Shown here one piece after another: positions 1 to 64,000 of a DNA stretch of 64,000 nt (position 1 is its first letter; each line of letters starts with the position of its first letter). Origin of the DNA: Sediminicoccus rosea (GTDB lineage: Bacteria; Pseudomonadota; Alphaproteobacteria; Acetobacterales; Acetobacteraceae); assembly GCF_033547095.1 (NCBI RefSeq), contig NZ_CP137852.1:1977501-2041500 (forward strand), given 5' to 3'. The notes below the pieces were generated by a model. The model did not search any database. It was given only the letters and a program-made list of their open reading frames with translations, and was not told the origin of the DNA. A program made the position numbers and the translations under genes.

Positions 1-1
1 G

Positions 2-1207
2 GGCCGCGCCGTCGGCCGTGCCATCGTCTGGCAGGACCGCCGCACCGCCGCCACCTGCGAGGCGCTGAAGGCGGCAGGGCATGAGGCGCTGGTCCGCGCG
101 CGCACCGGCCTGCTGCTCGACCCCTATTTCTCCGCGACCAAGCTCGCCTGGCTGCTCGACCACACGCCTGGCGCGCGCGCGGCGGCCGAGCGTGGGGAGC
201 TCTGCTTCGGCACCGTGGAGAGCTTCCTGCTGTTCCGCCTGACCGAGGGGCGCGTGCATGCGACGGATGCGACCAATGCGTCGCGCACCATGCTCTTCGA
301 CATCCATCGCGGCGCCTGGGACGCGGAGCTGTGCGAATTGTTCCGCGTGCCCATGGCGATCCTGCCCCAGGTGCGGGATTGCGCCGCACCGCTGGGCGAG
401 ACACGGCTGCTGGGCGGCGCCATTCCCATCCTCGGCATGGCTGGGGACCAGCAGGCGGCCACCATCGGCCAGGCCTGCTTCGCGCCGGGGATGATGAAGT
501 CCACCTACGGCACGGGCTGCTTCGCCCTGCTGGTGACGGGCGAGGAGGCGGTGCCCTCCTCCAACCGGCTGCTCACCACCCTGGCCTGGCAATTGGGCGG
601 CAGGCGGGCCTATGCGCTGGAGGGCTCGATCTTCATGGCCGGCGCCACGGTGCAATGGCTGCGCGACGGCCTCGGCATCATCCAGCATGCGAGCGAGGCG
701 GATGGCTGGGCCGCCCGCGCCAACCCGGCCGAGCGCGTGCAACTCGTGCCGGCCTTCACGGGCCTCGGCGCCCCCTGGTGGGATGCGGCGGCGCGCGGCG
801 CCATCCTGGGCCTGACGCGCGCTTCGGGCCGGGCCGAGATCTGCCGTGCGGCGCTGGAGGCGGTGGCGCTGCAGACCGGGGACCTGCTGGAGGCGATGCG
901 CCGCGACTGGCCGGGCATGAAGCAGACTGTGCTGCGGGTGGATGGCGGCATGGCGAAGAGCGACTGGACCATGCAGTTCCTGGCCGACCTGCTGGGCGCC
1001 CCGGTGGACCGCCCCATGGTGACCGAGACGACGGCGCTGGGCGCGGCCTATCTCGCGGGCCTGCAGGCCGGGCTGCTGCCCTCGCCCAGCGAGGCGCCGA
1101 CGCATTGGCGGCTGGAGCGCCGCTTCCAGCCCAACATGAGCCGCGAGGAGGCGGCCGAGCGCCGGGCGGCCTGGCAGGACGCGGTGCGCCGGACGCGCAG
1201 CGCATGA
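2..1207 (+). CDS. glpK: Glycerol kinase, 5' end cut by window edge
   Basis: FGGY-family kinase that phosphorylates glycerol to glycerol 3-phosphate with ATP in the cytoplasm. The frame is open from base 2, so the first 75 or so residues of a roughly 500-residue enzyme lie outside; 401 residues are visible. Recognisable glycerol-kinase segments are [36 protein letters not shown] and STYGTGCF, followed by the C-terminal ATPase motif [12 protein letters not shown]. The stop overlaps the next ATG (ATGA, 1204-1207), so translation is probably coupled to the SelA-like gene. The visible part looks intact. Another FGGY polyol kinase is possible in principle, but the motifs fit GlpK well. Confidence 0.93.
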
Positions 1208-2364
1208 TCTTCGCCGAATTCGGCATCACGCCCATCATCAACGCCTATGGCACCAACACGCGCCTCTCGGCCGGGCCGCTGGCCGATGAGGTGGCCGAGG
1301 CCATGCGCGCGGCCGCGACGGCGAGCGTGGACATCCTCGACCTCCAGGCCGCGGCCTGCCGGGAGATCCAGCGCGCCACGGGGGCGGAGGCGGGCTTTGT
1401 CACCTCCGGCGCCTCCGCCGCCTTGTTGCTGGCCGCCGCCGCCTGCCTCGCGCGGCTGGATGCCGGGGCGATGAACCGCCTGCCCGTGACGCGGGAGGGG
1501 CGCTGCGAATTCCTCATCTCTCGCAGCCAGCGCAACATGTATGACCGGGCGATCGAGACGGCGGGCGGGCGCCTCGTGGATGTCGGCATCCCGGACCGCG
1601 TCTCGGGGGCGGGCGTGCGCGATGCGAGTGCGGCGGAATTCGCCGATGCCATCACGCCGCGCACGGCGGGCATCCTGCATGTGGCGCAGCCGCGCGCCGA
1701 GCCGCCGCTGCGCGAGATCATCGCCGTGGCGCGGGCGGCGGGGATTCCGGTCATCGTGGACGCCGCCGCGCAATTGCCGCCGGCGGAGAACCTGCGGCGC
1801 TTCATCGCGGAAGGGGCGGACCTCGTCGCCTTCTCCGGCGGCAAGGCGATCGGCGGGCCGCAGGCCTCGGGTCTTCTCGCGGGCCAGGGGGTGCTGGTGG
1901 CCTCGGCGCTCGCGCAGATGCTCGATCTCGACCTGCCGGCGTCGCAGTTCCGGGCGCCCGCGGAATTCTCGGCGTTGTCGCAACTGGCCTTCTTCCCGCG
2001 CACCGGCATCGGGCGTTCCTGCAAGGTGGGGCGGGAGGAGGTGATGGGGCTGCTGGTGGCGCTGCGCCGCTTCACGGCCGAGGATGCGGCGACGCGCCGC
2101 GCCCGCTGGCAGGCGCGGCTCGATGCGGTGCGCGTCGCCTCCGGCCTCGAGTTCGAGGCGGGCATGGCGGGTGAGGTCCCGCTGCTCTGGCTGCGCGTGC
2201 CCGATGCGCCGGCCATGGAGGCACGGCTGCGCGCGGGCTGCCCGGCCGTGCATGTGAACCCTGCGCGGCTCGCGGAGGGCATCCTCACCATCAACCCGGT
2301 CAGCCTGCATGATCGGGATTGCGCGCGCCTGGGCGAATTGCTGCGCGCGGCCCTTGCCGAGTGA
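1204..2364 (+). CDS. SelA-like PLP-dependent enzyme (aminotransferase class V fold)
   Basis: 386 residues, related to L-seryl-tRNA(Sec) selenium transferase and to D-glucosaminate-6-phosphate ammonia-lyase. The N-terminal [19 protein letters not shown] and the PLP-lysine segment [16 protein letters not shown] (Lys about 214) are typical of this family, which acts on small substrates in sugar-acid or amino-acid catabolism rather than on tRNA when no selD or selB is nearby. None is seen here. The ATG overlaps the glpK stop. A lyase or aldolase acting on a phosphorylated or amino compound is inferred from the kinase and AtuA neighbours; the substrate is unknown. Confidence 0.8.
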
Positions 2365-2402
2365 CGCCGCCCGGCAAAGACTGGCCCCCAGGGAGGATCA
2401 GG

Positions 2403-3782
2403 ATGGACCGCTTTCTCGTCGGCAATGGCGCGGGTTTTTCGGGCGATCGCGTGGATGCGCCGCTGCCCGTGCTGCGCACCCTGATCGCCAGCGGCCTGCC
2501 CGCGGCCATGTTCTTCGAGACGCTGGGCGAGCGCACCGTGGCGCTGGCCCATCTGGAGAAGCGCCGCGACCGCGAGGCGGGCTACGAGCCCATGCTGGAA
2601 CGGCTGCTCGAGCCCATCCTGGCGCTGGCGAAGCGGCATGGCATCCCGCTGCTCGGCAATTGGGGCGCGGCCAATCCGCCCGCCGCGGCGCGCGCCGTGG
2701 CAAAGCTGGCGCTGGCGCAGGGGATGCCCGATCTCCGCATTGCCCTCGTCGAGGGAGATGACGTGACGGGGCTCGTCGCCGGCGGGCAATTGCCGGTGCA
2801 TGAGGCCGATGCGGGCCTCGACATGGGCGCCTGGAACCTCATCGCCGCCAATGCCTATATCGGCGCCGAGCCGCTGGTGGAGGCGCTGGCCCAGGGTGCG
2901 GACGTGGTCGTCGCGGGCCGCACGAGCGACCCGGCGCTGGCCATCGCGCCGCTCGCGCATCACTTCGGTTGGCGGGCGGATGACTGGGAGAAGCTGGCCC
3001 TGGGCGCGGCCGCCGGGCATCTGCTGGAATGCGGCAGCCAGGTCACCGGCGGCGTCTTCTGGGACCCCGGCTTCAAGGACATCCCCGACCCCGCCAATAT
3101 CGGCTTCCCCATCGCGGAGGTCACGCGCGAAGGTGGCCTGGTCATCACCAAGGCGGCCGAGACCGGCGGCCTCGTGGATCTCCGCACGGTGAAGGAGCAG
3201 CTCCTCTACGAGCTGCACGACCCCGCGCACTACATCACGCCCGACGTGGTGCTGGACATCACCGGCTGCACGGCCGAGCAGGTGGGGAAGGACCGCGTCG
3301 CGGTGCACGGCCTGCGCGGCCATCCGCGGCCCGACACACTCAAGGTGACGGCGAGCTTCGAGGGCAGCTGGCTGGGCGAGGGCGAGGTCTCCGTCGCCGG
3401 GCCCAATGCGCTGGCGCGCGCCCGTGCCACTGCCGATGTCCTGCTGGAGCGGATGAGGATCCGCGGCCTGGAGGTGCGCGCGCGGGTGGACCTGATCGGC
3501 GTGGCCAGCGTGCATGACAGTGATGATGGCGCGCTCTGGCGCGGCTATGACGGGCCGGAGCCGCCGGAAATCCGCATCCGCCTCGCCGTCGAGGCGCGCA
3601 CGCGCGACGATGCCGACCAGGCCTCGCGCGAGGTTCTGGCATTGCTCTGCTGCGGCACGGCGGGCACGGGCGGGGCGCGCTGGCGCGTCACGCCGCGCAT
3701 CCTGACCCGCAGCCACCTGGTGCTGCGCGAGCGCGTGCCGGTCACGGTTTCGGTGCGCACGGCGCGGGAGATCCTGGCGTGA
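2403..3782 (+). CDS. AtuA-like (DUF1446) acyclic terpene utilisation family protein
   Basis: 459 residues. It matches the AtuA/DUF1446 family, named after the citronellol/geraniol utilisation locus of Pseudomonas; biochemical activity is not established. Family-like stretches are FLVGNGAGFSGDRVDA at the start, VAGRTSDPALAIAPL in the middle and TGGVFWDPGFKDIPD later. The start at 2403 is chosen for the GGAGG about 8 nt upstream; longer in-frame starts have no such site. Its last codons overlap a GTG start for the small companion gene, an arrangement usual for AtuA proteins. Here it belongs to the operon with GlpK and a SelA-like enzyme, not to an acyl-CoA carboxylase cluster. Confidence 0.85.
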   Translation: MDRFLVGNGAGFSGDRVDAPLPVLRTLIASGLPAAMFFETLGERTVALAHLEKRRDREAGYEPMLERLLEPILALAKRHGIPLLGNWGAANPPAAARAVAKLALAQGMPDLRIALVEGDDVTGLVAGGQLPVHEADAGLDMGAWNLIAANAYIGAEPLVEALAQGADVVVAGRTSDPALAIAPLAHHFGWRADDWEKLALGAAAGHLLECGSQVTGGVFWDPGFKDIPDPANIGFPIAEVTREGGLVITKAAETGGLVDLRTVKEQLLYELHDPAHYITPDVVLDITGCTAEQVGKDRVAVHGLRGHPRPDTLKVTASFEGSWLGEGEVSVAGPNALARARATADVLLERMRIRGLEVRARVDLIGVASVHDSDDGALWRGYDGPEPPEIRIRLAVEARTRDDADQASREVLALLCCGTAGTGGARWRVTPRILTRSHLVLRERVPVTVSVRTAREILA

Positions 3783-4114
3783 TCGAAGTTCCTCTGCATC
3801 AGGTCGCGCACAGCCGCGCGGGCGACAAGGGCAACCGGCTCAACATGTCGCTCATTCCCTACCGGGCGGAGCTCTACCCGATCCTCGCCGAGCAGGTGAC
3901 GGCGGAGCGCGTGCTGGCGCTGTTCCGCCATCGCGGCGCCACCGGGTGCGTGCGGCATGACCTGCCGCGGCTGCACGCCTTCAACTTCGTGGTGGATGAG
4001 GTGCTGGAGGGTGGCGTGAATGGAAGCCTGAACCTCGACGGCCATGGCAAGACCAACTCCTTCCGGCTGCTCGGCCTGACCGTGCGGGTGCCGGAGGCGC
4101 TGCTGGCCCGTTAA
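3779..4114 (+). CDS. AtuA-associated small protein
   Basis: 111 residues starting at GTG in a GTGA overlap with the AtuA-like gene. The segment HSRAGDKGNRLNMSL near the start and the GGVNGSLNLDGHGKT stretch near the end are typical of the small ferredoxin-fold partner found after, or fused to, AtuA/DUF1446 proteins. A direct partner role with the upstream gene is inferred from this consistent adjacency. Last gene of the four-gene cluster; a short hairpin (GCCGGC arms, 4149-4166) without a T-run follows. Confidence 0.82.
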   Translation: MIEVPLHQVAHSRAGDKGNRLNMSLIPYRAELYPILAEQVTAERVLALFRHRGATGCVRHDLPRLHAFNFVVDEVLEGGVNGSLNLDGHGKTNSFRLLGLTVRVPEALLAR

Positions 4115-4181
4115 CCCGGCGCTAAGGCGCGGCGGTCACTCTCGCCCTGCCGGCAAAAGGGCCGGCACGACGAGGGGCATC

Positions 4182-5270
4182 ATGCGACCAGAACGGCTCG
4201 AGGCGCTGCGTTTCGCGGGCTATGCGCCCCGCACCCTGCTCGATGTGGGGGCCCATCTCGGGCATTTCACGGCGGGCCTCCGGCAGGTCTTCCCCGATTG
4301 TGTGCCGACGCTGGTGGAGCCCAACCCGCATTGCCTGCCTGCCCTGGCGGCGACCGGGCATGAGGTGCTGGGCTTCGCCGCCAGCCACGAGAATGGCGAG
4401 GCGGAGCTCTTCCTCACGCGGGAATGGCTGCAATCCACCGGCACTTCGCTCTACCGCGAGAACACGCATTTCTTCCGCGACGAAGTGCTGGTGCGCACGC
4501 CCGTGCCCAGGCGCCGGCTGGATGACGTGCTGGCCGGCCGCCGCTTCGACCTGGTGAAGATCGACACGCAGGGCGCCGAGCTCGACGTGCTGCTCGGTGG
4601 GCAGCAGGTGCTGCGCCAGGCGGACTACATCCTCATCGAGGTCTCGCTGGTGGAATACAACCAGGGCGGCGCGCGCGCGGAGGAGGTCTTCGCGGCGCTG
4701 GGCGCGCTCGGCTTCCGCAGTGCGGAGGTGGCGGAGTTCCATCGCCTGCGCGGCGTGCGGGACGGCGCGCTGCTGCAGCTCGACTTCCTGTTCGAGCGCG
4801 AGGTGCCGCGCCCCTCCCAGGCGCTGCGCGGGCCGGTGGCGGGGCTGGAGACCTGGCTCCAGGAGCGGCGTTCGCGCTGCGCGGATTTCGCGGTGCTGGC
4901 GGTGCGGGAGGCGGGCACCGAGGCCGAGCTGGGCTTCGGCGCGGCGGCAACGGCACTGGCCATCGCGGGCGATCCGGCGCGGGGGCGGGATTGGCAGGCG
5001 CTGTTGCGCCTGGCCGCGCAACGCGGCCGCGTTCCCTATGCCGTTGCGCGCCTGCCGGCCAGCCGCATGGCCGATGCCGCGCTGCTGCTCGACATGCTGC
5101 CGCGCGTGGCGGCCGCCGGCCTGGTGGAGGTGGCGGCGGGCCAGCCCTGGCACTGGGAGGAGGTGGAGGGGCAGATCCGTCTCGCGCCCGGCAGCCGGGC
5201 GATGCCGCCCGTCCTGCAATGGCGCGGCGCGATCGCCTTCGAGGCGCTTGTGGCGCGGAAGGCGGCCTGA
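4182..5270 (+). CDS. FkbM family methyltransferase
   Basis: 362 residues. The SAM-binding motif DVGAHLGHFT lies near residues 21-30 and the FkbM signature KIDTQGAELDVL near residues 126-137, so the first half is a Rossmann-type methyltransferase as in O-methylation of sugars or secondary metabolites. The last 120 or so residues are an extra low-complexity alpha/beta tail not assigned to a family. A GAGGGG site 6 nt before the ATG supports this start. It precedes the repeat protein and a SPINDLY-type glycosyltransferase, so a job in methylating glycans or a surface protein is plausible but inferred. Confidence 0.85.
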   Translation: MRPERLEALRFAGYAPRTLLDVGAHLGHFTAGLRQVFPDCVPTLVEPNPHCLPALAATGHEVLGFAASHENGEAELFLTREWLQSTGTSLYRENTHFFRDEVLVRTPVPRRRLDDVLAGRRFDLVKIDTQGAELDVLLGGQQVLRQADYILIEVSLVEYNQGGARAEEVFAALGALGFRSAEVAEFHRLRGVRDGALLQLDFLFEREVPRPSQALRGPVAGLETWLQERRSRCADFAVLAVREAGTEAELGFGAAATALAIAGDPARGRDWQALLRLAAQRGRVPYAVARLPASRMADAALLLDMLPRVAAAGLVEVAAGQPWHWEEVEGQIRLAPGSRAMPPVLQWRGAIAFEALVARKAA

Positions 5271-5342
5271 TCGGCAAAAAAACCGAGCGCGATTCACGAA
5301 ATATAAGCCTTCGACTGGGAATCTCGTGATGCGGGAGTGGTG

Positions 5343-5405
5343 TTTCCAGAGAGCACCCCTCGGAGAAGCCGGCAGCAAGACGCTGTGTTCCGCCCTCTCT
5401 GGAAA
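5343..5405 (+). promoter_or_regulatory. Inverted repeat in the leader of the repeat-protein gene
   Basis: An exact 11-bp inverted repeat, TTTCCAGAGAG (5343-5353) and CTCTCTGGAAA (5395-5405), with a 41-nt loop. The right arm runs into the AAGGA ribosome-binding site of the gene starting at 5417. A folded leader could therefore occlude initiation. There is no T-run, so it is not a simple terminator. Confidence 0.45.
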
Positions 5406-5416
5406 AGGAATGCGCC

Positions 5417-8400
5417 ATGTCCATCTCGCTGCTCTCCACCAACCAGATCCGCGCGCTGACAACCACCTCGGTGGCGGCGCTCTCGACCACGCAGATCAGC
5501 GCGCTGACGACGACCCAGATCGGGGCGCTCAGCAGCTCTGCCGTCGAGACGATGAGCGCCACGCAGATCGGCGCGCTCTCGACCTCGCAGGTGCGGGGCC
5601 TGACCGCAACGCAGATCCCCTATCTCTCGGCCCAGCTGAGCTTCAGCGGGGACCAGTTGGCCGTGCTGGGCGAGTTCCAGCTGCGCGCCTTGACGACGAC
5701 GCAGCTCTCCGGCCTCGATGCGACGAAAGTCGCGGCGCTGACCACCTCGCAGATCCGTGCGCTGAGCACGACGCAGCTGGGCGCCCTGACGGCGACCGAT
5801 ATCGGCGAATTCACCAGCACCCAGGTCCGCGCCTTGACGGTGAGCCAGGTGGGCGCGCTGGCTTCCACCCAGGTCGCGGCGCTGAGCACGACGCAGCTCA
5901 CAGGGCTCACCGCCTCTCAGATTGGTGGCCTGACGGCGACGGGTCTGTCGGCGCTGGATGCGACGCAGATGGGCGCGCTGAGCGCCACGCAGATCGGGGG
6001 TGTGACGGCGACGCAGATCCGGGGCCTGACGGCGACGGATGTGTCGGAGCTGAGCGCGACCCAGGTGGGAGCGCTGAACGCGTCGCAGATTGGCGCGCTG
6101 AGCGCGACGAATGTCTCGGCGCTGGACGCGACGCAGACGGGGGCGCTGTCGGGCACGCAGCTGCGGGGGCTGAGCACCACGCAGGTGCAGGGTCTGACGA
6201 CGACGGACCTGGGTGAGCTGAGTGCGACGCAGGTGGGCGCGCTGACGGCCTCGCAGGTGGGTGCGCTGAGCGCGACGAGCCTCTCGGCGCTGGATGCGAC
6301 GCAGGTGGGGGCGTTGAGCACGACGCAGGTGCGTGGGCTGACCAATGCGCAGCTGGGCGGGCTGAGCACGACGGATGTGGGCGAGCTGAGCGCCACGCAG
6401 ATCGGCGCCTTGAGCGCGACGCAGCTGGGGGCGCTGGGGGCGACGAACCTGGCGGCGCTGTCGGCCACGCAGATGGGGGGTCTGACGAGCTCGCAGATCG
6501 GCGGTCTGACGGCGACGGCGCTGTCTGGGTTTGACGCGACGCAGATGGGCGCCTTGAGCACGACGCAGCTGCGGGGTGTGACGGCGACGCAGATGGGCGG
6601 GCTGAGTGCGACGGATGTGGGCGAGCTGACGGCGACGCAGGTGGGTGGCCTTGCGGCCTCTCAGATCGGTGGCCTGACGGCGACGGGTCTGTCGGCGCTG
6701 GATGCGACGCAGATGGGCGCGCTGAGCGCCACGCAGATCGGGGGTGTGACGGCGACGCAGATCCGGGGCCTGACGGCGACGGATGTGTCGGAGCTGAGCG
6801 CGACCCAGGTGGGAGCGCTGAACGCGTCGCAGATTGGCGCGCTGAGCGCGACGAATGTCTCGGCGCTGGACGCGACGCAGACGGGGGCGCTGTCGGGCAC
6901 GCAGCTGCGGGGGCTGAGCACCACGCAGGTGCAGGGTCTGACGACGACGGACCTGGGTGAGCTGAGTGCGACGCAGGTGGGCGCGCTGACGGCCTCGCAG
7001 GTGGGTGCGCTGAGCGCGACGAGCCTCTCGGCGCTGGATGCGACGCAGGTGGGGGCGTTGAGCACGACGCAGGTGCGTGGGCTGACCAATGCGCAGCTGG
7101 GCGGGCTGAGCACGACGGATGTGGGCGAGCTGAGCGCCACGCAGATCGGCGCCTTGAGCGCGACGCAGCTGGGGGCGCTGGGGGCGACGAACCTGGCGGC
7201 GCTGTCGGCCACGCAGATGGGGGGTCTGACGAGCTCGCAGATCGGCGGTCTGACGGCGACGGCGCTGTCTGGGTTTGACGCGACGCAGATGGGCGCCTTG
7301 AGCACGACGCAGCTGCGGGGTGTGACGGCGACGCAGATGGGCGGGCTGAGTGCGACGGATGTGGGCGAGCTGACGGCGACGCAGGTGGGTGGCCTTGCGG
7401 CCTCTCAGATCGGTGGCCTGACGGCGACGGGTCTGTCGGCGCTGGATGCGACGCAGATGGGCGCGCTGAGCGCCACGCAGATCGGGGGTGTGACGGCGAC
7501 GCAGATCCGGGGCCTGACGGCGACGGATGTGTCGGAGCTGAGCGCGACCCAGGTGGGAGCGCTGAACGCGTCGCAGATTGGCGCGCTGAGCGCGACGAAT
7601 GTCTCGGCGCTGGACGCGACGCAGACGGGGGCGCTGTCGGGCACGCAGCTGCGGGGGCTGAGCACCACGCAGGTGCAGGGTCTGACGACGACGGACCTGG
7701 GTGAGCTGAGTGCGACGCAGGTGGGCGCGCTGACGGCCTCGCAGGTGGGTGCGCTGAGCGCGACGAGCCTCTCGGCGCTGGATGCGACGCAGGTGGGGGC
7801 GTTGAGCACGACGCAGGTGCGTGGGCTGACCAATGCGCAGCTGGGCGGGCTGAGCACGACGGATGTGGGCGAGCTGAGCGCCACGCAGATCGGCGCCTTG
7901 AGCGCGACGCAGCTGGGGGCGCTGGGGGCGACGAACCTGGCGGCGCTGTCGGCCACGCAGATGGGGGGTCTGACGAGCTCGCAGATCGGCGGTCTGACGG
8001 CGACGGCGCTGTCTGGGTTTGACGCGACGCAGATGGGCGCCTTGAGCACGACGCAGCTGCGGGGTGTGACGGCGACGCAGATGGGCGGGCTGAGTGCGAC
8101 GGATGTGGGCGAGCTGACGGCGACGCAGGTGGGTGGCCTTGCGGCCTCTCAGATCGGTGGCCTGACGGCGACGGGTCTGTCGGCGCTGGATGCGACGCAG
8201 ATGGGCGCGCTGAGCGCCACGCAGATCGGGGGTGTGACGGCGACGCAGATCCGGGGCCTGACGGCGACGGATGTGTCGGAGCTGAGCGCGACCCAGGTGG
8301 GAGCGCTGAACGCGTCGCAGATTGGCGCGCTGAGCGCGACGAATGTCTCGGCGCTGGACGCGACGCAGACGGGGGCGCTGTCGGGCACGCAGCTGCGGGG

Positions 8401-9448
8401 GCTGAGCACCACGCAGGTGCAGGGTCTGACGACGACGGACCTGGGTGAGCTGAGTGCGACGCAGGTGGGCGCGCTGACGGCCTCGCAGGTGGGTGCGCTG
8501 AGCGCGACGAGCCTCTCGGCGCTGGATGCGACGCAGGTGGGGGCGTTGAGCACGACGCAGGTGCGTGGGCTGACCAATGCGCAGCTGGGCGGGCTGAGCA
8601 CGACGGATGTGGGCGAGCTGAGCGCCACGCAGATCGGCGCCTTGAGCGCGACGCAGCTGGGGGCGCTGGGGGCGACGAACCTGGCGGCGCTGTCGGCCAC
8701 GCAGATGGGGGGTCTGACGAGCTCGCAGATCGGCGGTCTGACGGCGACGGCGCTGTCTGGGTTTGACGCGACGCAGATGGGCGCCTTGAGCACGACGCAG
8801 CTGCGGGGCGTGACGGCGACGCAGATGGGCGGGCTGAGTGCCACGGATGTGGGCGAGCTGACGGCGACGCAGGTGGGTGGCCTCGCGGCCTCTCAGATCG
8901 GTGGCCTGACGGCGACGGGTCTGTCGGCGCTGGATGCGACGCAGATGGGCGCGCTGAGTGCCACGCAGATCGGGGGTGTGACGGCGACGCAGATCCGGGG
9001 CCTGACGGCGACGGATGTGTCGGAGCTGAGCGCGACCCAGGTTGAGGCGCTCGGCGTGTCGCAGATCGCGGCACTCTCCGCCACCAACCTCTCCGCCCTG
9101 GACGCCACCCAGGTCGGGGCGATGAGCACGCTCCAGCTGCGCGGCATGACCACCACCCAGGTGCAGGGGCTCTCCAGCACGGATATCGGGGAATTCACCG
9201 AGACCCAGCTCTCCTCGCTGAGCGGCTCGCAGATTGGCGCGCTCACTGCCACGGTGATCGGCGCGCTGACCACGACCAACCTGGATCCGCTGACCTCGAC
9301 GCAGATCCGCGCGCTGACCACCACGCAGATCGACCAGCTCTCCACCACCAACATCGCTTCGCTGAACGAGACCCAGCTCGCCGGCTTCGATGCGACCCAG
9401 GTGGGCAGCATGTCGGATGAGCAGATCACGGCCTATCTCGGCCTCTGA
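5417..9448 (+). CDS. Giant octapeptide-repeat protein
   Basis: 1343 residues, of which nearly all are octapeptides with consensus L-[ST]-[AT]-T-Q-[IVLM]-[GR]-[AG], roughly 165 units. Units build a 56-residue block of seven (ending in Asp/Glu-marked units such as LTATDVSE), and four such blocks plus a three-unit spacer build a 248-residue super-repeat. Residues 172-1163 are four near-identical super-repeats, then a 45-residue partial fifth. No signal peptide or membrane segment is seen. I found one Lys, two Pro and no Cys, Trp or His; Ser+Thr is 67 of 248 (27%) in one super-repeat. Each unit has Ser/Thr three residues before Gln, like a helix capping box, so short stacked helices of a solenoid are possible. 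Function unknown; a secreted or surface protein O-glycosylated by the downstream OGT-like enzyme is an inference. SD AAGGA lies 8 nt before the ATG. Confidence 0.85.
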   Translation: MSISLLSTNQIRALTTTSVAALSTTQISALTTTQIGALSSSAVETMSATQIGALSTSQVRGLTATQIPYLSAQLSFSGDQLAVLGEFQLRALTTTQLSGLDATKVAALTTSQIRALSTTQLGALTATDIGEFTSTQVRALTVSQVGALASTQVAALSTTQLTGLTASQIGGLTATGLSALDATQMGALSATQIGGVTATQIRGLTATDVSELSATQVGALNASQIGALSATNVSALDATQTGALSGTQLRGLSTTQVQGLTTTDLGELSATQVGALTASQVGALSATSLSALDATQVGALSTTQVRGLTNAQLGGLSTTDVGELSATQIGALSATQLGALGATNLAALSATQMGGLTSSQIGGLTATALSGFDATQMGALSTTQLRGVTATQMGGLSATDVGELTATQVGGLAASQIGGLTATGLSALDATQMGALSATQIGGVTATQIRGLTATDVSELSATQVGALNASQIGALSATNVSALDATQTGALSGTQLRGLSTTQVQGLTTTDLGELSATQVGALTASQVGALSATSLSALDATQVGALSTTQVRGLTNAQLGGLSTTDVGELSATQIGALSATQLGALGATNLAALSATQMGGLTSSQIGGLTATALSGFDATQMGALSTTQLRGVTATQMGGLSATDVGELTATQVGGLAASQIGGLTATGLSALDATQMGALSATQIGGVTATQIRGLTATDVSELSATQVGALNASQIGALSATNVSALDATQTGALSGTQLRGLSTTQVQGLTTTDLGELSATQVGALTASQVGALSATSLSALDATQVGALSTTQVRGLTNAQLGGLSTTDVGELSATQIGALSATQLGALGATNLAALSATQMGGLTSSQIGGLTATALSGFDATQMGALSTTQLRGVTATQMGGLSATDVGELTATQVGGLAASQIGGLTATGLSALDATQMGALSATQIGGVTATQIRGLTATDVSELSATQVGALNASQIGALSATNVSALDATQTGALSGTQLRGLSTTQVQGLTTTDLGELSATQVGALTASQVGALSATSLSALDATQVGALSTTQVRGLTNAQLGGLSTTDVGELSATQIGALSATQLGALGATNLAALSATQMGGLTSSQIGGLTATALSGFDATQMGALSTTQLRGVTATQMGGLSATDVGELTATQVGGLAASQIGGLTATGLSALDATQMGALSATQIGGVTATQIRGLTATDVSELSATQVEALGVSQIAALSATNLSALDATQVGAMSTLQLRGMTTTQVQGLSSTDIGEFTETQLSSLSGSQIGALTATVIGALTTTNLDPLTSTQIRALTTTQIDQLSTTNIASLNETQLAGFDATQVGSMSDEQITAYLGL
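5915..9041 (+). repeat. Tandem 744-bp coding super-repeat, 4.2 copies
   Basis: Copies run 5915-6658, 6659-7402, 7403-8146 and 8147-8890, with a partial fifth 8891-9041. The period is 744 bp = 31 octapeptide codon blocks of 24 bp. The copies are almost identical in DNA. The few differences I found are at the outer edges: ATTGG/ATCGG at the start of copy 1, and single changes at 8809, 8842, 8884 and 8959 in copies 4-5. This fits recent expansion and homogenisation by unequal exchange. The flanking, non-amplified octapeptides use more ACC/CTC codons, the array more ACG/CTG. Confidence 0.95.
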
Positions 9449-9469
9449 GGCTGAACAGAGGAGGACAGG

Positions 9470-11440
9470 ATGTCCGAGACCCTCGTCATGACCCTGGCGA
9501 ACCTGGTGACGGAGGCGCAGCGCCTCACGGCGGCCGGTGAAGGGGCGGCCGCGAGCGGCCTTTACGCCGGCTGGATCGCGGCGAACCCCGCGAACCCGCA
9601 GCTCTACATCGCCCATTTCAACCATGCCTGCCTGCAGGGCGATCTGGGCGATGCGTCGGGGGCGCGGGAATCGCTCCAGGCCTGCCTCGCCCTCAACCCC
9701 GACTTCCTGCCGGCCAGCATCAACCTGGGCGGGCTGCTGGAGCGGGCGGGCCAGGTGCCGTTGGCGATCGAGCAGTGGCAGGGCGTGGCGCAGCGCGTCG
9801 TCGCCGTTACCGGGGCTGCCATCGCCTACAAGCTGACCGCGCTCAAGCAGATCGCCCGCGTCTTGAGCGAGCACCACAAGCCGGCCCTGGCCGAGGCGAC
9901 GCTGCGCCAATGCCTCGAGCTGCAGCCCGAGCAGCGTGACGTGATCGAGCAGTTCATGGCGTTGCGCCTCGCGCAATGCGCCTGGCCGGTGCTACCCCCC
10001 GGCGATGCGGCGGAGCGCCGGCGCCTGCTGCGCGGCACCAGCCCGCTCTCCATGCTGGCCTATACGGATGATCCCTGGCTGCATCTCGGTCTTGCCCACC
10101 ACTACGCCCGCTGCCTCGTCGATGAGTCGCGCGACCTCTCGGCGCATGACCGGCGGGATGCGCCGATCCTCCTGGAGGGGCGGCGGCTGCGCGTCGGCTA
10201 TCTCTCCTCCGACCTGCGGGACCACGCGATCGGCACCCTGATGGCCGAGGTGTTCGAGCTGCACGACCGTGGCCGCGTCGAAGTCACGGCCTATTACTGT
10301 GGCCCACCCTCCACCGCTCCGCTCCAGGCGCGGATCAAGGCGGCGGTGGAGCACTGGGTGGATATCCGCGAGATGACGGATGACGCGGCTGCGGCGCGCA
10401 TCGCGGCGGATGGCATCGACATCCTGGTGGATGTGAACGGCTACACGCGTGACGCCCGCACGGCGATCTTCGCGCGGCGGCCCGCGCCGGTGCAGGTGAA
10501 CTGGCTCGGCTATCCCGGCACGCTCGGCACGCCGTGGCACCACTACATCATCGCCGATGCCTGGATCATCCCGCCCGAGGCCGAGCCGCATTACTCCGAG
10601 CGCGTGCTGCGGCTGCCCTGCTACCAGCCCAATGACCGCAAGCGCGTCATCGCCGCCACGCCCAGCCGGGCGGCGGCGGGGCTGCCCGGGCAGGGCTTCG
10701 TCTTCTGCTGCTTCAACGCCTCGCAGAAGCTCTCCCGCTTCACGCTGGAGCGCTGGATGCAGATCCTGCTGGCCGTGCCGGGCAGCGTGCTCTGGCTGCT
10801 GGATTCGGGCGAGGAGATGCGCGCCAACCTGGCCGCCTTCGCGGCCGCGCGCGGCGTGGCGGAGGGGCGGATCGTGTTCGCGCCCAAGCTCAACAACCCC
10901 GAGCACCTCGCGCGCTACCGCCTGGCGGATCTCTTCCTCGATTCCGTGCCCTATGGCGCCCACACCACCGCGTCCGACGCGCTCTGGCTCGGCGTGCCGG
11001 TGCTGACGCTCTCGGGCCGCGGCTTTGCTTCGCGCGTCTGCGGCAGCCTGGTGCGTGCGGCGGGCCTGCCCGGCATGGTCTGCGCCACGCCCGACGAATA
11101 TGTCCGCCGCGCCATCGCCCTGGCGCAGGACCCGGTCGAGCTGGCCCGGCACCGGCGGACCCTCGCGGCGCGGCGGGACCGCTGCGACCTCTTCAACATG
11201 GAGAAGCTGGTGAAGCGGCTGGAGGCGCTGTTCCATCAGGCCGCGCGGACGCACCAGGCAGGCCGCACGCCGGTGCCCCGGCTCGACAACCTCGATTCCT
11301 ATCTCGAGATCGGCGCATCGCTCGATCACGAGGCCGAGGAGATGCTGGCCCTGCCTGACCCGGACGGCCTCTATCGCGCGCGCCTTGCGCGCCGCCATGC
11401 GGTGCGGCCGATGCCGCCGGATGGGCGCCTCTGGCCCTGA
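9470..11440 (+). CDS. SPINDLY/OGT-type glycosyltransferase (GT41) with TPR N-terminus
   Basis: 656 residues. Residues 1-170 or so are TPR-like helices; the C-terminal part is the O-GlcNAc-transferase domain: RLRVGYLSSDLRDHAIGTLM (near 240, with the His equivalent to the OGT active-site region), VNGYTRDARTAIFARRPAP, VQVNWLGYPGT, then NASQKLSRFTLERW (near 415, with the UDP-contacting Lys) and HTTASDALWLGVPVLT (near 497). Such enzymes move a sugar from a nucleotide donor to Ser/Thr of proteins. AGGAGG sits 6 nt before the ATG, 21 nt after the repeat-protein stop, so the two are almost surely co-transcribed. Its stop abuts the convergent gene's stop (TGATCA). Confidence 0.9.
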   Translation: MSETLVMTLANLVTEAQRLTAAGEGAAASGLYAGWIAANPANPQLYIAHFNHACLQGDLGDASGARESLQACLALNPDFLPASINLGGLLERAGQVPLAIEQWQGVAQRVVAVTGAAIAYKLTALKQIARVLSEHHKPALAEATLRQCLELQPEQRDVIEQFMALRLAQCAWPVLPPGDAAERRRLLRGTSPLSMLAYTDDPWLHLGLAHHYARCLVDESRDLSAHDRRDAPILLEGRRLRVGYLSSDLRDHAIGTLMAEVFELHDRGRVEVTAYYCGPPSTAPLQARIKAAVEHWVDIREMTDDAAAARIAADGIDILVDVNGYTRDARTAIFARRPAPVQVNWLGYPGTLGTPWHHYIIADAWIIPPEAEPHYSERVLRLPCYQPNDRKRVIAATPSRAAAGLPGQGFVFCCFNASQKLSRFTLERWMQILLAVPGSVLWLLDSGEEMRANLAAFAAARGVAEGRIVFAPKLNNPEHLARYRLADLFLDSVPYGAHTTASDALWLGVPVLTLSGRGFASRVCGSLVRAAGLPGMVCATPDEYVRRAIALAQDPVELARHRRTLAARRDRCDLFNMEKLVKRLEALFHQAARTHQAGRTPVPRLDNLDSYLEIGASLDHEAEEMLALPDPDGLYRARLARRHAVRPMPPDGRLWP

Positions 11441-13276
11441 TCAGTCGGCCGCCGGCAGGCTCGTCATGTCGAAGCCGTGGAAGAGCGAGAGGAAGAGGAA
11501 GGGGTTGGGCTGCCAGCGCGGATACATCACGTTGTTGATGTCCGCCGTGGTGTCGAACCAACCGAAGCGGGCGGTGCTGGCGTTCCAGCAGGCCTGCAGC
11601 CCGCATTGGTCGATCCAGCGGGTGACATGTGGCCCAGCGAGCGCCGCCTCCAGGTAACCCTGCAATCCGGCGAGGAAGGCGCGGGCGGGCGCGGTGGGGA
11701 AAGCCAGCAGCAGGTTGGCCGTGATGTGGCTGCCGAAGGCGATGCTGGCCTCGTTGCGGTTGAGCACGATGTCCGTTCCTGCGAAACGCGCCAGCAGCTC
11801 GCCGGCGCCACGCTGGAGCACCGCGTCAATGTCGGAGACGAGGACGGGCAGTTCCAGCTCCTCCAGGACGCGGCGCGCGATGGCGAAGCGCGTGCACTGG
11901 AAATGGGCCACGGGCAGGGCGCGTGGGCCATCGCTGTCATGGCATTGGGTGGTGACGGCGGCGGGGCAGAAGTCGTCGGCGCTGTAGAGGATGCGGGGAT
12001 CGGGCATCTCCATCAGCCGGATCAGCGCGGGAAGCTGCCGCGCGCCACCGATGACGTGCACCAGGATCACGCAGGGCAGGTCCGTGTTCCGCAGGATGGA
12101 GGCGAGATAGGCCCGGCCATAGAGGCGCAGATAGGCGGCATCCGCCGCCACGACGAAGGCGACCTTCGCATCGCGCGCCTGCCGGCGCAGCCCTGCCCAG
12201 CCGAGCGGCCGGCCCGCAGCACGGTGGAGCGCCGCAACGGGCAGTGGCGCGGCCTCCCGCCCCAGCAGCCGGGTGTCGGCCGCCTCCGACAGATGGCGGT
12301 AGTGCCGGGCCCAGTGTCGCGCCTCGCCCTCGGGAAGTGCGGTGGGTTCCACCATCCGCGCGGCGGCCACCAGGGCCTGGAGGGCGGCACGGCTCGCCTC
12401 GTCGAGCGGGCGCAGCAGATGGAGGCTGATGGCGCGATGCGCCTCATGCAGGCGGCGCAGCGGATGGATGGCGCCCTCCGGCGCGAGGGCGAGGCCGCTG
12501 CGCGCGGTGAGTTCCTGCGCCCGGTCCCCCGTGGCCTCGGCCTGCTCCAGGCGGATCAGGTTGGCGCCGACATGCCGGGGGTCGAGCGCCAGCAGGGCGG
12601 CCGCGAAGCGCGCCGCGCGCGCGCCCTGGCCGAGCTGCCGGTTGCAGGCCAGCGCCGCTTCCAGCACCGCCGGGTTGTCCGGCTGGAAGCGGGCGAGGGC
12701 GGCGGCCAGGCTCTCGGCGCGCGCCACGTCGCCCGCCGCGATGGCCTGGTTGAAGGCGGCCAGCGCCCCCGTGGCCGCGCGCTGCCCGGCCGCGTCGCCA
12801 TGGGCGAGGCCGAGCGCCTCGGCCCATTCGCCCATCTCCAGGAGGCGTTCGATCAGGGCGGCGCGGGCGGGCGGATGCGATGGCGCCAGCAGGCGCAGCA
12901 GGGCCAGCGCCTCGGCCGGCGGCAGCGCGGCGGCGCGGGCCTGGAGCGCGTTCGCGTCCTCGGCCGGAAGCGTGGCGGCGGGCAGGCGGCGGGCCAGCAG
13001 GGCGGTGCCGAGCGGTGCGAGCGCATAGCCCGCGCCGGCCAGCCGGGGCGCCAGGCCGGGCGGCAGGGGGGCGGTTCGCGGCCAGGCGATCCAGCGCGTG
13101 CCGAGATCCTCCTCCCGCAGCGCCGCGGGTTCACCCAGCCAGAGCAGGTCGGCCGGTGAACCGGCGGCGGCGGGCATCCGGGCCAGCCCGGGGGGCGCCG
13201 GGCCACGCAGCGCCACGCGGGGCGGGGCGTCCAGCATCGCCAGCAGCGGCGCGAAGGGGCAGGGGGGTTCGACCAT
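11441..13276 (-). CDS. Predicted glycosyltransferase with TPR-like N-terminal half
   Basis: 611 residues. The N-terminal 330 or so residues are Ala/Leu-rich helical pairs resembling TPRs. The C-terminal 280 look like a GT-A nucleotide-sugar transferase: KVAFVVAADAAYLRLYGRAY begins it, and the DxD-like metal motif in LPVLVSDIDAVLQR lies near residue 478. I cannot name the family or sugar. Start 13276 is preferred because GGAG lies 10 nt upstream; an in-frame ATG at 13297 has no such site. It converges on the OGT-like gene with no bases between stops. A role in the same glycosylation module is inferred from position. Confidence 0.68.
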   Translation of the reverse strand: MVEPPCPFAPLLAMLDAPPRVALRGPAPPGLARMPAAAGSPADLLWLGEPAALREEDLGTRWIAWPRTAPLPPGLAPRLAGAGYALAPLGTALLARRLPAATLPAEDANALQARAAALPPAEALALLRLLAPSHPPARAALIERLLEMGEWAEALGLAHGDAAGQRAATGALAAFNQAIAAGDVARAESLAAALARFQPDNPAVLEAALACNRQLGQGARAARFAAALLALDPRHVGANLIRLEQAEATGDRAQELTARSGLALAPEGAIHPLRRLHEAHRAISLHLLRPLDEASRAALQALVAAARMVEPTALPEGEARHWARHYRHLSEAADTRLLGREAAPLPVAALHRAAGRPLGWAGLRRQARDAKVAFVVAADAAYLRLYGRAYLASILRNTDLPCVILVHVIGGARQLPALIRLMEMPDPRILYSADDFCPAAVTTQCHDSDGPRALPVAHFQCTRFAIARRVLEELELPVLVSDIDAVLQRGAGELLARFAGTDIVLNRNEASIAFGSHITANLLLAFPTAPARAFLAGLQGYLEAALAGPHVTRWIDQCGLQACWNASTARFGWFDTTADINNVMYPRWQPNPFLFLSLFHGFDMTSLPAAD

Positions 13277-13387
13277 CCTGGTCAGTCTCCGGGGCATGCG
13301 CGCTGGAAGACTGACCGGGAGGCGTTAACGAAGCACGAAGGCCCCGCCGGCAAGGCTTTCTTTACCGCGGCCGCCTATGCTGGACGC

Positions 13388-13948
13388 ATGACCCATCGCC
13401 CGCCCCGCCTGCCTGCGCTTGGCCCCCTGGCATGGGGCGGGGCCGCGCTGCTGGCCTTCACTCTGGCCGCACGGCCGGCCATGGCGGCGCCCTGGGCGGG
13501 CTTCGCGCCCGAGGCGCTGGCCCTCGCCACGGGCGGCATCTGCTTCCTGGCGGGCATCCTCCTCGCCCTGCTCGCGCATCGCCGCCGCCCGCCGCCGCCG
13601 AGCCTGAGCGCGGCCGAGCTGGAGCAGATGCGCCGCTCTGTCACCGCCTTCGCCGGCACGTTGCGCGAAGGGACCGCGATGCTGCTGCAGCACCAGCGCG
13701 AGACGCTGGAGGCGGTGGAGCGGGTCGCGGCGCACAGCCAGCAGCTCATCGCGCTGATCGCCACGGCGGAGGAACGCAGCGCCAATGCCACCGCCCGCGC
13801 CGAGATCCTCGCCACGCGCGTGGCCCGCAGCGCGGCGGCCGAGGTGAAGGCGAGCGTGGAGAGCCTGACGGCCATCTCCGCCCGCATCGAATACCAGGCG
13901 CGCGGGCTGGAGGAGGCTATTCGCCCGGTTGGCGTTCGCGCAGCTTGA
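13388..13948 (+). CDS. Membrane protein with two hydrophobic segments and a coiled coil
   Basis: 186 residues, not recognised. A hydrophobic segment at about residues 14-33 ends in a signal-like AMAA, a second lies at 42-63, then a basic Pro-rich stretch (HRRRPPPPS) leads into a long Ala/Glu/Arg helix of about 110 residues likely to form a coiled coil. Topology suggests a cytoplasmic coiled-coil tail on an inner-membrane anchor. The C-terminal codons overlap the 3' end of the convergent LLM gene by 32 bp. No function is proposed. Confidence 0.6.
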   Translation: MTHRPPRLPALGPLAWGGAALLAFTLAARPAMAAPWAGFAPEALALATGGICFLAGILLALLAHRRRPPPPSLSAAELEQMRRSVTAFAGTLREGTAMLLQHQRETLEAVERVAAHSQQLIALIATAEERSANATARAEILATRVARSAAAEVKASVESLTAISARIEYQARGLEEAIRPVGVRAA

Positions 13949-15113
13949 GGCGCTCCATCTCCGGCACGGCCTGGCCGGCCGCGACGAAGGCCTGCTTCAG
14001 CGCCTGGAGATTGGGCGCGAAGATGCCCTCGCGATTCTGGTAGCACCATTCGCGGCTCTCGCTGGGCATGCGGAGTGAGCCCTGGAAGCGCGGCATTACC
14101 CAGCGGGCGAAGAGTTCGTAGCTGCGCAGCGTCTGCTCGCGATCCGCCCATTCATGGCTGCGGAACAGGATGCCCCCCGCACCGCCCTCGCTGAAGCCGA
14201 TCAGCCGCTCGATGCCCTTCGCCACCGTGTCGGGGCTGCCGACCAGGGTGGTGCCGGCCTTCAGGCCATCTCCCAGCGGGTCCTCGGTGCGGGTCGGCGG
14301 GCGGCCCAGCGTCTCGCCGAAATAGGTCTCGGTTTCCAGCCGCTCGCCCACGCGGCATTCGCGCATCGCGCGCTCGTCATCCTCGGCGCAATGCATGTTG
14401 ACGACGAGGCGCCAGTTCTTCCGGTCCATCGTCTGGCCGTGCTTCGCGGCCTCGGCCTCCGCCATGCGCCATTGCTCGGCGAGCTTCTGCGGCCCGCCGG
14501 GCAGGCCAGCGCCGAGCGAGATCAGGCCGAGCCCATGCTTGGCGGCGGCCAGCGCGCCTGAGGGCGTGGTGGAGGAGGCGACCGAGATCGGGAAGCGCGG
14601 ATAGGTGTAAGGCGCCAGATGCAGGCGCGCCTGGCGCAGCTCGAACCAGTCGGTCTTCATCGTCACCGGGCCGTCGCAGGCCAGCAGCCGCATGATGGCC
14701 TGGAGCGATTCCTCCATGCGCGGGCGCTGCGTGTGGGCCTCGATGCCCATCATGTAGGCGTCGCTCACCAGGGCACCCGGGCCGCAGCCCAGCATGACGC
14801 GGCCGCGCGTCATGTGGTCGAGCTGCACGAAACGCTGCGCTACCAGGAGCGGGTGGTGATAGGGCAGGCTGGTGACGCCGGAGCCGAGGCGGATGTGCTT
14901 GGTGCGCTCGGCGGCGGCGGCGATCATGATCTCCGGGCTCGCGATCGTCTCCCAGCCGGCGGAGTGGTGCTCGCCGATCCAGGCCTCGTCGAAGCCGAGC
15001 TGATCCAGCGCCACCAGCAGGTCGAGATCGCGGCCGAGCGCCAGGGTCGGATTGTCGCCGAGGCGGTGGAAGGGGGCGAGAAAAATGCCGAAATTCAGAC
15101 CAGCATGGGCCAT
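13917..15113 (-). CDS. LLM class flavin-dependent oxidoreductase
   Basis: 398 residues of the bacterial luciferase-like monooxygenase family, which uses reduced flavin and O2 to oxidise organic substrates. Typical elements are the N-terminal FGIFLAPFHRLGDNP, the EAWIGEHHSAGWE segment, RIRLGSGVTSLPYHHPL-like residues around 70 and LGCGPGALVSDAYMMG. The closest general resemblance is to limonene-monooxygenase-like members; the substrate cannot be told. The start at 15113 is supported by GAGGA 8-9 nt upstream. A DMT exporter lies just upstream in the same direction. Confidence 0.88.
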   Translation of the reverse strand: MAHAGLNFGIFLAPFHRLGDNPTLALGRDLDLLVALDQLGFDEAWIGEHHSAGWETIASPEIMIAAAAERTKHIRLGSGVTSLPYHHPLLVAQRFVQLDHMTRGRVMLGCGPGALVSDAYMMGIEAHTQRPRMEESLQAIMRLLACDGPVTMKTDWFELRQARLHLAPYTYPRFPISVASSTTPSGALAAAKHGLGLISLGAGLPGGPQKLAEQWRMAEAEAAKHGQTMDRKNWRLVVNMHCAEDDERAMRECRVGERLETETYFGETLGRPPTRTEDPLGDGLKAGTTLVGSPDTVAKGIERLIGFSEGGAGGILFRSHEWADREQTLRSYELFARWVMPRFQGSLRMPSESREWCYQNREGIFAPNLQALKQAFVAAGQAVPEMERLKLRERQPGE

Positions 15114-15153
15114 GGGAGGTTCCTCGTATGTTGGCCGGAGCGTGGCGCGGCGC

Positions 15154-16047
15154 TTACCGCTTGGCAACCACCAGGGCCACGCCGACGACGGCCACCGCCG
15201 TGCCCGCGATGGCGAGCCAGGCCATCTCGTCACCCAGCACCATCCAGGCGATGAAGGCGGCGAGCGGCGGCACCAGAAAGAAGACGGAGGAGGCGCGCGC
15301 CGCCTCGCCATGGCGCAGCATGGCGAAGAGGATCGAGAGCGAGATCAGCGAATTGACGAAGACCATGTAGCCGAGGCCGATGAAGAGCCCCGGCGCCCAG
15401 TCCACCACCATGGTCTCGGTCGCCCAGGCCACCGGAATGCTCGCCACCAGCGCCACGCTGCACATGACGAGATTGGCGGTGACGAGATGCGTGGGCCGGC
15501 CCGATTTGCGCTCCAGCAGGGCGCCGGCGGTCATGACCGAGAGCGCCAGCAGCGCGAAGCCGAGGCCGAGCCAGCCGCTCGCCGCGAAGCCGGAGCCGGA
15601 GGCGATGACCATGGCCGCCCCCAGCATGCCGAGCATGAGCCCGGCCCAGCCGCGCAGCCCCACCGGCGGGTCGCCCACCACGGCCGGCGCCAGCAGCGCG
15701 ACCAGCACAGGTTGCAGGCCGATCAGCAGCGCGATGGTGCCCGGCCCCATGCCATTCGCCATGGCGAGGTTCATGCAGGCGAAATAGGCGAACTGCACCA
15801 GCAGCCCCATGCGGACCAGGTGCATCAGCGTCGCCCGCTCCGGCCAGGCGGGGCGCAGGAGCAGCCAGAGTGGCAGTAGCACCGCCACCACCGTGGCATA
15901 GCGCATGACCTGCAGCGTCATCGGCTCGGCATGCGGCAGGCAGAGCTTGATGGCGGTGAAGCCGCCGGACCAGAGCGAGACGAAGAGGAAGGGCGCGGCC
16001 GTCAGCCAGGCCGGCCGCGCGCCCTTCTCGGAGATGGTTGGGCTCAA
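15154..16047 (-). CDS. EamA/DMT family transporter
   Basis: 297 residues with about ten hydrophobic helices and the EamA duplication (five plus five), e.g. LFVSLWSGGFTAIKLCLPHAEP in the first half and GYMVFVNSLISLSILFAMLRH in the second. Family members export small metabolites or amino acids. The start is a TTG within a TTGA overlap with the stop of the upstream beta-propeller gene, so the two are probably translationally coupled. Substrate unknown. Confidence 0.85.
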   Translation of the reverse strand: MSPTISEKGARPAWLTAAPFLFVSLWSGGFTAIKLCLPHAEPMTLQVMRYATVVAVLLPLWLLLRPAWPERATLMHLVRMGLLVQFAYFACMNLAMANGMGPGTIALLIGLQPVLVALLAPAVVGDPPVGLRGWAGLMLGMLGAAMVIASGSGFAASGWLGLGFALLALSVMTAGALLERKSGRPTHLVTANLVMCSVALVASIPVAWATETMVVDWAPGLFIGLGYMVFVNSLISLSILFAMLRHGEAARASSVFFLVPPLAAFIAWMVLGDEMAWLAIAGTAVAVVGVALVVAKR

Positions 16048-17192
16048 CGCTCCGCCGTGCGCAGCGCCGAAGGCCCGCCATCCACCGCGACGCGGCCGGG
16101 CAGCGGCGTGAGGCGCTGGCCGTCGAAGCCGAAGCCCTGGATCTCACGCTCGATCATGTTCTGGACATAGACGCGCGTGCCGTCGCCGTTGAAGGCGACG
16201 CCCTGGCCCCAGCTGCCCATCTCGGCCTCGGCCACGCGGACCAGCCGCCCATCCTCGATGCGGAGCATCACCAGCTTGCCGCGGCCATAGAGCGGGTGGT
16301 TGGTGGCGCGCGCCGAGCCGTTGATGACCACCACCGCCACATGCCGGTTGTCGGGGCTGACCTGGATGCCCTCCGGCGTCGGGCCCACGCTGATCGTGTC
16401 CGTCACGCGGAAGGGCTCGGCCGCGAGCGAGACGAGGCTCACCGTGTCGGCATCGCCGGAGACGCGGCCGAGATTGGCCACGGCGGCCCAGCGCCCGTCG
16501 CGCGTGATGCCGAAGCCATAGGGGCGGATGCCGACGGTGATGTCGCGGCCGGCGGGCGTCACGGTCTCGCCCTCCACGCGCAGCACGGTCACCATGAAAT
16601 CGCCGTCGCGGCTCACCAGGGCGAAGCGGCCATCGGGGGTGAACTGCACATGGCTGACGCCCGAGGCGGCGGGGCCCACGGTCACCGTGCCGACGGGGGC
16701 GAGCCGGCCATCGGCGATGCGGAAGACGCTGACCGTGCCCGCATTGCGGTTGGCGACCATCGCCAAGGTGCCCGCGCGGTTCACCGAGACGCCCGAGGCG
16801 CCGGCGCCGGCCTCCAGCACCTGCACCACGGCGGGCGGCGTGGCGCGCAGGTCGATCACCGAAAGCCGGTTGTCGGGGATGGTGCGCGCCGGATTGGCCG
16901 GATCCACCTTCTGCGCCGAGGCGACGAGGCCCAGCCGCTCATCCGGCGTCAGCGCGACCGAGGTGGGCGGCCCCACCACCGAATGCGGCGCCTGCACGGT
17001 CGCCACCACGCGCGGCGGGTGCTGGCCGAGGTCGAGGATGGTGACGTTGTCCGCCGGCGGGTTGGGCACGACGCGCACCGCACCGTTCTGCGACACCGCC
17101 TTGTTGTCATTGCCGGAGAGGGCGAGCTGCGCGAGGGCGGGGGTGGTGGCGAGCGACGCCGCGCAGAGGGCGGCGAGGGTGAGCTGCTTCAT
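16044..17192 (-). CDS. Secreted YncE-like beta-propeller protein
   Basis: 382 residues. Signal peptide MKQLTLAALCAASLATTPALA, then repeated propeller strands of the type GTLAMVANRNAGTVSVFRI, DGRFALVSRDGDFMVTVLRV and DNRHVAVVVINGSA, as in YncE/lactonase-type seven-bladed propellers of the periplasm. No catalytic residues are assignable. The start at 17192 is chosen because GAGGAGGA lies just upstream and it places the signal peptide at the N-terminus. It overlaps the downstream exporter gene by 4 nt. Confidence 0.82.
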   Translation of the reverse strand: MKQLTLAALCAASLATTPALAQLALSGNDNKAVSQNGAVRVVPNPPADNVTILDLGQHPPRVVATVQAPHSVVGPPTSVALTPDERLGLVASAQKVDPANPARTIPDNRLSVIDLRATPPAVVQVLEAGAGASGVSVNRAGTLAMVANRNAGTVSVFRIADGRLAPVGTVTVGPAASGVSHVQFTPDGRFALVSRDGDFMVTVLRVEGETVTPAGRDITVGIRPYGFGITRDGRWAAVANLGRVSGDADTVSLVSLAAEPFRVTDTISVGPTPEGIQVSPDNRHVAVVVINGSARATNHPLYGRGKLVMLRIEDGRLVRVAEAEMGSWGQGVAFNGDGTRVYVQNMIEREIQGFGFDGQRLTPLPGRVAVDGGPSALRTAER

Positions 17193-17289
17193 CTGTTCCT
17201 CCTCTGGGGTTTCTCGCCCCATGACGGGAGCCTAGGGCGGCGCGCTGCCCAGCGCCACTGCGCTTGACGCGGCCGGCGGGGGGAGGGGC

Positions 17290-18279
17290 ATGATGCGGCC
17301 CATGCCTCGCTTCGCCCTCCGCCTTGCAGCCCTCCTGCTCCTCGCCCTCGCGCGCCCCGCGCCGGCCAATGACAGCATGGCCGCGATCGGCATCGGCGGC
17401 CTCGCGCTGGTCCGCAGCGAGGCCGTCCGCCTCGACCGGCAGGAGCTTTTCATCAGCCGCGAGCGGGTGCGTGTCGAATACCTCTTCACCAACACCACCG
17501 ATCGCGACATCGAGACGCTGGTGGCCTTCCCCTTGCCGGACTTCACCCACAGCCCGGTGGAGCGCGTGCCGGATTACCGGCGGGAGCTGGATTTCCGCAC
17601 GGTGGTGGAAGGCCGGCCGGTGACCTATGAGCTGGTGCAGCGGGCGCATTTCAAGGGCCAGGACATCACCGAGCGCCTGCGTGCGCTGGGCCTGCCGCTG
17701 GTGGGTGGCGAGGAATTCGAGCGCCGCGTGAACGACCTGCCCGAGCCGCAGCGCGCCGCCCTGCTGCGCGAGGAGCTGGTGATCGGCGCCCTCGAGCAGG
17801 GCCGCACGAATATCGACGAGCCGCTCTGGACCGTCAGCACCAGCGTGACGCGCCGTCAGGTGTTTCCGGCCGGGCGCAGCCTCGCGGTTCAGCACAGCTA
17901 TGTGCCCTTCGCCGGTGGCTCGGTCGGTGGGCGGCTTGGGCCCGCGCGGCGCGCCTCGCCGGAATTCCAGGCATTGCGCGCCCGCTACTGCATGGAGGAC
18001 GGGTTCCTGGCCGCCTTCGACCGCCGCACGCGCCCCGCCGCGCGGGGCGCCGATTACGGCGAGATCTGGCTGCAATACCGGCTGACGCCCGGCGCCAACT
18101 GGGCGGGGCCGATCCGCGATTTCCGCCTCGTCGTGGACAAGGGCGACCCGGCCGCGATCGTCAGCTTCTGCGGCGAGGGCGTGCGCCGGCTGGATGCGCG
18201 CCGCTTCGAGATGCGCCGGACGGATTTCACGCCGACGCGCGACCTCGACATCCTCATCGTCGAGTTCGTCCGGCCCTGA
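17290..18279 (+). CDS. DUF4424 family secreted protein
   Basis: 329 residues with a cleavable signal peptide (hydrophobic run to ARPAPA, then NDSMAAIGIGGLAL). The start of the mature part and VRVEYLFTNTTDRDIETLV followed by AFPLPDF match the DUF4424 family of periplasmic proteins of unknown function. Two adjacent ATGs at 17290 and 17293 follow GGGAGGGG; the second has the better spacing. Its closest downstream gene is a TRAP binding protein 90 bp away; no functional link is evident. Confidence 0.78.
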   Translation: MMRPMPRFALRLAALLLLALARPAPANDSMAAIGIGGLALVRSEAVRLDRQELFISRERVRVEYLFTNTTDRDIETLVAFPLPDFTHSPVERVPDYRRELDFRTVVEGRPVTYELVQRAHFKGQDITERLRALGLPLVGGEEFERRVNDLPEPQRAALLREELVIGALEQGRTNIDEPLWTVSTSVTRRQVFPAGRSLAVQHSYVPFAGGSVGGRLGPARRASPEFQALRARYCMEDGFLAAFDRRTRPAARGADYGEIWLQYRLTPGANWAGPIRDFRLVVDKGDPAAIVSFCGEGVRRLDARRFEMRRTDFTPTRDLDILIVEFVRP

Positions 18280-18373
18280 GGCACCGCCCGGGGCGGGGCG
18301 AAAGCCCTTGAGCGGGGCCGGGGATCAGGGCAGAACGTGCGAAGGAAACATGCTCCAGGGAGGCCACAAGGCC

Positions 18374-19423
18374 ATGACGACACGTCGCACCGCGCTGCTG
18401 GGCGCGCTCGCCGCCCCCGCGCTCATCGCCGCACCCCGGGCGCAGGCTCAGACGCCGGAGGTGACGCTGCGGCTGCACCACTTCCTCCCGGCCGTCTCCA
18501 ACGTGCATCGCCATTTCCTGATGCCCTGGGCGCAGAAGGTCAGCGCCGAGAGCCAGGGCCGCCTGCGCGTGCAGATCTTCCCCGCCATGCAGCTGGGCGG
18601 CGCGCCGCCGCAGCTCTACGACCAGGCGAAGGACGGCGTGGTGGACATCATCTGGACGCTGCCGGGCAATACGCCGGGCCGCTTCCCCTCCATCGAGGTG
18701 ATCGAGCTGCCCTTCGTGGCGCATAAGCGCGCCAGCGTGAATGCGCGCGTCGTGCAGGAACTCTACGAGACGCGCTTCCGCCAGGAATTCGCCGACACGC
18801 ACATCATCTGCGCCTGGGCGCATGATGCGGGCGTGATCCATGCGCGGCGCGAGGTGCGCCGGCAGGAGGACCTGGCCGGCCTGAAGCTGCGCTTCCCGAC
18901 CCGCCAGGCGGGCGAGGCGCTGCGCGCGCTCGGCGCCGCGCCCATCGGCCTGCCCATCCCGCAGGTGCCCGAGGCGCTGGCGCAGGGCGTGATCGATGGC
19001 GCCGTCGTCCCCTGGGAGGTGGTGCCGGCGATCCGCCTGCATGAGACGCTCCGCAACCACACCGAGATCGCGGGCTCGCCCACCTTCTATGTGGCGAGCT
19101 TCGTCCTGGCGATGAACAAGGCCAAGTATGACGGACTGCCCGCCGATCTCCGCGGCGTGCTGGATGCCAATTCCGGCCAGGTGGCCGCCGCCATGGCGGC
19201 CAAGGTCTGGGACGAGCAGGGCCCGATCGTCGAGCAGATGGTCCGCCGGCGCAACAACGCCATCGTCGAGCTGCCGGCCGAGGAAGCCCAGCGCTGGGCC
19301 CGCACCACGCAGCCCGTGATCGACAACTGGGTGCGCGCGATGAGCGAACGCAACATCCAGGGCGGCGCCCTGCTGGAACAGACCCGCGCGCTCATCGCCC
19401 GCTACGGCCAGGGTGTGGCCTGA
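18374..19423 (+). CDS. dctP: TRAP transporter solute-binding protein
   Basis: 349 residues. An N-terminal MTTRRTALLGALAAPALIAA resembles a Tat-type signal, so export folded to the periplasm is likely. The mature protein has DctP-family features: LRLHHFLPAVSNVHRHFLMPWA near the start, LKLRFPTRQAGEALRALGAAP (the conserved Arg that binds the ligand carboxylate) and PEALAQGVIDGA. It captures an organic acid for the QM permease that follows. An in-frame ATG at 18350 is possible but has a tight SD; GGGAGG 10 nt before 18374 favours the shorter form. Followed by pcaHG/pcaB, so an aromatic acid ligand is a reasonable guess. Confidence 0.88.
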   Translation: MTTRRTALLGALAAPALIAAPRAQAQTPEVTLRLHHFLPAVSNVHRHFLMPWAQKVSAESQGRLRVQIFPAMQLGGAPPQLYDQAKDGVVDIIWTLPGNTPGRFPSIEVIELPFVAHKRASVNARVVQELYETRFRQEFADTHIICAWAHDAGVIHARREVRRQEDLAGLKLRFPTRQAGEALRALGAAPIGLPIPQVPEALAQGVIDGAVVPWEVVPAIRLHETLRNHTEIAGSPTFYVASFVLAMNKAKYDGLPADLRGVLDANSGQVAAAMAAKVWDEQGPIVEQMVRRRNNAIVELPAEEAQRWARTTQPVIDNWVRAMSERNIQGGALLEQTRALIARYGQGVA

Positions 19424-19914
19424 GCGACGCGCGCCTCCCCCGCGGCCCCATCGCCCGCCTGGCGGCGACGCTCGCCGTCTGCGGCGGGGCGGTGCTGCTG
19501 GCGACCGCGCTGCTCACCGTGGTCTCCGTCATCTCGCGCTGGCTCACCAGCCAGCCGGTGAAGGGGGATTTCGAGCTGGTCTCGCTGGGCTCCGGCCTTG
19601 CGGTGCTGAGCTTCCTCGCCTGGGGCAGCGTGACGCGGGCGAACATCCTGGTGGACAGCTTCACCGCCTGGCTGCCGGCGCGGCTGAACGGCGCGATTGA
19701 TGCGTTCTGGTCGCTCGTCTGGGCCGCGACCACGCTGCTCATCGCCGAGCGCATGTGGCAGGGCATGTTCGACACCTGGCGCAACGGCATGCGGACCATC
19801 GGGCTGCTGGCGCTGCCCTATTGGTGGGCCATCGGCATCGGCGCCTTCTGCTTCGCGCTGGCCGGCATCGCCGCGCTGCTCGCCATTCCGCGCCTGCTGC
19901 GGGGCCGCGGCTGA
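19420..19914 (+). CDS. dctQ: TRAP transporter small permease
   Basis: 164 residues if initiated at the CTG at 19420, which overlaps the dctP stop (CTGA). The first usual start in frame, GTG 19492, falls inside the first membrane helix and would remove residues such as IARLAATLAVCGGAVLLAT that small permeases have. Four hydrophobic helices follow, with FELVSLGSGLAVLSFLAWGS and the family-typical acidic/aromatic spacing. The protein joins the large permease in the inner membrane to drive Na+/H+-coupled uptake. Function is confident, the start codon is not. Confidence 0.8.
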   Translation: MSDARLPRGPIARLAATLAVCGGAVLLATALLTVVSVISRWLTSQPVKGDFELVSLGSGLAVLSFLAWGSVTRANILVDSFTAWLPARLNGAIDAFWSLVWAATTLLIAERMWQGMFDTWRNGMRTIGLLALPYWWAIGIGAFCFALAGIAALLAIPRLLRGRG

Positions 19915-21236
19915 TGGCGCCGGAATTCGCGCTGGCCCTCACGGGCTTCGCCGGGCTGATGGCGCTGATCATCCTGCGCGCACCCATCGCGCTCGCCATG
20001 CTGCTCGCGGGGGCGGCGGGCTATGTCCACATCCTCGACCAGGCGGCGCTGTTCAACTACCTCAAGACCACGCCCTACCACCTGTTCGCCAACTACACGC
20101 TGAGCGTCATCCCGCTCTTCATCCTGATGGGCGCGCTGGCCGAGCGCGGCGGGCTGGCGCGGGACCTCTTCGCGGCCGCCAATGCTTTGCTGGGCCGCCG
20201 GCCTGGCGGGCTGGCGATGAGCGTGATCGGCGCGAGTGCGGCCTTCGGCGCGGTCTGCGGCAGCTCCGTCGCCACCACGGCCACCTTCGGGCGCGCGGCG
20301 CTGCCGGAATTGCGGCGCTTCGGCTATGCGCCGGGCTTCGCCACCGGGACCATCGCGGTGGGCGGCACGCTCGGCATCCTCATCCCGCCCTCGGTCATCC
20401 TCGTCGTCTATGCGATCAGCACCGAGCAGAACATCGCCAAGCTCTTCATGGCCGCGCTCATCCCGGGGCTGATGGCCACTGCCTTCTACCTCGCCGCCAT
20501 CTGGCTCTGGATGAAGCTGCGCCCGGAACTCGGCCCGCCCGCCCCGCCGCTGGAGCCGGGTGAGCGCGCGCGCGCCTTCCGCAACGTGATCCCGGTGCTG
20601 GTCATCGCGGTGATGGTGGTGGGCGGCATCTATGGCGGCGTCTTCACGCCGACCGAGAGTGCCGCCGTGGGCTGCATCGGCGTGCTGCTGGTGGGCCTGC
20701 TGCGCGGCAGCCTGCCGCTGCGCGAGATCCGCGCCGCCCTGCTCGGCACCGCCGAGACGAGCGCCATGATCTTCGCCATCCTGCTCGGCGCCGAGGTGTT
20801 CAACGCCTTCCTCGCCCTCTCCCAGGCGCCGGACCTGCTGGCGATGTGGGTGACGGACCAGGATTTCCCGCCCTATGGCGTGCTGGTGGCGCTGCTGCTC
20901 ACCTACATCATCCTCGGTGCCGTGATGGATGAGCTGGCGATGATCCTGCTGACGCTCCCGGTCTTCTTCCCTGTCATCACCGCGCTGGATTTCGGCATGA
21001 CGACGGAGGAGACGGCGATCTGGTTCGGCATCCTCGTCCTTGTCGTCGTCGGCATCGGGCTGACGGCGCCGCCCATCGGGCTGAACGTCTTCGTCATCTC
21101 CGCCATCGCCCGCGACATCCCGATCTCCCAGACCTATCGGGGCGTCCTGCCATACCTGGCGACCGACCTGCTGCGCCTCGTCCTCTGCGTGGCCTTCCCC
21201 GCGCTCAGCCTATGGCTGGTGCGACTTCTGACCTAG
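19914..21236 (+). CDS. dctM: TRAP transporter large permease
   Basis: 440 residues, usual length for DctM. About twelve hydrophobic helices; conserved features are SVIPLFILMGALAERGG, GASAAFGAVCGSSVATTATFG and GGTLGILIPPSVILVVYAIST. It forms the transport pathway with the small permease. The ATG shares one base with the preceding stop (TGATG), and pcaH follows after 9 bp, so DctPQM and the pca genes most likely form one transcript for uptake and ring cleavage of an aromatic acid. Confidence 0.93.
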   Translation: MAPEFALALTGFAGLMALIILRAPIALAMLLAGAAGYVHILDQAALFNYLKTTPYHLFANYTLSVIPLFILMGALAERGGLARDLFAAANALLGRRPGGLAMSVIGASAAFGAVCGSSVATTATFGRAALPELRRFGYAPGFATGTIAVGGTLGILIPPSVILVVYAISTEQNIAKLFMAALIPGLMATAFYLAAIWLWMKLRPELGPPAPPLEPGERARAFRNVIPVLVIAVMVVGGIYGGVFTPTESAAVGCIGVLLVGLLRGSLPLREIRAALLGTAETSAMIFAILLGAEVFNAFLALSQAPDLLAMWVTDQDFPPYGVLVALLLTYIILGAVMDELAMILLTLPVFFPVITALDFGMTTEETAIWFGILVLVVVGIGLTAPPIGLNVFVISAIARDIPISQTYRGVLPYLATDLLRLVLCVAFPALSLWLVRLLT

Positions 21237-21245
21237 GATCAGACC

Positions 21246-21974
21246 ATGTCCGACCCCATCCCCTACGCCCGCCCGGCGCCCGGCTCCCAGCCGCCGCTGG
21301 ACAGCCCGGCCTATCGCAGCACGCAATCGCGTGCGCCGCTGCTGGCGCCCATCCGTGCGCCGCACACGTTGACGGAGGCCAGCTCCCCGCGCCTCACGCC
21401 CATGCACTACCCCGTGCAGGCCGACATGTCCGTGCACAACGGCAAGGCCGCGATGGGCGAGCGCATGATCGTCGCCGGCCGCGTGCTGGACGAGGCGGGG
21501 CGGCCCGTCGCCAACAGCATGGTCGAGGTCTGGCAGGCCAATGCGGCCGGCCGCTACCACCATGTGCGCGACGACCATGACGCGCCGCTCGACCCGAATT
21601 TCGAGGGGCATGCCCGCATCTTCACCGATGCCGAGGGGCGCTACCGCTTCACCACCATCCGCCCCGGCGCCTATCCCTGGCGCAACCACCACAATGCCTG
21701 GCGGCCGGTGCACATCCATTTCGGCCTCTTCGGCCAGGGCTTCGCCCAACGGATGATCACCCAGATGTATTTCCCGGGCGACCCGCTGCTGCCGCTCGAT
21801 CCCATCTTCAACACCACGGCCGACGAAGAGGCCCGCCAGCGCCTGGTCGCGCGGTTCGACCTCGAGGTGACCGAGCCCGAATGGGCGCTGGGCTATCGCT
21901 TCGACATCACGCTGCGCGGCCCGGCGGCCACACCCTTCGAAGACATGTCTGCCCAGGGGGGGGATCACCACTGA
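21246..21974 (+). CDS. pcaH: Protocatechuate 3,4-dioxygenase beta subunit
   Basis: 242 residues. Intradiol ring-cleavage dioxygenase subunit that carries the non-haem Fe(III) and converts protocatechuate to 3-carboxy-cis,cis-muconate. The four iron ligands are visible: Tyr104 (AAGRYHH), Tyr143 (GAYPWRN), and His156 and His158 (RPVHIHFG). The N-terminal YRSTQSRAP and the SPRLTP segment are typical of PcaH. Overlaps pcaG by one base. Confidence 0.95.
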   Translation: MSDPIPYARPAPGSQPPLDSPAYRSTQSRAPLLAPIRAPHTLTEASSPRLTPMHYPVQADMSVHNGKAAMGERMIVAGRVLDEAGRPVANSMVEVWQANAAGRYHHVRDDHDAPLDPNFEGHARIFTDAEGRYRFTTIRPGAYPWRNHHNAWRPVHIHFGLFGQGFAQRMITQMYFPGDPLLPLDPIFNTTADEEARQRLVARFDLEVTEPEWALGYRFDITLRGPAATPFEDMSAQGGDHH

Positions 21975-22507
21975 TGGCCACCGCCCACCAGACCGCCGGT
22001 CCCTACTGGCATATGATCGACTTCCCCGCCTGGGCCGATGTGCTGCGCGAGGGTGGCCCGAATGCGGGCGCGCAAGGCGAGCGCATCGTGATCGAGGGCA
22101 CCATCACCGATGGCGATGGCGCGCTGGTGACGGATGCCATGGTCGAGATCTGGCACGCTGACCCGGCCGGGCGTTATGACGCCGAATTCCAGGGCTTCGG
22201 CCGCTGCGCCACCAATGCCGAGGGGCGCTTCCGCTTCACGACGCTGAAGCCCGGCCCGGTGCCCGGCCGCGGCAACACGCTGCAGGCGCCGCATGTGCAG
22301 ATCGCGATCTTCGCGCGCGGCCTGCTGAGCCATGTCACGACGCGCCTCTACTTCGCCGGCGAGCCGCTGAACGAGGCGGACCCGCTGCTGGCGCTGGTGC
22401 CGGCCGAACGCCGCGCCACGCTGATCGCCGAACCCACCGCCCCCGGCACCTGGCAGCTCGACATCCGCCTGCGTGGCGGCGCCGAAACCGTTTTCCTGGA
22501 TATCTGA
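21974..22507 (+). CDS. pcaG: Protocatechuate 3,4-dioxygenase alpha subunit
   Basis: 177 residues, a little short for PcaG (about 200). Starts with HQTAGPYWHM (the usual QTxGPY motif) and keeps the intradiol fold, e.g. EIWHADPAGRYD and PHVQIAIFARGLLSH, but lacks the full iron-ligand set because the metal sits in the beta subunit. The ATG overlaps the pcaH stop by one base, fitting equimolar synthesis of the heteromer. Confidence 0.93.
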   Translation: MATAHQTAGPYWHMIDFPAWADVLREGGPNAGAQGERIVIEGTITDGDGALVTDAMVEIWHADPAGRYDAEFQGFGRCATNAEGRFRFTTLKPGPVPGRGNTLQAPHVQIAIFARGLLSHVTTRLYFAGEPLNEADPLLALVPAERRATLIAEPTAPGTWQLDIRLRGGAETVFLDI

Positions 22508-22509
22508 TC

Positions 22510-23862
22510 ATGCCTGTGAACCCCGCCGATTCCCCCGTGATGGGCGTGCTCTACGGCACGGATGCCATGCGCAGCGCGATGAGCGAGCGCGCCTTTCTCC
22601 AGCGCATGCTGGATGTGGAGGCGGCACTCGCCCGCGCGCAGGCGCGCCTCGGCATCGTGCCGGTCGAGGCGGCCGCCGCCATCACGCTCGCCGCCCAGGT
22701 GGACAAGCTCGACCTCCAGGCGCTGGGCGATGCCACGCGCAACACGGGCTACCCCGTGGTCGGCCTCGTGAAGCAGCTCACCGCGCTCTCGGGCCATGAG
22801 GCGGGCCGCTGGACGCATTGGGGCGCCACCACGCAGGACATCATGGACACCGCCGTCGTGCTGCAGATGCGCCAGGGCCTGGCGCTGATCCGCGCCGAGT
22901 TGATCGCGGTGATCGGCGGCTTCGCGGCCATGGCGCAGCGCCATCGCGGCACCATCATGGCCGGGCGAACCCATCTGCAGCACGCGCTGCCGGTAACCTT
23001 CGGCTACAAGGTCGCGGTCTGGCTCTCGCCCCTCATCACCATGCTGGAGCGGCTGGAGCAGCTGCGCCCGCGCGTCGAGCGCGTGCAGTTCGGCGGTGCC
23101 GCGGGCACGCTCGCCTCGCTGGGCGAGCAAGGGCTCGCCGTGCATCGCGAATTGGCGGCCGAGCTTGGCCTCGCCTGCCCGGACATCCCCTGGCATGTGG
23201 CGCGCGACGGCTTTGCCGAGGCGGTGTCCTTCCTCGGCCTGCTCAGCGGCGCGCTGTCGAAGATCGCGACCGACGTGATGCTGCTGATGCAGACCGAGGT
23301 GGGCGAGGTGAACGAGCCGCATGTGACAGGGCGCGGCGGCTCCTCCACCATGCCGCAGAAGCGCAACCCGATCGCCTGCGAGTACATCCTCGCGCAGTCG
23401 CGCGGCGTGCATGCGCTGGTGCCGCAGATGATGGCGGCGATGGCGCAGGATCTGGAGCGTGGCACCGGGCCCTGGCAGGCCGAGGCGCTGGCGATCGGCC
23501 AGGCCTTCAACCTGACCCATGGCGCGCTGGCCCAGGCGCGCTTCCTGGCCGAGGGGCTGGTGGTGGATCCCGCCCGCATGCTGCGCAACCTGGCCGCGAC
23601 GGGCGGGCTGATCGCGGCCGAGCAGGTGATGATGGGCCTCGCCCCCATCCTGGGCCGTGGCGAGGCGCACCACATCGTCAACCGTGCCTGCGACCTCGCC
23701 ATCGCCCGCGGCATCCCGCTGGTGACGGCGCTGGAGCAGGATCGCGAGATCGCGGCGCGGGTGGATCCGGCGCGGCTGCGCGCGCTGTGCAACCCGGAGA
23801 ATTATCTGGGGAGCGCCACGCTCTTCGTGGACCAGGTGCTGGCCCGCGTGGCCACGCGCTGA
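22510..23862 (+). CDS. pcaB: 3-carboxy-cis,cis-muconate cycloisomerase
   Basis: 450 residues of the fumarase/aspartase superfamily; turns the PcaHG product into 4-carboxymuconolactone. Visible signatures are THWGATTQDIMDTA near residue 100, MAGRTHLQHALPVTFGYK near 155 and the catalytic loop GRGGSSTMPQKRNPIA near 278. Starts 2 bp after the pcaG stop. The later enzymes PcaC/PcaD and a PcaQ-type regulator are not in the window. Confidence 0.94.
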   Translation: MPVNPADSPVMGVLYGTDAMRSAMSERAFLQRMLDVEAALARAQARLGIVPVEAAAAITLAAQVDKLDLQALGDATRNTGYPVVGLVKQLTALSGHEAGRWTHWGATTQDIMDTAVVLQMRQGLALIRAELIAVIGGFAAMAQRHRGTIMAGRTHLQHALPVTFGYKVAVWLSPLITMLERLEQLRPRVERVQFGGAAGTLASLGEQGLAVHRELAAELGLACPDIPWHVARDGFAEAVSFLGLLSGALSKIATDVMLLMQTEVGEVNEPHVTGRGGSSTMPQKRNPIACEYILAQSRGVHALVPQMMAAMAQDLERGTGPWQAEALAIGQAFNLTHGALAQARFLAEGLVVDPARMLRNLAATGGLIAAEQVMMGLAPILGRGEAHHIVNRACDLAIARGIPLVTALEQDREIAARVDPARLRALCNPENYLGSATLFVDQVLARVATR

Positions 23863-23911
23863 AAAGACATCGTGCCGCGACGCGCTGGGAAGACGCGTGG
23901 CGGCGCGCTGA

Positions 23912-23945
23912 CAAAAGCCCCGCGCGGCCCCGGAACCGGGGCCGC
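23912..23945 (-). terminator. Rho-independent-type terminator of gltA
   Basis: On the minus strand a perfect 10-bp stem (GCGGCCCCGG / CCGGGGCCGC, 23924-23945, two-base loop) is followed by GCGGGGCTTTTG with four T residues, 15 bp past the citrate synthase stop. It also separates gltA from the convergent pcaB. Confidence 0.6.
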
Positions 23946-23959
23946 CGGGAGGAGCGGCC

Positions 23960-25261
23960 TCAGCCGCGTTCGGCCATCGGCTTGTAGTCGCGCGCGCCGG
24001 CGCCCGTGTAGATCTGGCGGGGACGGCCGATGCGCTGGCTCGGATCCTCGATCATTTCCTTCCACTGGCTCACCCAGCCGACGGTGCGCGCCACGGCGAA
24101 GATCACGGTGAACATCGAGGTCGGGATGCCCATCGCCTTGAGGATGATGCCCGAATAGAAATCCACGTTCGGGTAGAGCTTGCGCGAGATGAAGTAGTCG
24201 TCCGTCAGCGCGATGCGCTCCATCTCCATCGCCATGTCGAGCAGCGGCTCGTCCTTGATGCCGAGCTCGGCCAGCACCTCGTGGCAGGTCTCCTTCATGA
24301 TCTTCGCGCGGGGGTCGAAGTTCTTGTAGACCCGGTGACCGAAGCCCATGAGCTTCACGTCGGAATTCTTGTCCTTCACCTTCTCGATGAAGGCGGGGAT
24401 TTTGTCCGGCGTGCCGATCTCGGCCAGCATCTTCAGCACCGCCTCATTCGCACCGCCATGGGCAGGACCCCAGAGCGCCGCGATGCCGGCGGCGATGCAG
24501 GCGAAGGGGTTGGCGCCCGTGGAGCCGGCGAGGCGCACGGTCGAGGTGGAGGCGTTCTGCTCATGGTCGGCGTGCAGGACCAGGATGCGGTCCATCGCGC
24601 GCTCCAGCACCGGGGAGACCTCGTAGGGCTCGGCCGGGACGGTGTTGAGCATGTAGAGGAAGTTGGCCGCGTAGCTCAGCTTGTTCTGCGGATACACGAA
24701 GGGCTGGCCGAGCGCGTACTTGTAGGCCATGGCGGCGATGGTCGGCACCTTGGCGATCAGCCGGAAGGCCGCGACCTCGCGCTGGCGCGGATCATTGATG
24801 TCGAGGTTGTCGTGGTAGAAGGCGGCCAGCGCGCCGACCACGCCGCACATGATCGCCATCGGGTGCGCGTCGCGGCGGAAGCCGTCGAAGAAGCGGCGGA
24901 TCTGCTCGTGCACCATCGTGTGGTAGGTGACGTCCTTGCGGAACTTCTCGAGCTCGGCCTTGTTCGGCAGATCGCCGTTCATCAGCAGGTAGCAGACCTC
25001 GATGAAGTCGGACTTCTCGGCCAGCTGCTCGATCGGGTAGCCGCGGTACATCAGAACGCCCGCATCGCCGTCGATGTAGGTGATCTTGCTCTCGCAGCTC
25101 GCCGTCTCGCCGTAGCCGGGGTCGTAGGTGAAGATGCCGAGGCTCGAATAGAGCTTGCGGATGTCGGCCACCTGCGGGCCGAGCGTGCCGCCGAGCAGCG
25201 GCAGGGTCGTGCTGCTGTTGCTGCCCTCGATGGTGACGGTGATCGAGCCGGTCTTGCTCAT
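23960..25261 (-). CDS. gltA: Citrate synthase
   Basis: 433 residues, usual length for the hexameric type II enzyme. It condenses acetyl-CoA with oxaloacetate to start the TCA cycle. Catalytic elements are visible: [49 protein letters not shown] and RPRQIYTG. The start at 25261 follows GAGGAAGG at good spacing. Monocistronic: a terminator lies downstream and about 165 bp of non-coding DNA upstream. Confidence 0.97.
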
Positions 25262-25427
25262 GGTGCGGCCTTCCTCAACAGGTTGGGGGCGCGGGGCGTA
25301 AGCCGCCCGCGCGATGTTGCATTGCAGTGTAGGCAGGTCAGCAGACTTGTCCATCCGACTCTCGCCGGCGGATCGTCCTGCATGTCATGCGAAGGTGAAA
25401 ACGGGGTGCACGCCCCCGCCTCTGGGC

Positions 25428-25991
25428 TCAGTGGCCGCGGCGCCAATGCGCGGGCGGCTCGAAGCCGCCGGTCCACAGGCCGCGCTGTGCCTGGCGCGCG
25501 GCCGTCTCATATTGGGCGAGGACGGGGACGGCGCCGGAATCGGCCAGCGCCCAGCCTGCCGCCACCATGGAGGCGTTGAGGTCGATGGTGCCGGCGCGGC
25601 AGGCGCCCAGCGCCCGGCCGAAGCGGTCCCGGCCCGCGACGCGGCAATCCACCGCCCGCTCACCCACAAGATCCGCCAGGACGGCCGCTGCGGCGGTGCC
25701 GCAATCATAGAGGCGGCCCTGCGCGTCGGTGCAGAATTGCCCGCGCTCCGGCGCCTCGACGCCGTGCAGGCGGAGCATGCGGTCACCCAGGCGAAGCGTG
25801 TCGCCGTCCACGATGCGGATCTGCGCATTGGGGGTGGACCAGTCCTGGCTGCCGGGGGCGGAGCCCATCAGCTGGCCGGGCAGGCCGAGCGACACCAGGC
25901 CACCGCCCAGAAGCGCCGTCGCGCCCACCACGAAGGCGCGGCCCCAGCGGCGGGGCGAGCGGGTGGGTTTGTAAATTTTCCGGCGGCGCAT
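25428..25991 (-). CDS. Membrane-anchored thermonuclease (SNase-like) family protein
   Basis: 187 residues. A basic N-terminus (RRRKIYKPTRSPRRW) precedes a hydrophobic anchor at about residues 19-40. The staphylococcal-nuclease-like domain follows, with RIVDGDTLRLG (59-69), RLHGVEAPE (74-82, where the usual Asp of RLxGIDAPE is Glu79) and DRFGRALGAC. It probably cleaves nucleic acid, or is a degenerate relative, on the periplasmic face. Activity is uncertain because of the Asp-to-Glu change. Confidence 0.8.
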   Translation of the reverse strand: MRRRKIYKPTRSPRRWGRAFVVGATALLGGGLVSLGLPGQLMGSAPGSQDWSTPNAQIRIVDGDTLRLGDRMLRLHGVEAPERGQFCTDAQGRLYDCGTAAAAVLADLVGERAVDCRVAGRDRFGRALGACRAGTIDLNASMVAAGWALADSGAVPVLAQYETAARQAQRGLWTGGFEPPAHWRRGH

Positions 25992-26046
25992 GCAGGTTTG
26001 GTTAAACCACCATCAAGGGCCCTGGCAACCCGCTTGTTTCGCCATA

Positions 26047-27435
26047 TTACAAATCGTGGTTTTCCGGTGACTTCCAGAACGGGCCGGCCTTCCGCAGGCG
26101 GTTCCAGGCCGCGATCGCGGCGATTCGGCTCCCCTCCGCGCGCCCTGCCGCGAAGCCCGTGACCGTGCCGATCGCGAATCCGCCCGCCCCCCGCCCGGCC
26201 AGCCGGCGCGCCAGCTGCGCCGCCACCGTCGCGTCATTGGCGAGGCCCAGCGCCTCCTGCAGCTCGGCCAGGCGCCGCGCGAAGCGCCGTGCGGCGCGGC
26301 CCGGCCAGAGGGCGGCGAAGGGCTCGGCCGCGTAGCGCAGGCGCTTCGCGTCGAGGCGCATCTCGTGCAGCGCGGTCGCGTCCAGCTCCGCCATGGCGGA
26401 GCCGGCCGCCTTCAGCCGCTTCCAGCGCTTGCGGAGCACCCCGGCGGCGAAGGGGGCAAGCGGCGGGTCGGGCGTGGCCGGGGCCTGGAGAAGGCCAAGC
26501 TGCATCCCGCGCAGGATCGCCACGCGAAAGCCGGGGGAGGCCAGGAACTGCCCGAGCGCCGCATAGGCGGCGTCGCGCTCCCGCCCGGCGGCGGCCAGCA
26601 GGCGCTTCACCCGGGCATCGCCGTCCAGCGCCGCCAGGGTCCCGGGGCCGATTCCCGCGAGGAATACGTCCCAGTCGCGCGCAGCGCCGAGCGCCTGGGC
26701 CACCTCGCGCAGCTGCCCGTCCCATGCGCGCCAGGCGGGCCCGTCCAGCACCGGCCGGAAGAGCCGGAGCAGCGAGCGCAGGCGCCGCAGCGCGACGCGC
26801 GTCTGGTGCACGCCGCGCGGGCCGGCGCCCGGGCGGCAGCCGGGCGACTCGGCCAGGATCACGTCGAGCAGATGGGCGAGGGCAGCGCGGAAGGCGGCGT
26901 GGCTGGTCTCGGCCCCCGCGAGGCTCGCCGGGCCCTGGCGGCGGGGGCGGGGCGGGCGGCTCTCGGCCAGGGCCAGCGCCGCCTCGTCCAGGCCGTGATG
27001 GGCGGGGAGCAGCGGCAGGGCCTCGGCCAGTTCGGCTGCAAGGGCGAGCACCTCGGCCGGCTCGCCCTCCAGCACCAGCCGGGCGATGCGCTGGGCCTGG
27101 CCGCCCGCCTCGATGCGCCCCTCGATCCAGGTGACGCCGGTGGCCAGGACGGCGCGGCGGCCGGTGAAGCGGGCGAGCGGCAGGGCCGCGGCATCGGCGG
27201 CCACCGGCTGGGGCGGCGGGAGCATGCCGGGCCAGGCCGGCATGCCCTCGGGCGGCAGGGGGGTCACCGCGTGCCAGCTTCGGTTGCGCCGCGCGAGGAG
27301 GGGGGCCTCCGCGCCCTCGGCGCGCAGCCAGGTGACCCGGTGCGGCTGCCAGCGCGGCGCCGCGAGGCGCGGATGCCGGGGGCAGCGCGGGGGCGCGGCC
27401 CCCGGTGTCTCCCAGGGGGCCAGCTCGAGGATCAG
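26047..27435 (-). CDS. CHAD domain protein with degenerate CYTH N-terminus
   Basis: 462 residues if started at CTG 27435, which overlaps the sixA stop (CTGA). The first usual start, GTG 27267, is 56 codons later, yet the intervening codons keep the G/C third-position bias of a gene and a protein-like sequence (HRVTWLRAEGAEAPLLARR). Residues 1-160 or so resemble a decayed CYTH domain, ending in ARLVLEGEPAEVLALA. From about residue 175 the His-rich helical CHAD domain follows: GVHQTRVALRRLRSLLRLFR and LHEMRLDAKRLRYAAEPF. CHAD binds polyphosphate or phosphorylated groups; with SixA next to it, a role in phosphohistidine or polyphosphate biology is inferred. Confidence 0.78.
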   Translation of the reverse strand: MILELAPWETPGAAPPRCPRHPRLAAPRWQPHRVTWLRAEGAEAPLLARRNRSWHAVTPLPPEGMPAWPGMLPPPQPVAADAAALPLARFTGRRAVLATGVTWIEGRIEAGGQAQRIARLVLEGEPAEVLALAAELAEALPLLPAHHGLDEAALALAESRPPRPRRQGPASLAGAETSHAAFRAALAHLLDVILAESPGCRPGAGPRGVHQTRVALRRLRSLLRLFRPVLDGPAWRAWDGQLREVAQALGAARDWDVFLAGIGPGTLAALDGDARVKRLLAAAGRERDAAYAALGQFLASPGFRVAILRGMQLGLLQAPATPDPPLAPFAAGVLRKRWKRLKAAGSAMAELDATALHEMRLDAKRLRYAAEPFAALWPGRAARRFARRLAELQEALGLANDATVAAQLARRLAGRGAGGFAIGTVTGFAAGRAEGSRIAAIAAWNRLRKAGPFWKSPENHDL

Positions 27436-27965
27436 GCCGCCACCTCCGGCAGGTCCCGGGGCGCGACGAAGCGCACCAGCCGGCCGCCGCCATCCTGCAA
27501 TTGTCGCCAGGGGCCCGCGATGGTGAATTCGGCCAGCGCCCCGGTCGGGTAGCCCTCGGAGAGGCGCCTTGCATGCACGCCGCCCAGCGCCGCCCCGGCC
27601 GGGCCCATCAGCGCGAGCCCCAGCTCATGCAGGCCCGGATTATGGCCGATCAGCAGCACCGAGCGCGCCGTCTCCGGCATGGTCCGCAGCGTGTCCATCA
27701 GGCGCTGCCACGGGGCGAGGTAAAGGTCGTCCATCACCTCGATGATGGGCGAGCTTTCCATGGGCTGCAGCGCCTCCAGCGTCTGCAGCGTGCGCCGCGC
27801 GGAGGAGACGAGGACGATGTCGGGCGCGAGGCCCAGCTCCTGCATCTGCGCCGCCATGGCAGCCGCCGCCTGCCGCCCGCGTGCGTTGAGCGGGCGGGCG
27901 TGGTCGGAGAGCATCGCGTCATCCCAGGAGGATTTGGCGTGCCGGAGCAGCAGGAGCTGGCGCAT
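27432..27965 (-). CDS. sixA: SixA-type phosphohistidine phosphatase
   Basis: 177 residues of the histidine phosphatase superfamily. The catalytic LLLRHAKSSW has His9 as nucleophile, Arg57 lies in SSARRTLQT, and the second His is His108 in LIGHNPGLHE. Family members remove phosphate from phosphohistidine of proteins such as HPt domains or PTSNtr. The length is typical. It lies immediately before the CYTH/CHAD gene and both probably form a two-gene operon. Confidence 0.87.
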   Translation of the reverse strand: MRQLLLLRHAKSSWDDAMLSDHARPLNARGRQAAAAMAAQMQELGLAPDIVLVSSARRTLQTLEALQPMESSPIIEVMDDLYLAPWQRLMDTLRTMPETARSVLLIGHNPGLHELGLALMGPAGAALGGVHARRLSEGYPTGALAEFTIAGPWRQLQDGGGRLVRFVAPRDLPEVAA

Positions 27966-28082
27966 GGCACGGCGATGATGGCACGCCTCCGCCCGCCTGT
28001 CCCGTCCCCTTGAGGGCCGGGGCTTCCCGAATGGGCGGATGACACCACCTCTGCGGCCTCTTCGCGGGAGTGTGGAATTTTC

Positions 28083-28811
28083 ATGACGGAGCGGGTGTTG
28101 ATCCTGGGGGCCACGGGCGGCGTGGGTGCCGCGCTGGCGCGGCGGGTGGCGGCGCGCGGCGCCCGGCCCGTGCTGCTGGCACGCGATGCCGGGCGGCTCG
28201 CGGCGCTTGCCGCCGAATGGCCGGGCGCCGAGAGCGTGGTGGCGGACGTGACCGATGGCGCGGCGCTGAAGGCCGCGATCCAGGGGCTGGGCGGGCCGCT
28301 CTCGGGCCTCGCCTTCTGCGTCGGTTCGATCCTGCTGAAGCCCGCGCTGCGGACCACCGAGGCGGAGATGATGGACACGTTCCGGCTGAATGCGGTGGCG
28401 GCGGCCCTGGCGGTGCAGGCGGCGGCCCCCGCGCTTTCAGCCGCGGGCGGCAGCGTCGTGCTGTTCAGCACGGTGGCGGCGCGGACGGGCTTCACCAACC
28501 ACCTCGCCATCGCCGCGGCCAAGGCGGCGGTGGAGGGCATGACGGTCGCGCTGGCCGCCGAACTCGCCCCCGCCATCCGGGTGAACTGCATCGCGCCCAG
28601 CCTCACCCGCACCGCCATGGCCGAGCCGTTGACGCGGAACCCGGCCATGGCGGAGGCGATCGCGCGTCTGCATCCGCTGCCGCGCCTGGGGGAGGCGGAT
28701 GACATTGCGGCGATGGCCGATATGCTGCTCTCGTCCGCCGCCGGCTGGATCACCGGCCAGGTGATCGCGGTGGATGGCGGACGCTCCACCCTCCGCACCA
28801 AGGCCGGATGA
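28083..28811 (+). CDS. Short-chain dehydrogenase-like protein without catalytic Tyr
   Basis: 242 residues. The Rossmann nucleotide motif LILGATGGVGAALARR is intact and the C-terminal GWITGQVIAVDGG is typical of classical SDRs. The YxxxK site is altered: the Lys is in AIAAAKAAVEG, but the residue four before it is Ile instead of Tyr, while Ser of VLFSTVAA is present. It may be non-catalytic or use another mechanism. It starts a three-gene run with a DUF6134 protein and an Fe-S photolyase, separated by 3 bp and then overlapping. Confidence 0.85.
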   Translation: MTERVLILGATGGVGAALARRVAARGARPVLLARDAGRLAALAAEWPGAESVVADVTDGAALKAAIQGLGGPLSGLAFCVGSILLKPALRTTEAEMMDTFRLNAVAAALAVQAAAPALSAAGGSVVLFSTVAARTGFTNHLAIAAAKAAVEGMTVALAAELAPAIRVNCIAPSLTRTAMAEPLTRNPAMAEAIARLHPLPRLGEADDIAAMADMLLSSAAGWITGQVIAVDGGRSTLRTKAG

Positions 28812-28814
28812 CAC

Positions 28815-29423
28815 ATGATCGCACGACGCAACCTGCCGATGCTGCTGGCACCGCTGGCCGCGGGCCCCGCCCTCGCGCAGGCGCCGGCCGATTATCGCTG
28901 GCGCGTCATGCGCAACGGCACGGCGATCGGCACGCACAACATCAGCTTCACCGAGCGCGGCGGCGAGCGGATCACCGTCTCCGAGAATCTCGTCACGCCG
29001 CGCGTCATGGGCGTGGTGGTGTTCCGCTACGAGCATCGCCTGACCGAGGTGAGCCGCGGCGGGCGCTTCGTCTCGGTGCGCTCCAGCCTCAACCGCAACG
29101 GCGCCATCACCGAGGTGGAGGCGCAGGCCGGGGCGCAGGGCGTGACTCTGCGCGGGCCGGAGGGGGCCTTGAACCTGCCGGCGCAGGCCGTGCCGCTCGC
29201 CTGGTGGGAGCCGCAGCGCTTCGGCGGTTCCGTGCCGCTCTTCGGCACCACCACCGGCAAGCCGCTCGACCTGCGCTGGACGCGCGAGGCGCTGGGGCAG
29301 GGGGTGCGCTGGCGCACGGCGGGCGAGATCGAGGCCGTGCTGGAATTCGACGCCTCGGGCCGCTGGACCGCCTATCAGGTCAAGGGCGATGACGGCAGCA
29401 CCGTGATCTATGCCGCGGCCTGA
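28815..29423 (+). CDS. DUF6134 family secreted protein
   Basis: 202 residues with an N-terminal signal (MIARRNLPMLLAPLAAGPALA, QAPADYRW mature). The domain of beta strands with RVMRNGTAIGTHNISF and FRYEHRLTEV fits the DUF6134 family of unknown function. It starts 3 bp after the SDR gene and overlaps the photolyase start by 14 bp, so the three are co-transcribed. I cannot assign a role; a periplasmic lipid- or pigment-related job would be speculation. Confidence 0.7.
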   Translation: MIARRNLPMLLAPLAAGPALAQAPADYRWRVMRNGTAIGTHNISFTERGGERITVSENLVTPRVMGVVVFRYEHRLTEVSRGGRFVSVRSSLNRNGAITEVEAQAGAQGVTLRGPEGALNLPAQAVPLAWWEPQRFGGSVPLFGTTTGKPLDLRWTREALGQGVRWRTAGEIEAVLEFDASGRWTAYQVKGDDGSTVIYAAA

Positions 29424-30963
29424 CCCCGAGTCGCCCTGCCTGAGGCTCGTCCTGGGCGACCAGTGCTCGGCCTCGCTCTCGGCGCTCGAGGATCTCGACC
29501 CCGCGCGGGACGTGGTGCTGATGATGGAGGTGCGGGGCGAATGCACCTATGTGCCGCATCATCCGCAGAAGATCGCGCTGATCCTCTCCGCCATGCGGCA
29601 TTTCGCCCGCGCGCTGGAATCGCGCGGCGTGCGGGTGGACTACATCCGCCTGGATGACCCGGCGAACACGCAGGGCTTCTCGGGCGAGGTGGCGCGCGCC
29701 GTGGCCCGCCACAAGCCCGCCCGCCTCATCGCGACGGAACCCGGCGAATGGCGGGTGCGGCAGGAGATGGAGGGGTGGGAGGCGGCGCTCGGCCTGCCGG
29801 TCGAGATCCGGGACGACACGCGCTTCCTGGCCGATCTCGGCTTCTTCCGCCGCTGGGCGCAAGGGAAGAAGCAGCTCCGCATGGAGTTCTTCTACCGCGA
29901 GATGCGCCGCGCCACGGGCTTCCTCATGCAGGGGAGCGAGCCCGAGGGCGGCGCCTGGAACTATGATGCGGAGAACCGCAAGCCGCTGCCCAAGGGCCTC
30001 GTCCCGCCCGCGCCGCCCCGCTTCGCGCCGGACGGGATCACCCAGGAGGTGACGGCGCTGGTCGCGCGCGAATTCCCCGCGCATTTCGGCAGCCTCTCGG
30101 GCTTCAACTGGCCGGTGACCGCGGCCGAGGCGCGGCGCGCGCTCGATTCCTTCATCACCGAGCGCCTGCCCCGCTTCGGCGACTACCAGGACGCGCTGGC
30201 CGAGGGCGAGGCGACGCTGTTCCACAGCCTGGTCTCGACCAGCCTCAATATCGGCCTGCTGCTGCCGCGCGAGGTCTGCGCGGCGGCCGAGGCCGCCTAT
30301 CGCGCGGGGCGCGTGCCGCTGAACGCGGCCGAGGGCTTCATCCGCCAGGTGCTGGGCTGGCGCGAATACGTGCGCGGCCTCTACTGGTTCAAGATGCCGG
30401 GCTATGGCGCGACCAATTCGCTGGGCGCGCATCGCCCGCTGCCCGGCTTCTACTGGCGGGGCGATTCCGGAATGCGCTGCATGGATGCGGCGATCGGCCA
30501 GACGCGCGACCTCGCCTATGCCCACCACATCCAGCGCCTCATGGTCACCGGCAATTTCGCGCTGCTGGCGGGGATCGACCCGCTCCAGGTGCAGGAATGG
30601 TACCTCGCCGTCTATGCCGATGCCTTCGAATGGGTGGAACTGCCCAACACCCATGGCATGGCGCTGCATGCCGATGGCGGCGTGATGGCGAGCAAGCCCT
30701 ATGCGGCAAGCGGCGCCTACATCAACCGCATGGGCAATCATTGCGCCCGCTGCCGTTATGATGTGAAGCGCGCGACGGGCGAGGGCGCCTGTCCGTTCAA
30801 CTTCCTCTACTGGGATTTCATCGCGCGCCACGCGGAGGATTTCGCCACGAATCCGCGCATGGCCATGCCGCTGAACGGGTTGCGGAAGATGGCGCCGGAG
30901 AAGCTCGCCGCGATGCGGGTGGAGGCCGGCAAATTCCTGGAGAGAACGTCATCCTTGCCTTGA
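29410..30963 (+). CDS. Iron-sulphur photolyase/cryptochrome (FeS-BCP, (6-4) type)
   Basis: 517 residues. N-terminal LRLVLGDQCSASLSAL and the DUF523-like alpha/beta domain replace the usual class I start, as in Agrobacterium PhrB and Rhodobacter CryB. Cys357, Cys445, Cys448 and Cys461 (MRCMDA, NHCARCRYD, GEGACPFN) have the same 88-3-13 spacing as the [4Fe-4S] ligands of PhrB. FAD-binding parts include EGFIRQVLGWREYVRG and TRDLAYAHHIQRLMVTGNF. It repairs UV (6-4) photoproducts with light, or acts as a light sensor. Third gene of the SDR-DUF6134 run. Confidence 0.93.
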   Translation: MPRPDPESPCLRLVLGDQCSASLSALEDLDPARDVVLMMEVRGECTYVPHHPQKIALILSAMRHFARALESRGVRVDYIRLDDPANTQGFSGEVARAVARHKPARLIATEPGEWRVRQEMEGWEAALGLPVEIRDDTRFLADLGFFRRWAQGKKQLRMEFFYREMRRATGFLMQGSEPEGGAWNYDAENRKPLPKGLVPPAPPRFAPDGITQEVTALVAREFPAHFGSLSGFNWPVTAAEARRALDSFITERLPRFGDYQDALAEGEATLFHSLVSTSLNIGLLLPREVCAAAEAAYRAGRVPLNAAEGFIRQVLGWREYVRGLYWFKMPGYGATNSLGAHRPLPGFYWRGDSGMRCMDAAIGQTRDLAYAHHIQRLMVTGNFALLAGIDPLQVQEWYLAVYADAFEWVELPNTHGMALHADGGVMASKPYAASGAYINRMGNHCARCRYDVKRATGEGACPFNFLYWDFIARHAEDFATNPRMAMPLNGLRKMAPEKLAAMRVEAGKFLERTSSLP

Positions 30964-31014
30964 CCTGCGGGGCCCCGCGCGGTTGAAGGGATCCAACGCA
31001 GGAGAGTTCCGCCG

Positions 31015-32013
31015 ATGCCCCATACCCCCCGCCGCAGCCTGATCCTGGGGGCGCTCGGCGCCCCGCTCCTCTCCGCACCCGCCCTGGCCCAGGCCTGGAT
31101 GCCGAGCCGCACGGTCCGCATCGTGGTTCCCATCGCGCCGGGCGGTGCGAATGACATCATCGCCCGCCTGATGGCCGAGCGGCTGCAGCCGATCCTCGGC
31201 CAGACCGTGGTGGTGGAGAACCGCCCCGGCGCCGGCGGCAATATCGGCGCGCAGTCGGTGATCCAGGCGGAGAAGGACGGCCACACCTGGCTGCTCACCT
31301 CGGCCAATGTGCTCACGGCCAACACCTATCTCTACGGCAACCGCATGCCCTTCGTGCCGCTGCGCGACTTCACGCCGGTCACGCGCGTGGGCATCGGCAC
31401 GCTGCTCTGGGTGGTGAACGCCCAGCGCCCCTGGCGGACCTTCCAGGAGCAGATCGAATTCGCCCGCCGCAACCCGGGCCGCGTGACCATGGGCAGCAGC
31501 GGCACCGGCACCATCAGCCACCTCTTCTTCGAGCGCGTGAAGCGGCAGACCAATGCCGACATGACGCATGTGCCCTATCGCGGCGGCGGCCCCGCCATCC
31601 AGGACCTCATCTCGGGCAATATCGACATGATGTTCGACGTGATGCCCGCCCTGCTGCCGCATGTGCGCGAGGGCCGCTTCCGCGCGCTCGCCGTGGGCAG
31701 CGCGGGGCGCGTGGACTACGTGCCCGAGATCGCGAATGTGCCGAGCATGGGCGAATTGCTGCCCGGCTCGGGCATTGATGCGCTGAACTGGTGGTGCGTC
31801 GTCGCCGCGACCGGCACGCCGGAGCCCGCGATCGCCACCATGCATGGCGCGATCGCCCGCGTGCTGGCGATGGAGGAGGTGCGCACGCGCCTGCTCGGCC
31901 TCACCATCCAGCCCATGCCGGATGCGACGCCCGCCGCCTTCGGCGAGTTCTGGCGTTCGCAGGTGCCGGTCTGGCGCGAGCTGGTCGAGGCTTCGGGCGC
32001 CGTCGCCGAATAG
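31015..32013 (+). CDS. Bug family tripartite tricarboxylate transporter binding protein
   Basis: 332 residues. Twin-arginine-like signal (TPRRSLILGALGAPLLSAPALAQ), then the Bug core: RIVVPIAPGGANDIIARLMA, VVVENRPGAGGNIGAQ, and THVPYRGGGPAIQDLISGNID. These periplasmic proteins bind carboxylates or related small molecules for TctAB-type permeases or for signalling. No tctA/tctB gene is present here. A GCAGGAGAG site precedes the ATG. Confidence 0.92.
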   Translation: MPHTPRRSLILGALGAPLLSAPALAQAWMPSRTVRIVVPIAPGGANDIIARLMAERLQPILGQTVVVENRPGAGGNIGAQSVIQAEKDGHTWLLTSANVLTANTYLYGNRMPFVPLRDFTPVTRVGIGTLLWVVNAQRPWRTFQEQIEFARRNPGRVTMGSSGTGTISHLFFERVKRQTNADMTHVPYRGGGPAIQDLISGNIDMMFDVMPALLPHVREGRFRALAVGSAGRVDYVPEIANVPSMGELLPGSGIDALNWWCVVAATGTPEPAIATMHGAIARVLAMEEVRTRLLGLTIQPMPDATPAAFGEFWRSQVPVWRELVEASGAVAE

Positions 32014-32091
32014 GCGGCGGACCTGCCGCCCGGCGGATTGTCGAAAAATCAGAGACATTTCACTTTTTCGGCGTCGCGGTTTGTGATTTGG

Positions 32092-32109
32092 TTCTCCGCC
32101 TTCGGAGAA
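32092..32109 (+). promoter_or_regulatory. Hairpin covering the SD of the second Bug gene
   Basis: TTCTCCG (32092-32098), loop CCTT, CGGAGAA (32103-32109): a perfect 7-bp stem whose right arm contains the GGAGA ribosome-binding site of the gene starting at 32115. The surrounding 60 bp is unusually A/T-rich for this genome. It could make translation conditional. Confidence 0.4.
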
Positions 32110-32114
32110 TCTGA

Positions 32115-33095
32115 ATGACCGCCCTTTCGCGTCGCGCGCTGCCTTCCCTCGCCTGGCTCGGCCTCGCGACTCCTGCCCTCGCCACCCGGCCGCCGCTGCG
32201 GGTGATGCTCACCTTCGCCCGCGCGGAGGATGGCGGCCCGCTGCTGCAGGCCATCGGCCGCGCGGCCGGCCAGGAGCTGGGCCGGCCGGTGGAGATCGAA
32301 TCCGTGACCGGCGGTGCGGGGTTGGAGGCCGGGGTCGCGCTGCTCGCCGCGCCGGCCCATGGCGACACGCTGCTGGTCAGCACCTCGGCGCTGTTCACCG
32401 GCCTGCCCGGCGTGGCGCTGCCCTTCCGCCCGCGCGAGGACTTCCAGCCCATCACGCGGATCGGGATGTCGCCGCTCGTCGGCTGCGTGCCGGCTTCAAG
32501 CCCCTGGCAGGATGCGGCCGCCGCGCGCGCGGCGCTGGCGGCCGACCCCGGGGCGGTGCCGCTGGGCACGCCGGGGCAGGGCTCGCTCAGCCACCAATGC
32601 CTCATCCGGATCTGGCGCGAGCTGACCGCGGGTCCGATGCCCGCCCCGCGGCATTACGAGGCGGGCGGCAACGTCCTCATGCTGGCCCTCGCGCGGGGCG
32701 AGGTCGGCTTCGCCCTGCTGCCGGCCGCCGCCGCCGTGCCGGGAATCCAGCAGGGCCGCCTGCGGCCGCTCTTCGTCACCAGCGGCCATCGCGCCGTCTG
32801 GACGCGGGAGCTGGAGCGGGTGCCCACCTTGGCCGAGCTGCGCCCCGACTTCCGGCTGGAGGTGATGGAGTGGTGGGGCATCGTGGCGCGCGCCGGGCTG
32901 CCGGCGGGCGATGCGGCGCGGCTGAACGCCGCCTTCGGCCGCGCCCTGGAAGCCCTGCCGATCCGCAACGGCATGCTGGCCAATGGCGTGCTGCCGAACC
33001 CCGACCCGACGCCCGAGGATTTCGCGCGGTTCTGGGATGCCGAACTGCCCCTGCGCCAGGCCTTCATCGCCCAGCTCGACTTGCAGGGGAATTGA
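32115..33095 (+). CDS. Divergent Bug family solute-binding protein
   Basis: 326 residues with an N-terminal signal ending TPALA. It keeps the Bug layout (ESVTGGAGLEAGVALLA, RIGMSPLVGCVPASSPW, PLGTPGQGSLSHQC, HYEAGGNVLMLALARGEV), but the opening loop usually reading YxPGGxxD is changed to LTFARAEDGGPL. So ligand specificity probably differs from the neighbour at 31015. It follows that gene by 101 bp of A/T-rich leader with a hairpin. The creatininase-family gene follows; a shared substrate is possible. Confidence 0.82.
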   Translation: MTALSRRALPSLAWLGLATPALATRPPLRVMLTFARAEDGGPLLQAIGRAAGQELGRPVEIESVTGGAGLEAGVALLAAPAHGDTLLVSTSALFTGLPGVALPFRPREDFQPITRIGMSPLVGCVPASSPWQDAAAARAALAADPGAVPLGTPGQGSLSHQCLIRIWRELTAGPMPAPRHYEAGGNVLMLALARGEVGFALLPAAAAVPGIQQGRLRPLFVTSGHRAVWTRELERVPTLAELRPDFRLEVMEWWGIVARAGLPAGDAARLNAAFGRALEALPIRNGMLANGVLPNPDPTPEDFARFWDAELPLRQAFIAQLDLQGN

Positions 33096-33137
33096 CGCGG
33101 CGGGATGCTGCGCACCTTCAACGCAGGAGGAACGCCC

Positions 33138-33908
33138 ATGGCCCGCAGTCTTGAATGGATGAAGCTCACCGCCGCCGAGGTGCAGGCAGCCGCGGCCGAG
33201 GACGCGCTGCTGATCGTGCCCGTCGCCTCACTCGAGCAGCACGGCCCGGCGCTGGTGACCGGCACCGACATCATCCTGGGCGGCAATGTCGCGCTGGAGA
33301 CGGCGCGCAAGCTGGTCGCCGCCGGACATCCCGCCCTGGTCACGCCCGTCGTCTGGCATGGCCTGGCCGAGCATCACATGGCCTTCGGCGGCACCGTCAC
33401 GCTCGACAGCGCGACCTTTCAGGCGGTGCTGCGCCATGTCGTGAAGTCGGCCGCGCGGCACGGCTTCAAGCGCGTGTTCCTGATGAACGGCCATGGCGGC
33501 AATGCCGAGGCGATCGGCACGGCGGCAACCGACCTCGCGGTGGAATTCGGCATCCGCGTGGGTGGCGGCACCTATTGGCACATGGTGCCCAAGGCGATCG
33601 CGCCGCTGCTGGAGGACCAGCCCGGCCTCATGCATGCCTGCGAGGCCGAGACCTCCATGGTGTGGCACCTGCTGCCCGAGGGCGTGCGTCCCGACCGTCT
33701 GCCCGAGGCGCATGGGCCGTCCTCCTCCCGCGCGCCGGGGCAGCCGCCGGGGCTGCTGATGCGGCGCAGCTTCAAAGAGATCACGCCCACGGGCGTGGTG
33801 GGCGATGCCCGGCGCGCGAGCCGGGCGAAGGGTGCCGCCCTGCTCGATGCGATCGCCACGAAATGCGCCGAATTGCTGGCGAACCCGGCGATCTGGGGGA
33901 AGGCCTAG
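33138..33908 (+). CDS. Creatininase family amidohydrolase
   Basis: 256 residues. Metal-binding and family motifs are visible: VPVASLEQHGPALVTGTDI (Glu/His/Asp ligands), GLAEHHMAFGGTVTLD, LMNGHGGNAEAI and ACEAETSMVW. Members hydrolyse cyclic or linear amides such as creatinine and formamides; the substrate here is unknown. AGGAGG lies 7 nt before the ATG. Its stop is interleaved with the convergent gene's stop in a shared CTAG (33905-33908). Confidence 0.9.
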   Translation: MARSLEWMKLTAAEVQAAAAEDALLIVPVASLEQHGPALVTGTDIILGGNVALETARKLVAAGHPALVTPVVWHGLAEHHMAFGGTVTLDSATFQAVLRHVVKSAARHGFKRVFLMNGHGGNAEAIGTAATDLAVEFGIRVGGGTYWHMVPKAIAPLLEDQPGLMHACEAETSMVWHLLPEGVRPDRLPEAHGPSSSRAPGQPPGLLMRRSFKEITPTGVVGDARRASRAKGAALLDAIATKCAELLANPAIWGKA

Positions 33909-34657
33909 GCCACCAGGAACCGCTGTTCGGGCAGTGGCAGGTCCACCCAGGACAGGTGGCCGCCCTTGCCCGAGCCGGTGTCCATGAAGATCGCCCGCCC
34001 GCCCAGCCGGCCGCGCGTCTCCCACGGGCGGCCATCGCGTGAGCGCTGGTCATGCCCGACATAGACGGTGAGGCCGGGCGGGATGGAATCCACCCAATGC
34101 AGCACGCGCTCGGGGTAACCCTCCTGCGTCGTGCCGCCGGTCACCTGGCCGAAGAGCGCGCGGGAGGTGATGGCGTCGGGCTTGCGGGCCCCCGCCTCGC
34201 GCGGCGGGGCCTGCAGCAGCATGCCCTTGTGGAAGGCGGCATGGACGAAGAGCAGCGGGCCGAGCCGCCACCAGGCGGGCGCCTCGGCGATCTCGGCCAC
34301 GGCGCGGGCCGCGAGCGCCGGCCCGTCGGGGGCCGCGTGCAATTGTTCGAGGGTGCGCGGCGTGGCTTCGGGCGGGCTGCGGACGCGCGCCCCGGTCAGC
34401 GCGCGGCGCAGCTTGTGGTCGTGATTGCCGAGCAGGAAGAGGCCCGCCTCGTCATCCAGCAGGTTGAAGATCAGGCGCAGCACGCCGGGCGAATCCGGGC
34501 CGTAATCGGTCAGGTCACCCAGCTGCAGCAGGAACAGCCCTTCCTCCGCCGCGCCGCGGATGGCGGAGGCCAGGGCGTCCGGCTCGCCATGCACGTCGCC
34601 CACCACGCGCAGCCCGGAGAAGCCGCGGGCGCGCAGGCTGGCCGGGTCGAGCTTCAT
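33905..34657 (-). CDS. Metallophosphoesterase (Ser/Thr phosphatase type)
   Basis: 250 residues. Calcineurin-like metal motifs in order: VVGDVHGEPDAL (GDxHG), LLQLGDLTDYGPD (GDxxDxG), FLLGNHDHKL (GNHD), then FVHAAF and VYVGHDQRS for the remaining His ligands. It may act on a phosphoprotein, a nucleotide such as Ap4A, or another phosphate ester. Its ATG overlaps the stop of the class I photolyase (ATGA, 34654-34657), so the two are coupled; the reason for this pairing is unknown. Confidence 0.87.
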   Translation of the reverse strand: MKLDPASLRARGFSGLRVVGDVHGEPDALASAIRGAAEEGLFLLQLGDLTDYGPDSPGVLRLIFNLLDDEAGLFLLGNHDHKLRRALTGARVRSPPEATPRTLEQLHAAPDGPALAARAVAEIAEAPAWWRLGPLLFVHAAFHKGMLLQAPPREAGARKPDAITSRALFGQVTGGTTQEGYPERVLHWVDSIPPGLTVYVGHDQRSRDGRPWETRGRLGGRAIFMDTGSGKGGHLSWVDLPLPEQRFLVA

Positions 34658-36063
34658 GGCGCGGCGCCGCGCATCTCGGCATAGGCGGCGAGCGCGCGGG
34701 CGCGGCCTTGCCCGTGGTCCATGACGGGGCGCGGATAATCCACGCCGAGCCGGATGTTGGCCCCGCGCAGGATGATCTCCGGCGCCTCCCAGGGCTTGTG
34801 GAGGAACTTGTCCGGCAGGCCCGCGATCTCGGGCACCCAGCGGCGGACATAGGCGCCGTCGGCATCGAATTTCTCGCCCTGGAGCACGGGGGCGAAGACG
34901 CGGAAATAGGGCGCGGCATCGGCGCCGCAGCCCGCCACCCATTGCCAGGAGGCGGCGTTGGAGGCGAGGTCGCCATCCAGCAGCGTGTCCCAGAACCAGG
35001 CCTCGCCCGCCTGCCAGGGTTGCAGCAGGTGCTTCACGAGGAAGGAGGCGGTGATCATCCGCACGCGGTTGTGCATCCAGCCGCTGCGCCAGAGCTGGCG
35101 CATGCCGGCATCCACGATGGGATAGCCCGTCTGGCCGCGCTGCCAGGCGCGCAGCAGCTTCGCGTCCGGCTGCCAGGGGAAGTTCGCGAAGCTCTGCTGG
35201 AGCGGCGCCTCGGGCAGTTCGGGCCGGTGCCAGAGCAGGTGATAGGCGAATTCGCGCCAGAGGATCTCCTTCAGGAAGGTCGCATCGCCCGTCACACCCG
35301 CGGCGCGCGCCGCATGCCAGAGCTGGCGCGGGCTGATCTCGCCGAAGCGCAGATGCGGGCTGAGGCCGGATGTGCCGGGGATGCCCGGCAGGTTGCGGGT
35401 GGCGTCGTAGCGGTTCAGCAGGCTGAAGGCCTTGATGCGCGCCGCCGCCCCCGCCTCGCCCGGCTGCCAGTGCTGCGGGAATTCGCGCGCCCAGTCCCGC
35501 TTCGGCAGGAGCTCCAGCGCCTCGAGCGGCAGGCCGGGATGCGCGAGGGTTTCGATTCGTGCGGGGGTGGGCAGCGGCGGCGGCGGCTCGCCCAGCGCGA
35601 AGAGGGCGCGCGAGAAGGGCGTATAGACCGAATAGGGCTTGCCCGTGCCGGTGCGGATGCGGTGCGGCTCATGCAGCAGCGAGGAGGTGTGCAGGCTGAG
35701 CTTGCGGCCCTCGGCCTGCAGCGCCTCCGCGATGGCGGCGTCGCGGCTGCGCGCCCAGGGCTCATAGAGGCGGCCCGCGATGACCTCCGAGGCGCCGATC
35801 GCGGTGGCCAGCTGCGGGATGATGCGCGTGGCGGGGCCGCGTGCGAGGTGCAGGCTGGCGCCGCGCGCGGCGAGATCGGCCGTCAGCGACGCGAGCGAAT
35901 GGTGCAGCCACCAGCGCTGCGCGCCGCCATGCGCCCAGGCGCCGGCGGCCTCGTCATCGAGGACGTAGACGAGGAGCGCCGGCCGCCCGTCCAGGGCGGC
36001 GAGGGCGGGATTGTCGGCGAGGCGGAGATCCTGTCGGAACCAGACGAGGGCGGGGGAGGTCAT
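34654..36063 (-). CDS. phrB: Deoxyribodipyrimidine photolyase, class I
   Basis: 469 residues. N-terminal antenna domain ALVWFRQDLRLADNPAL; FAD-binding domain with LSPHLRFGEISPRQ, EILWREFAYHLLW, GYPIVDAGMRQLW, GWMHNRVRM and GDLASNAASWQWVAGCG. It repairs cyclobutane pyrimidine dimers using blue light. An in-frame ATG at 36072 would add three residues. This is the second photolyase-family gene in the window, about 4 kb from the Fe-S type, which suggests an organism exposed to light. Confidence 0.95.
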   Translation of the reverse strand: MTSPALVWFRQDLRLADNPALAALDGRPALLVYVLDDEAAGAWAHGGAQRWWLHHSLASLTADLAARGASLHLARGPATRIIPQLATAIGASEVIAGRLYEPWARSRDAAIAEALQAEGRKLSLHTSSLLHEPHRIRTGTGKPYSVYTPFSRALFALGEPPPPLPTPARIETLAHPGLPLEALELLPKRDWAREFPQHWQPGEAGAAARIKAFSLLNRYDATRNLPGIPGTSGLSPHLRFGEISPRQLWHAARAAGVTGDATFLKEILWREFAYHLLWHRPELPEAPLQQSFANFPWQPDAKLLRAWQRGQTGYPIVDAGMRQLWRSGWMHNRVRMITASFLVKHLLQPWQAGEAWFWDTLLDGDLASNAASWQWVAGCGADAAPYFRVFAPVLQGEKFDADGAYVRRWVPEIAGLPDKFLHKPWEAPEIILRGANIRLGVDYPRPVMDHGQGRARALAAYAEMRGAAP

Positions 36064-36112
36064 GGCCCCCATATGGCCCGGGTGGGCCGGAGCGCAAAGC
36101 GCTGGAGGAAGC

Positions 36113-36901
36113 TCAGTCGGCGTAGCCCGGGTCGGTGCGGTCGAGCACGCGCTTCAGCGCGGCGAAATGATAGTCGGAGCCGCTCATCCTGTGGGTCGGA
36201 TCCTGCCAGCTGGCCTGGACCTTCATCTTCTCCAGCACCTCGGGCCGCACGAAGCGGCGCCGCGCATGGGTCCACATGGAGAAGAGCTGCGTGCGCGCCG
36301 CGCGCTCCAGGAAATAGAGCCGGTGATAGGCCTGCGCCACCGATTTGCCGGTGACGACGACGCCGTGGTTGGCGAGCATCAGGATGGGCTTGCCCTGCAT
36401 CAGCGCGGCCATGCGCTCGCCCTCCTCATGTTCGAGGGCGAAGCCGTTGTAGTCGTAGTCGTAGGCGATGCGGTCGTGGAATTGCAGCGCGTTCTGTCCG
36501 GTCATTTCCAGCGTCATGTCCTCGAGCTGGGAGAGGGCGGTGATGTAGGGCATGTGCGTGTGCAGCACGCATTCGGCGCCGGTGATGGCGTGGATCGGCG
36601 CATGGATGCAGATGGCGGTGCGGTCGGCCGGGCCCGTGCCGTCCAGGATGGTGCCGTCGAAGGCGACCTCGATGAGGTTGCTCGCCGTCACCTCGGACCA
36701 GTGGAGGCCGAAGGCGTTGAGGTAGAAGCGGCCGGGGCGGCCGGGCACCAGCAGTGTGAAGTGGTTGTCGATCGCCTCGTGATAGTCATGCATCACGGCC
36801 AGGCGATGCGCGGCGGCCATGTCGATGCGGGCCTGGCGGCGCTGCTCGGCCAGGATCTGCTCGGCGAGCATGGGGGCGGCGGGGTCCTGTGTGGTGGACA
36901 T
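36113..36901 (-). CDS. Class II aldolase/adducin family protein
   Basis: 262 residues. Metal-binding His residues are in VLHTHMPYITAL and MLANHGVVVTGKSV, and the N-terminal HDYHEAIDNHFTLLVPGRPG is typical of this subgroup. True aldolases of the family cleave phosphorylated sugars; many members of this subgroup are uncharacterised. CAGGAG lies 8 nt before the start at 36901. A separate small secreted-protein gene lies just upstream on the same strand. Confidence 0.88.
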   Translation of the reverse strand: MSTTQDPAAPMLAEQILAEQRRQARIDMAAAHRLAVMHDYHEAIDNHFTLLVPGRPGRFYLNAFGLHWSEVTASNLIEVAFDGTILDGTGPADRTAICIHAPIHAITGAECVLHTHMPYITALSQLEDMTLEMTGQNALQFHDRIAYDYDYNGFALEHEEGERMAALMQGKPILMLANHGVVVTGKSVAQAYHRLYFLERAARTQLFSMWTHARRRFVRPEVLEKMKVQASWQDPTHRMSGSDYHFAALKRVLDRTDPGYAD

Positions 36902-36959
36902 GGGCGCTACTCCTGCGGGGATGCGGCCATCTTCCATGCGCGGGCGCCCCGCGCAAGCG

Positions 36960-37160
36960 TCACTCGCCGCGGGTGGGGGCGATCTGCGCCACGCGCGCAT
37001 CGGCCGGGAGCGCGGGGCGCAGGCCGTTGCCCATGCCGCTGGCGAGCTGCACCGCGCTGGTCACCACCACGCTGGCCTGGGGGGCGGGAATGCGGGCGGC
37101 GGCCTCGGCCTGGGCGGTCAGGGCGATGAGGGCGGCGGCGGCGATCAGGAAGTGGCGCAT
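36960..37160 (-). CDS. Small secreted protein (66 aa)
   Basis: MRHFLIAAAALIALTAQAEA is a good signal peptide, leaving a mature peptide of about 46 residues (ARIPAPQASVVVTSAVQLAS then GMGNGLRPALPADARV) without Cys. CGGAGA lies 8 nt before the ATG. G/C-rich third positions and a proper SD favour a real gene. No family recognised. It diverges from bdhA across a 171-bp region that contains five YGTCGC repeats. Confidence 0.6.
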   Translation of the reverse strand: MRHFLIAAAALIALTAQAEAAARIPAPQASVVVTSAVQLASGMGNGLRPALPADARVAQIAPTRGE

Positions 37161-37212
37161 GGGGTGGTCTCCGAAGGGGTGAAGCTCTGTTGGGAGCAAC
37201 ATGCCGGCGCCG

Positions 37213-37266
37213 TGTCGCGGGGTGATCGTCGCGATTGTCGCATCTGTCGCGGCGCTCCTTCGTCGC
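37213..37266. promoter_or_regulatory. Five YGTCGC repeats between divergent genes
   Basis: The hexamer YGTCGC occurs at 37213, 37227, 37236, 37245 and 37261, spaced 14, 9, 9 and 16 bp, in the gap between the small secreted-protein gene and bdhA. Clustered direct repeats in a divergent promoter may be an operator, but the motif is G/C-rich and could arise by composition. Confidence 0.3.
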
Positions 37267-37331
37267 GCGGTTGAGACTTCCGGACCTTTGCGGTATTGCG
37301 GTGCACAAAGAACAAGGTTGAGGCTCATCGC

Positions 37332-38126
37332 ATGGAACGCATCCTGGAGGGGCAGTCCGCCCTGATCACCGGCTCGACGAGCGGCATCGGCCTCGGCATC
37401 GCCCGGCTCTACGCCGAAGCGGGGGCGAAGGTGATGCTGAACGGCTTCGGCAAGCCCGAGGACATCGCCGCCGCCCGCGCCGAGATCGGGCGCCTCATGG
37501 GCGTGGCGGAGGCCCCCTACAGCGCCGCCGACATGTCCAAGCCCGCCGAGGTGCGCGGCATGGTGGCCGCCGCCGAGGCCGCGTTCGGCAAGCTCGACAT
37601 CCTGGTGAACAATGCGGGCATCCAGTTCGTCTCGCCCGTGCAGGATTTTCCGGCCGAGAAGTGGGATGCGATCATCGCCATCAACATGAGCAGCAATTTC
37701 CACGCGATCGCGGCCGCGCTGCCGGGGATGCTGGCGCGGAACTACGGCCGCATCATCAACGTGGCCAGCGCGCATGGCCTGGTGGCAAGCCCCTACAAGA
37801 CCGCCTATGTCGCCGCCAAGCATGGCGTGGTGGGGCTGACCAAGTCCGTCGCGCTCGAGATCGCGCAGGCCGATGTGACCTGCAACGCGATCTGCCCGGG
37901 CTTCGTCCGCACGCCGCTGGCCGAAGCGCAGGTGCCCCCGCTCGCCGCCAAGTTCGGCGTGAGCGAGGAGGTGGCGCTGAAGGATCACCTGCTGGCCAAG
38001 CAGCCCTCCAAGCGCTGGATCGAGGTGGATGAGGTGGCGCGCATGGCGCTCTGGCTCGTCGGCCCCGGCTCGGGCGGGGTGAACGGTTCGGCCCTGTCCA
38101 TCGACGGCGGCTGGCTCGCGGCCTGA
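37332..38126 (+). CDS. bdhA: 3-hydroxybutyrate dehydrogenase
   Basis: 264 residues of the SDR family, oxidising D-3-hydroxybutyrate to acetoacetate with NAD. Motifs: ALITGSTSGIGLGIARL, LVNNAGIQFVSPVQDFP and the catalytic Ser of NVASAHGL with YVAAK (TAYVAAKHGVVGLTK). The C-terminal VNGSALSIDGGW is typical of BdhA. Start 37332 gives the family N-terminus (MERILEGQSALITG). Its stop overlaps the patatin ATG (TGATG), a frequent pairing in polyhydroxybutyrate-using Proteobacteria. Confidence 0.92.
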   Translation: MERILEGQSALITGSTSGIGLGIARLYAEAGAKVMLNGFGKPEDIAAARAEIGRLMGVAEAPYSAADMSKPAEVRGMVAAAEAAFGKLDILVNNAGIQFVSPVQDFPAEKWDAIIAINMSSNFHAIAAALPGMLARNYGRIINVASAHGLVASPYKTAYVAAKHGVVGLTKSVALEIAQADVTCNAICPGFVRTPLAEAQVPPLAAKFGVSEEVALKDHLLAKQPSKRWIEVDEVARMALWLVGPGSGGVNGSALSIDGGWLAA

Positions 38127-39202
38127 TGGACAGCGCGCCCCCCGCCGCCACCCAGCCCGTCGCGGCTCCGGCCATCGCGCAGAAGACCTCGCGCCGCATC
38201 AACCTCGCGCTGCAGGGCGGCGGCACGCATGGCGCCTTCACCTGGGGCGCCCTGGAGCGGCTGCTGGAGGAGGAGCGCATCGAGTTCGACGGCCTCTCCG
38301 GCACCTCGGCCGGCGCGATCAACGGCGCGGTGCTGGCGCTCGGCCTGCTGGAAGGCGGGCGGCAGGGGGCGAAGGATGCGCTGAACCGCTTCTGGCGCGC
38401 GCTGGGCGCGAAATTCGCCGTCTCGCCGCTCAAGGCGACGCCGATCGAGAAGGCGCTCTGGGGCTGGGACCTGCAATACAGCCTGGCCTGGAACGCCTTC
38501 GACACCATGACGCGCGTCATGTCGCCCTACCAGCTGAACCCCTTCCCGATGGAGTTCAACCCGCTGCGCAAGGCGCTGGACCAGAGCCTGGACCTCGCCC
38601 GCCTGCGCGCCGACAAGAACGCGATCCGGCTGTTCATCTCGGCCACCAATGTCCGCACGGGCAAGCCCAAGGTCTTCACGCGCAGCGAGATCACGGTGGA
38701 TGCGCTGCTCGCCTCCGCCTGCCTGCCCAATGTGTTCAAGGCGGTGGAGATCGATGGCGAGGCCTATTGGGATGGCGGTTACCTCGGCAATCCGGCGCTC
38801 TGGCCGCTCTATCACGAGCGCATGGCGGCCGACATCGTTCTGGTGCAGCTGAACCCGCTGCTGCGCCCCGAATTGCCGACCACGACCAGCGACATCATGA
38901 ACCGGCTGAACGAGATCAGCTTCAACGCCTCGCTGATGAGCGAGATGCGCGCCATCGACTTCGTTCAGCGCATGCTGGAGGCGGGGCGGCTGGAGCAGCC
39001 GCGCTACCGCCGCATCTTCCTCCATTCCATCGAGGACGAGCCGCGCATGCGCGCCTTCAAGCTCAGCACCAAGTTCAACGGCGACTGGGACTTCCTGCAG
39101 ACGCTGCGCGACTATGGCTGGGAGGCGGCGGACCTCTTCATCCGCGAGAACCTGGACAAGGTGGGGCGCGAGAGCACGCTGGACATCCAGCGCTATCTCT
39201 GA
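38126..39202 (+). CDS. Patatin-like phospholipase family protein
   Basis: 358 residues. The oxyanion loop is LALQGGGTHGAFTWG (residues 28-41), the nucleophile elbow GTSAG has Ser61, and the second catalytic Asp is in YWDGGYLGNP. No signal peptide. It hydrolyses acyl esters; next to bdhA, a role in polyhydroxybutyrate or granule-lipid turnover is often proposed and is inferred here. One-base overlap with bdhA indicates coupling. Confidence 0.9.
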   Translation: MDSAPPAATQPVAAPAIAQKTSRRINLALQGGGTHGAFTWGALERLLEEERIEFDGLSGTSAGAINGAVLALGLLEGGRQGAKDALNRFWRALGAKFAVSPLKATPIEKALWGWDLQYSLAWNAFDTMTRVMSPYQLNPFPMEFNPLRKALDQSLDLARLRADKNAIRLFISATNVRTGKPKVFTRSEITVDALLASACLPNVFKAVEIDGEAYWDGGYLGNPALWPLYHERMAADIVLVQLNPLLRPELPTTTSDIMNRLNEISFNASLMSEMRAIDFVQRMLEAGRLEQPRYRRIFLHSIEDEPRMRAFKLSTKFNGDWDFLQTLRDYGWEAADLFIRENLDKVGRESTLDIQRYL

Positions 39203-39267
39203 GAAGGCGGGCCTGCGGGCAGGCACGGAGACCGCAGATCCGACCTGCCCCGGAGACCCGCAAGCGC

Positions 39268-39900
39268 ATGTTGAACAAGCTCCTCGGGATCGTCTCCGGA
39301 CGCACCGACCTGACGCTCCAGGGGCGTTTCGCGCGTTTCTACCGCACCAACTACTGGCTTGATCCGGAATCCCGCTCCGGCCCGGGTTCCCGCCGTGATT
39401 CCGGCTCGGTCGCGGCGGCCATCGAGGCCCTGGGGATGGCCGTCCACGACCATGGCGTGCGCCGCATCGCGGACATTCCCTGCGGCGACTTCAACTGGAT
39501 GCCCCTGTTTCTCGAGGCCTGGCCTGAGGTGCAATACCAGGGCTTCGACATCGTGGCCGAGATGATCGCCGACAACCGCAGGCGCCATCCCGGCCTCCAG
39601 TTCGAACGGCTGGACATCACGCGCGAGGTGCCGCCCAGCGTGGACCTGATCCTCTGCAAGGATCTGCTGAACCATCTCTGCTTCGCAGATGTGCGGGCCG
39701 CGCTGGAGAACATGCGCCGCTCCGGCTCGCGCCTGCTGCTCGCCTCCAACAATTTCGGGCGTGACAATGTGGAACTGCCCCGGCTCGGGCGGCGCGGGTC
39801 CCGGCACCTCGACATCACACGCCCTCCCTTCGGGCTGCCCCCGCCCATCTGGCGGACGCATTACCTGGGGCTGTGGCGCCTCGCGGATGTCCCGGCCTGA
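39268..39900 (+). CDS. Class I SAM-dependent methyltransferase-like protein
   Basis: 210 residues. SAM-binding motif I reads RIADIPCGDFNWMPLF, and motif IV lies in VDLILCKDLLNHL. The TNYWLDPESRSGPGS start and the last part (RPPFGLPPPIWRTHYLGLW) fit small sugar- or lipid-type methyltransferases. The substrate cannot be told. It starts 65 bp after the patatin gene with a GGAGA site about 10 nt upstream. Confidence 0.75.
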   Translation: MLNKLLGIVSGRTDLTLQGRFARFYRTNYWLDPESRSGPGSRRDSGSVAAAIEALGMAVHDHGVRRIADIPCGDFNWMPLFLEAWPEVQYQGFDIVAEMIADNRRRHPGLQFERLDITREVPPSVDLILCKDLLNHLCFADVRAALENMRRSGSRLLLASNNFGRDNVELPRLGRRGSRHLDITRPPFGLPPPIWRTHYLGLWRLADVPA

Positions 39901-39912
39901 GGGCCGGCGCGG

Positions 39913-40296
39913 TCACCCGGGCCGCGTGTCCAGCAGCCGGGCGGGGCGGCCGCGCCGCAGCCAGACCACCGCGGCCTGGCGATGACGGCGGGCGAGGCGG
40001 GCCAGTACGCGCTTCGGCAGGGCAACCAGCAGCATCGCCTCGTGCCAGGCGCCGAGCGCGCCCTCGCCCTCTTCGCGGCCTGCGCCGCGCAGGTCGCGCC
40101 GCAGCCGCGCCTGGGCGGCCGCGTTCCAGGCGGGCGGCATCCGGCGGCTCATCGGGTTCCAGGCGGTGATGAAGCCGGCCTCGCGCGCGCCGTGCCGCGC
40201 CATCCAGCGATCCGCCGTCGCGCTGCGGCGGCCCACGCGCACCACCACCTCACCCGCGCGATACTGCGTGCGCCGATAGGCCTCGGCCCGCGTCAC
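39913..40296 (-). CDS. DUF3293 domain protein
   Basis: 127 residues. The segment FITAWNPMSR near residue 43 and the C-terminal alpha/beta part match DUF3293, a small family of unknown function. The start is a GTG in a GTGA overlap with the stop of the rRNA methyltransferase gene upstream, so the two are probably translationally coupled. Confidence 0.75.
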   Translation of the reverse strand: MTRAEAYRRTQYRAGEVVVRVGRRSATADRWMARHGAREAGFITAWNPMSRRMPPAWNAAAQARLRRDLRGAGREEGEGALGAWHEAMLLVALPKRVLARLARRHRQAAVVWLRRGRPARLLDTRPG

Positions 40297-41471
40297 GCCA
40301 GTTGCAGGAGCTGCCCCTTGAGGTAGGCGCTCTCGGGCAGCATGGGGTGAACCGGGTGGTCGGGCCCTGCGCCGGTGCTGGCGAGCAGCCGCGCCTCGCG
40401 CCGCGCGCGCCAGACGCCTTCGGCCACGGCGGCGGCGAATTCCGGCGGCGCCGCATGGTGCGAGCAGGAGGCGATGAACAGGAAGCCGCCCGGATTCACC
40501 AGCTGCGCGCAGATCCGCGCGAGGCGCTGATAGGCCCGCAATGCGGCGGGGATGTCCTTGCGGGTCTTCGCGAAGGCCGGCGGGTCGGCCACCACCACGT
40601 CGAAGCGCTCGCCGGCGCCGATCATGCGCTCCAGCGTTTCCAGCGCCTCGCCGCGCCGGGCGGTGACGCGGTCGGCCAGGCCATTCGCGGCAGCGGAAGC
40701 CAAGGCGAGGTCGAGTGCCGGCTGCGAGCGGTCGAGCAGCGTGACCTGGCGCGCGCCTTCCTTGGCCGCCATCAGGCCGAAGCCGCCGGTGTGGCAGAAG
40801 GCGTCGAGCATCGTGGCGCCCTTGGCCAGGGCGGCGACGCGCGCGCGGTTCTCGCGCTGGTCGAAGAACCAGCCGGTCTTCTGGCCGGAGAGCAGGTCCA
40901 CCGCGAAGGCGAGGCCGCCTTCCTCGACGCGGGCCTGGGCCTCGCTGCCGTGCAGCAGCCTGGTCTCCAGCGGCAGGCCCTCGAGGCCGCGCACCGCGCT
41001 GTCATTGCGGGCGAGGATGCTGCGCGGGTTCAGCAATTCGCGCAGCGCTTCCACGATCAGCGGCGTCGCCGCCTCCATGCCGGCGGTGTTCGCCTGGAGT
41101 GCGATCACATCGTCGAAGCGATCAACGATCAGGCCCGGCAGGCCATCCGCCTCGGCATGGACCAGCCGCGCGTGGCGGGCGAGGCCCAGGCGCTCGCGCA
41201 GCGCCAGCGCGCGGGCGATGCGGGCGGTGAACCAGGCGGCGTCGGGGGCGGCCTGGGCCTGCCGGTCCAGGATGCGCGCCGCGATCAGGCTGTGCGGGTT
41301 GAAGTGCCAGATGCCGTGCTTCACACCGTCATCGCCCTCGAGCCGCACGGGGCTGCCGGGCGGCAGGGCGCGGGCCGCCGCATCCATCACGATCTCGTTG
41401 GAAAAGGCCCAGGGATGGCCGGATTTCACGCGGCGGTCGCGGCCGGGCTGCAGGCGAAGAAGCGGGGTCAT
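40293..41471 (-). CDS. rlmI: RlmI-like 23S rRNA cytosine-C5 methyltransferase
   Basis: 392 residues. N-terminal PUA-type RNA-binding part (GHPWAFSNEIVM, ARILDRQ), EEGLAFAVDLL-like strand with LSGQKTGWFFDQRENR, then the SAM fold with DAFCHTGGFGLMAAK, VVADPPAFAKTRKD and IASCSHHAA. This architecture is that of RlmI/RlmK, which methylate a 23S rRNA cytosine. The symbol is by family resemblance. Its ATG overlaps the stop of a DMT exporter gene. Confidence 0.82.
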   Translation of the reverse strand: MTPLLRLQPGRDRRVKSGHPWAFSNEIVMDAAARALPPGSPVRLEGDDGVKHGIWHFNPHSLIAARILDRQAQAAPDAAWFTARIARALALRERLGLARHARLVHAEADGLPGLIVDRFDDVIALQANTAGMEAATPLIVEALRELLNPRSILARNDSAVRGLEGLPLETRLLHGSEAQARVEEGGLAFAVDLLSGQKTGWFFDQRENRARVAALAKGATMLDAFCHTGGFGLMAAKEGARQVTLLDRSQPALDLALASAAANGLADRVTARRGEALETLERMIGAGERFDVVVADPPAFAKTRKDIPAALRAYQRLARICAQLVNPGGFLFIASCSHHAAPPEFAAAVAEGVWRARREARLLASTGAGPDHPVHPMLPESAYLKGQLLQLA

Positions 41472-42352
41472 GCCGGCTTATCGCGCACTCCCACCGCCAG
41501 CGCCACCGCGCCCACCGTGCCCGAAAGCGCCAGCGCCTCGCGCCAGCCGAGCGGCTCACCCAGGATCAGGCCCGCGCCGAGCACGCTCAGCACGGGCGCC
41601 AGCAGCGTGCCGATGGCGGCCGTGGAGGCGGGCAGGCGGGCGAGCGCGCCGAACCAGGTGAGGTAGGACATGCCCATGGAGAAGATCATGAACCAGCCGA
41701 ACCAGAACCAGACGGGGCCGGAGACGAGGCCGGGCTGGAAGGTCTCCAGCAGCGGCGCCAGGATCGCCATGGGCAGGCAGCCGATCGCCATCTGCCAGGC
41801 GAGCGCCGTGATCGGGTGCAGCACCAGCGGCCGCCGCTTGGAGAGGACCGCACCCAGCGCGAAGAGCAGCGCGGAGGCGAGGATGAAGAGCAGGCCCGGC
41901 AGCTTGGCGAGCCCGAGTTCCACGCCGCGCCCGGCGAAGAGGATCAGGATGCTGCCGAAGCCCAGCACCAGCCCCGCGATGCGGCGCGGCCCCGGCTTCT
42001 CGCCGAGGATGGGCCATGCGAAGAGCGCCGCCCAGACCGGCATGGTGTAGGCGAGGATCGCGGCTTCCGATGCCGTCAGCCAGCGCAGCGCCAGCGTGCC
42101 GAAGGCCATCCAGGCGGTGATGTTGAGCAGCGCGAAGAGAATGAGGCGCGGCCGCTGCTCGCGCGGGACATGCAGCCGCACGCCGAAGGCGAGGGCGCCC
42201 GCCGCCAACGCCACGGCGAGCGTCGCCGTGCCGATGGCGCGCATGGTGAGCGGCGGCAATTCCGTGAGCAGGAATTTCATGAGCGGCCAGGTGGCGCCCC
42301 AGTTCACCGCGGTGAGCATCAGCAGCACCAGGCCCACCTGCCGCTGGTTCAT
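41468..42352 (-). CDS. EamA/DMT family transporter (copy A)
   Basis: 294 residues, ten hydrophobic helices in two EamA halves: NWGATWPLMKFLLTELPPLT first, LTWFGALARLPASTAAIGTL in the second. Closely similar to the adjacent copy at 42349 (shared ALAFGVRL, AYTMPVWAALFAWPILGE, ILFAGRGVELGLAKLPG), so a tandem duplication. Start overlaps the upstream copy's stop (ATGA). Probable export of small metabolites; substrate unknown. Confidence 0.86.
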   Translation of the reverse strand: MNQRQVGLVLLMLTAVNWGATWPLMKFLLTELPPLTMRAIGTATLAVALAAGALAFGVRLHVPREQRPRLILFALLNITAWMAFGTLALRWLTASEAAILAYTMPVWAALFAWPILGEKPGPRRIAGLVLGFGSILILFAGRGVELGLAKLPGLLFILASALLFALGAVLSKRRPLVLHPITALAWQMAIGCLPMAILAPLLETFQPGLVSGPVWFWFGWFMIFSMGMSYLTWFGALARLPASTAAIGTLLAPVLSVLGAGLILGEPLGWREALALSGTVGAVALAVGVRDKPA

Positions 42353-43224
42353 GCGCGCCGCCGTGTGGCGAGCAGCACGCCCGCGAGGGTGAAGCCCAGC
42401 GCCGACCATTCGCGAAGCCCCAGCGGCTCATCCAGCAGCAGGCCTGTCGCCAGCACGGCCACGATGGGCACCAGCAGCGTGCCGATGGTGGCCGTCGAGG
42501 CCGGCAGCCGCGCCAGCGCGCCGAACCAGGCGAGATAGGCGATACCGAGCGCCACCACCGCCATCCAGCCCATCAGGAACCAGCCGAGCGGCGAGAGCTC
42601 ACCGAGGCGCACCGTTTCCAGGAAGGGCGAGAGCAGGAAGAGCGGCAGGCAGCCGAGGCCGACCTGCCAGACCATGGCGGCCACCGGATGCATGGGCAGC
42701 GGGTAGCGCTTGGCCAGCACGGCGCCGAGCGCGAAGAACATGGCCGAGCCCAGCAGGAGCAGCATCCCCGGCAGCTTGGCGAGCCCCACATCCAGCCCGC
42801 GCCCAGCGAAGAGGATGACCACCCCGCCGATGCCCAGGGCGAGTGCCAGCAGCTTGGTCAGGCTTGGCCGTTCGCCCAGGATGGGCCAGGCCAGGAGGGC
42901 GGCCCAGACCGGCATGGTGTAGGCCAGCGTCGCCGCTTCCGCTGCGCTCAGCCAGAGCAGGCCGACCGTCGCGAGGCCCATCCAGGCCGTGACATTCAAC
43001 GCCGAGAAGAGCGCGAGCCGCCCCCAGAGCGCGCGCGGCACGGAAAGCCGCACGCCGAAGGCCAGCGCGCCCAGGCCGAAGACGAAGGAGGAGGCGAGCC
43101 CGGCATAGGAACGCGCGGCGAGCGGCGGCATCTCGCGCAGCAGCAATTGCAGGGCGGGCCAGTTGGAGCCCCAGCCCAGGCCGGTCAGCAGAAGCAGCAA
43201 CAGGCCGGTGGTTCTTGGGCTCAC
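42349..43224 (-). CDS. EamA/DMT family transporter (copy B)
   Basis: 291 residues, GTG start. Same two-times-five-helix layout as the downstream copy, with GWGSNWPALQLLLREMPPLA and LAWFGALARLPASTATIGTL. The two have diverged in the loops while conserving the helix cores, which suggests different substrates. It starts 10 bp past the gluQ stop and forms a run gluQ-DMT-DMT-rlmI-DUF3293. Confidence 0.86.
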   Translation of the reverse strand: MSPRTTGLLLLLLTGLGWGSNWPALQLLLREMPPLAARSYAGLASSFVFGLGALAFGVRLSVPRALWGRLALFSALNVTAWMGLATVGLLWLSAAEAATLAYTMPVWAALLAWPILGERPSLTKLLALALGIGGVVILFAGRGLDVGLAKLPGMLLLLGSAMFFALGAVLAKRYPLPMHPVAAMVWQVGLGCLPLFLLSPFLETVRLGELSPLGWFLMGWMAVVALGIAYLAWFGALARLPASTATIGTLLVPIVAVLATGLLLDEPLGLREWSALGFTLAGVLLATRRRA

Positions 43225-43234
43225 ACAAGTGAGC

Positions 43235-44101
43235 TTAGGGGAAACCCGCGGCGGCGCGCACCTCCGCCGGGCTCATGCCACTTGCGCGCATGGCGCGCAG
43301 CGTGGGCGCCTGGTCCCGCTTGGCCAGGCGCTTTCCCTCGGCGTCCCGGATCAGGCCGTGATGGGCGTAGAGCGGCGCGGGCCAGCCCATCAGCGCCTGG
43401 AGCAGGCGGTGGATGTCAGTCGCTTCCAGCAGGTCCTCGCCGCGCGTCACCAGCGTGACGCCCTGCTCGGCGTCATCCTGGGTGACGCAGAGGTGGTAGG
43501 AGGCGGGGATGTCCTTGCGCGCCAGCACCACATCGCCCTGCGTCTCGGGCGTGCAGCGGCGCGGGCCGTGGATCAGGTCGGTGAAGGTCAGCGGCCCGGT
43601 CTCCGCCAGCGCGCGGGTGACGTCGAGGCGCAGCGCATAGGGGCGGCCGGCGGCGATGCGCGCCTCTGCCTCGGCGCGCGGCAGGTTGCGGCAGGTGCCG
43701 GGATAGATCGCCGAGGATCCGCCCATGGGGCCATGCGCGGCGCCGATGGCGGCGGCGATGTCGCCCCGCGTGCAGAAGCAGGGGTAGAGCAGGCCGCGCG
43801 CCCGCAGCGAATCCAGGCTCGCGCCATAGCCCGCCATGCGGGCGGATTGCACCCGCACCGGCTCCTCCCAGGCGAGGCCGAGCCAGGCCAGATCCTCCAG
43901 GATCGCGGCGGTGAATTCCGGCCGGCAGCGCGTGGCGTCGATGTCCTCGATGCGCAGCAGGAAGCGGCCGCCGGCCTGCTCGGCCGCACGCGCCGCGAAG
44001 AGCGCCGAATGCGCGTGGCCGAGATGCAGCAGGCCGGTGGGGGAGGGCGCAAAGCGCGTGACGCAGCCGGGTGGCGGGGCGAAGGGCATGGGGGACATCA
44101 T
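43235..44101 (-). CDS. gluQ: Glutamyl-Q tRNA(Asp) synthetase
   Basis: 288 residues, the short anticodon-domain-lacking paralogue of glutamyl-tRNA synthetase. It glutamylates queuosine 34 of tRNA(Asp). The ATP motif is RFAPSPTGLLHLGHAHSAL, Zn-binding cysteines lie in YPCFCTRGD and YPGTCR, and the KMSKS-like loop is GKRLAKRDQA. Three close ATGs (44101, 44098, 44089) are possible starts; none has a strong SD. Full length for the family. Confidence 0.92.
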   Translation of the reverse strand: MMSPMPFAPPPGCVTRFAPSPTGLLHLGHAHSALFAARAAEQAGGRFLLRIEDIDATRCRPEFTAAILEDLAWLGLAWEEPVRVQSARMAGYGASLDSLRARGLLYPCFCTRGDIAAAIGAAHGPMGGSSAIYPGTCRNLPRAEAEARIAAGRPYALRLDVTRALAETGPLTFTDLIHGPRRCTPETQGDVVLARKDIPASYHLCVTQDDAEQGVTLVTRGEDLLEATDIHRLLQALMGWPAPLYAHHGLIRDAEGKRLAKRDQAPTLRAMRASGMSPAEVRAAAGFP

Positions 44102-44256
44102 GTGACGGGGGGATGAAAGCCGTTAATCCCGTCTTGCGGCAATGCAGCAGGGGTGCCATGCATTCACCCGAGTTGTTGGCGGCGCACCGAATCCGGGAGC
44201 CTGGCCGCACCCGGACCGGTCGCTCTCCGCCAGCATGGCAGTGAGAGGAGCCTGGT

Positions 44257-44844
44257 TTGCCCGACGGCGGTCTCATCCCTCAGATCAACGGCCCCGGCGG
44301 CTTTCCCGCCCTGGTGCTGAATGCGGATTTCCGACCTCTCTCCTATTTCCCGCTCTCGGTCTGGTCCTGGCAGGATGCGGTGAAGGCGGTGGTGCTGGAC
44401 CGCGTCTCGGTGCTCAGCGAGTACGAGACGGAGGTGCACTCGCCCTCCTTCGCGCTGCGCCTGCCCTCGGTCATCGCGTTGCGCGAATACATTCCGGCGG
44501 CACGGCGCCCCGCGTTTACGCGGTTCAACGTCTTCCTGCGCGACCGCTTCGAATGCCAGTACTGTGGCGATGGCCTGCCCGCGCATGAGCTGACCTTCGA
44601 CCATGTGATCCCGCGCTCGCGCGGCGGGCGGACGAGCTGGGAGAATGTCGTCGCCGCCTGCGGCCCCTGCAATCTCCGCAAGGGCAGCGCGCTGCCGCGC
44701 GAATGCCACATGCTGCCCCGCCAGACGCCGCGCCAGCCGACGAGCTGGGAATTGCAGGAGAATGGGCGGAGCTTCCCGCCCAACCACCTGCATGAGAGCT
44801 GGCGCGACTACCTGTACTGGGACAGCGAGCTGGAGCAGGGCTGA
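44257..44844 (+). CDS. HNH endonuclease family protein
   Basis: 195 residues from a TTG start, supported by GAGAGGAG about 6 nt upstream; no ATG/GTG gives the same N-terminus. The HNH zinc motif is visible: CQYCG, then LTFDHVIPRSRGGRTSWENV (His and Asn) and CGPCNLRKG. The ALVLNADFRPLSYFPLS N-terminus is typical of the small stand-alone chromosomal HNH proteins of alphaproteobacteria. Nuclease activity is likely; biological target unknown. Confidence 0.88.
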   Translation: MPDGGLIPQINGPGGFPALVLNADFRPLSYFPLSVWSWQDAVKAVVLDRVSVLSEYETEVHSPSFALRLPSVIALREYIPAARRPAFTRFNVFLRDRFECQYCGDGLPAHELTFDHVIPRSRGGRTSWENVVAACGPCNLRKGSALPRECHMLPRQTPRQPTSWELQENGRSFPPNHLHESWRDYLYWDSELEQG

Positions 44845-44861
44845 CCCCTGCTCCAGACGGC

Positions 44862-45569
44862 TTACGCCGCCACTTCGACGAGAACGAGCTCAGCCTCGTC
44901 ATTCGCCACGATCGTCACCTCACGCTCGCCCTCGATCGCGGCGCCGTCGCGCAGGCCGAGCGGCTGGCCGTTGACGGTGGCACTGCCCTTGGCCGGTACC
45001 AGATAGGCGGCGCGGCCCGGGGCGAGGGTGAGCTTCAGCTCCTGGCCCTTGGCGAGCGTCGTCGCCATCACCGCCGCATCGGCGTTGATGGGCAGGGCGC
45101 CGGCTTCGGCATCGCCGGGGCGGCCGCCGGCCAGCACCTCGAACTTCGCCTCGCGCGCGGCCTTGGGGAAGGTCTTGGCACCCCAATTGGGCTTCGCACC
45201 CCGCACGTCGGGCAGGATCCAGATCTGGAAGATCTTCGTCGTTCCGGGCTCGAGGTTGTATTCGCTGTGCACCACGCCCGTGCCGGCCGACATGATCTGC
45301 ACGTCGCCCGCCTCGGTGCGGCCCTCATTGCCCATGTTGTCGCGATGCGTGATCGCGCCCTCGCGGACATAGGTGATGATTTCCATGTCGCGGTGCGGAT
45401 GCGGGTCGAAGCCCGTGCCGGCCGCGATCTCGTCATCGTTCCAGACGCGCAGGCGGCCCCAGCCCATGCGGGAGGGGTCGTTGTAGTGGCCGAAGGAGAA
45501 GTGGTGGCGGGCATTGAGCCAGCCGAAATTGGCATGGCCCAGCGAGTTGAAGGGGCGGATGTCAATCAT
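44862..45569 (-). CDS. Pirin family protein
   Basis: 235 residues, two cupin-like halves. Metal ligands are in FDPHPHRDMEIITYV (two His), and EAGDVQIMSAGTGVVHSEYN carries His and Glu. Bacterial pirins include quercetinases and oxidative-stress proteins. Start 45569 (MIDIRPF) has CAGGA 8 nt upstream; the extended frame upstream is not gene-like. Convergent with the HNH gene 18 bp away. Confidence 0.9.
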   Translation of the reverse strand: MIDIRPFNSLGHANFGWLNARHHFSFGHYNDPSRMGWGRLRVWNDDEIAAGTGFDPHPHRDMEIITYVREGAITHRDNMGNEGRTEAGDVQIMSAGTGVVHSEYNLEPGTTKIFQIWILPDVRGAKPNWGAKTFPKAAREAKFEVLAGGRPGDAEAGALPINADAAVMATTLAKGQELKLTLAPGRAAYLVPAKGSATVNGQPLGLRDGAAIEGEREVTIVANDEAELVLVEVAA

Positions 45570-45738
45570 GATGGAGGTCCTGACGCGCCGGTTTGTGGCT
45601 GCGTTCGGAGCCCAGATAGGGGGCGTGGCGCCGGATTGCCACTCACGCCGCCTGATCGGTGTCATTCAGGCCGGTGATGATCCTGGCCTGCCGAGCGGAT
45701 GATTCACCGCTTCGGCATTCGCCTCAGCGGATCATGCG

Positions 45739-46617
45739 CTAGCGGCACATCAGCACGGGCACGTCGGCATTCTCCAGCACGTGCCGGGTCACGCCGCCCA
45801 GGATGAGCTGGCGCAGGCGCGAATGGCTGTAGGCGCCCATGCAGAGCAGGTCCGCCTCGAAATCCCGCACCGCGCCCAGCAGGCCCGCGCCGACATCCTT
45901 GGTGACCGGCTTGAACTGCATCGCCTCGGCCGGGATCTCGTGCCAGTGGAGATAGGCGAGGATGCCCTCCACCTTCGGCCCGCGGCGCTGGTAGTCGTCG
46001 GCGTAGAGGATGCGGCGCGCATCGGCGCGGTGCAGCCAGGGGAGGGCGGCGGCCATGGCGGCGGCGCTCTCGGCCGTGCCGTTCCAGGCGCAGCAGATGC
46101 GCGTGCCGATGGTCGCCGGCGCCACGCGGGGGGCGATCAGCACCGGGCGGCCGGAATCAAAGAGGACGGCATGCAGCGCGTCCGAGCTCGAGACGTCCTC
46201 GCCCGCCTCGGGGTGCGGCACCACCGCCATGTCATAGAGGCGCGACTGCTGCGCCACGATGTCCTCCTCCCGGCCCGCGATGGACTCGAAGGAGAGGGTG
46301 GGACCGCCCGATTTCAGCGCCGTCTCGGCGGAGTGGGCGATGGTGACATCGCCCGCGCTGGCCGCGAAACGCTCGAAGAGCGCGCGGACGCGGCCCGCGC
46401 GGTCGCCGCTCTCGCGCTCGGTCGCCGCCATCATCTCCTCGATCATGGCGCCCGAGAGCCCCTCGCCGGCGAGCGGTGCCACGTCGCGCGCATCCACGCG
46501 CACATGCAGGCAATGCACATGGGCGCCCCAGATGCGGGCCACCATCAGCGCGGTGGCGAGTGCGGCTTCCCCGGCGGCGGTCCCGGTCATCGGCAGCAGC
46601 AGGCGGCGATAGGCCAT
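45739..46617 (-). CDS. Tandem universal stress protein (UspA family)
   Basis: 292 residues made of two Usp domains. The first begins YRRLLLPMTGTAAGEAAL, the second near residue 167 with GTRICCAWNGTAES, and the end reads MGAYSHSRLRQLILGGVTRHV followed by ADVPVLM, the usual ATP-motif position though the first Gly-x-Gly part is degenerate. Such proteins act in stress survival. Alone, 35 bp after the APH/kinase gene's 3' end on the same strand. Confidence 0.9.
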   Translation of the reverse strand: MAYRRLLLPMTGTAAGEAALATALMVARIWGAHVHCLHVRVDARDVAPLAGEGLSGAMIEEMMAATERESGDRAGRVRALFERFAASAGDVTIAHSAETALKSGGPTLSFESIAGREEDIVAQQSRLYDMAVVPHPEAGEDVSSSDALHAVLFDSGRPVLIAPRVAPATIGTRICCAWNGTAESAAAMAAALPWLHRADARRILYADDYQRRGPKVEGILAYLHWHEIPAEAMQFKPVTKDVGAGLLGAVRDFEADLLCMGAYSHSRLRQLILGGVTRHVLENADVPVLMCR

Positions 46618-46651
46618 GTTCGTGATCCCTCAACCGGTTGTTCGGGCACCG

Positions 46652-48097
46652 TTATGGCGAAGGCCGCGGGGGCAAGTCCAGTATCTTGCGGGCCATGTCT
46701 TCCGGTGCGGCGGTGGCATCCAGGCGGTTCCAGGTGATCGCGCCCAGGTCGCGCGCGGCGGTCGCGGCCAGCACCTCGGGCGTGGCATCCGAGGCATCGC
46801 CCCTGCGGGCGGCGATGCGCGCGCGCAGGATGTCGAGCGGCGCCTCAAGCCAGAGGCCGGTGAAGCCAGGGTCGAGGGCAGCGAGCGCGTCACGCTCCGG
46901 CGCGCGCTGGAAGACGGCGTCGGCGATGACCGCATGGCCGGCCGCCAGCGCCTCGGCGGCCATGGCGTTCAGCGTGGCGAAGACGGCGGCGCTCGTTTCC
47001 GGGCGATAGGCCTCGGGCGGCAGGCGGGTCTCGGGTGCGACACCCGCCTGGCGCTTGCGGATCTCGTCGCTGCGGAGGATGAGCGCGCCTGGCGCGGCGC
47101 CGAGATCGGGCGCGAGGCGGCGCGCCAGGTGCGACTTGCCGGTGCCCTGCAGGCCGCCCACGGCGACGAGGCGCGCTGGCGCGGGCGCGAGATAGGCGCC
47201 GGCCGCCGCCAGCAGCGGGCCGCCATCCTGGCCGGAGCGCGCCGCGACATGCGCGCGGATCAGCGCGCGCAGCGAGAGCCAGAGGGGCATCGCGCGCAGC
47301 AGCGCCACATCCCCGGTGCGGGCGATGTAGCGGTTCAGCACGCGGTTGGCCGCGGCGCGGCTGTCCCGCCGGTCGAGGTCCATGAGCAGGAAGGCGAGGT
47401 CGTAGCCGACATCGATGGTGGCCAGCGCCTCGTCGAATTCCAGCGCGTCGAAGGGGGTGGGGCGGCCCTCCAGCAGGCAGATATTGCCCAGGTGCAGGTC
47501 GCCATGGCAGCGGCGCAGGAAGCCGGCCGCCGCGCGTTCCGCGAGCCAGGGCGCGAGGCGCGCCTCGGCGGCCAGAGCGGCTTCCGCCCAGGCGCGGACC
47601 GGCGCCGCGGGCAGCCCGGCCGAGAGCGCCGCCTCGCGGTTGCCGGTGATGACGCCGACCATGCGGCCATCCCCCGCCCGGCGGGGTGCGGCCTCATGCA
47701 GCGCCATCACCGCATCGGCCAGCGGGTCCAGCAGCTCGGGCGGCAGGGGGCCTGTGAAGAAGGCCTCGGGCGGCAGGCGCTTCATCCGCAGCACCCATTC
47801 CACGGCCGGGCCCTCGCCACCCAGGCGCAGCGCGCCATCCGGGCCGCGCGTGAGCGGCACGGCGCCGAGATAGAGGCCCGGCGCATGCGGCGCGTTCAGC
47901 GCGTGCTCGAACTTCGTCAACCGCTCGCGCTCGGCGAGGGTGGAGAAGTCGAGGAAGCCGAAATCCACCGCCTTCTTCAGCTTGAAGGCCTCCCGCTCGC
48001 CCAGGAAGACGGCGGAGATATGCGTCTCCACCGGGGCCGCGCCCACGAGGCCGCCGAGGAAGGCGGCCGCCTCGGCCTGGATGGCGGGAATCGCCAT
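46652..48097 (-). CDS. Aminoglycoside-phosphotransferase-like / P-loop kinase fusion
   Basis: 481 residues. The N-terminal 300 or so residues carry an APH-type kinase fold (VFLGEREAFKLKKAVDFGFL early, catalytic RRCHGDLHLGNICLLEG, then the metal motif DALEFDEALATIDVGYDLAF). From about residue 320 a separate P-loop kinase follows with Walker A GGLQGTGKSHLARRL and ADAVFQRAPERDAL. This two-domain family is common in Proteobacteria but its substrate is unknown; antibiotic resistance should not be assumed. One-base overlap with pdxH. Confidence 0.85.
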   Translation of the reverse strand: MAIPAIQAEAAAFLGGLVGAAPVETHISAVFLGEREAFKLKKAVDFGFLDFSTLAERERLTKFEHALNAPHAPGLYLGAVPLTRGPDGALRLGGEGPAVEWVLRMKRLPPEAFFTGPLPPELLDPLADAVMALHEAAPRRAGDGRMVGVITGNREAALSAGLPAAPVRAWAEAALAAEARLAPWLAERAAAGFLRRCHGDLHLGNICLLEGRPTPFDALEFDEALATIDVGYDLAFLLMDLDRRDSRAAANRVLNRYIARTGDVALLRAMPLWLSLRALIRAHVAARSGQDGGPLLAAAGAYLAPAPARLVAVGGLQGTGKSHLARRLAPDLGAAPGALILRSDEIRKRQAGVAPETRLPPEAYRPETSAAVFATLNAMAAEALAAGHAVIADAVFQRAPERDALAALDPGFTGLWLEAPLDILRARIAARRGDASDATPEVLAATAARDLGAITWNRLDATAAPEDMARKILDLPPRPSP

Positions 48098-48675
48098 CAG
48101 GGGTAGAGCGCCTCGGTCTTCCAGCCGCTGCCATCGGCCGTGAAGACGCGGCGCTCATGCAGGCGGAAGGGCATGTCGCGCCAGAACTCGATGCGCTCGG
48201 GCAGCAGGCGGAAGCCGGACCAGAAGGGCGGGCGCGGGATCTCGCTGACGCCGAATTTCATCGTGTATTCCGCGACGGCCTTTTCCAGCGCCCAGCGCCC
48301 TTCCAGCGGGCGCGACTGGCGCGAGGCCCAGGCGCCGATGCGCGACCCGCGCGAGCGGGAGGCGTAATAGGCATCGGCCTCCTCCGCCGTCACCGGCTCG
48401 ATCCGCCCCTCGACGCGCACGCTGCGGGTCAGCGTCTTCCAATGGAAGCAGAGCGCGGCGTGGGGGTTGGCCGCGAGTTCGCCGCCCTTGCGCGATTCGA
48501 GGTTGGTGTAGAAGACGAAGCCGCGCGCATCATGGCCCTTGAGCAGCACCATGCGGGCGGAGGGCCGGCCATCGGGCGTGGCGGTGGCCAGGCACATGGC
48601 GTTCGGATCATTGGGTTCGGTGCGCGTCGCCTCGGCCAGCCATTCGGCGAAGAGGGCGTAAGGGTCTTCGGTCAT
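48097..48675 (-). CDS. pdxH: Pyridoxamine 5'-phosphate oxidase
   Basis: 192 residues. It oxidises pyridoxamine- or pyridoxine-phosphate to PLP with FMN. Family signatures are [21 protein letters not shown] near the start, [36 protein letters not shown] and the closing [15 protein letters not shown]. It diverges from fabI across 81 bp, likely a two-way promoter. Confidence 0.95.
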
Positions 48676-48756
48676 TCGCTTTTCCTATGGGGCCTTGCCC
48701 GGTTCAGGGGCATGTGCCACCACCATCTGGCCCCCGCAACCGGATCACGGAACCCC

Positions 48757-49596
48757 ATGAAGGACGATTCTGCCCCCGCCTTGCCCACGGGAACCCTGAT
48801 GCAGGGCCGCCGCGGCCTGATCATGGGCGTGGCCAATGACCGGTCCATCGCCTGGGCCATCGCCCGTGCCTGCGCCGCGCAGGGCGCCGAGCTGGCCTTC
48901 ACCTACCAGGGCGAGGCGCTGGAGAAGCGCGTCCGGCCGCTGGCCGCCAGCGTGGGCAGCGATTTCGTGGTGCCCTGCGACGTCGCCAGCGATGACGACA
49001 TGGACGCCGCCTTCGGCGCGGTCGAGGAGCGCTGGGGCAAGCTCGACTTCTTCGTCCATGCCGTGGGCTTCGCCGACAAGCAGTATCTGCGCGGCCGCTT
49101 CCTCGACACCCCGCGCGAGGCGTTTCTCCAGGCGCTCGACATCTCCTGCTATTCCTTCGCCGCCACCGGCCGCCGCGCGGCCGCGCTGATGAGCGAGGGC
49201 GGCTCGCTGCTCACGCTCAGCTACCTCGGCGCGGAGAAATGGGTCCCGCACTACAACGTCATGGGCGTGGCCAAGGCGGCGCTGGAGGCCAGCGTGCGCT
49301 ACATGGCGGCCGACCTCGGCCCCGATGGCATCCGCGTGAATGCGATCAGCGCGGGCCCGATCAAGACGCTCGCGGCATCCGGCATCGGCGATTTCCGCTA
49401 CATCCTGAAGTGGAACCAGTACAACGCGCCCATGCAGCGCAACGTGACGCTGGAAGAGGTGGGCGGCGCCGGCCTCTATCTGGTGAGCCCGCTCTCCACC
49501 GGCGTCTCGGGCGAGGTGCATCACGTGGATTGCGGTTACCACATCGTCGGCATGAAGAACCCCGACGCGCCGGACCTCACCATCGAGAAGGGCTGA
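48757..49596 (+). CDS. fabI: Enoyl-[acyl-carrier-protein] reductase (NADH)
   Basis: 279 residues. Final reductive step of fatty-acid elongation. SDR-like but with the FabI pattern: LIMGVANDRSIAWAIARA nucleotide site, LSYLGAEKWVPHYNVMGVAKAAL carrying the Tyr-x6-Lys pair, and RVNAISAGPIKTLAASGI. A GNAT acetyltransferase gene begins 1 bp after the stop. Triclosan-type inhibitors target this family. Confidence 0.95.
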   Translation: MKDDSAPALPTGTLMQGRRGLIMGVANDRSIAWAIARACAAQGAELAFTYQGEALEKRVRPLAASVGSDFVVPCDVASDDDMDAAFGAVEERWGKLDFFVHAVGFADKQYLRGRFLDTPREAFLQALDISCYSFAATGRRAAALMSEGGSLLTLSYLGAEKWVPHYNVMGVAKAALEASVRYMAADLGPDGIRVNAISAGPIKTLAASGIGDFRYILKWNQYNAPMQRNVTLEEVGGAGLYLVSPLSTGVSGEVHHVDCGYHIVGMKNPDAPDLTIEKG

Positions 49597-49597
49597 G

Positions 49598-50089
49598 ATG
49601 CGGGTCCGGCGCCTCGCCCCGCGAGATGCCGATGCCTTTCGCGCCCTCCGGCTGGAGGCGCTGCGCCTTGCCCCCTTCGCCTTCGGCGCGGCCCTGGCCG
49701 AGGAGGAGCACAGGCCGCTCTCCTGGTTCGGCCAGACCCTGGGTCATGCCGCGGTCTTCGCGGCCGAGCACGGGCCGGGCCAGCTCGGCGGCATGCTGGG
49801 CTATCGGCGCGACAGCCTGCTGAAGCGGCGGCATATCGGCCATCTCTGGGGCATGTATGTCCGCCCGAAGGCGCGCGGGCAGGGGATCGGCGCCGCCTTG
49901 CTGGAGGCCGCCATCGCCCATGCGCGGGCCGAGGTCTCCGTGCTGCAGCTCATGGTGGGGGAGGGGAATCCCGCGGCGCGGCGGCTCTATGAGCGCGCGG
50001 GCTTCACGCTCTACGGCACCGAGGCGGCCTCGCTGCGGGTGGAGGGGGTCGAGGCGGTGACGCTGCTGATGGCGATGCGCCTCGGCTGA
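49598..50089 (+). CDS. GNAT family N-acetyltransferase
   Basis: 163 residues. Acetyl-CoA binding motif A is VRPKARGQGIGAALLEAA, and motif B is NPAARRLYERAGFTLYG. This fits a small GNAT acting on an amine of a metabolite or protein; the acceptor is unknown. It starts 1 bp after fabI, so it is co-transcribed. Convergent with the antiporter gene 4 bp away. Confidence 0.87.
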   Translation: MRVRRLAPRDADAFRALRLEALRLAPFAFGAALAEEEHRPLSWFGQTLGHAAVFAAEHGPGQLGGMLGYRRDSLLKRRHIGHLWGMYVRPKARGQGIGAALLEAAIAHARAEVSVLQLMVGEGNPAARRLYERAGFTLYGTEAASLRVEGVEAVTLLMAMRLG

Positions 50090-50093
50090 AGCG

Positions 50094-51809
50094 TCAGCCG
50101 CGGCCCGCCCGCAGTTCCTCGAGCGTCGCCTGCGCGCCCAGCGGCGGCACGCCGAAATGCCGCAGCGCGAAGCCGGCCATGCCGAGGGCGATCTCGCGCT
50201 CGCCCATCACGACGAGACCCACGCCCTCGATCCGCTCCAGCAGCGCCGCCTCCTCGTCATCATGCGCGCGCACGGCGGCGGGCAGGCCGGGATTGGCCGC
50301 GCGCGCCAGCTCCAGCACGCGGCGGCAACCGAAGGCGTCGGGCATGGCGAGCACGATGAGGCTCGCCGATTCCGGCCGGGCGGCGGCCAGCACCTCGGCA
50401 TGCGCGGCATCGCCCCAGATGACGGGAATCCCCTCGCGCCGGATCGCTGCGGCGCGGGCGTGGTCCGCCTCGATCGCGAGGATGGGCACGCCATGCCGCG
50501 CCAGGCCCTGCGCCACCAGGCGCCCGACGCGGCCGAAACCCACGATCACCGCATGGCCGGCAAGGCCGGGCGGGGGCGAGGGGAAGGCGCGGGCGCCGGC
50601 GCGGCGCGTCTCCCAGGCGCGGTAGCGCCGGTCCCCCACGGCCCGGGCCGCCAGCCGCTCCGCAAGGCGCAGCGTGAGCGGCGTCAGCACGATGGTGAGC
50701 GTGGCGGCGGCCAGCAGCGGGCCACGCACCGTCTCGGGCAGCAGGCCCTGGCCGATCGCCAGCGCGGCCAGCACGAAGGAGAACTCGCCGATCTGCGCCA
50801 TGCTGCCCGCCACCACGGCGGCCGTCGGCAGCGCCACGCGCAGCCCGACGAGCAGGAGGAGGATCGCGACACCCGTGCCCAGCAGCACGGTCAGGAAGGC
50901 GGCCAGCGTCAGCCAGGGGGCGGACAGCACCACCAGCGGGTCCACCAGCATGCCGACCGAGACGAAGAAGAGCGCGACGAAGACGCGCTGCAGCGGCGCC
51001 GTCTCGGCCGCCGCCTGATGGCCGAGCGGGCTTTCGGCCAGCAGCACGCCGGCGAAGAAGGCCCCCAGCGCCGGCGAGACGCCGAACAGCGCCGCGCTGC
51101 CGAAGGCCGTGCCGAGTGCCGCCACCACCACGGCGAGCGTGAACAGCTCGCGCGAGCCGGTGGCGGCGACGAGGCCGAGCAGCCGGGGCAGCAGGACGCG
51201 CCCGGCCACGGCCATGACGAGCAGGAAGGCCACCAGCTCGCCCGCCGTTCGCAGCAGGGCGGGCCCGAGCGCCGTCCCCTCGCCGCCACGGGCGAGTGCG
51301 GGCAGCAGCACCAGCGCCAGCACCACCACCAGGTCCTGCATCACCAGCCACCCGAGGGCGAGGCGCCCCGCATCGCCGCCGAGCCGCCCTCGCTCCTCCA
51401 GCGTGCGGGTGGCGACCGCGGTGGATGAGATGGCGAGCGCAAGGCCCAGCACCAGCGCCGCCCCCGCCTCCAGCCCGAAGGCGAGATGACCGAGCAGCGC
51501 GCCGAGCACGGTACCGATGGTGATCTGCGCGATGGCGCCCGGCACCGCCACGCGCCAGACGGCCAGCAGGTCCCGCGCGCGGAAATGCAGGCCGACACCG
51601 AAGAGCAGCAGCGCCACGCCGATCTCCGCCATGGCGGAGGTGACGCCCTCATCGGCCACGAAGCCCGGCGTATAGGGCCCGACGGCGAGGCCCGCCGCGA
51701 GATAGCCGAGCAGCGGCGGCACCCGGAGCAGCCGGGCCGCGAGGCCCAGCGCGAAGGCCAGGGCCAGGGCAACGACGAGGGTCGCGAGCAGTGGGTGCGC
51801 ATGATGCAT
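50094..51809 (-). CDS. Monovalent cation:proton antiporter-2 (KefB/RosB-like) with RCK domain
   Basis: 571 residues. Twelve or so hydrophobic helices with LLGYLAAGLAVGPYTPGF, LLLFGVGLHFRARDLL, SSTAVATRTL and FVALFFVSVGMLVDP, then a cytoplasmic TrkA-N/RCK Rossmann domain with VIVGFGRVGRLVAQGLARHG near residue 427 and a C-terminal regulatory end. It exchanges K+ or Na+ for protons. The start has no clear SD but fits the family N-terminus. Confidence 0.87.
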   Translation of the reverse strand: MHHAHPLLATLVVALALAFALGLAARLLRVPPLLGYLAAGLAVGPYTPGFVADEGVTSAMAEIGVALLLFGVGLHFRARDLLAVWRVAVPGAIAQITIGTVLGALLGHLAFGLEAGAALVLGLALAISSTAVATRTLEERGRLGGDAGRLALGWLVMQDLVVVLALVLLPALARGGEGTALGPALLRTAGELVAFLLVMAVAGRVLLPRLLGLVAATGSRELFTLAVVVAALGTAFGSAALFGVSPALGAFFAGVLLAESPLGHQAAAETAPLQRVFVALFFVSVGMLVDPLVVLSAPWLTLAAFLTVLLGTGVAILLLLVGLRVALPTAAVVAGSMAQIGEFSFVLAALAIGQGLLPETVRGPLLAAATLTIVLTPLTLRLAERLAARAVGDRRYRAWETRRAGARAFPSPPPGLAGHAVIVGFGRVGRLVAQGLARHGVPILAIEADHARAAAIRREGIPVIWGDAAHAEVLAAARPESASLIVLAMPDAFGCRRVLELARAANPGLPAAVRAHDDEEAALLERIEGVGLVVMGEREIALGMAGFALRHFGVPPLGAQATLEELRAGRG

Positions 51810-51841
51810 GGCAGGAGCGTAACCCGGACCGCGCCGGGACG

Positions 51842-52102
51842 TCAGGGCAGGCGGCGGCCGCGCTCGCGCTGCTGGGCGCAGCGCGCCGGGTCGCTCAATT
51901 CGCGGCGCAGGGCGCGGCAATCGGGCGGGCCCACATCGCTCCAGCGGGCGCAGCGGCCATCGGGCTTGCGCCAGCCGGGGCCGCCGCAGAGGCCGCAGCC
52001 GGCATGCACGCCATCGCGCGGGTAGAGGCGGCACAGCTCCGTCACCTGGGCCTGTGCAGGGCCGGCGAGGGCGAGGAGCAGCAGGATCAGCGCGGCGCGC
52101 AT
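51842..52102 (-). CDS. Small secreted Cys-rich protein (86 aa)
   Basis: Signal peptide MRAALILLLLALAGPAQA, then a mature peptide with six Cys (ELCRLYPRD, GCGLCGG, GRCARW, DCRAL, ARCAQQ), enough for three disulphides, as expected for a periplasmic protein. Start 52102 is chosen because it gives the signal peptide; an in-frame ATG at 52156 would add a basic, non-signal leader. No family recognised. It diverges from aroC 105 bp away. Confidence 0.6.
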   Translation of the reverse strand: MRAALILLLLALAGPAQAQVTELCRLYPRDGVHAGCGLCGGPGWRKPDGRCARWSDVGPPDCRALRRELSDPARCAQQRERGRRLP

Positions 52103-52206
52103 CCCCGCCTGATGGCGCATCGCCGCGCTTCGCGCCAGCTTCGCGCGCAGATTCACGCCTCCGGGCGATTCCGCCCTGTGGCGATCTGCGCTAGTTGCGG
52201 TCCACC

Positions 52207-53313
52207 ATGTCGCACAACAGCTTCGGCCATCTCTTCCGCGTCACCACCTGGGGCGAATCCCACGGGCCGGCCATCGGCTGCGTGGTGGATGGCTGCCCGC
52301 CCGGCCTGAAGCTGGACGAGGCCTGGATCCAGCCCTTCCTCGACAAGCGCCGCCCGGGCTCGGGCAAATACGTGACCCAGCGACAGGAACCGGACCAGGT
52401 CCGTATCCTGTCGGGCGTCTTCGAGGGGCACACCACCGGCACGCCCATCGCGCTGATGATCGAGAACCAGGACCAGCGCAGCAAGGATTACGGCGAGATC
52501 GCGCGGAGCTTCCGGCCGGGTCATGCCGATATCGCCTATGCGTGGAAATACGGCATCCGCGACTATCGCGGCGGCGGCCGGGCCTCGGCGCGGGAGACGG
52601 CGATGCGGGTTGCGGCCGGCGCCATCGCCCGGCGCGTGCTGGGCGATGGCGTGGTGATCCGCGGCGCGCTCACGCAGATCGGGCGGGACCGCGTGGACCG
52701 CGCCGCCTGGGATTGGGCGCAGACCGAGCAGAACGAGTTCTGGTGCCCCGACGCCGCCGCGGCGCAGCGCTGGGAAGCCCTGCTGGCGGGCGTCCGCAAG
52801 GCGGGCTCCTCCATCGGCGCCGTGATCGAGGTGCAGGCCGAGGGCGTGCCCGTCGGCCTCGGCGCGCCGATCTATGGCAAGCTCGACGCCGACATCGCGG
52901 CGGCGTTGATGTCCATCAACGCCGTGAAGGGCGTCGAGATCGGCGATGGCTTCGCCGCGGCGGAGCTTTCGGGCGAGGAGAATGCCGACGAGATGCGGAT
53001 GCGCCAGGATGGCTCGGTCGAGTTCCTGGCGAATCACGCGGGCGGCATGCTGGGGGGCATTTCCACCGGCCAGCCCATCGTGGCGCGCTTCGCGGTGAAG
53101 CCCACCTCCTCCATCCTCACGCCGCGCCAGGCCGTCACCGCCGATGGGCGCAACACGGATCTGCTCACCAAGGGGCGGCATGACCCCTGCGTGGGCATCC
53201 GTGCCGTTCCGGTGGGCGAGGCGATGCTGGCCTGCGTGCTGGCGGATCATCTGCTGCGCCACCGGGCACAAAATCCGGAGGCGCCGGTCGTCGGCCGGCT
53301 GCCTCTGGGATAA
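52207..53313 (+). CDS. aroC: Chorismate synthase
   Basis: 368 residues. Last step of the shikimate pathway, from EPSP to chorismate with reduced FMN. Family signatures: [53 protein letters not shown] and [14 protein letters not shown]. The start follows the usual [10 protein letters not shown]. Full length and no disruption. Confidence 0.97.
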
Positions 53314-53395
53314 ACCACGTTGAGCGGTTGCAACGAAACCGCTAAAACTTCCCAACAGGGCATGGTTTGCCCGCCCCGAACCGCATCGAGAGCCC

Positions 53396-54598
53396 ATGAC
53401 ACACCCGGATCCCCAGCCCGACCCGGCCGCCGTGAAGGCCTTCGTCGCCCTTGCGGGCGGGGCGGCCTGGCGCAAACGCATGGCGGATCTGGGCGCGCGG
53501 CTGCAGCCGGGCTCGCTCGCGGGCCGCGCCATGCAGCAGCGCCATGCGCTGGAGCTGATTCTCGCGCGCCTCTCCAAGCCGGAGCTGCTGGCCAAGGCCG
53601 GCCGGGCGGAGCGCCGCGTGCTGGCCTTCGCGCGCGAGGCGGCGGAGCTGGCGAAATCCCTGCCGGCCGGGCCGCGCGCCCGGCTGCGTGCCCTGGTGGG
53701 CGATGGCCTCTCGGGCGATGCCACCCTGGTGCCGCTGTTCCACCTCGTCCGCACCGCGGCCCTGTTGCGCGCGCGCGGCTTCGAGGTCTCCTTCGACGGG
53801 CTGCTGCACGGCACGGCGCATGACCTGCTGATCCGCCGCGACGGCGCCGAGGCCGAGGTGGTCTGCGAGACGGTCTCGGCCGAGGAAGGCCGCCCACTGC
53901 ACAAGGGCGACTGGGCCCAGCTGGTGGACCGGGTGAACCCTGAGCTGCAGACCTGGCTCGCCGCCCATCCCGGCCGCTACATCCTGAAGATGACGCTGCC
54001 CGAGGGCGTGACGGACCAGACCCAGCTCTCCGAGCTGCACAGCCGCATCTCCACCATGCTGGCGACCGAGAAGCGCCAGGATTCCAGCGCCGACGCCATC
54101 CTCAAGCTCGACCCGCTGGTGCTGGCCGGCGCCCAGGCGGCGAGCGACCCGCAGCGCGCGCTCCCGGCTCGCCTGCGCGAGGTGTTCGGCGTGGAGGCGC
54201 ATCTGGCCGTGACCGCCGATCCCAACAGCGGCTCGGTGCTGGTGATGGCGGCCCGCGCCGGGCGGGAGAATGAGATCTCGCTCGCCGTGAAGCGCCGCGT
54301 CGCCGCCTCGGCCACCGCGCGCTTGACCGGCACGCGGCCGGGCATCGTCGCCGTCTTCCTCGACGACATCGAGGCCGCCGAGTGGCATTCGCTGCGCGAC
54401 ACGCTGGAGCTGGAGGGGGTGATCCGCCGCTTCCTGACCGAGCCGGAGGCGAAGCTGGTGGTCGCGGTGACCTGCACGACGCGGCAGGAATTCTTCGCGC
54501 TGGGCGATTGCGCGCCGGAGGGCGAGCTGCGCTTCCGCAATCCGGGGCATCCGGCGGCGAAGAGCGTGGGCCTGGCGCCGGCGGTGAGCAGCAACTGA
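53396..54598 (+). CDS. Uncharacterised protein with a possible PD-(D/E)XK-like core
   Basis: 400 residues, no signal or membrane segment, not assigned to a named family. Residues 140-180 or so (RGFEVSFDGLLHGTAHDLLI then EVVCETVSAEEGR) follow the order of a restriction-endonuclease-like fold (E...D...E-x-K), but the usual Lys is missing, so if related it may be inactive. The surrounding sequence is Ala/Arg/Glu-rich helical. It follows aroC by 82 bp. Its stop is followed by a small hairpin and then the recombinase remnant. Function unknown. Confidence 0.6.
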   Translation: MTHPDPQPDPAAVKAFVALAGGAAWRKRMADLGARLQPGSLAGRAMQQRHALELILARLSKPELLAKAGRAERRVLAFAREAAELAKSLPAGPRARLRALVGDGLSGDATLVPLFHLVRTAALLRARGFEVSFDGLLHGTAHDLLIRRDGAEAEVVCETVSAEEGRPLHKGDWAQLVDRVNPELQTWLAAHPGRYILKMTLPEGVTDQTQLSELHSRISTMLATEKRQDSSADAILKLDPLVLAGAQAASDPQRALPARLREVFGVEAHLAVTADPNSGSVLVMAARAGRENEISLAVKRRVAASATARLTGTRPGIVAVFLDDIEAAEWHSLRDTLELEGVIRRFLTEPEAKLVVAVTCTTRQEFFALGDCAPEGELRFRNPGHPAAKSVGLAPAVSSN

Positions 54599-54620
54599 GG
54601 GGCGCTGCCCCCCGGTCTTT
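54599..54620 (+). terminator. Weak hairpin after the 53396 gene
   Basis: GGGGC-GCT-GCCCC (54599-54611) immediately after the stop, followed by a pyrimidine-rich tract with TTT runs (TCTTTCTTT). The stem is only five pairs, so termination is possible but uncertain. Confidence 0.3.
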
Positions 54621-55320
54621 CTTTCACTGTTTGTCGTGAGGTGTGCTCGATGGCCTTGGCTGCCTTGGGTGTCAGCCCGGGCTGAGCGAGGGCGACCATG
54701 TTTGCGAGGCGTCCTTCCACGATGATGCGGGGTGGCTTGTAGGGTTTCGTCGGATGGATGACCACCCGTTCGACGAGTTGGCGCACCGCGTCTGAAGCCG
54801 CGGGATTGTCGCTCGCTGCCAGTCCGTCCCTGAGCCTCTGCACCGCCCGACGATAGGCGTCTCCCAGGTTGGGGAGCAAGCGGACGGGTTCCGGCTTGGC
54901 CTCCTCGATGGCGAGTGTCAGGCGTTCACGATCAGCCTCCAGGGCCGTTAGCTTCGCCTGGAGCCCAGGGCTGCGCAGCCCATCGGCGATGGCATCCAGC
55001 AAGTTCTCGAGCTTGCGCTCCGTCGCCTGGAGATCGCGCTGGAGCTTGCTGGCATCACGCCCCTGCTCGGCCGCGAACTGCTTCCATTCGCGGCTGAAGG
55101 TTTCCGCAAAGGCCTCGGCCAGGGCGGGATCCATCATCTGGTCCGCCAGGACCGCCAGGACGGCCGCCTCCAGCTTGGGCCGAGAGACCTGGACCGGGTT
55201 GTCGCACAGACCGCGGAAGTGCCCGTTGCAGCTGTAGCGCCTCGACTGATTGGCCGAGCAAACAGGCCCAACTCGGCGCAAGAAACGCCGCGCACCAATA
55301 TGCGTCGGCAAGGCTTTCTC
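54612..55320 (-). pseudogene. Serine recombinase remnant (C-terminal part only)
   Basis: On the minus strand the visible peptide has the Cys-containing RRYSCNGHFRGLCDNPVQ, then SRPKLEAAVLAVLADQMMDP and a coiled-coil with SKLQRDLQATERKLENLLD. This is the usual end of a large serine recombinase: zinc ribbon then coiled coil. The catalytic domain and recombinase domain (about 300 residues) and most of the first Cys pair are absent upstream, so it is 5'-truncated and surely inactive. At its 3' end the frame runs into the antisense of the neighbouring gene without the original stop. It lies between chromosomal aroC-side genes and the nar region and is the only mobile-element trace in the window. 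Confidence 0.75.
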
Positions 55321-55349
55321 ACTCGCCGGCACTCAACATCTACATGCCA

Positions 55350-56051
55350 TCATAGGGTGGCTCCGTCGATGGTCGTGCAGGGTTGGGCCAGCTTCCGCAG
55401 CACGGCAGGGTCCCGGATCACCACGGATGGACCTTGCACAACTACCTCGTATGGCACGAGCGCGGCAAAGGAACGGGACAGCACTTCCGGGGCCATGCCA
55501 AGTCGGGCTGCCAAAACCTTTTTGTCGAAGGGCAAATCGAACCGCCCTTTCGAGCCGTTCGCCGCATCATGGGCGAGCAGCCAATTCGCGAGCCGCTCAA
55601 GACCAGACCGGAGCTTCTGGTTCTTCAATTCCATGATCAGCCCGCGATAGGCTAACGCAAGACTCTCCGCCACTGACCGTGCAAAGCCAGCATCAGCCGC
55701 GAAGGCTTGGCGCACGGCCTCCGCAGGGACCATCAGGATCCGCGCGGCGGTGAGCGCCCGCGCGGATTGCAGGTAGGGTCGGTCGAACAACACAGCGGCG
55801 AGGATGAAGCTGTCGCCTGGACCAGAGACGCCGAGCGTCGTCTCCCGATCTCGATGCCCGGAAAACATCTCCACCGTCCCGTCCACGATCACATGCAGGA
55901 AATCGGCGGGCTCGCCCGTCTGGATCAGCTCCACATGCGCCGGAAAGCGCTGCAGAAAGGCGCCCCGGAGCATCGCGTCAACCTGCTCAGGATCGTCCAC
56001 GCCCCGGAAGAACCCGATACGGCGCATCTCTTCCCTGTCCTGACTTCTCAC
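55350..56051 (-). CDS. Crp/Fnr family transcriptional regulator (DNR-like)
   Basis: 233 residues from a GTG start behind an AGGAGGAGG site. N-terminal cyclic-nucleotide-binding-like domain (VIVDGTVEMFSGH, GPGDSFILAAVLFDRPY), a long dimerisation helix (SVAESLALAYRGLIMELKNQ), and a C-terminal helix-turn-helix with LPFDKKVLAARLGMAPEVLS then RSFAAL. It lacks the N-terminal Cys cluster of FNR (the only Cys is in QPCTT near the end), so it is unlikely to sense O2 by an Fe-S cluster; DNR/NNR-like NO or haem sensing is the family alternative. It diverges from narK across 245 bp with FNR-type boxes, so it most likely controls the nar operon. Confidence 0.85.
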   Translation of the reverse strand: MRSQDREEMRRIGFFRGVDDPEQVDAMLRGAFLQRFPAHVELIQTGEPADFLHVIVDGTVEMFSGHRDRETTLGVSGPGDSFILAAVLFDRPYLQSARALTAARILMVPAEAVRQAFAADAGFARSVAESLALAYRGLIMELKNQKLRSGLERLANWLLAHDAANGSKGRFDLPFDKKVLAARLGMAPEVLSRSFAALVPYEVVVQGPSVVIRDPAVLRKLAQPCTTIDGATL

Positions 56052-56095
56052 GATGCACCTCCTCCTACCAACCTATCCGGGCCGCGCGGCCTCCA

Positions 56096-56113
56096 ACTTG
56101 ATAATTATCAAGT
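56096..56113. promoter_or_regulatory. Perfect FNR/DNR box
   Basis: The 18-bp palindrome ACTTGATAATTATCAAGT contains TTGATAATTATCAA, an exact match to the TTGATN4ATCAA site bound by FNR/DNR-type proteins. It lies 45 bp upstream of the divergent regulator gene and 184 bp upstream of narK. Confidence 0.8.
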
Positions 56114-56211
56114 CGCGCCCCGGCCCAATCTAGGCTCTTGCTTGACGTAAATCCCCAGAATTCTTGCCCCTTGTACGGTGTGGCTTTGAATCGTCGCGCC
56201 GCCTGGCGAGC

Positions 56212-56225
56212 TTGACCTGAATCAA
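56212..56225. promoter_or_regulatory. Second FNR/DNR-like box, proximal to narK
   Basis: TTGACCTGAATCAA matches the TTGAYN4ATCAA pattern with one imperfect half. It is centred about 78 bp before the narK ATG, a fitting place for an activator site in front of a narK promoter. A weaker half-match, TTGACGTAAATCCC, lies at 56142-56155. Confidence 0.6.
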
Positions 56226-56296
56226 CCTCCTGCTGCCGCCGCAAGGATTTCCTCGCCCCGGATCCGGCGCTGTGCGTCGTAACGAAGGAGGCATGA

Positions 56297-59065
56297 ATGG
56301 CCAGCACCGCAACACCTGCCGCCCCACCGGATGGCCCTGACCAGGGTCGTGCCTTGTGGCTCTCAACCATCGCCTTCACCGTCTGCTTCGCCGTCTGGAC
56401 CATCTTCGCCATCATCGGCGTCCAGATCAAACGCGAGTTGGGTCTGAGTGAAACGCAGTTCGGCCTGCTCGTCGGCACGCCTATCCTGACCGGCTCGCTG
56501 ATTCGACTGCTTCTCGGGATCTGGTCTGATCAATACGGCGGGCGAATGGTGTTCACCATCACCATGCTCTCCGCCGCCGTGATGACGGCGCTGCTCACCC
56601 AGGCCTATGACTATCCGACCTTCCTGCTGGCCGCACTCGGTGTCGGTCTGGCTGGCGGCTCCTTCTCGGTTGGCGTCGCCTATGTGGCGAAGTGGTTCCC
56701 CAAGGAGAAGCAGGGCACCGCGCTCGGCATCTTCGGCGCCGGGAATGTGGGCGCGGCCGTCACCAAATTCGCCGCCCCCGTCATCATGGTCGCCTATGGC
56801 TGGAAGACCGTCGCGCTGATCTGGGCGGCGGCGCTGCTGGTGATGGCGGTCGTCTTCTTCGTGATGACGAAGGATGACCCGGACCTGGCGCGCCGCCGCG
56901 CCATCGGAGCGAAGCCCGAGCCGCTCTCGGCCATGATGGAGCCGCTGAAGAACATCCAGGTCTGGCGCTTCTCGCTCTACTACTTCTTCGTCTTTGGCGC
57001 CTTCGTGGCGCTGGCGCTGTGGCTGCCGCGCTACCTCATCGGGGTCTATGGGCTGGATATCGTCACCGCCGGCATGGTGGGTGCGGCCTATTCCATCCCG
57101 GCTTCGATCTTCCGTGCCTATGGCGGGCACCTGTCCGACAAGTTCGGCGCGCGGCGGATCATGTACTGGACCTTCGGCGTCTCCGTCGTCTGCACCTTCA
57201 TCCTTTCCTATCCGCCGACGCAATACGTGGTGCAGGGCATCCGCGGCCCGATGACCTTCAGCATGTCCATGGGCCTCATCGGCTTCATGATCACCACGTT
57301 CACGCTGGGCTTCTTCATGAGCCTGGGCAAGGCGGCCGTCTACAAGCACATCCCGGTCTACTACCCCGACCGCGTCGGCGCCGTGGGCGGCGTGGTGGGC
57401 CTGGTGGGCGGCCTGGGCGGCTTCGTCCTGCCCATCGCCTTCGGCGCCCTGAATGACCTGACCGGCGTGTGGCAGAGCTGCTTCTGGCTGCTTTTCCTCA
57501 TCGTCGCGGTCGCGCTGGTCTGGATGCACGTCTCCATCCTGCGGATGGAGCGCGAGGCTGCCGAGCCGGCGGGGCTGCATCAGAACCTGCCCGAACTGCC
57601 GGAAATGCAGCCCATCCACACCCCCGCGCAGAAGGGCGCGCTCTCGGCCAAGGGCCCGATCCAGGATTGGCGTCCAGAGGACAAGGTCTTCTGGGAGGGT
57701 CCTGGCCGCGCCATCGCGCGCCGCAACCTCTGGATCTCGGTACCCTGCCTCCTGCTCTCCTTCGCGGTCTGGATGGTGTGGTCCGTCGTGGTCGCCAAGC
57801 TGCCGAGCGTGGGCTTCGCCTTCACGACGGAGCAGCTCTTCTGGCTGGCTTCTCTACCGGGCCTCTCGGGCGCCACACTGCGCATCGCCTATAGCTTCAT
57901 GCCGGCGATGTTCGGCGGCCGGCTCTGGACGACGCTCGCCACCTGGTCGCTGCTGATCCCCGCACTCGGCATGGGCTTCGCCGTGCAGGATCCGGCGACC
58001 CCCTACTGGATCTTCCTGCTCCTCGCCCTGCTCTGTGGCTTCGGTGGCGGCAACTTCGCCTCCTCCATGGCCAATATCTCCTTCTTCTTCCCGAAGAGCG
58101 AGAAGGGCAACGCGCTCGCCATCAATGCGGGCCTCGGCAATCTCGGCGTGAGCGTGGTGCAGTTCGTGGTGCCGCTGGCCATCACGGCCGGCGTCTTCGG
58201 CTGGCTCGGCGGCGCGCCGCAGACGGCAACCGTCGGCGGCGTCACCTCGACGCTCTGGCTGCAGAATGCGGGCTTCGTCTTCGTGCCCTTCATCATCGCC
58301 TCGGCCTTCGCGGCCTGGTTCGGGATGAACGACATCGCCAGCATGAAGGCCTCCTTCGCGGACCAGGCGGTGATCTTCCGCCGCACCCACAACTGGATCA
58401 TGTGCTGGCTCTACACCGGCACCTTCGGTTCCTTCATCGGCTTCTCGGCCGCCTTCCCGCTGCTCTCGCGCATCCTCTATCCCGAGGTCAACGCGCTGAA
58501 ATACGCCTTCCTGGGCCCCCTGGTCGGCGCGCTGTCCCGTGCCGTGGCTGGCAAGCCCTGTGACCGGATCGGCGGCGGGCGGATCACCTTCTGGGTCTTC
58601 ATCGCCATGTCGTTGGGTGTGATGGGCATCCTCTACGCCATCGGCATGAAGGGCGACCCGACTTCCTTCCCGGTCTTCTTCGCGAGCTTCCTCTTCCTCT
58701 TTGCCGCGACCGGCGTGGGCAATGCCTCCACCTTCCAGATGATCCCCGCCATCATGCGCAAAGAGGTGGCGCGCCTCGAGCCCGGCCTGACGGGGGCGGA
58801 GCGCGTGAAGCAATCCGACAAGGAATCGGCCGCGATCATCGGCTTCACCTCTGCCATCGCCGCCTATGGCGCCTTCTTCATCCCCAAGAGCTTCGGCACC
58901 TCCATCGCCATGACCGGTGGCCCGGAGACGGCGCTCTATAGCTTCCTGGGGTTCTACGTGAGTTGCGTCCTCGCGACCTGGTGGTTCTACACGCGCCGCG
59001 GCGGCCTGCTGCACGACGTCGAGCGCGGCGGCCACACGGCCCCCGCCGTCTCTCCCGCCCAATGA
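56297..59065 (+). CDS. narK: Fused double nitrate/nitrite transporter NarK (NarK1-NarK2 type)
   Basis: 922 residues with two complete MFS modules of about 12 helices each. Module 1 (residues 1-420 or so) has NarK-like VGVAYVAKWFPKEKQGTALG and TLGFFMSLGKAAVYKHIPVY; module 2 (about 465-900) has GNFASSMANISFFFPKSEKG. The linker between (about 425-460) is soluble and Pro/Glu-rich. Paracoccus-type denitrifiers have such a fusion, one part working as nitrate/H+ symporter and the other as nitrate/nitrite exchanger. AAGGAGG precedes the ATG by 5 nt. First gene of narKGH, probably controlled by the divergent Crp/Fnr regulator. Confidence 0.93.
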   Translation: MASTATPAAPPDGPDQGRALWLSTIAFTVCFAVWTIFAIIGVQIKRELGLSETQFGLLVGTPILTGSLIRLLLGIWSDQYGGRMVFTITMLSAAVMTALLTQAYDYPTFLLAALGVGLAGGSFSVGVAYVAKWFPKEKQGTALGIFGAGNVGAAVTKFAAPVIMVAYGWKTVALIWAAALLVMAVVFFVMTKDDPDLARRRAIGAKPEPLSAMMEPLKNIQVWRFSLYYFFVFGAFVALALWLPRYLIGVYGLDIVTAGMVGAAYSIPASIFRAYGGHLSDKFGARRIMYWTFGVSVVCTFILSYPPTQYVVQGIRGPMTFSMSMGLIGFMITTFTLGFFMSLGKAAVYKHIPVYYPDRVGAVGGVVGLVGGLGGFVLPIAFGALNDLTGVWQSCFWLLFLIVAVALVWMHVSILRMEREAAEPAGLHQNLPELPEMQPIHTPAQKGALSAKGPIQDWRPEDKVFWEGPGRAIARRNLWISVPCLLLSFAVWMVWSVVVAKLPSVGFAFTTEQLFWLASLPGLSGATLRIAYSFMPAMFGGRLWTTLATWSLLIPALGMGFAVQDPATPYWIFLLLALLCGFGGGNFASSMANISFFFPKSEKGNALAINAGLGNLGVSVVQFVVPLAITAGVFGWLGGAPQTATVGGVTSTLWLQNAGFVFVPFIIASAFAAWFGMNDIASMKASFADQAVIFRRTHNWIMCWLYTGTFGSFIGFSAAFPLLSRILYPEVNALKYAFLGPLVGALSRAVAGKPCDRIGGGRITFWVFIAMSLGVMGILYAIGMKGDPTSFPVFFASFLFLFAATGVGNASTFQMIPAIMRKEVARLEPGLTGAERVKQSDKESAAIIGFTSAIAAYGAFFIPKSFGTSIAMTGGPETALYSFLGFYVSCVLATWWFYTRRGGLLHDVERGGHTAPAVSPAQ

Positions 59066-59093
59066 TCCCGACCGAAAACCGAGGCATCACGAC

Positions 59094-62000
59094 ATGAGCC
59101 ATTTTCTTGACCGCCTGACCTTCTTCAAGAAGGTCCAAGAGCCCTTCTCCAACGGCCACGGCATCACCACCAACGAGGATCGCCGCTGGGAGGATGGCTA
59201 CCGGAAGCGCTGGCAGCACGACAAGATCGTTCGCTCCACGCATGGTGCCAACTGCACCGGCTCCTGCTCCTGGAAGATCTATGTGAAGGGCGGCATCGTC
59301 ACCTGGGAAACCCAGCAGACGGACTATCCGCGCACGCGCCCCGATCTTCCCAATCATGAGCCGCGCGGCTGCTCGCGCGGCGCCTCCTACAGCTGGTATC
59401 TCTACTCGGGCAACCGCGTGAAATACCCGCTGGTGCGCTCGCGGCTCATCAAGCTGTGGCGCGAGGCGCGGGCGATCATGACGCCCGTCGCCGCCTGGGC
59501 CTCCATCGTCGAGAATCCGGAGAAGCGGGCCGCCTACACCAGCAAGCGCGGCCATGGCGGCTTCGTCCGTGCCGGCTGGGACGAGGTGCAGGAGATCATC
59601 GCCGCCGCCAATGCCTATACGGCCAAGACGCACGGCCCAGACCGCATCTTTGGCTTCTCACCCATCCCGGCCATGTCCATGGTCTCATACGCCGCGGGCA
59701 GCCGCTATCTCTCGCTGATCGGCGGCGTCTGCATGTCCTTCTACGACTGGTATTGCGACCTGCCCCCAGCCTCGCCGCAGACCTGGGGCGAGCAGACTGA
59801 CGTGCCGGAATCGGCCGACTGGTACAATGCGGGCTTCATCATCCTCTGGGGCTCCAACGTGCCGCAGACGCGCACGCCCGACGCGCATTTCTACACCGAG
59901 GCGCGCTATCGCGGCATGAAGAGCGCGGTGATCTGCCCCGACTATTCGGAGGCGGCGAAGTTCGGCGACATCTGGCTTTCCGTGAAGCAGGGCACGGATG
60001 CGGCGCTGGCGATGGCGATGGGGCATGTGATCCTGAAGGAATATCACGTGGCCCGGCAAGTGCCGTACTTCCGCGACTATCTGCGCCAGTACACCGACAT
60101 GCCGATGCTGGTGAAGCTTGTGCAGCAAGGCGACCAGCTTGTGCCGGAGCGCTTCATTCGCGCCAGCGATTTCGATCAATCCCTCGGCGAGGCGAACAAT
60201 CCCGAGTGGAAGACCGTCGCCTTCGACGAGACCACCGGAAACATCGTCGCGCCGCGCGGCACCATCGGCTTTCGCTGGGGCGAGGCAGGCAAGTGGAACC
60301 TGGAGGAGAGGGCCTCGGACGGTACGGCCACGAAGCTGCGCCTCTCGCTCGATGGCATCCAGGACGAGATGGCCGACGTCGCCTTCCCCTATTTCGGCAA
60401 TATTGAGCATGAGCACTTCACCTCGACGAACCACGCCTCCGTGCTGCATCGCCGCGTGCCGGTAAAGCGCCTGGCGCTGGCCGATGGCGAGACGCTGGTG
60501 GCCTGTGTGCATGACCTGTTCCTGGCCAATTACGGCGTGGATCGCGGCTTCGGCGGCGACAACATCGCGGCAAGCTATGACGAGGTGGCACCCTATACGC
60601 CGGCCTGGGCCGAGAAGATCACCGGCGTCAGCCGCGACAAGATCATCCAAGTGGCGCGCGAATTCGCGACCAATGCCGAGAAGACCAAAGGCCGCTCGAT
60701 GATCATCATCGGCGCCGCGATGAACCATTGGTTCCACGCCGACATGAACTACCGCGGCGTGATCAACATGCTGGTGCTCTGTGGCTGCGTCGGCCAATCG
60801 GGCGGCGGCTGGGCGCATTACGTGGGGCAGGAAAAGCTGCGTCCGCAGGCCGGTTGGGCGCCGCTCGCCTTCGCGCTGGATTGGGGCCGTCCGCCGCGCC
60901 AGCAGAACTCCACATCGGCCTTCTACGCGCACACCGACCAATGGCGCTACGAAACGATGAATGTGGGCGACATCATCTCCCCAACTGCGCCGAAGGGTCC
61001 GTGGGACGGATCGATCATTGACTACAACATCCGCGCCGAGCGGATGGGCTGGCTGCCTTCCGCGCCGCAGTTGCAGACCAACCCGTTGCAGGTCGGCCGT
61101 GACGCGGCGGCGGCTGGCATGTCGGCCAAGGACTATGTGGCGAAGGGGCTGAAGGAGGGCACGTTGAAGCTCTCCTGCGAGGACCCGGATCATCCGAAGA
61201 ACTGGCCGCGCAACATGTTCGTCTGGCGGTCGAACCTGCTCGGGTCCTCCGGCAAGGGGCATGAGTATTTCCTCAAGCATCTGCTGGGCACGACGCATGG
61301 CGTGCTGGGCAAGGACCTCGGCGCGCAGGGCAGGGCCAAGGCCACCGAGGCGGTCTGGCATGAGGAGGCGCCGGAAGGAAAGCTGGACCTGCTGGTGACG
61401 CTGGATTTCCGTATGTCCACCACCTGCGTCTATTCCGACATCGTGCTGCCCACGGCCACCTGGTACGAGAAGAACGATCTCAATACCTCGGACATGCACC
61501 CCTTCATCCACCCGCTGACCGGCGCGGTGGACCCGGCCTGGGAAGCGCGCAGCGACTGGGAGATCTACAAGGGCATCGCGAAGGCCTTCTCGCGCGTGGC
61601 GCCCGAGGTTCTCGGCGTCGAGACCGATGTGGTGCTGAACCCCATCAAGCACGACAGCGCGAATGAGATCGCCCAGCCCTTCGACCCGCGCGACTGGAAG
61701 CGCGGCGAGTGCGAACCGATCCCGGGCCAGACCATGCCCAATGTCTTCGAGGTGAAGCGCGACTATCCCGCCACCTACGAGCGCTTCACGGCACTCGGCC
61801 CCCTGATGGACAGCATTGGCAATGGCATCAAGGGCATGGCCTGGAAGACCGGGCATGAAGTCGAACATCTCAAGGCGCTGAACGGCGTCCATGCCGAGGG
61901 CGCCAATAAGGGCCTGGCGCGGATCGTCTCGGACATCGATGCGACCGAGGTGATCCTGATGCTCGCCCCCGAGACAAATGGTGAGGTCGCGGTGCATGCC

Positions 62001-62837
62001 TGGGAAGCGCTCGGCAAGGCGACGGGCCTCGACCACACGCACTTGGCGCTGCCCAAGGAAGACGAGAAGATCCGCTTCCGCGACGTGGTGGCGCAGCCGC
62101 GCAAGATCATTTCCGCCCCCACCTGGTCCGGGCTGGAGAGCGAGAAGGTCTGCTACAACGCCGGCTACACCAATGTGCATGAGCTGATCCCCTGGCGCAC
62201 GCTGACCGGGCGGCAGCAGCTCTACCAGGATCATCTCTGGATGCGCGCCTTCGGTGCCGCACTCTGCGTCTATCGGCCACCGGTGGATTTGCGCACGGTC
62301 GCCCCGGTGGCGGACATGAAACCCAACGGCCAGAAGCAGGTGGTGCTGAACTTCATCACGCCACACCAGAAATGGGGCATCCACTCCACCTACACCGACA
62401 ACCTCCTGATGCTCACGCTCTCACGCGGCGGCCCCTGCATCTGGATCAGCGAGGCGGACGCACAGCGCGCCGGGATCGTGGACAATGACTGGGTGGAGGC
62501 CTTCAACAGCAATGGTGCGCTGGTCGCGCGCGCCGTCGTCTCCCAGCGCGTCAAGGACGGCATGGTGATGATGTACCACGCGCAGGAGAAGATCGTGAAC
62601 GTGCCCGGCTCGCAGATGACGGGCAACCGCGGCGGCATCCACAACTCGGTCACGCGCATCGTGCTGAACCCGACGCACATGATCGGCGGCTACGCCCAGC
62701 AATCCTATGACTTCAACTACTACGGCACCATCGGCACCAACCGCGATGAGTTCGTGGTGGTGCGGAAGATGACGGAGATCGACTGGCTGGAACGCCCCCA
62801 CGCAGATTCAACGCTGGTCACGGGAGAAGTGGCATGA
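59094..62837 (+). CDS. narG: Respiratory nitrate reductase alpha subunit
   Basis: 1247 residues, full length. The cytoplasmic catalytic subunit with bis-MGD molybdenum and the FS0 cluster, reducing nitrate to nitrite. Visible ligands: His50, Cys54, Cys58 (STHGANCTGSC) and Cys93 (EPRGCSRG) for FS0, the same numbering as E. coli NarG, and Asp222 (WYCDLPPASPQTWG) for molybdenum. Other NarG segments are SADWYNAGFIILWGSNVPQT and QQSYDFNYYGTIGTNRD. There is no Tat signal, so it is the membrane-bound Nar, not Nap. The narH start overlaps its stop (ATGA). Confidence 0.97.
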   Translation: MSHFLDRLTFFKKVQEPFSNGHGITTNEDRRWEDGYRKRWQHDKIVRSTHGANCTGSCSWKIYVKGGIVTWETQQTDYPRTRPDLPNHEPRGCSRGASYSWYLYSGNRVKYPLVRSRLIKLWREARAIMTPVAAWASIVENPEKRAAYTSKRGHGGFVRAGWDEVQEIIAAANAYTAKTHGPDRIFGFSPIPAMSMVSYAAGSRYLSLIGGVCMSFYDWYCDLPPASPQTWGEQTDVPESADWYNAGFIILWGSNVPQTRTPDAHFYTEARYRGMKSAVICPDYSEAAKFGDIWLSVKQGTDAALAMAMGHVILKEYHVARQVPYFRDYLRQYTDMPMLVKLVQQGDQLVPERFIRASDFDQSLGEANNPEWKTVAFDETTGNIVAPRGTIGFRWGEAGKWNLEERASDGTATKLRLSLDGIQDEMADVAFPYFGNIEHEHFTSTNHASVLHRRVPVKRLALADGETLVACVHDLFLANYGVDRGFGGDNIAASYDEVAPYTPAWAEKITGVSRDKIIQVAREFATNAEKTKGRSMIIIGAAMNHWFHADMNYRGVINMLVLCGCVGQSGGGWAHYVGQEKLRPQAGWAPLAFALDWGRPPRQQNSTSAFYAHTDQWRYETMNVGDIISPTAPKGPWDGSIIDYNIRAERMGWLPSAPQLQTNPLQVGRDAAAAGMSAKDYVAKGLKEGTLKLSCEDPDHPKNWPRNMFVWRSNLLGSSGKGHEYFLKHLLGTTHGVLGKDLGAQGRAKATEAVWHEEAPEGKLDLLVTLDFRMSTTCVYSDIVLPTATWYEKNDLNTSDMHPFIHPLTGAVDPAWEARSDWEIYKGIAKAFSRVAPEVLGVETDVVLNPIKHDSANEIAQPFDPRDWKRGECEPIPGQTMPNVFEVKRDYPATYERFTALGPLMDSIGNGIKGMAWKTGHEVEHLKALNGVHAEGANKGLARIVSDIDATEVILMLAPETNGEVAVHAWEALGKATGLDHTHLALPKEDEKIRFRDVVAQPRKIISAPTWSGLESEKVCYNAGYTNVHELIPWRTLTGRQQLYQDHLWMRAFGAALCVYRPPVDLRTVAPVADMKPNGQKQVVLNFITPHQKWGIHSTYTDNLLMLTLSRGGPCIWISEADAQRAGIVDNDWVEAFNSNGALVARAVVSQRVKDGMVMMYHAQEKIVNVPGSQMTGNRGGIHNSVTRIVLNPTHMIGGYAQQSYDFNYYGTIGTNRDEFVVVRKMTEIDWLERPHADSTLVTGEVA

Positions 62838-64000
62838 AAATCCGCGCGCAGATCGCGATGGTGCTGAACCTCGACAAGTGCATCGGCTGTCACACCTGCT
62901 CGGTCACCTGCAAGAACGTATGGACCAACCGCGAGGGGATGGAATACGCGTGGTTCAACAACGTCGAGACCAAGCCCGGCATCGGCTATCCCAAGGATTG
63001 GGAGGACCAGAAGAAGTGGAAGGGCGGCTGGAAGCGCAGACGCAATGGCAAGATCGTGCCGCGCATCGGCGGCAAGTGGCGCGTGCTGGCGAACATCTTC
63101 GCCAACCCGAACATGCCCGAGATCGACGACTACTATGAGCCCTTCACTTTCGATTACGAGCACCTGCAGAAGGCGCCGGAGCTGGAGGCCTTTCCCACCG
63201 CTCGGCCGCGCAGCCTGATCACCGGCGAGCGGATGGAGAAGATCGAGTGGGGGCCGAACTGGGAGGAGATCCTCGGCGGTGAATTCGCCAAGCGCTCGAA
63301 GGATGTGAATTTCGAGGGCGTGCAGAAGGAAATGTACGGCCAGTTCGAAAACACCTTCATGATGTATCTGCCGCGGCTCTGCGAGCACTGCCTCAACCCG
63401 GCCTGCGCCGCGGCCTGCCCGTCGGGCGCCATCTACAAGCGCGAGGAGGATGGCATCGTCCTGATTGACCAGGACAAGTGCCGCGGCTGGCGCATGTGCG
63501 TCTCGGGCTGCCCCTACAAGAAGATCTATTACAACTGGTCCTCCGGGAAATCCGAGAAGTGCATCTTCTGCTATCCGCGCATCGAGGCGGGGCAGCCCAC
63601 CGTTTGCTCCGAGACCTGCGTGGGGCGCATCCGCTACCTCGGCGTGATGCTCTACGACGCCGACCGCATCGAGGAAGCGGCGAGCGTGGCGGATGAGAAG
63701 AACCTCTACGAATCCCAGATGAGCATCTTCTGCGATCCGAACGACCCGAAGGTGATCGCCCAGGCGCGGGCGGATGGCATCAGCGACTCCTGGCTGGAAG
63801 CGGCGCGCCATTCGCCGGTCTGGAAGATGGCGATGGAGTGGAAGGTCGCCTTCCCGCTGCATCCCGAATACCGCACGCTGCCGATGGTCTGGTACGTGCC
63901 GCCGCTCTCGCCCATCACGGCCGCGGCGGAAGCCGGTCAGATGGGCACGGATGGCGGCATGCCGGATGTACGCTCGCTCCGCATCCCGCTGAAGTATCTG
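62834..64000 (+). CDS. narH: Respiratory nitrate reductase beta subunit, 3' end cut by window edge
   Basis: 389 codons visible of a roughly 510-residue protein; the frame is open to the last base. It holds the Fe-S clusters that pass electrons from NarI to NarG. Cysteine groups visible: Cys16, Cys19, Cys22, Cys26 (LDKCIGCHTCSVTC), CEHCLNPACAAAC, and CRGWRMCVSGC with the Trp replacing a cluster Cys as in NarH, plus CIFCYPRIEAGQPTVC. narJ and narI are expected to the right. Confidence 0.96.
   Translation, partial: MKIRAQIAMVLNLDKCIGCHTCSVTCKNVWTNREGMEYAWFNNVETKPGIGYPKDWEDQKKWKGGWKRRRNGKIVPRIGGKWRVLANIFANPNMPEIDDYYEPFTFDYEHLQKAPELEAFPTARPRSLITGERMEKIEWGPNWEEILGGEFAKRSKDVNFEGVQKEMYGQFENTFMMYLPRLCEHCLNPACAAACPSGAIYKREEDGIVLIDQDKCRGWRMCVSGCPYKKIYYNWSSGKSEKCIFCYPRIEAGQPTVCSETCVGRIRYLGVMLYDADRIEEAASVADEKNLYESQMSIFCDPNDPKVIAQARADGISDSWLEAARHSPVWKMAMEWKVAFPLHPEYRTLPMVWYVPPLSPITAAAEAGQMGTDGGMPDVRSLRIPLKYL

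Follow-up and report, generated by a model that had tools for sequence, protein, structure and literature searches.

An ALTTAQ octapeptide-repeat protein and its adjacent TPR-GT41 glycosyltransferase: a candidate glycosylated, secreted superhelical fibre

The window, 64,000 nucleotides of DNA from a bacterium related to Roseococcus, carries the gene of a long octapeptide-repeat protein followed by that of a TPR glycosyltransferase of the GT41 family. The best explanation, to which we give a probability of roughly 60%, is that the repeat protein forms a superhelical fibre which the enzyme encoded next to it O-glycosylates in the cytoplasm and which is then secreted. The features discussed below are as follows.

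4182..5270, + strand: FkbM-family methyltransferase, upstream of the repeat gene (PF05050, E 4.4e-18)
5417..9448, + strand: ALTTAQ octapeptide-repeat protein, 1343 aa, ATG-start ORF (Pfam PF20080, E 3.8e-158; dN/dS 0.13 against L088)
5624..5668, + strand: octad-register break near the N terminus, about residues 70-84, seen when the octads are written out
5930..6673, + strand: super-repeat copy 1, 31 octads, residues 172-419
6674..7417, + strand: super-repeat copy 2, DNA identical to copy 1
7418..8161, + strand: super-repeat copy 3, DNA identical to copy 1
8162..8905, + strand: super-repeat copy 4, 99.6% DNA identity to the other copies
9356..9445, + strand: C-terminal tail resembling the tails of relatives, a possible export signal (termini compared by eye)
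9470..11440, + strand: TPR and GT41 glycosyltransferase (O-GlcNAc-transferase-like), 21 bp downstream of the repeat gene (PF13844, E 6.8e-80)
11441..13297, - strand: predicted TPR and GT-A-like glycosyltransferase, 618 aa, no Pfam match at E<=1

An antisense ORF of 1560 aa (5294..9976) is also open across the repeat stretch and is read as a shadow frame.

The repeat gene and its product

The protein contains 166 in-register octads, in agreement with the approximately 165 octapeptides counted in the first-pass annotation. Residue identity is 0.44, 0.58 and 0.83 at lags of 8, 56 and 248 residues, respectively, and does not exceed 0.15 in 500 shuffles. The 248-residue super-repeat of 31 octads described earlier is present as four units with identical protein sequences (residues 172-1163); three are also identical in DNA. 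Marker octads having Asp5 and Glu8 were located at residues 204, 260, 316, 396, and 452, with a spacing of 56, 56, 80, and 56 that adds up to 248 residues, or 7+7+10+7 octads. The 56-residue block proposed in the same annotation holds over the protein as a whole but is weak inside a single unit, where identity at lag 56 is 0.46, versus 0.41 at lag 48 and 0.39 at lag 64 (residues 1-419). Similarly, the extreme composition noted before is found for the whole protein, with one Lys, two Pro, no Cys, Trp or His, and 375/1343 Ser+Thr (27.9%); the sole Lys and both Pro fall outside the super-repeats.

Comparison of the + frame with the gene of Roseococcus sp. SDR (L088) gave a dN of 0.068 and a dS of 0.512, and the gene looks to be under purifying selection. 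These values, as well as homologues spanning several families and orders, make it practically negligible that this is repeat-rich DNA with an open frame and no real protein, a reading that could otherwise draw on the antisense frames that are also open across the repeats.

Family assignment

The repeat had been taken as undescribed. The profile search overturned this: judged by sequence, it is the known ALTTAQ repeat, matching Pfam PF20080 (ALTTAQ_rpt) with a score of 513.3 bits, where the cut-off is 26.4. A solved protein, HeliScrew4 (PDB 9zem), is a sequence relative, with a gapless 110-residue match to the repeat profile (E 2.2e-26). In the databases, members of the family are named 'hypothetical', 'heme utilization' or 'ICE nucleation' protein. 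No paper naming ALTTAQ or HeliScrew was found in the literature searched, and nothing joining the repeat, GT41 and secretion appeared in the titles and abstract openings covered; the terms searched for were also absent from an alpha-solenoid review (PMC11514114).

Several other family readings were rejected. The Pfam rows for Gp5_trimer_C, DUF4351, CAAP1 and Ribosomal_L12_N, and the NCBIfam thioredoxin row, had no stretch passing alone and were taken as composition. The Pfam matches obtained for the repeat protein at E<=1 include no flagellin family and none of the calcium-binding RTX repeats, and the protein is assigned neither to the RTX adhesins nor to the FlmG-flagellin system. The search of a phage collection gave just one weak match, to a single phage under two records.

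Predicted fold

An AlphaFold2 model of one 248-residue unit, built from a 30-row alignment, contains 31 helices of five to six residues each, one per octad, and no strand (mean pLDDT 96.8, pTM 0.88). The structure prediction proposed as a check has therefore returned an ordered, all-helix model, which favours the solenoid of very short helices that had been suggested. The product of 5417-9448 would accordingly be modelled as a long alpha-solenoid in which each octad makes one mini-helix, with Leu1 and the aliphatic residue at position 6 probably facing inwards and Ser/Thr2 just before the helix; Gln5 is the commonest residue at position 5.

Leucine-rich repeats carry one beta-strand per repeat. 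PDB chains of this kind do match by sequence, but the model is without strand, and these matches are put down to leucine spacing. Ice-nucleation repeats form a beta-solenoid. An ice-binding or ice-nucleation function, as implied by the record name 'ICE nucleation protein' in Cereibacter sphaeroides and in keeping with the octapeptide hierarchy, is very improbable, because the predicted fold is all helix and the ice-nucleation family is absent from the Pfam matches at E<=1.

Among the best 50 Foldseek matches listed against BFVD, TMq was at most 0.32 and at least four rows had E <= 0.001, all from uncultured phages; HeliScrew4 was absent from the best 50 fold-search matches listed. VIA-align of the model gave armadillo-type and mesothelin chains, with middling Z.

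A hidden period in the order of the octads

The order of the octads has a best period of 3.32-3.46 octads, scoring higher than any of 100 shuffles, in 16 of 24 proteins, hand-chosen from 48 repeat ORFs and plasmid loci by thinning near-copies, with L130 left out and the window protein represented by residues 1-419 only. Tandem super-repeats feed this test despite score clipping. Among the other eight proteins, one peaks at 3.44 but below its shuffles (L061), four peak at other periods above shuffles (L040, L154, L155, and L156), and three at other periods below shuffles (L057, L065, and L157). Analysed separately, each of the eight octad positions peaks at 3.41-3.43, most weakly positions 1 and 6, in a phase test that exact tandem super-repeats inflate. 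Little stripe signal was seen for Ser/Thr at position 4 (2/12) or for non-Leu at position 1 (3/20).

The hidden period is thus about 3.42 octads, or 27.4 aa, and the favoured lags of 7, 10, 14, 17, 24, 27, and 31 octads are its rounded multiples. On this ground the 56- and 248-residue levels can be read as one hidden period, and 7+7+7+3+7=31 octads as nine superhelical turns. If one turn of the superhelix takes about 3.42 octads (27.4 residues), as the octad order suggests, lengths of 7, 10, 17, 24, and 31 octads would return to the same face and super-repeats would favour such lengths.

The neighbouring genes

The downstream gene (9470-11440) is a member of GT41, scoring 269.3 bits against PF13844 (cut-off 25). 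In its TPR part, TPR_12 (E 1.2e-6) and TPR_8 (E 9.6e-5) both fall just under their own cut-offs. The protein aligns with XcOGT (2jlb) over query residues 41-595 (E 5.1e-90), with His252 and Lys420 opposite His218 and Lys388 of XcOGT, which we take to be GT41 active-site residues.

The DxD motif is a hallmark of GT-A glycosyltransferases. In the protein encoded by 11441-13297, D489-I490-D491 is invariant in 7/7 rows, and a GT-A fold is tentatively predicted for it. The FkbM gene occupies the same place in L088, L094, and L099. It adjoins the repeat gene in only part of the locus set, and FkbM was therefore rejected as a fixed partner in general.

Linkage to a single GT41 clade

In a sample of 150 genomes of the family, 26 carry PF20080, and in 21 of these a GT41 gene is no more than 1.7 kb away from the repeat gene (approximately 0.5 expected by chance). 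In the remaining five, the repeat is at a contig edge (G007 and G119), repeat and GT41 are both at contig ends (G120), or the clade's GT41 is at another site (G063 and G138). A GT41 neighbour is also present at 10 of 13 named loci, among them those of Caulobacter, Phenylobacterium and Hyphomonadaceae; of the misses, L097 has none, L098 is a cut gene with a weak match only, and in L099 the contig ends inside the gene, the other end of which is L100, from the same MAG. In genomes of other families, GT41 is found within 4.2 kb in three of five; G188 has GT41 genes, none of them near the repeat gene, and in G289 no GT41 was found. At least 26 of 58 repeat-bearing plasmid records have GT41 within 10 kb, 11 of them Cereibacter sphaeroides, and for 32 of the 58 none lies within 10 kb among the 60 of 85 GT41 records listed. 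GT41 is not annotated in the regions read of two Shinella, one Thioclava, one Roseateles, one Polaromonas and Rhizobium SL42, nor was it found in the 20 kb examined around the second repeat genes of G350, G322, and G143.

We placed 72 GT41 sequences in a tree of the quick kind, in which near-copies help the labels to cluster. All 40 adjacent rows kept fall in a single clade of 47 rows (SH-aLRT 99), and none of the 25 rows outside it is adjacent to a repeat gene; the non-adjacent rows are a chosen subset of the GT41 in those genomes. Four of 76 rows were omitted: L098 (labelled adjacent, a weak partial match), L075 (very long), and two from L152 (repeating L084). The seven non-adjacent rows of the clade come from four genomes, three of which also carry a repeat gene. 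Finally, 14 non-adjacent rows from L137-L151 had no octad frame in up to 20 kb around each (0/14, with some contigs short, such as L175 at 6 kb), while the positive controls gave 3/3.

These data bear on whether the repeat protein is the acceptor of the enzyme or shares only its locus and pathway, serving other glycoproteins as a scaffold or reader. Repeat genes without a nearby GT41 exist, from which it follows that the solenoid does not always need one, and in G063 the clade's GT41 pair sits at a different locus. The scaffold role is nonetheless unlikely, given the single clade of adjacent enzymes, the three of four genomes just mentioned, and a Ser+Thr share of 71, 63, and 63% at octad positions 2, 3, and 4 (n=5729 octads).

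Secretion genes

Eight of the 26 family-sample genomes, and 2 of the 5 from other families, have strong HlyB and/or HlyD matches next to the repeat gene. Of 11 plasmid regions read, three have HlyB and/or HlyD in their annotation, namely those of Pseudoroseomonas cervicalis, a Pseudomonas sp. and Cereibacter sphaeroides 2.4.1. A solenoid scaffold that stays inside the cell would fit the window and the 13 named loci, where no strong HlyB or HlyD match adjoins the gene, and an N terminus in which no signal peptide is evident by eye; we consider it quite improbable, given that several lineages have type I secretion genes next to the repeat gene. A weak HlyB-like ABC match (26-27% identity) occurs in L092 and L093, and the genome of the window has ABC-HlyD pairs at other sites.

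Proposed function and comparison with known systems

In the favoured reading of a glycosylated, exported fibre, the TPR-GT41 enzyme (9470-11440) would take the repeat protein as its dedicated substrate, adding sugars to its Ser/Thr residues in the cytoplasm. These sugars may be extended by the TPR-GT-A protein and capped through methylation by FkbM-type methyltransferases. The product would then leave the cell, type I secretion being the likeliest route, as the gene neighbourhood of some relatives suggests. Outside the cell, a glycosylated fibre with unlike faces could act in adhesion, as a coat or in a biofilm matrix. The chances are about even that this is a new class of glyco-fibre: a secreted mini-helix superhelix of approximately 3.42 octads per turn with its own TPR-GT41 clade, joined in some lineages by a TPR-GT-A extender and methyltransferases, and with super-repeats of 17, 24, 27, 31, 34, and 38 octads kept for aligning the same faces.

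If so, a function and a partner enzyme would be available for a repeat family carrying the database names given above, and natural acceptors for a clade of bacterial O-GlcNAc-transferase-like enzymes. For protein design, a helical repeat this short with a pitch readable from sequence would also be useful. Direct testing is possible in the laboratory strain Cereibacter sphaeroides 2.4.1, where plasmid pA has the repeat gene DQL45_RS23715 together with genes for GT41 (DQL45_RS20570, O-linked acetylglucosamine transferase), ABC, HlyD and methyltransferase proteins.

Among known systems, PF20080 has the same octad repeat and offers a family name alone to compare with. HeliScrew4 shares octads such as LTPEQIAA but has 120 residues versus 1343 aa, and is, judging from its name, a designed protein. 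Mesothelin and armadillo-type superhelices are the helical superhelices that Foldseek and VIA-align matched to the model. The enzyme resembles XcOGT and human OGT (GT41), aligning with the former, with the octad-repeat protein as its candidate acceptor here. A parallel is FlmG of Caulobacter crescentus, which is reported (PMC7591256) to bind flagellins via its TPR part and glycosylate them, a step argued to precede export. Both have a soluble TPR glycosyltransferase acting, or here predicted to act, on a structural protein. The acceptor of FlmG is flagellin, whereas here it would be an octad solenoid, with type I secretion genes beside some relatives; by analogy, the system of the window may operate in the manner of FlmG while not itself belonging to the FlmG-flagellin system.

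Repeat Protein and Its Family

The features of the window considered here are the following:

1204-2364, + strand: PLP-dependent enzyme whose matches to D-glucosaminate-6-phosphate ammonia lyase stay below threshold
5417-9448, + strand: open frame of 1343 residues, octapeptide (octad) repeat protein
5294-9976, - strand: antisense frame of 1560 aa, Arg/His-rich, open across the entire repeat gene
9470-11440, + strand: TPR-GT41 gene (O-GlcNAc-transferase-like), starting 21 bp past the repeat-gene stop
11441-13297, - strand: 618-aa TPR + GT-A-like protein with no match in a Pfam search; several relatives also keep it close to the repeat gene
56297-62837, + strand: MFS transporter, then respiratory nitrate reductase alpha subunit

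Nearly the whole repeat protein consists of octads that fit L-[ST]-x-T-Q-[IVLM]-x-[AG], and 166 of them are in register. Self-identity reaches 0.44 at a lag of 8 residues, 0.58 at 56 and 0.83 at 248; none of 500 shuffles exceeded 0.15. The octapeptide repeat is real, and the 56- and 248-residue periods described in the first-pass annotation hold as well; the marker octads, which carry Asp5 and Glu8, follow one another at intervals of 7, 7, 10 and 7 octads, adding up to the 31 octads of the proposed super-repeat. Four such 248-aa units lie in tandem (residues 172-1163).

The repeat sequence itself is not new, because the family is already in Pfam: a search assigned PF20080 (ALTTAQ repeat). PF20080 was found in 26/150 genomes sampled from the window's family and in 6/337 of a class sample, the window genome among the six. 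Thirteen named loci belong to Roseococcus, other Acetobacteraceae, Caulobacter, Phenylobacterium, Hyphomonadaceae and less well placed Alphaproteobacteria, and 58 plasmid-collection records match the repeat, chiefly from Rhizobium, Shinella and Cereibacter. On a Rhizobium rhizoryzae plasmid (L157:14813-17143), two neighbouring ALTTAQ genes have a GT41 gene ~5 kb further. ALTTAQ-like matches were also seen on a plasmid of a Drosophila Spiroplasma endosymbiont, a host distant from the remaining ones (CP117533.1 14107-15192, 27.7% identity, E 1e-25), and, weakly, in gene 51 of Mycobacterium phage Squirty (NC_026588.1 36383-36874, 31.4%, E 3e-8).

At the DNA level, three of the super-repeat units are identical and the fourth is 99.6% so, with an exact run of 2141 nt (5924-8064, period 744). 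The repeat protein of Roseococcus sp. SDR likewise has 1343 aa, with its four units 5-11% apart as protein. Since these have diverged while the window units are identical in DNA, recent homogenisation of the window copies is suggested, or else unequal crossing-over or an assembly effect. Judging from a dN of 0.068 against a dS of 0.512 between the two genes, the protein is evidently kept by selection. We regard the antisense frame as a shadow cast by the GC-rich repeats.

Predicted Fold and a Period of 3.42 Octads

The solenoid of very short helices guessed earlier is borne out in prediction. AlphaFold2, given one 248-aa unit with 29 other alignment rows, returned an all-helix model (mean pLDDT 96.8, pTM 0.88) in which every octad forms a single helix of 5-6 residues, 31 in all, and there is no strand. 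Foldseek found no close solved structure for this model, the best rows being mesothelin (TMq 0.33-0.37). In VIA-align a phage receptor-binding protein (Z 9.2), mesothelin (Z 7.3) and armadillo-type chains scored at a middling level; such matches show neither kinship nor a new fold. Compared by sequence alone, the solved protein HeliScrew4 matches the repeat without gaps over 110 residues (E 2.2e-26).

Octads of 24 proteins were compared at every lag with shuffles of octad order. The highest mean scores fell at 17, 10, 24, 7, 34, 14, 38, 41, 27 and 31 octads, which are rounded multiples of 3.42, and the same lags were favoured across distant relatives. In 16/24 proteins the best period fell at 3.32-3.46 octads and scored higher than any of 100 shuffles; the mean over all 24 peaks at 3.42 octads (27.4 residues), and each of the eight octad positions alone at 3.41-3.43. 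Even in L091, L092 and L097, three relatives whose strongest lag was modest, the period was nevertheless present. Its power was 1.0 at position 1 and 1.6 at position 6, both expected to face inside; the remaining positions gave 3.4-4.7.

A phase test was applied to proteins with enough of a given residue and scored one phase beyond all 200 shuffles; it found a single phase for Asp5 in 12/15 proteins, Glu2 in 7/7, Glu8 in 5/5, Asn5 in 6/6, Asp2 in 5/6 and Arg/Lys/Gln7 in 11/16, and for Gly8 in 8/20, non-Leu1 in 3/20 and Ser/Thr4 in 2/12. The tandem super-repeats inflate this test. We infer from these sequence patterns that the period is probably the imprint of a superhelix with unlike faces and ~3.4 mini-helices per turn. 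With such a turn, the 7+7+7+3+7 order becomes nine turns, and the strongest lags of other members, 17 and 24 octads, become five and seven; the period would account for the three-level hierarchy.

GT41 Gene Beside the Repeat Gene

The window GT41 protein can be aligned to XcOGT along 555 residues, and a His and a Lys that we take to be the active-site residues are conserved. In the family sample, GT41 was present in 26/26 repeat-bearing genomes vs 53/124 others. The GT41 and repeat genes were no more than 1.7 kb apart in 21/26 (~0.5 expected, the associated probability being a guide only, as the genomes are related) and in 10/13 named loci; in 3/5 genomes of other families the distance was at most 4.2 kb.

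In a GT41 tree of 72 rows, all 40 adjacent rows fell inside one 47-row clade (SH-aLRT 99), and none of the 25 rows outside it, checked in two rounds (11 + 14), was adjacent to a repeat gene. The pattern suggests a GT41 clade dedicated to the repeat protein. The seven clade rows without adjacency came from four genomes: in G063 and G138 the repeat gene is on other contigs or places than the clade GT41, in G120 both genes are truncated at contig ends, and in G145, a fragmentary genome, no repeat was found.

Proposed Glycosylation and Export

We propose, by analogy with FlmG of Caulobacter crescentus, that the repeat protein may be glycosylated by GT41, exported, and work outside the cell. GT41 would put sugar on octad Ser/Thr, which occupy 71, 63 and 63% of positions 2-4 (n=5729 octads, across relatives), and a fibre of octad repeats would be exported to act outside. 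Against this proposal, GT41 was absent within 10 kb in 32/58 plasmid records, among the matches listed, and was not found in six of those regions when read individually; three genomes also carry second repeat genes without GT41.

In the literature searched, no paper was found on a dedicated GT41 partnership of the repeat protein or on the 3.42-octad period; the repeat family itself is already known. The closest worked-out case is FlmG: its TPR part binds flagellins and its glycosyltransferase part is required to modify them, a modification argued to take place in the cytoplasm ahead of export (PMC7591256).
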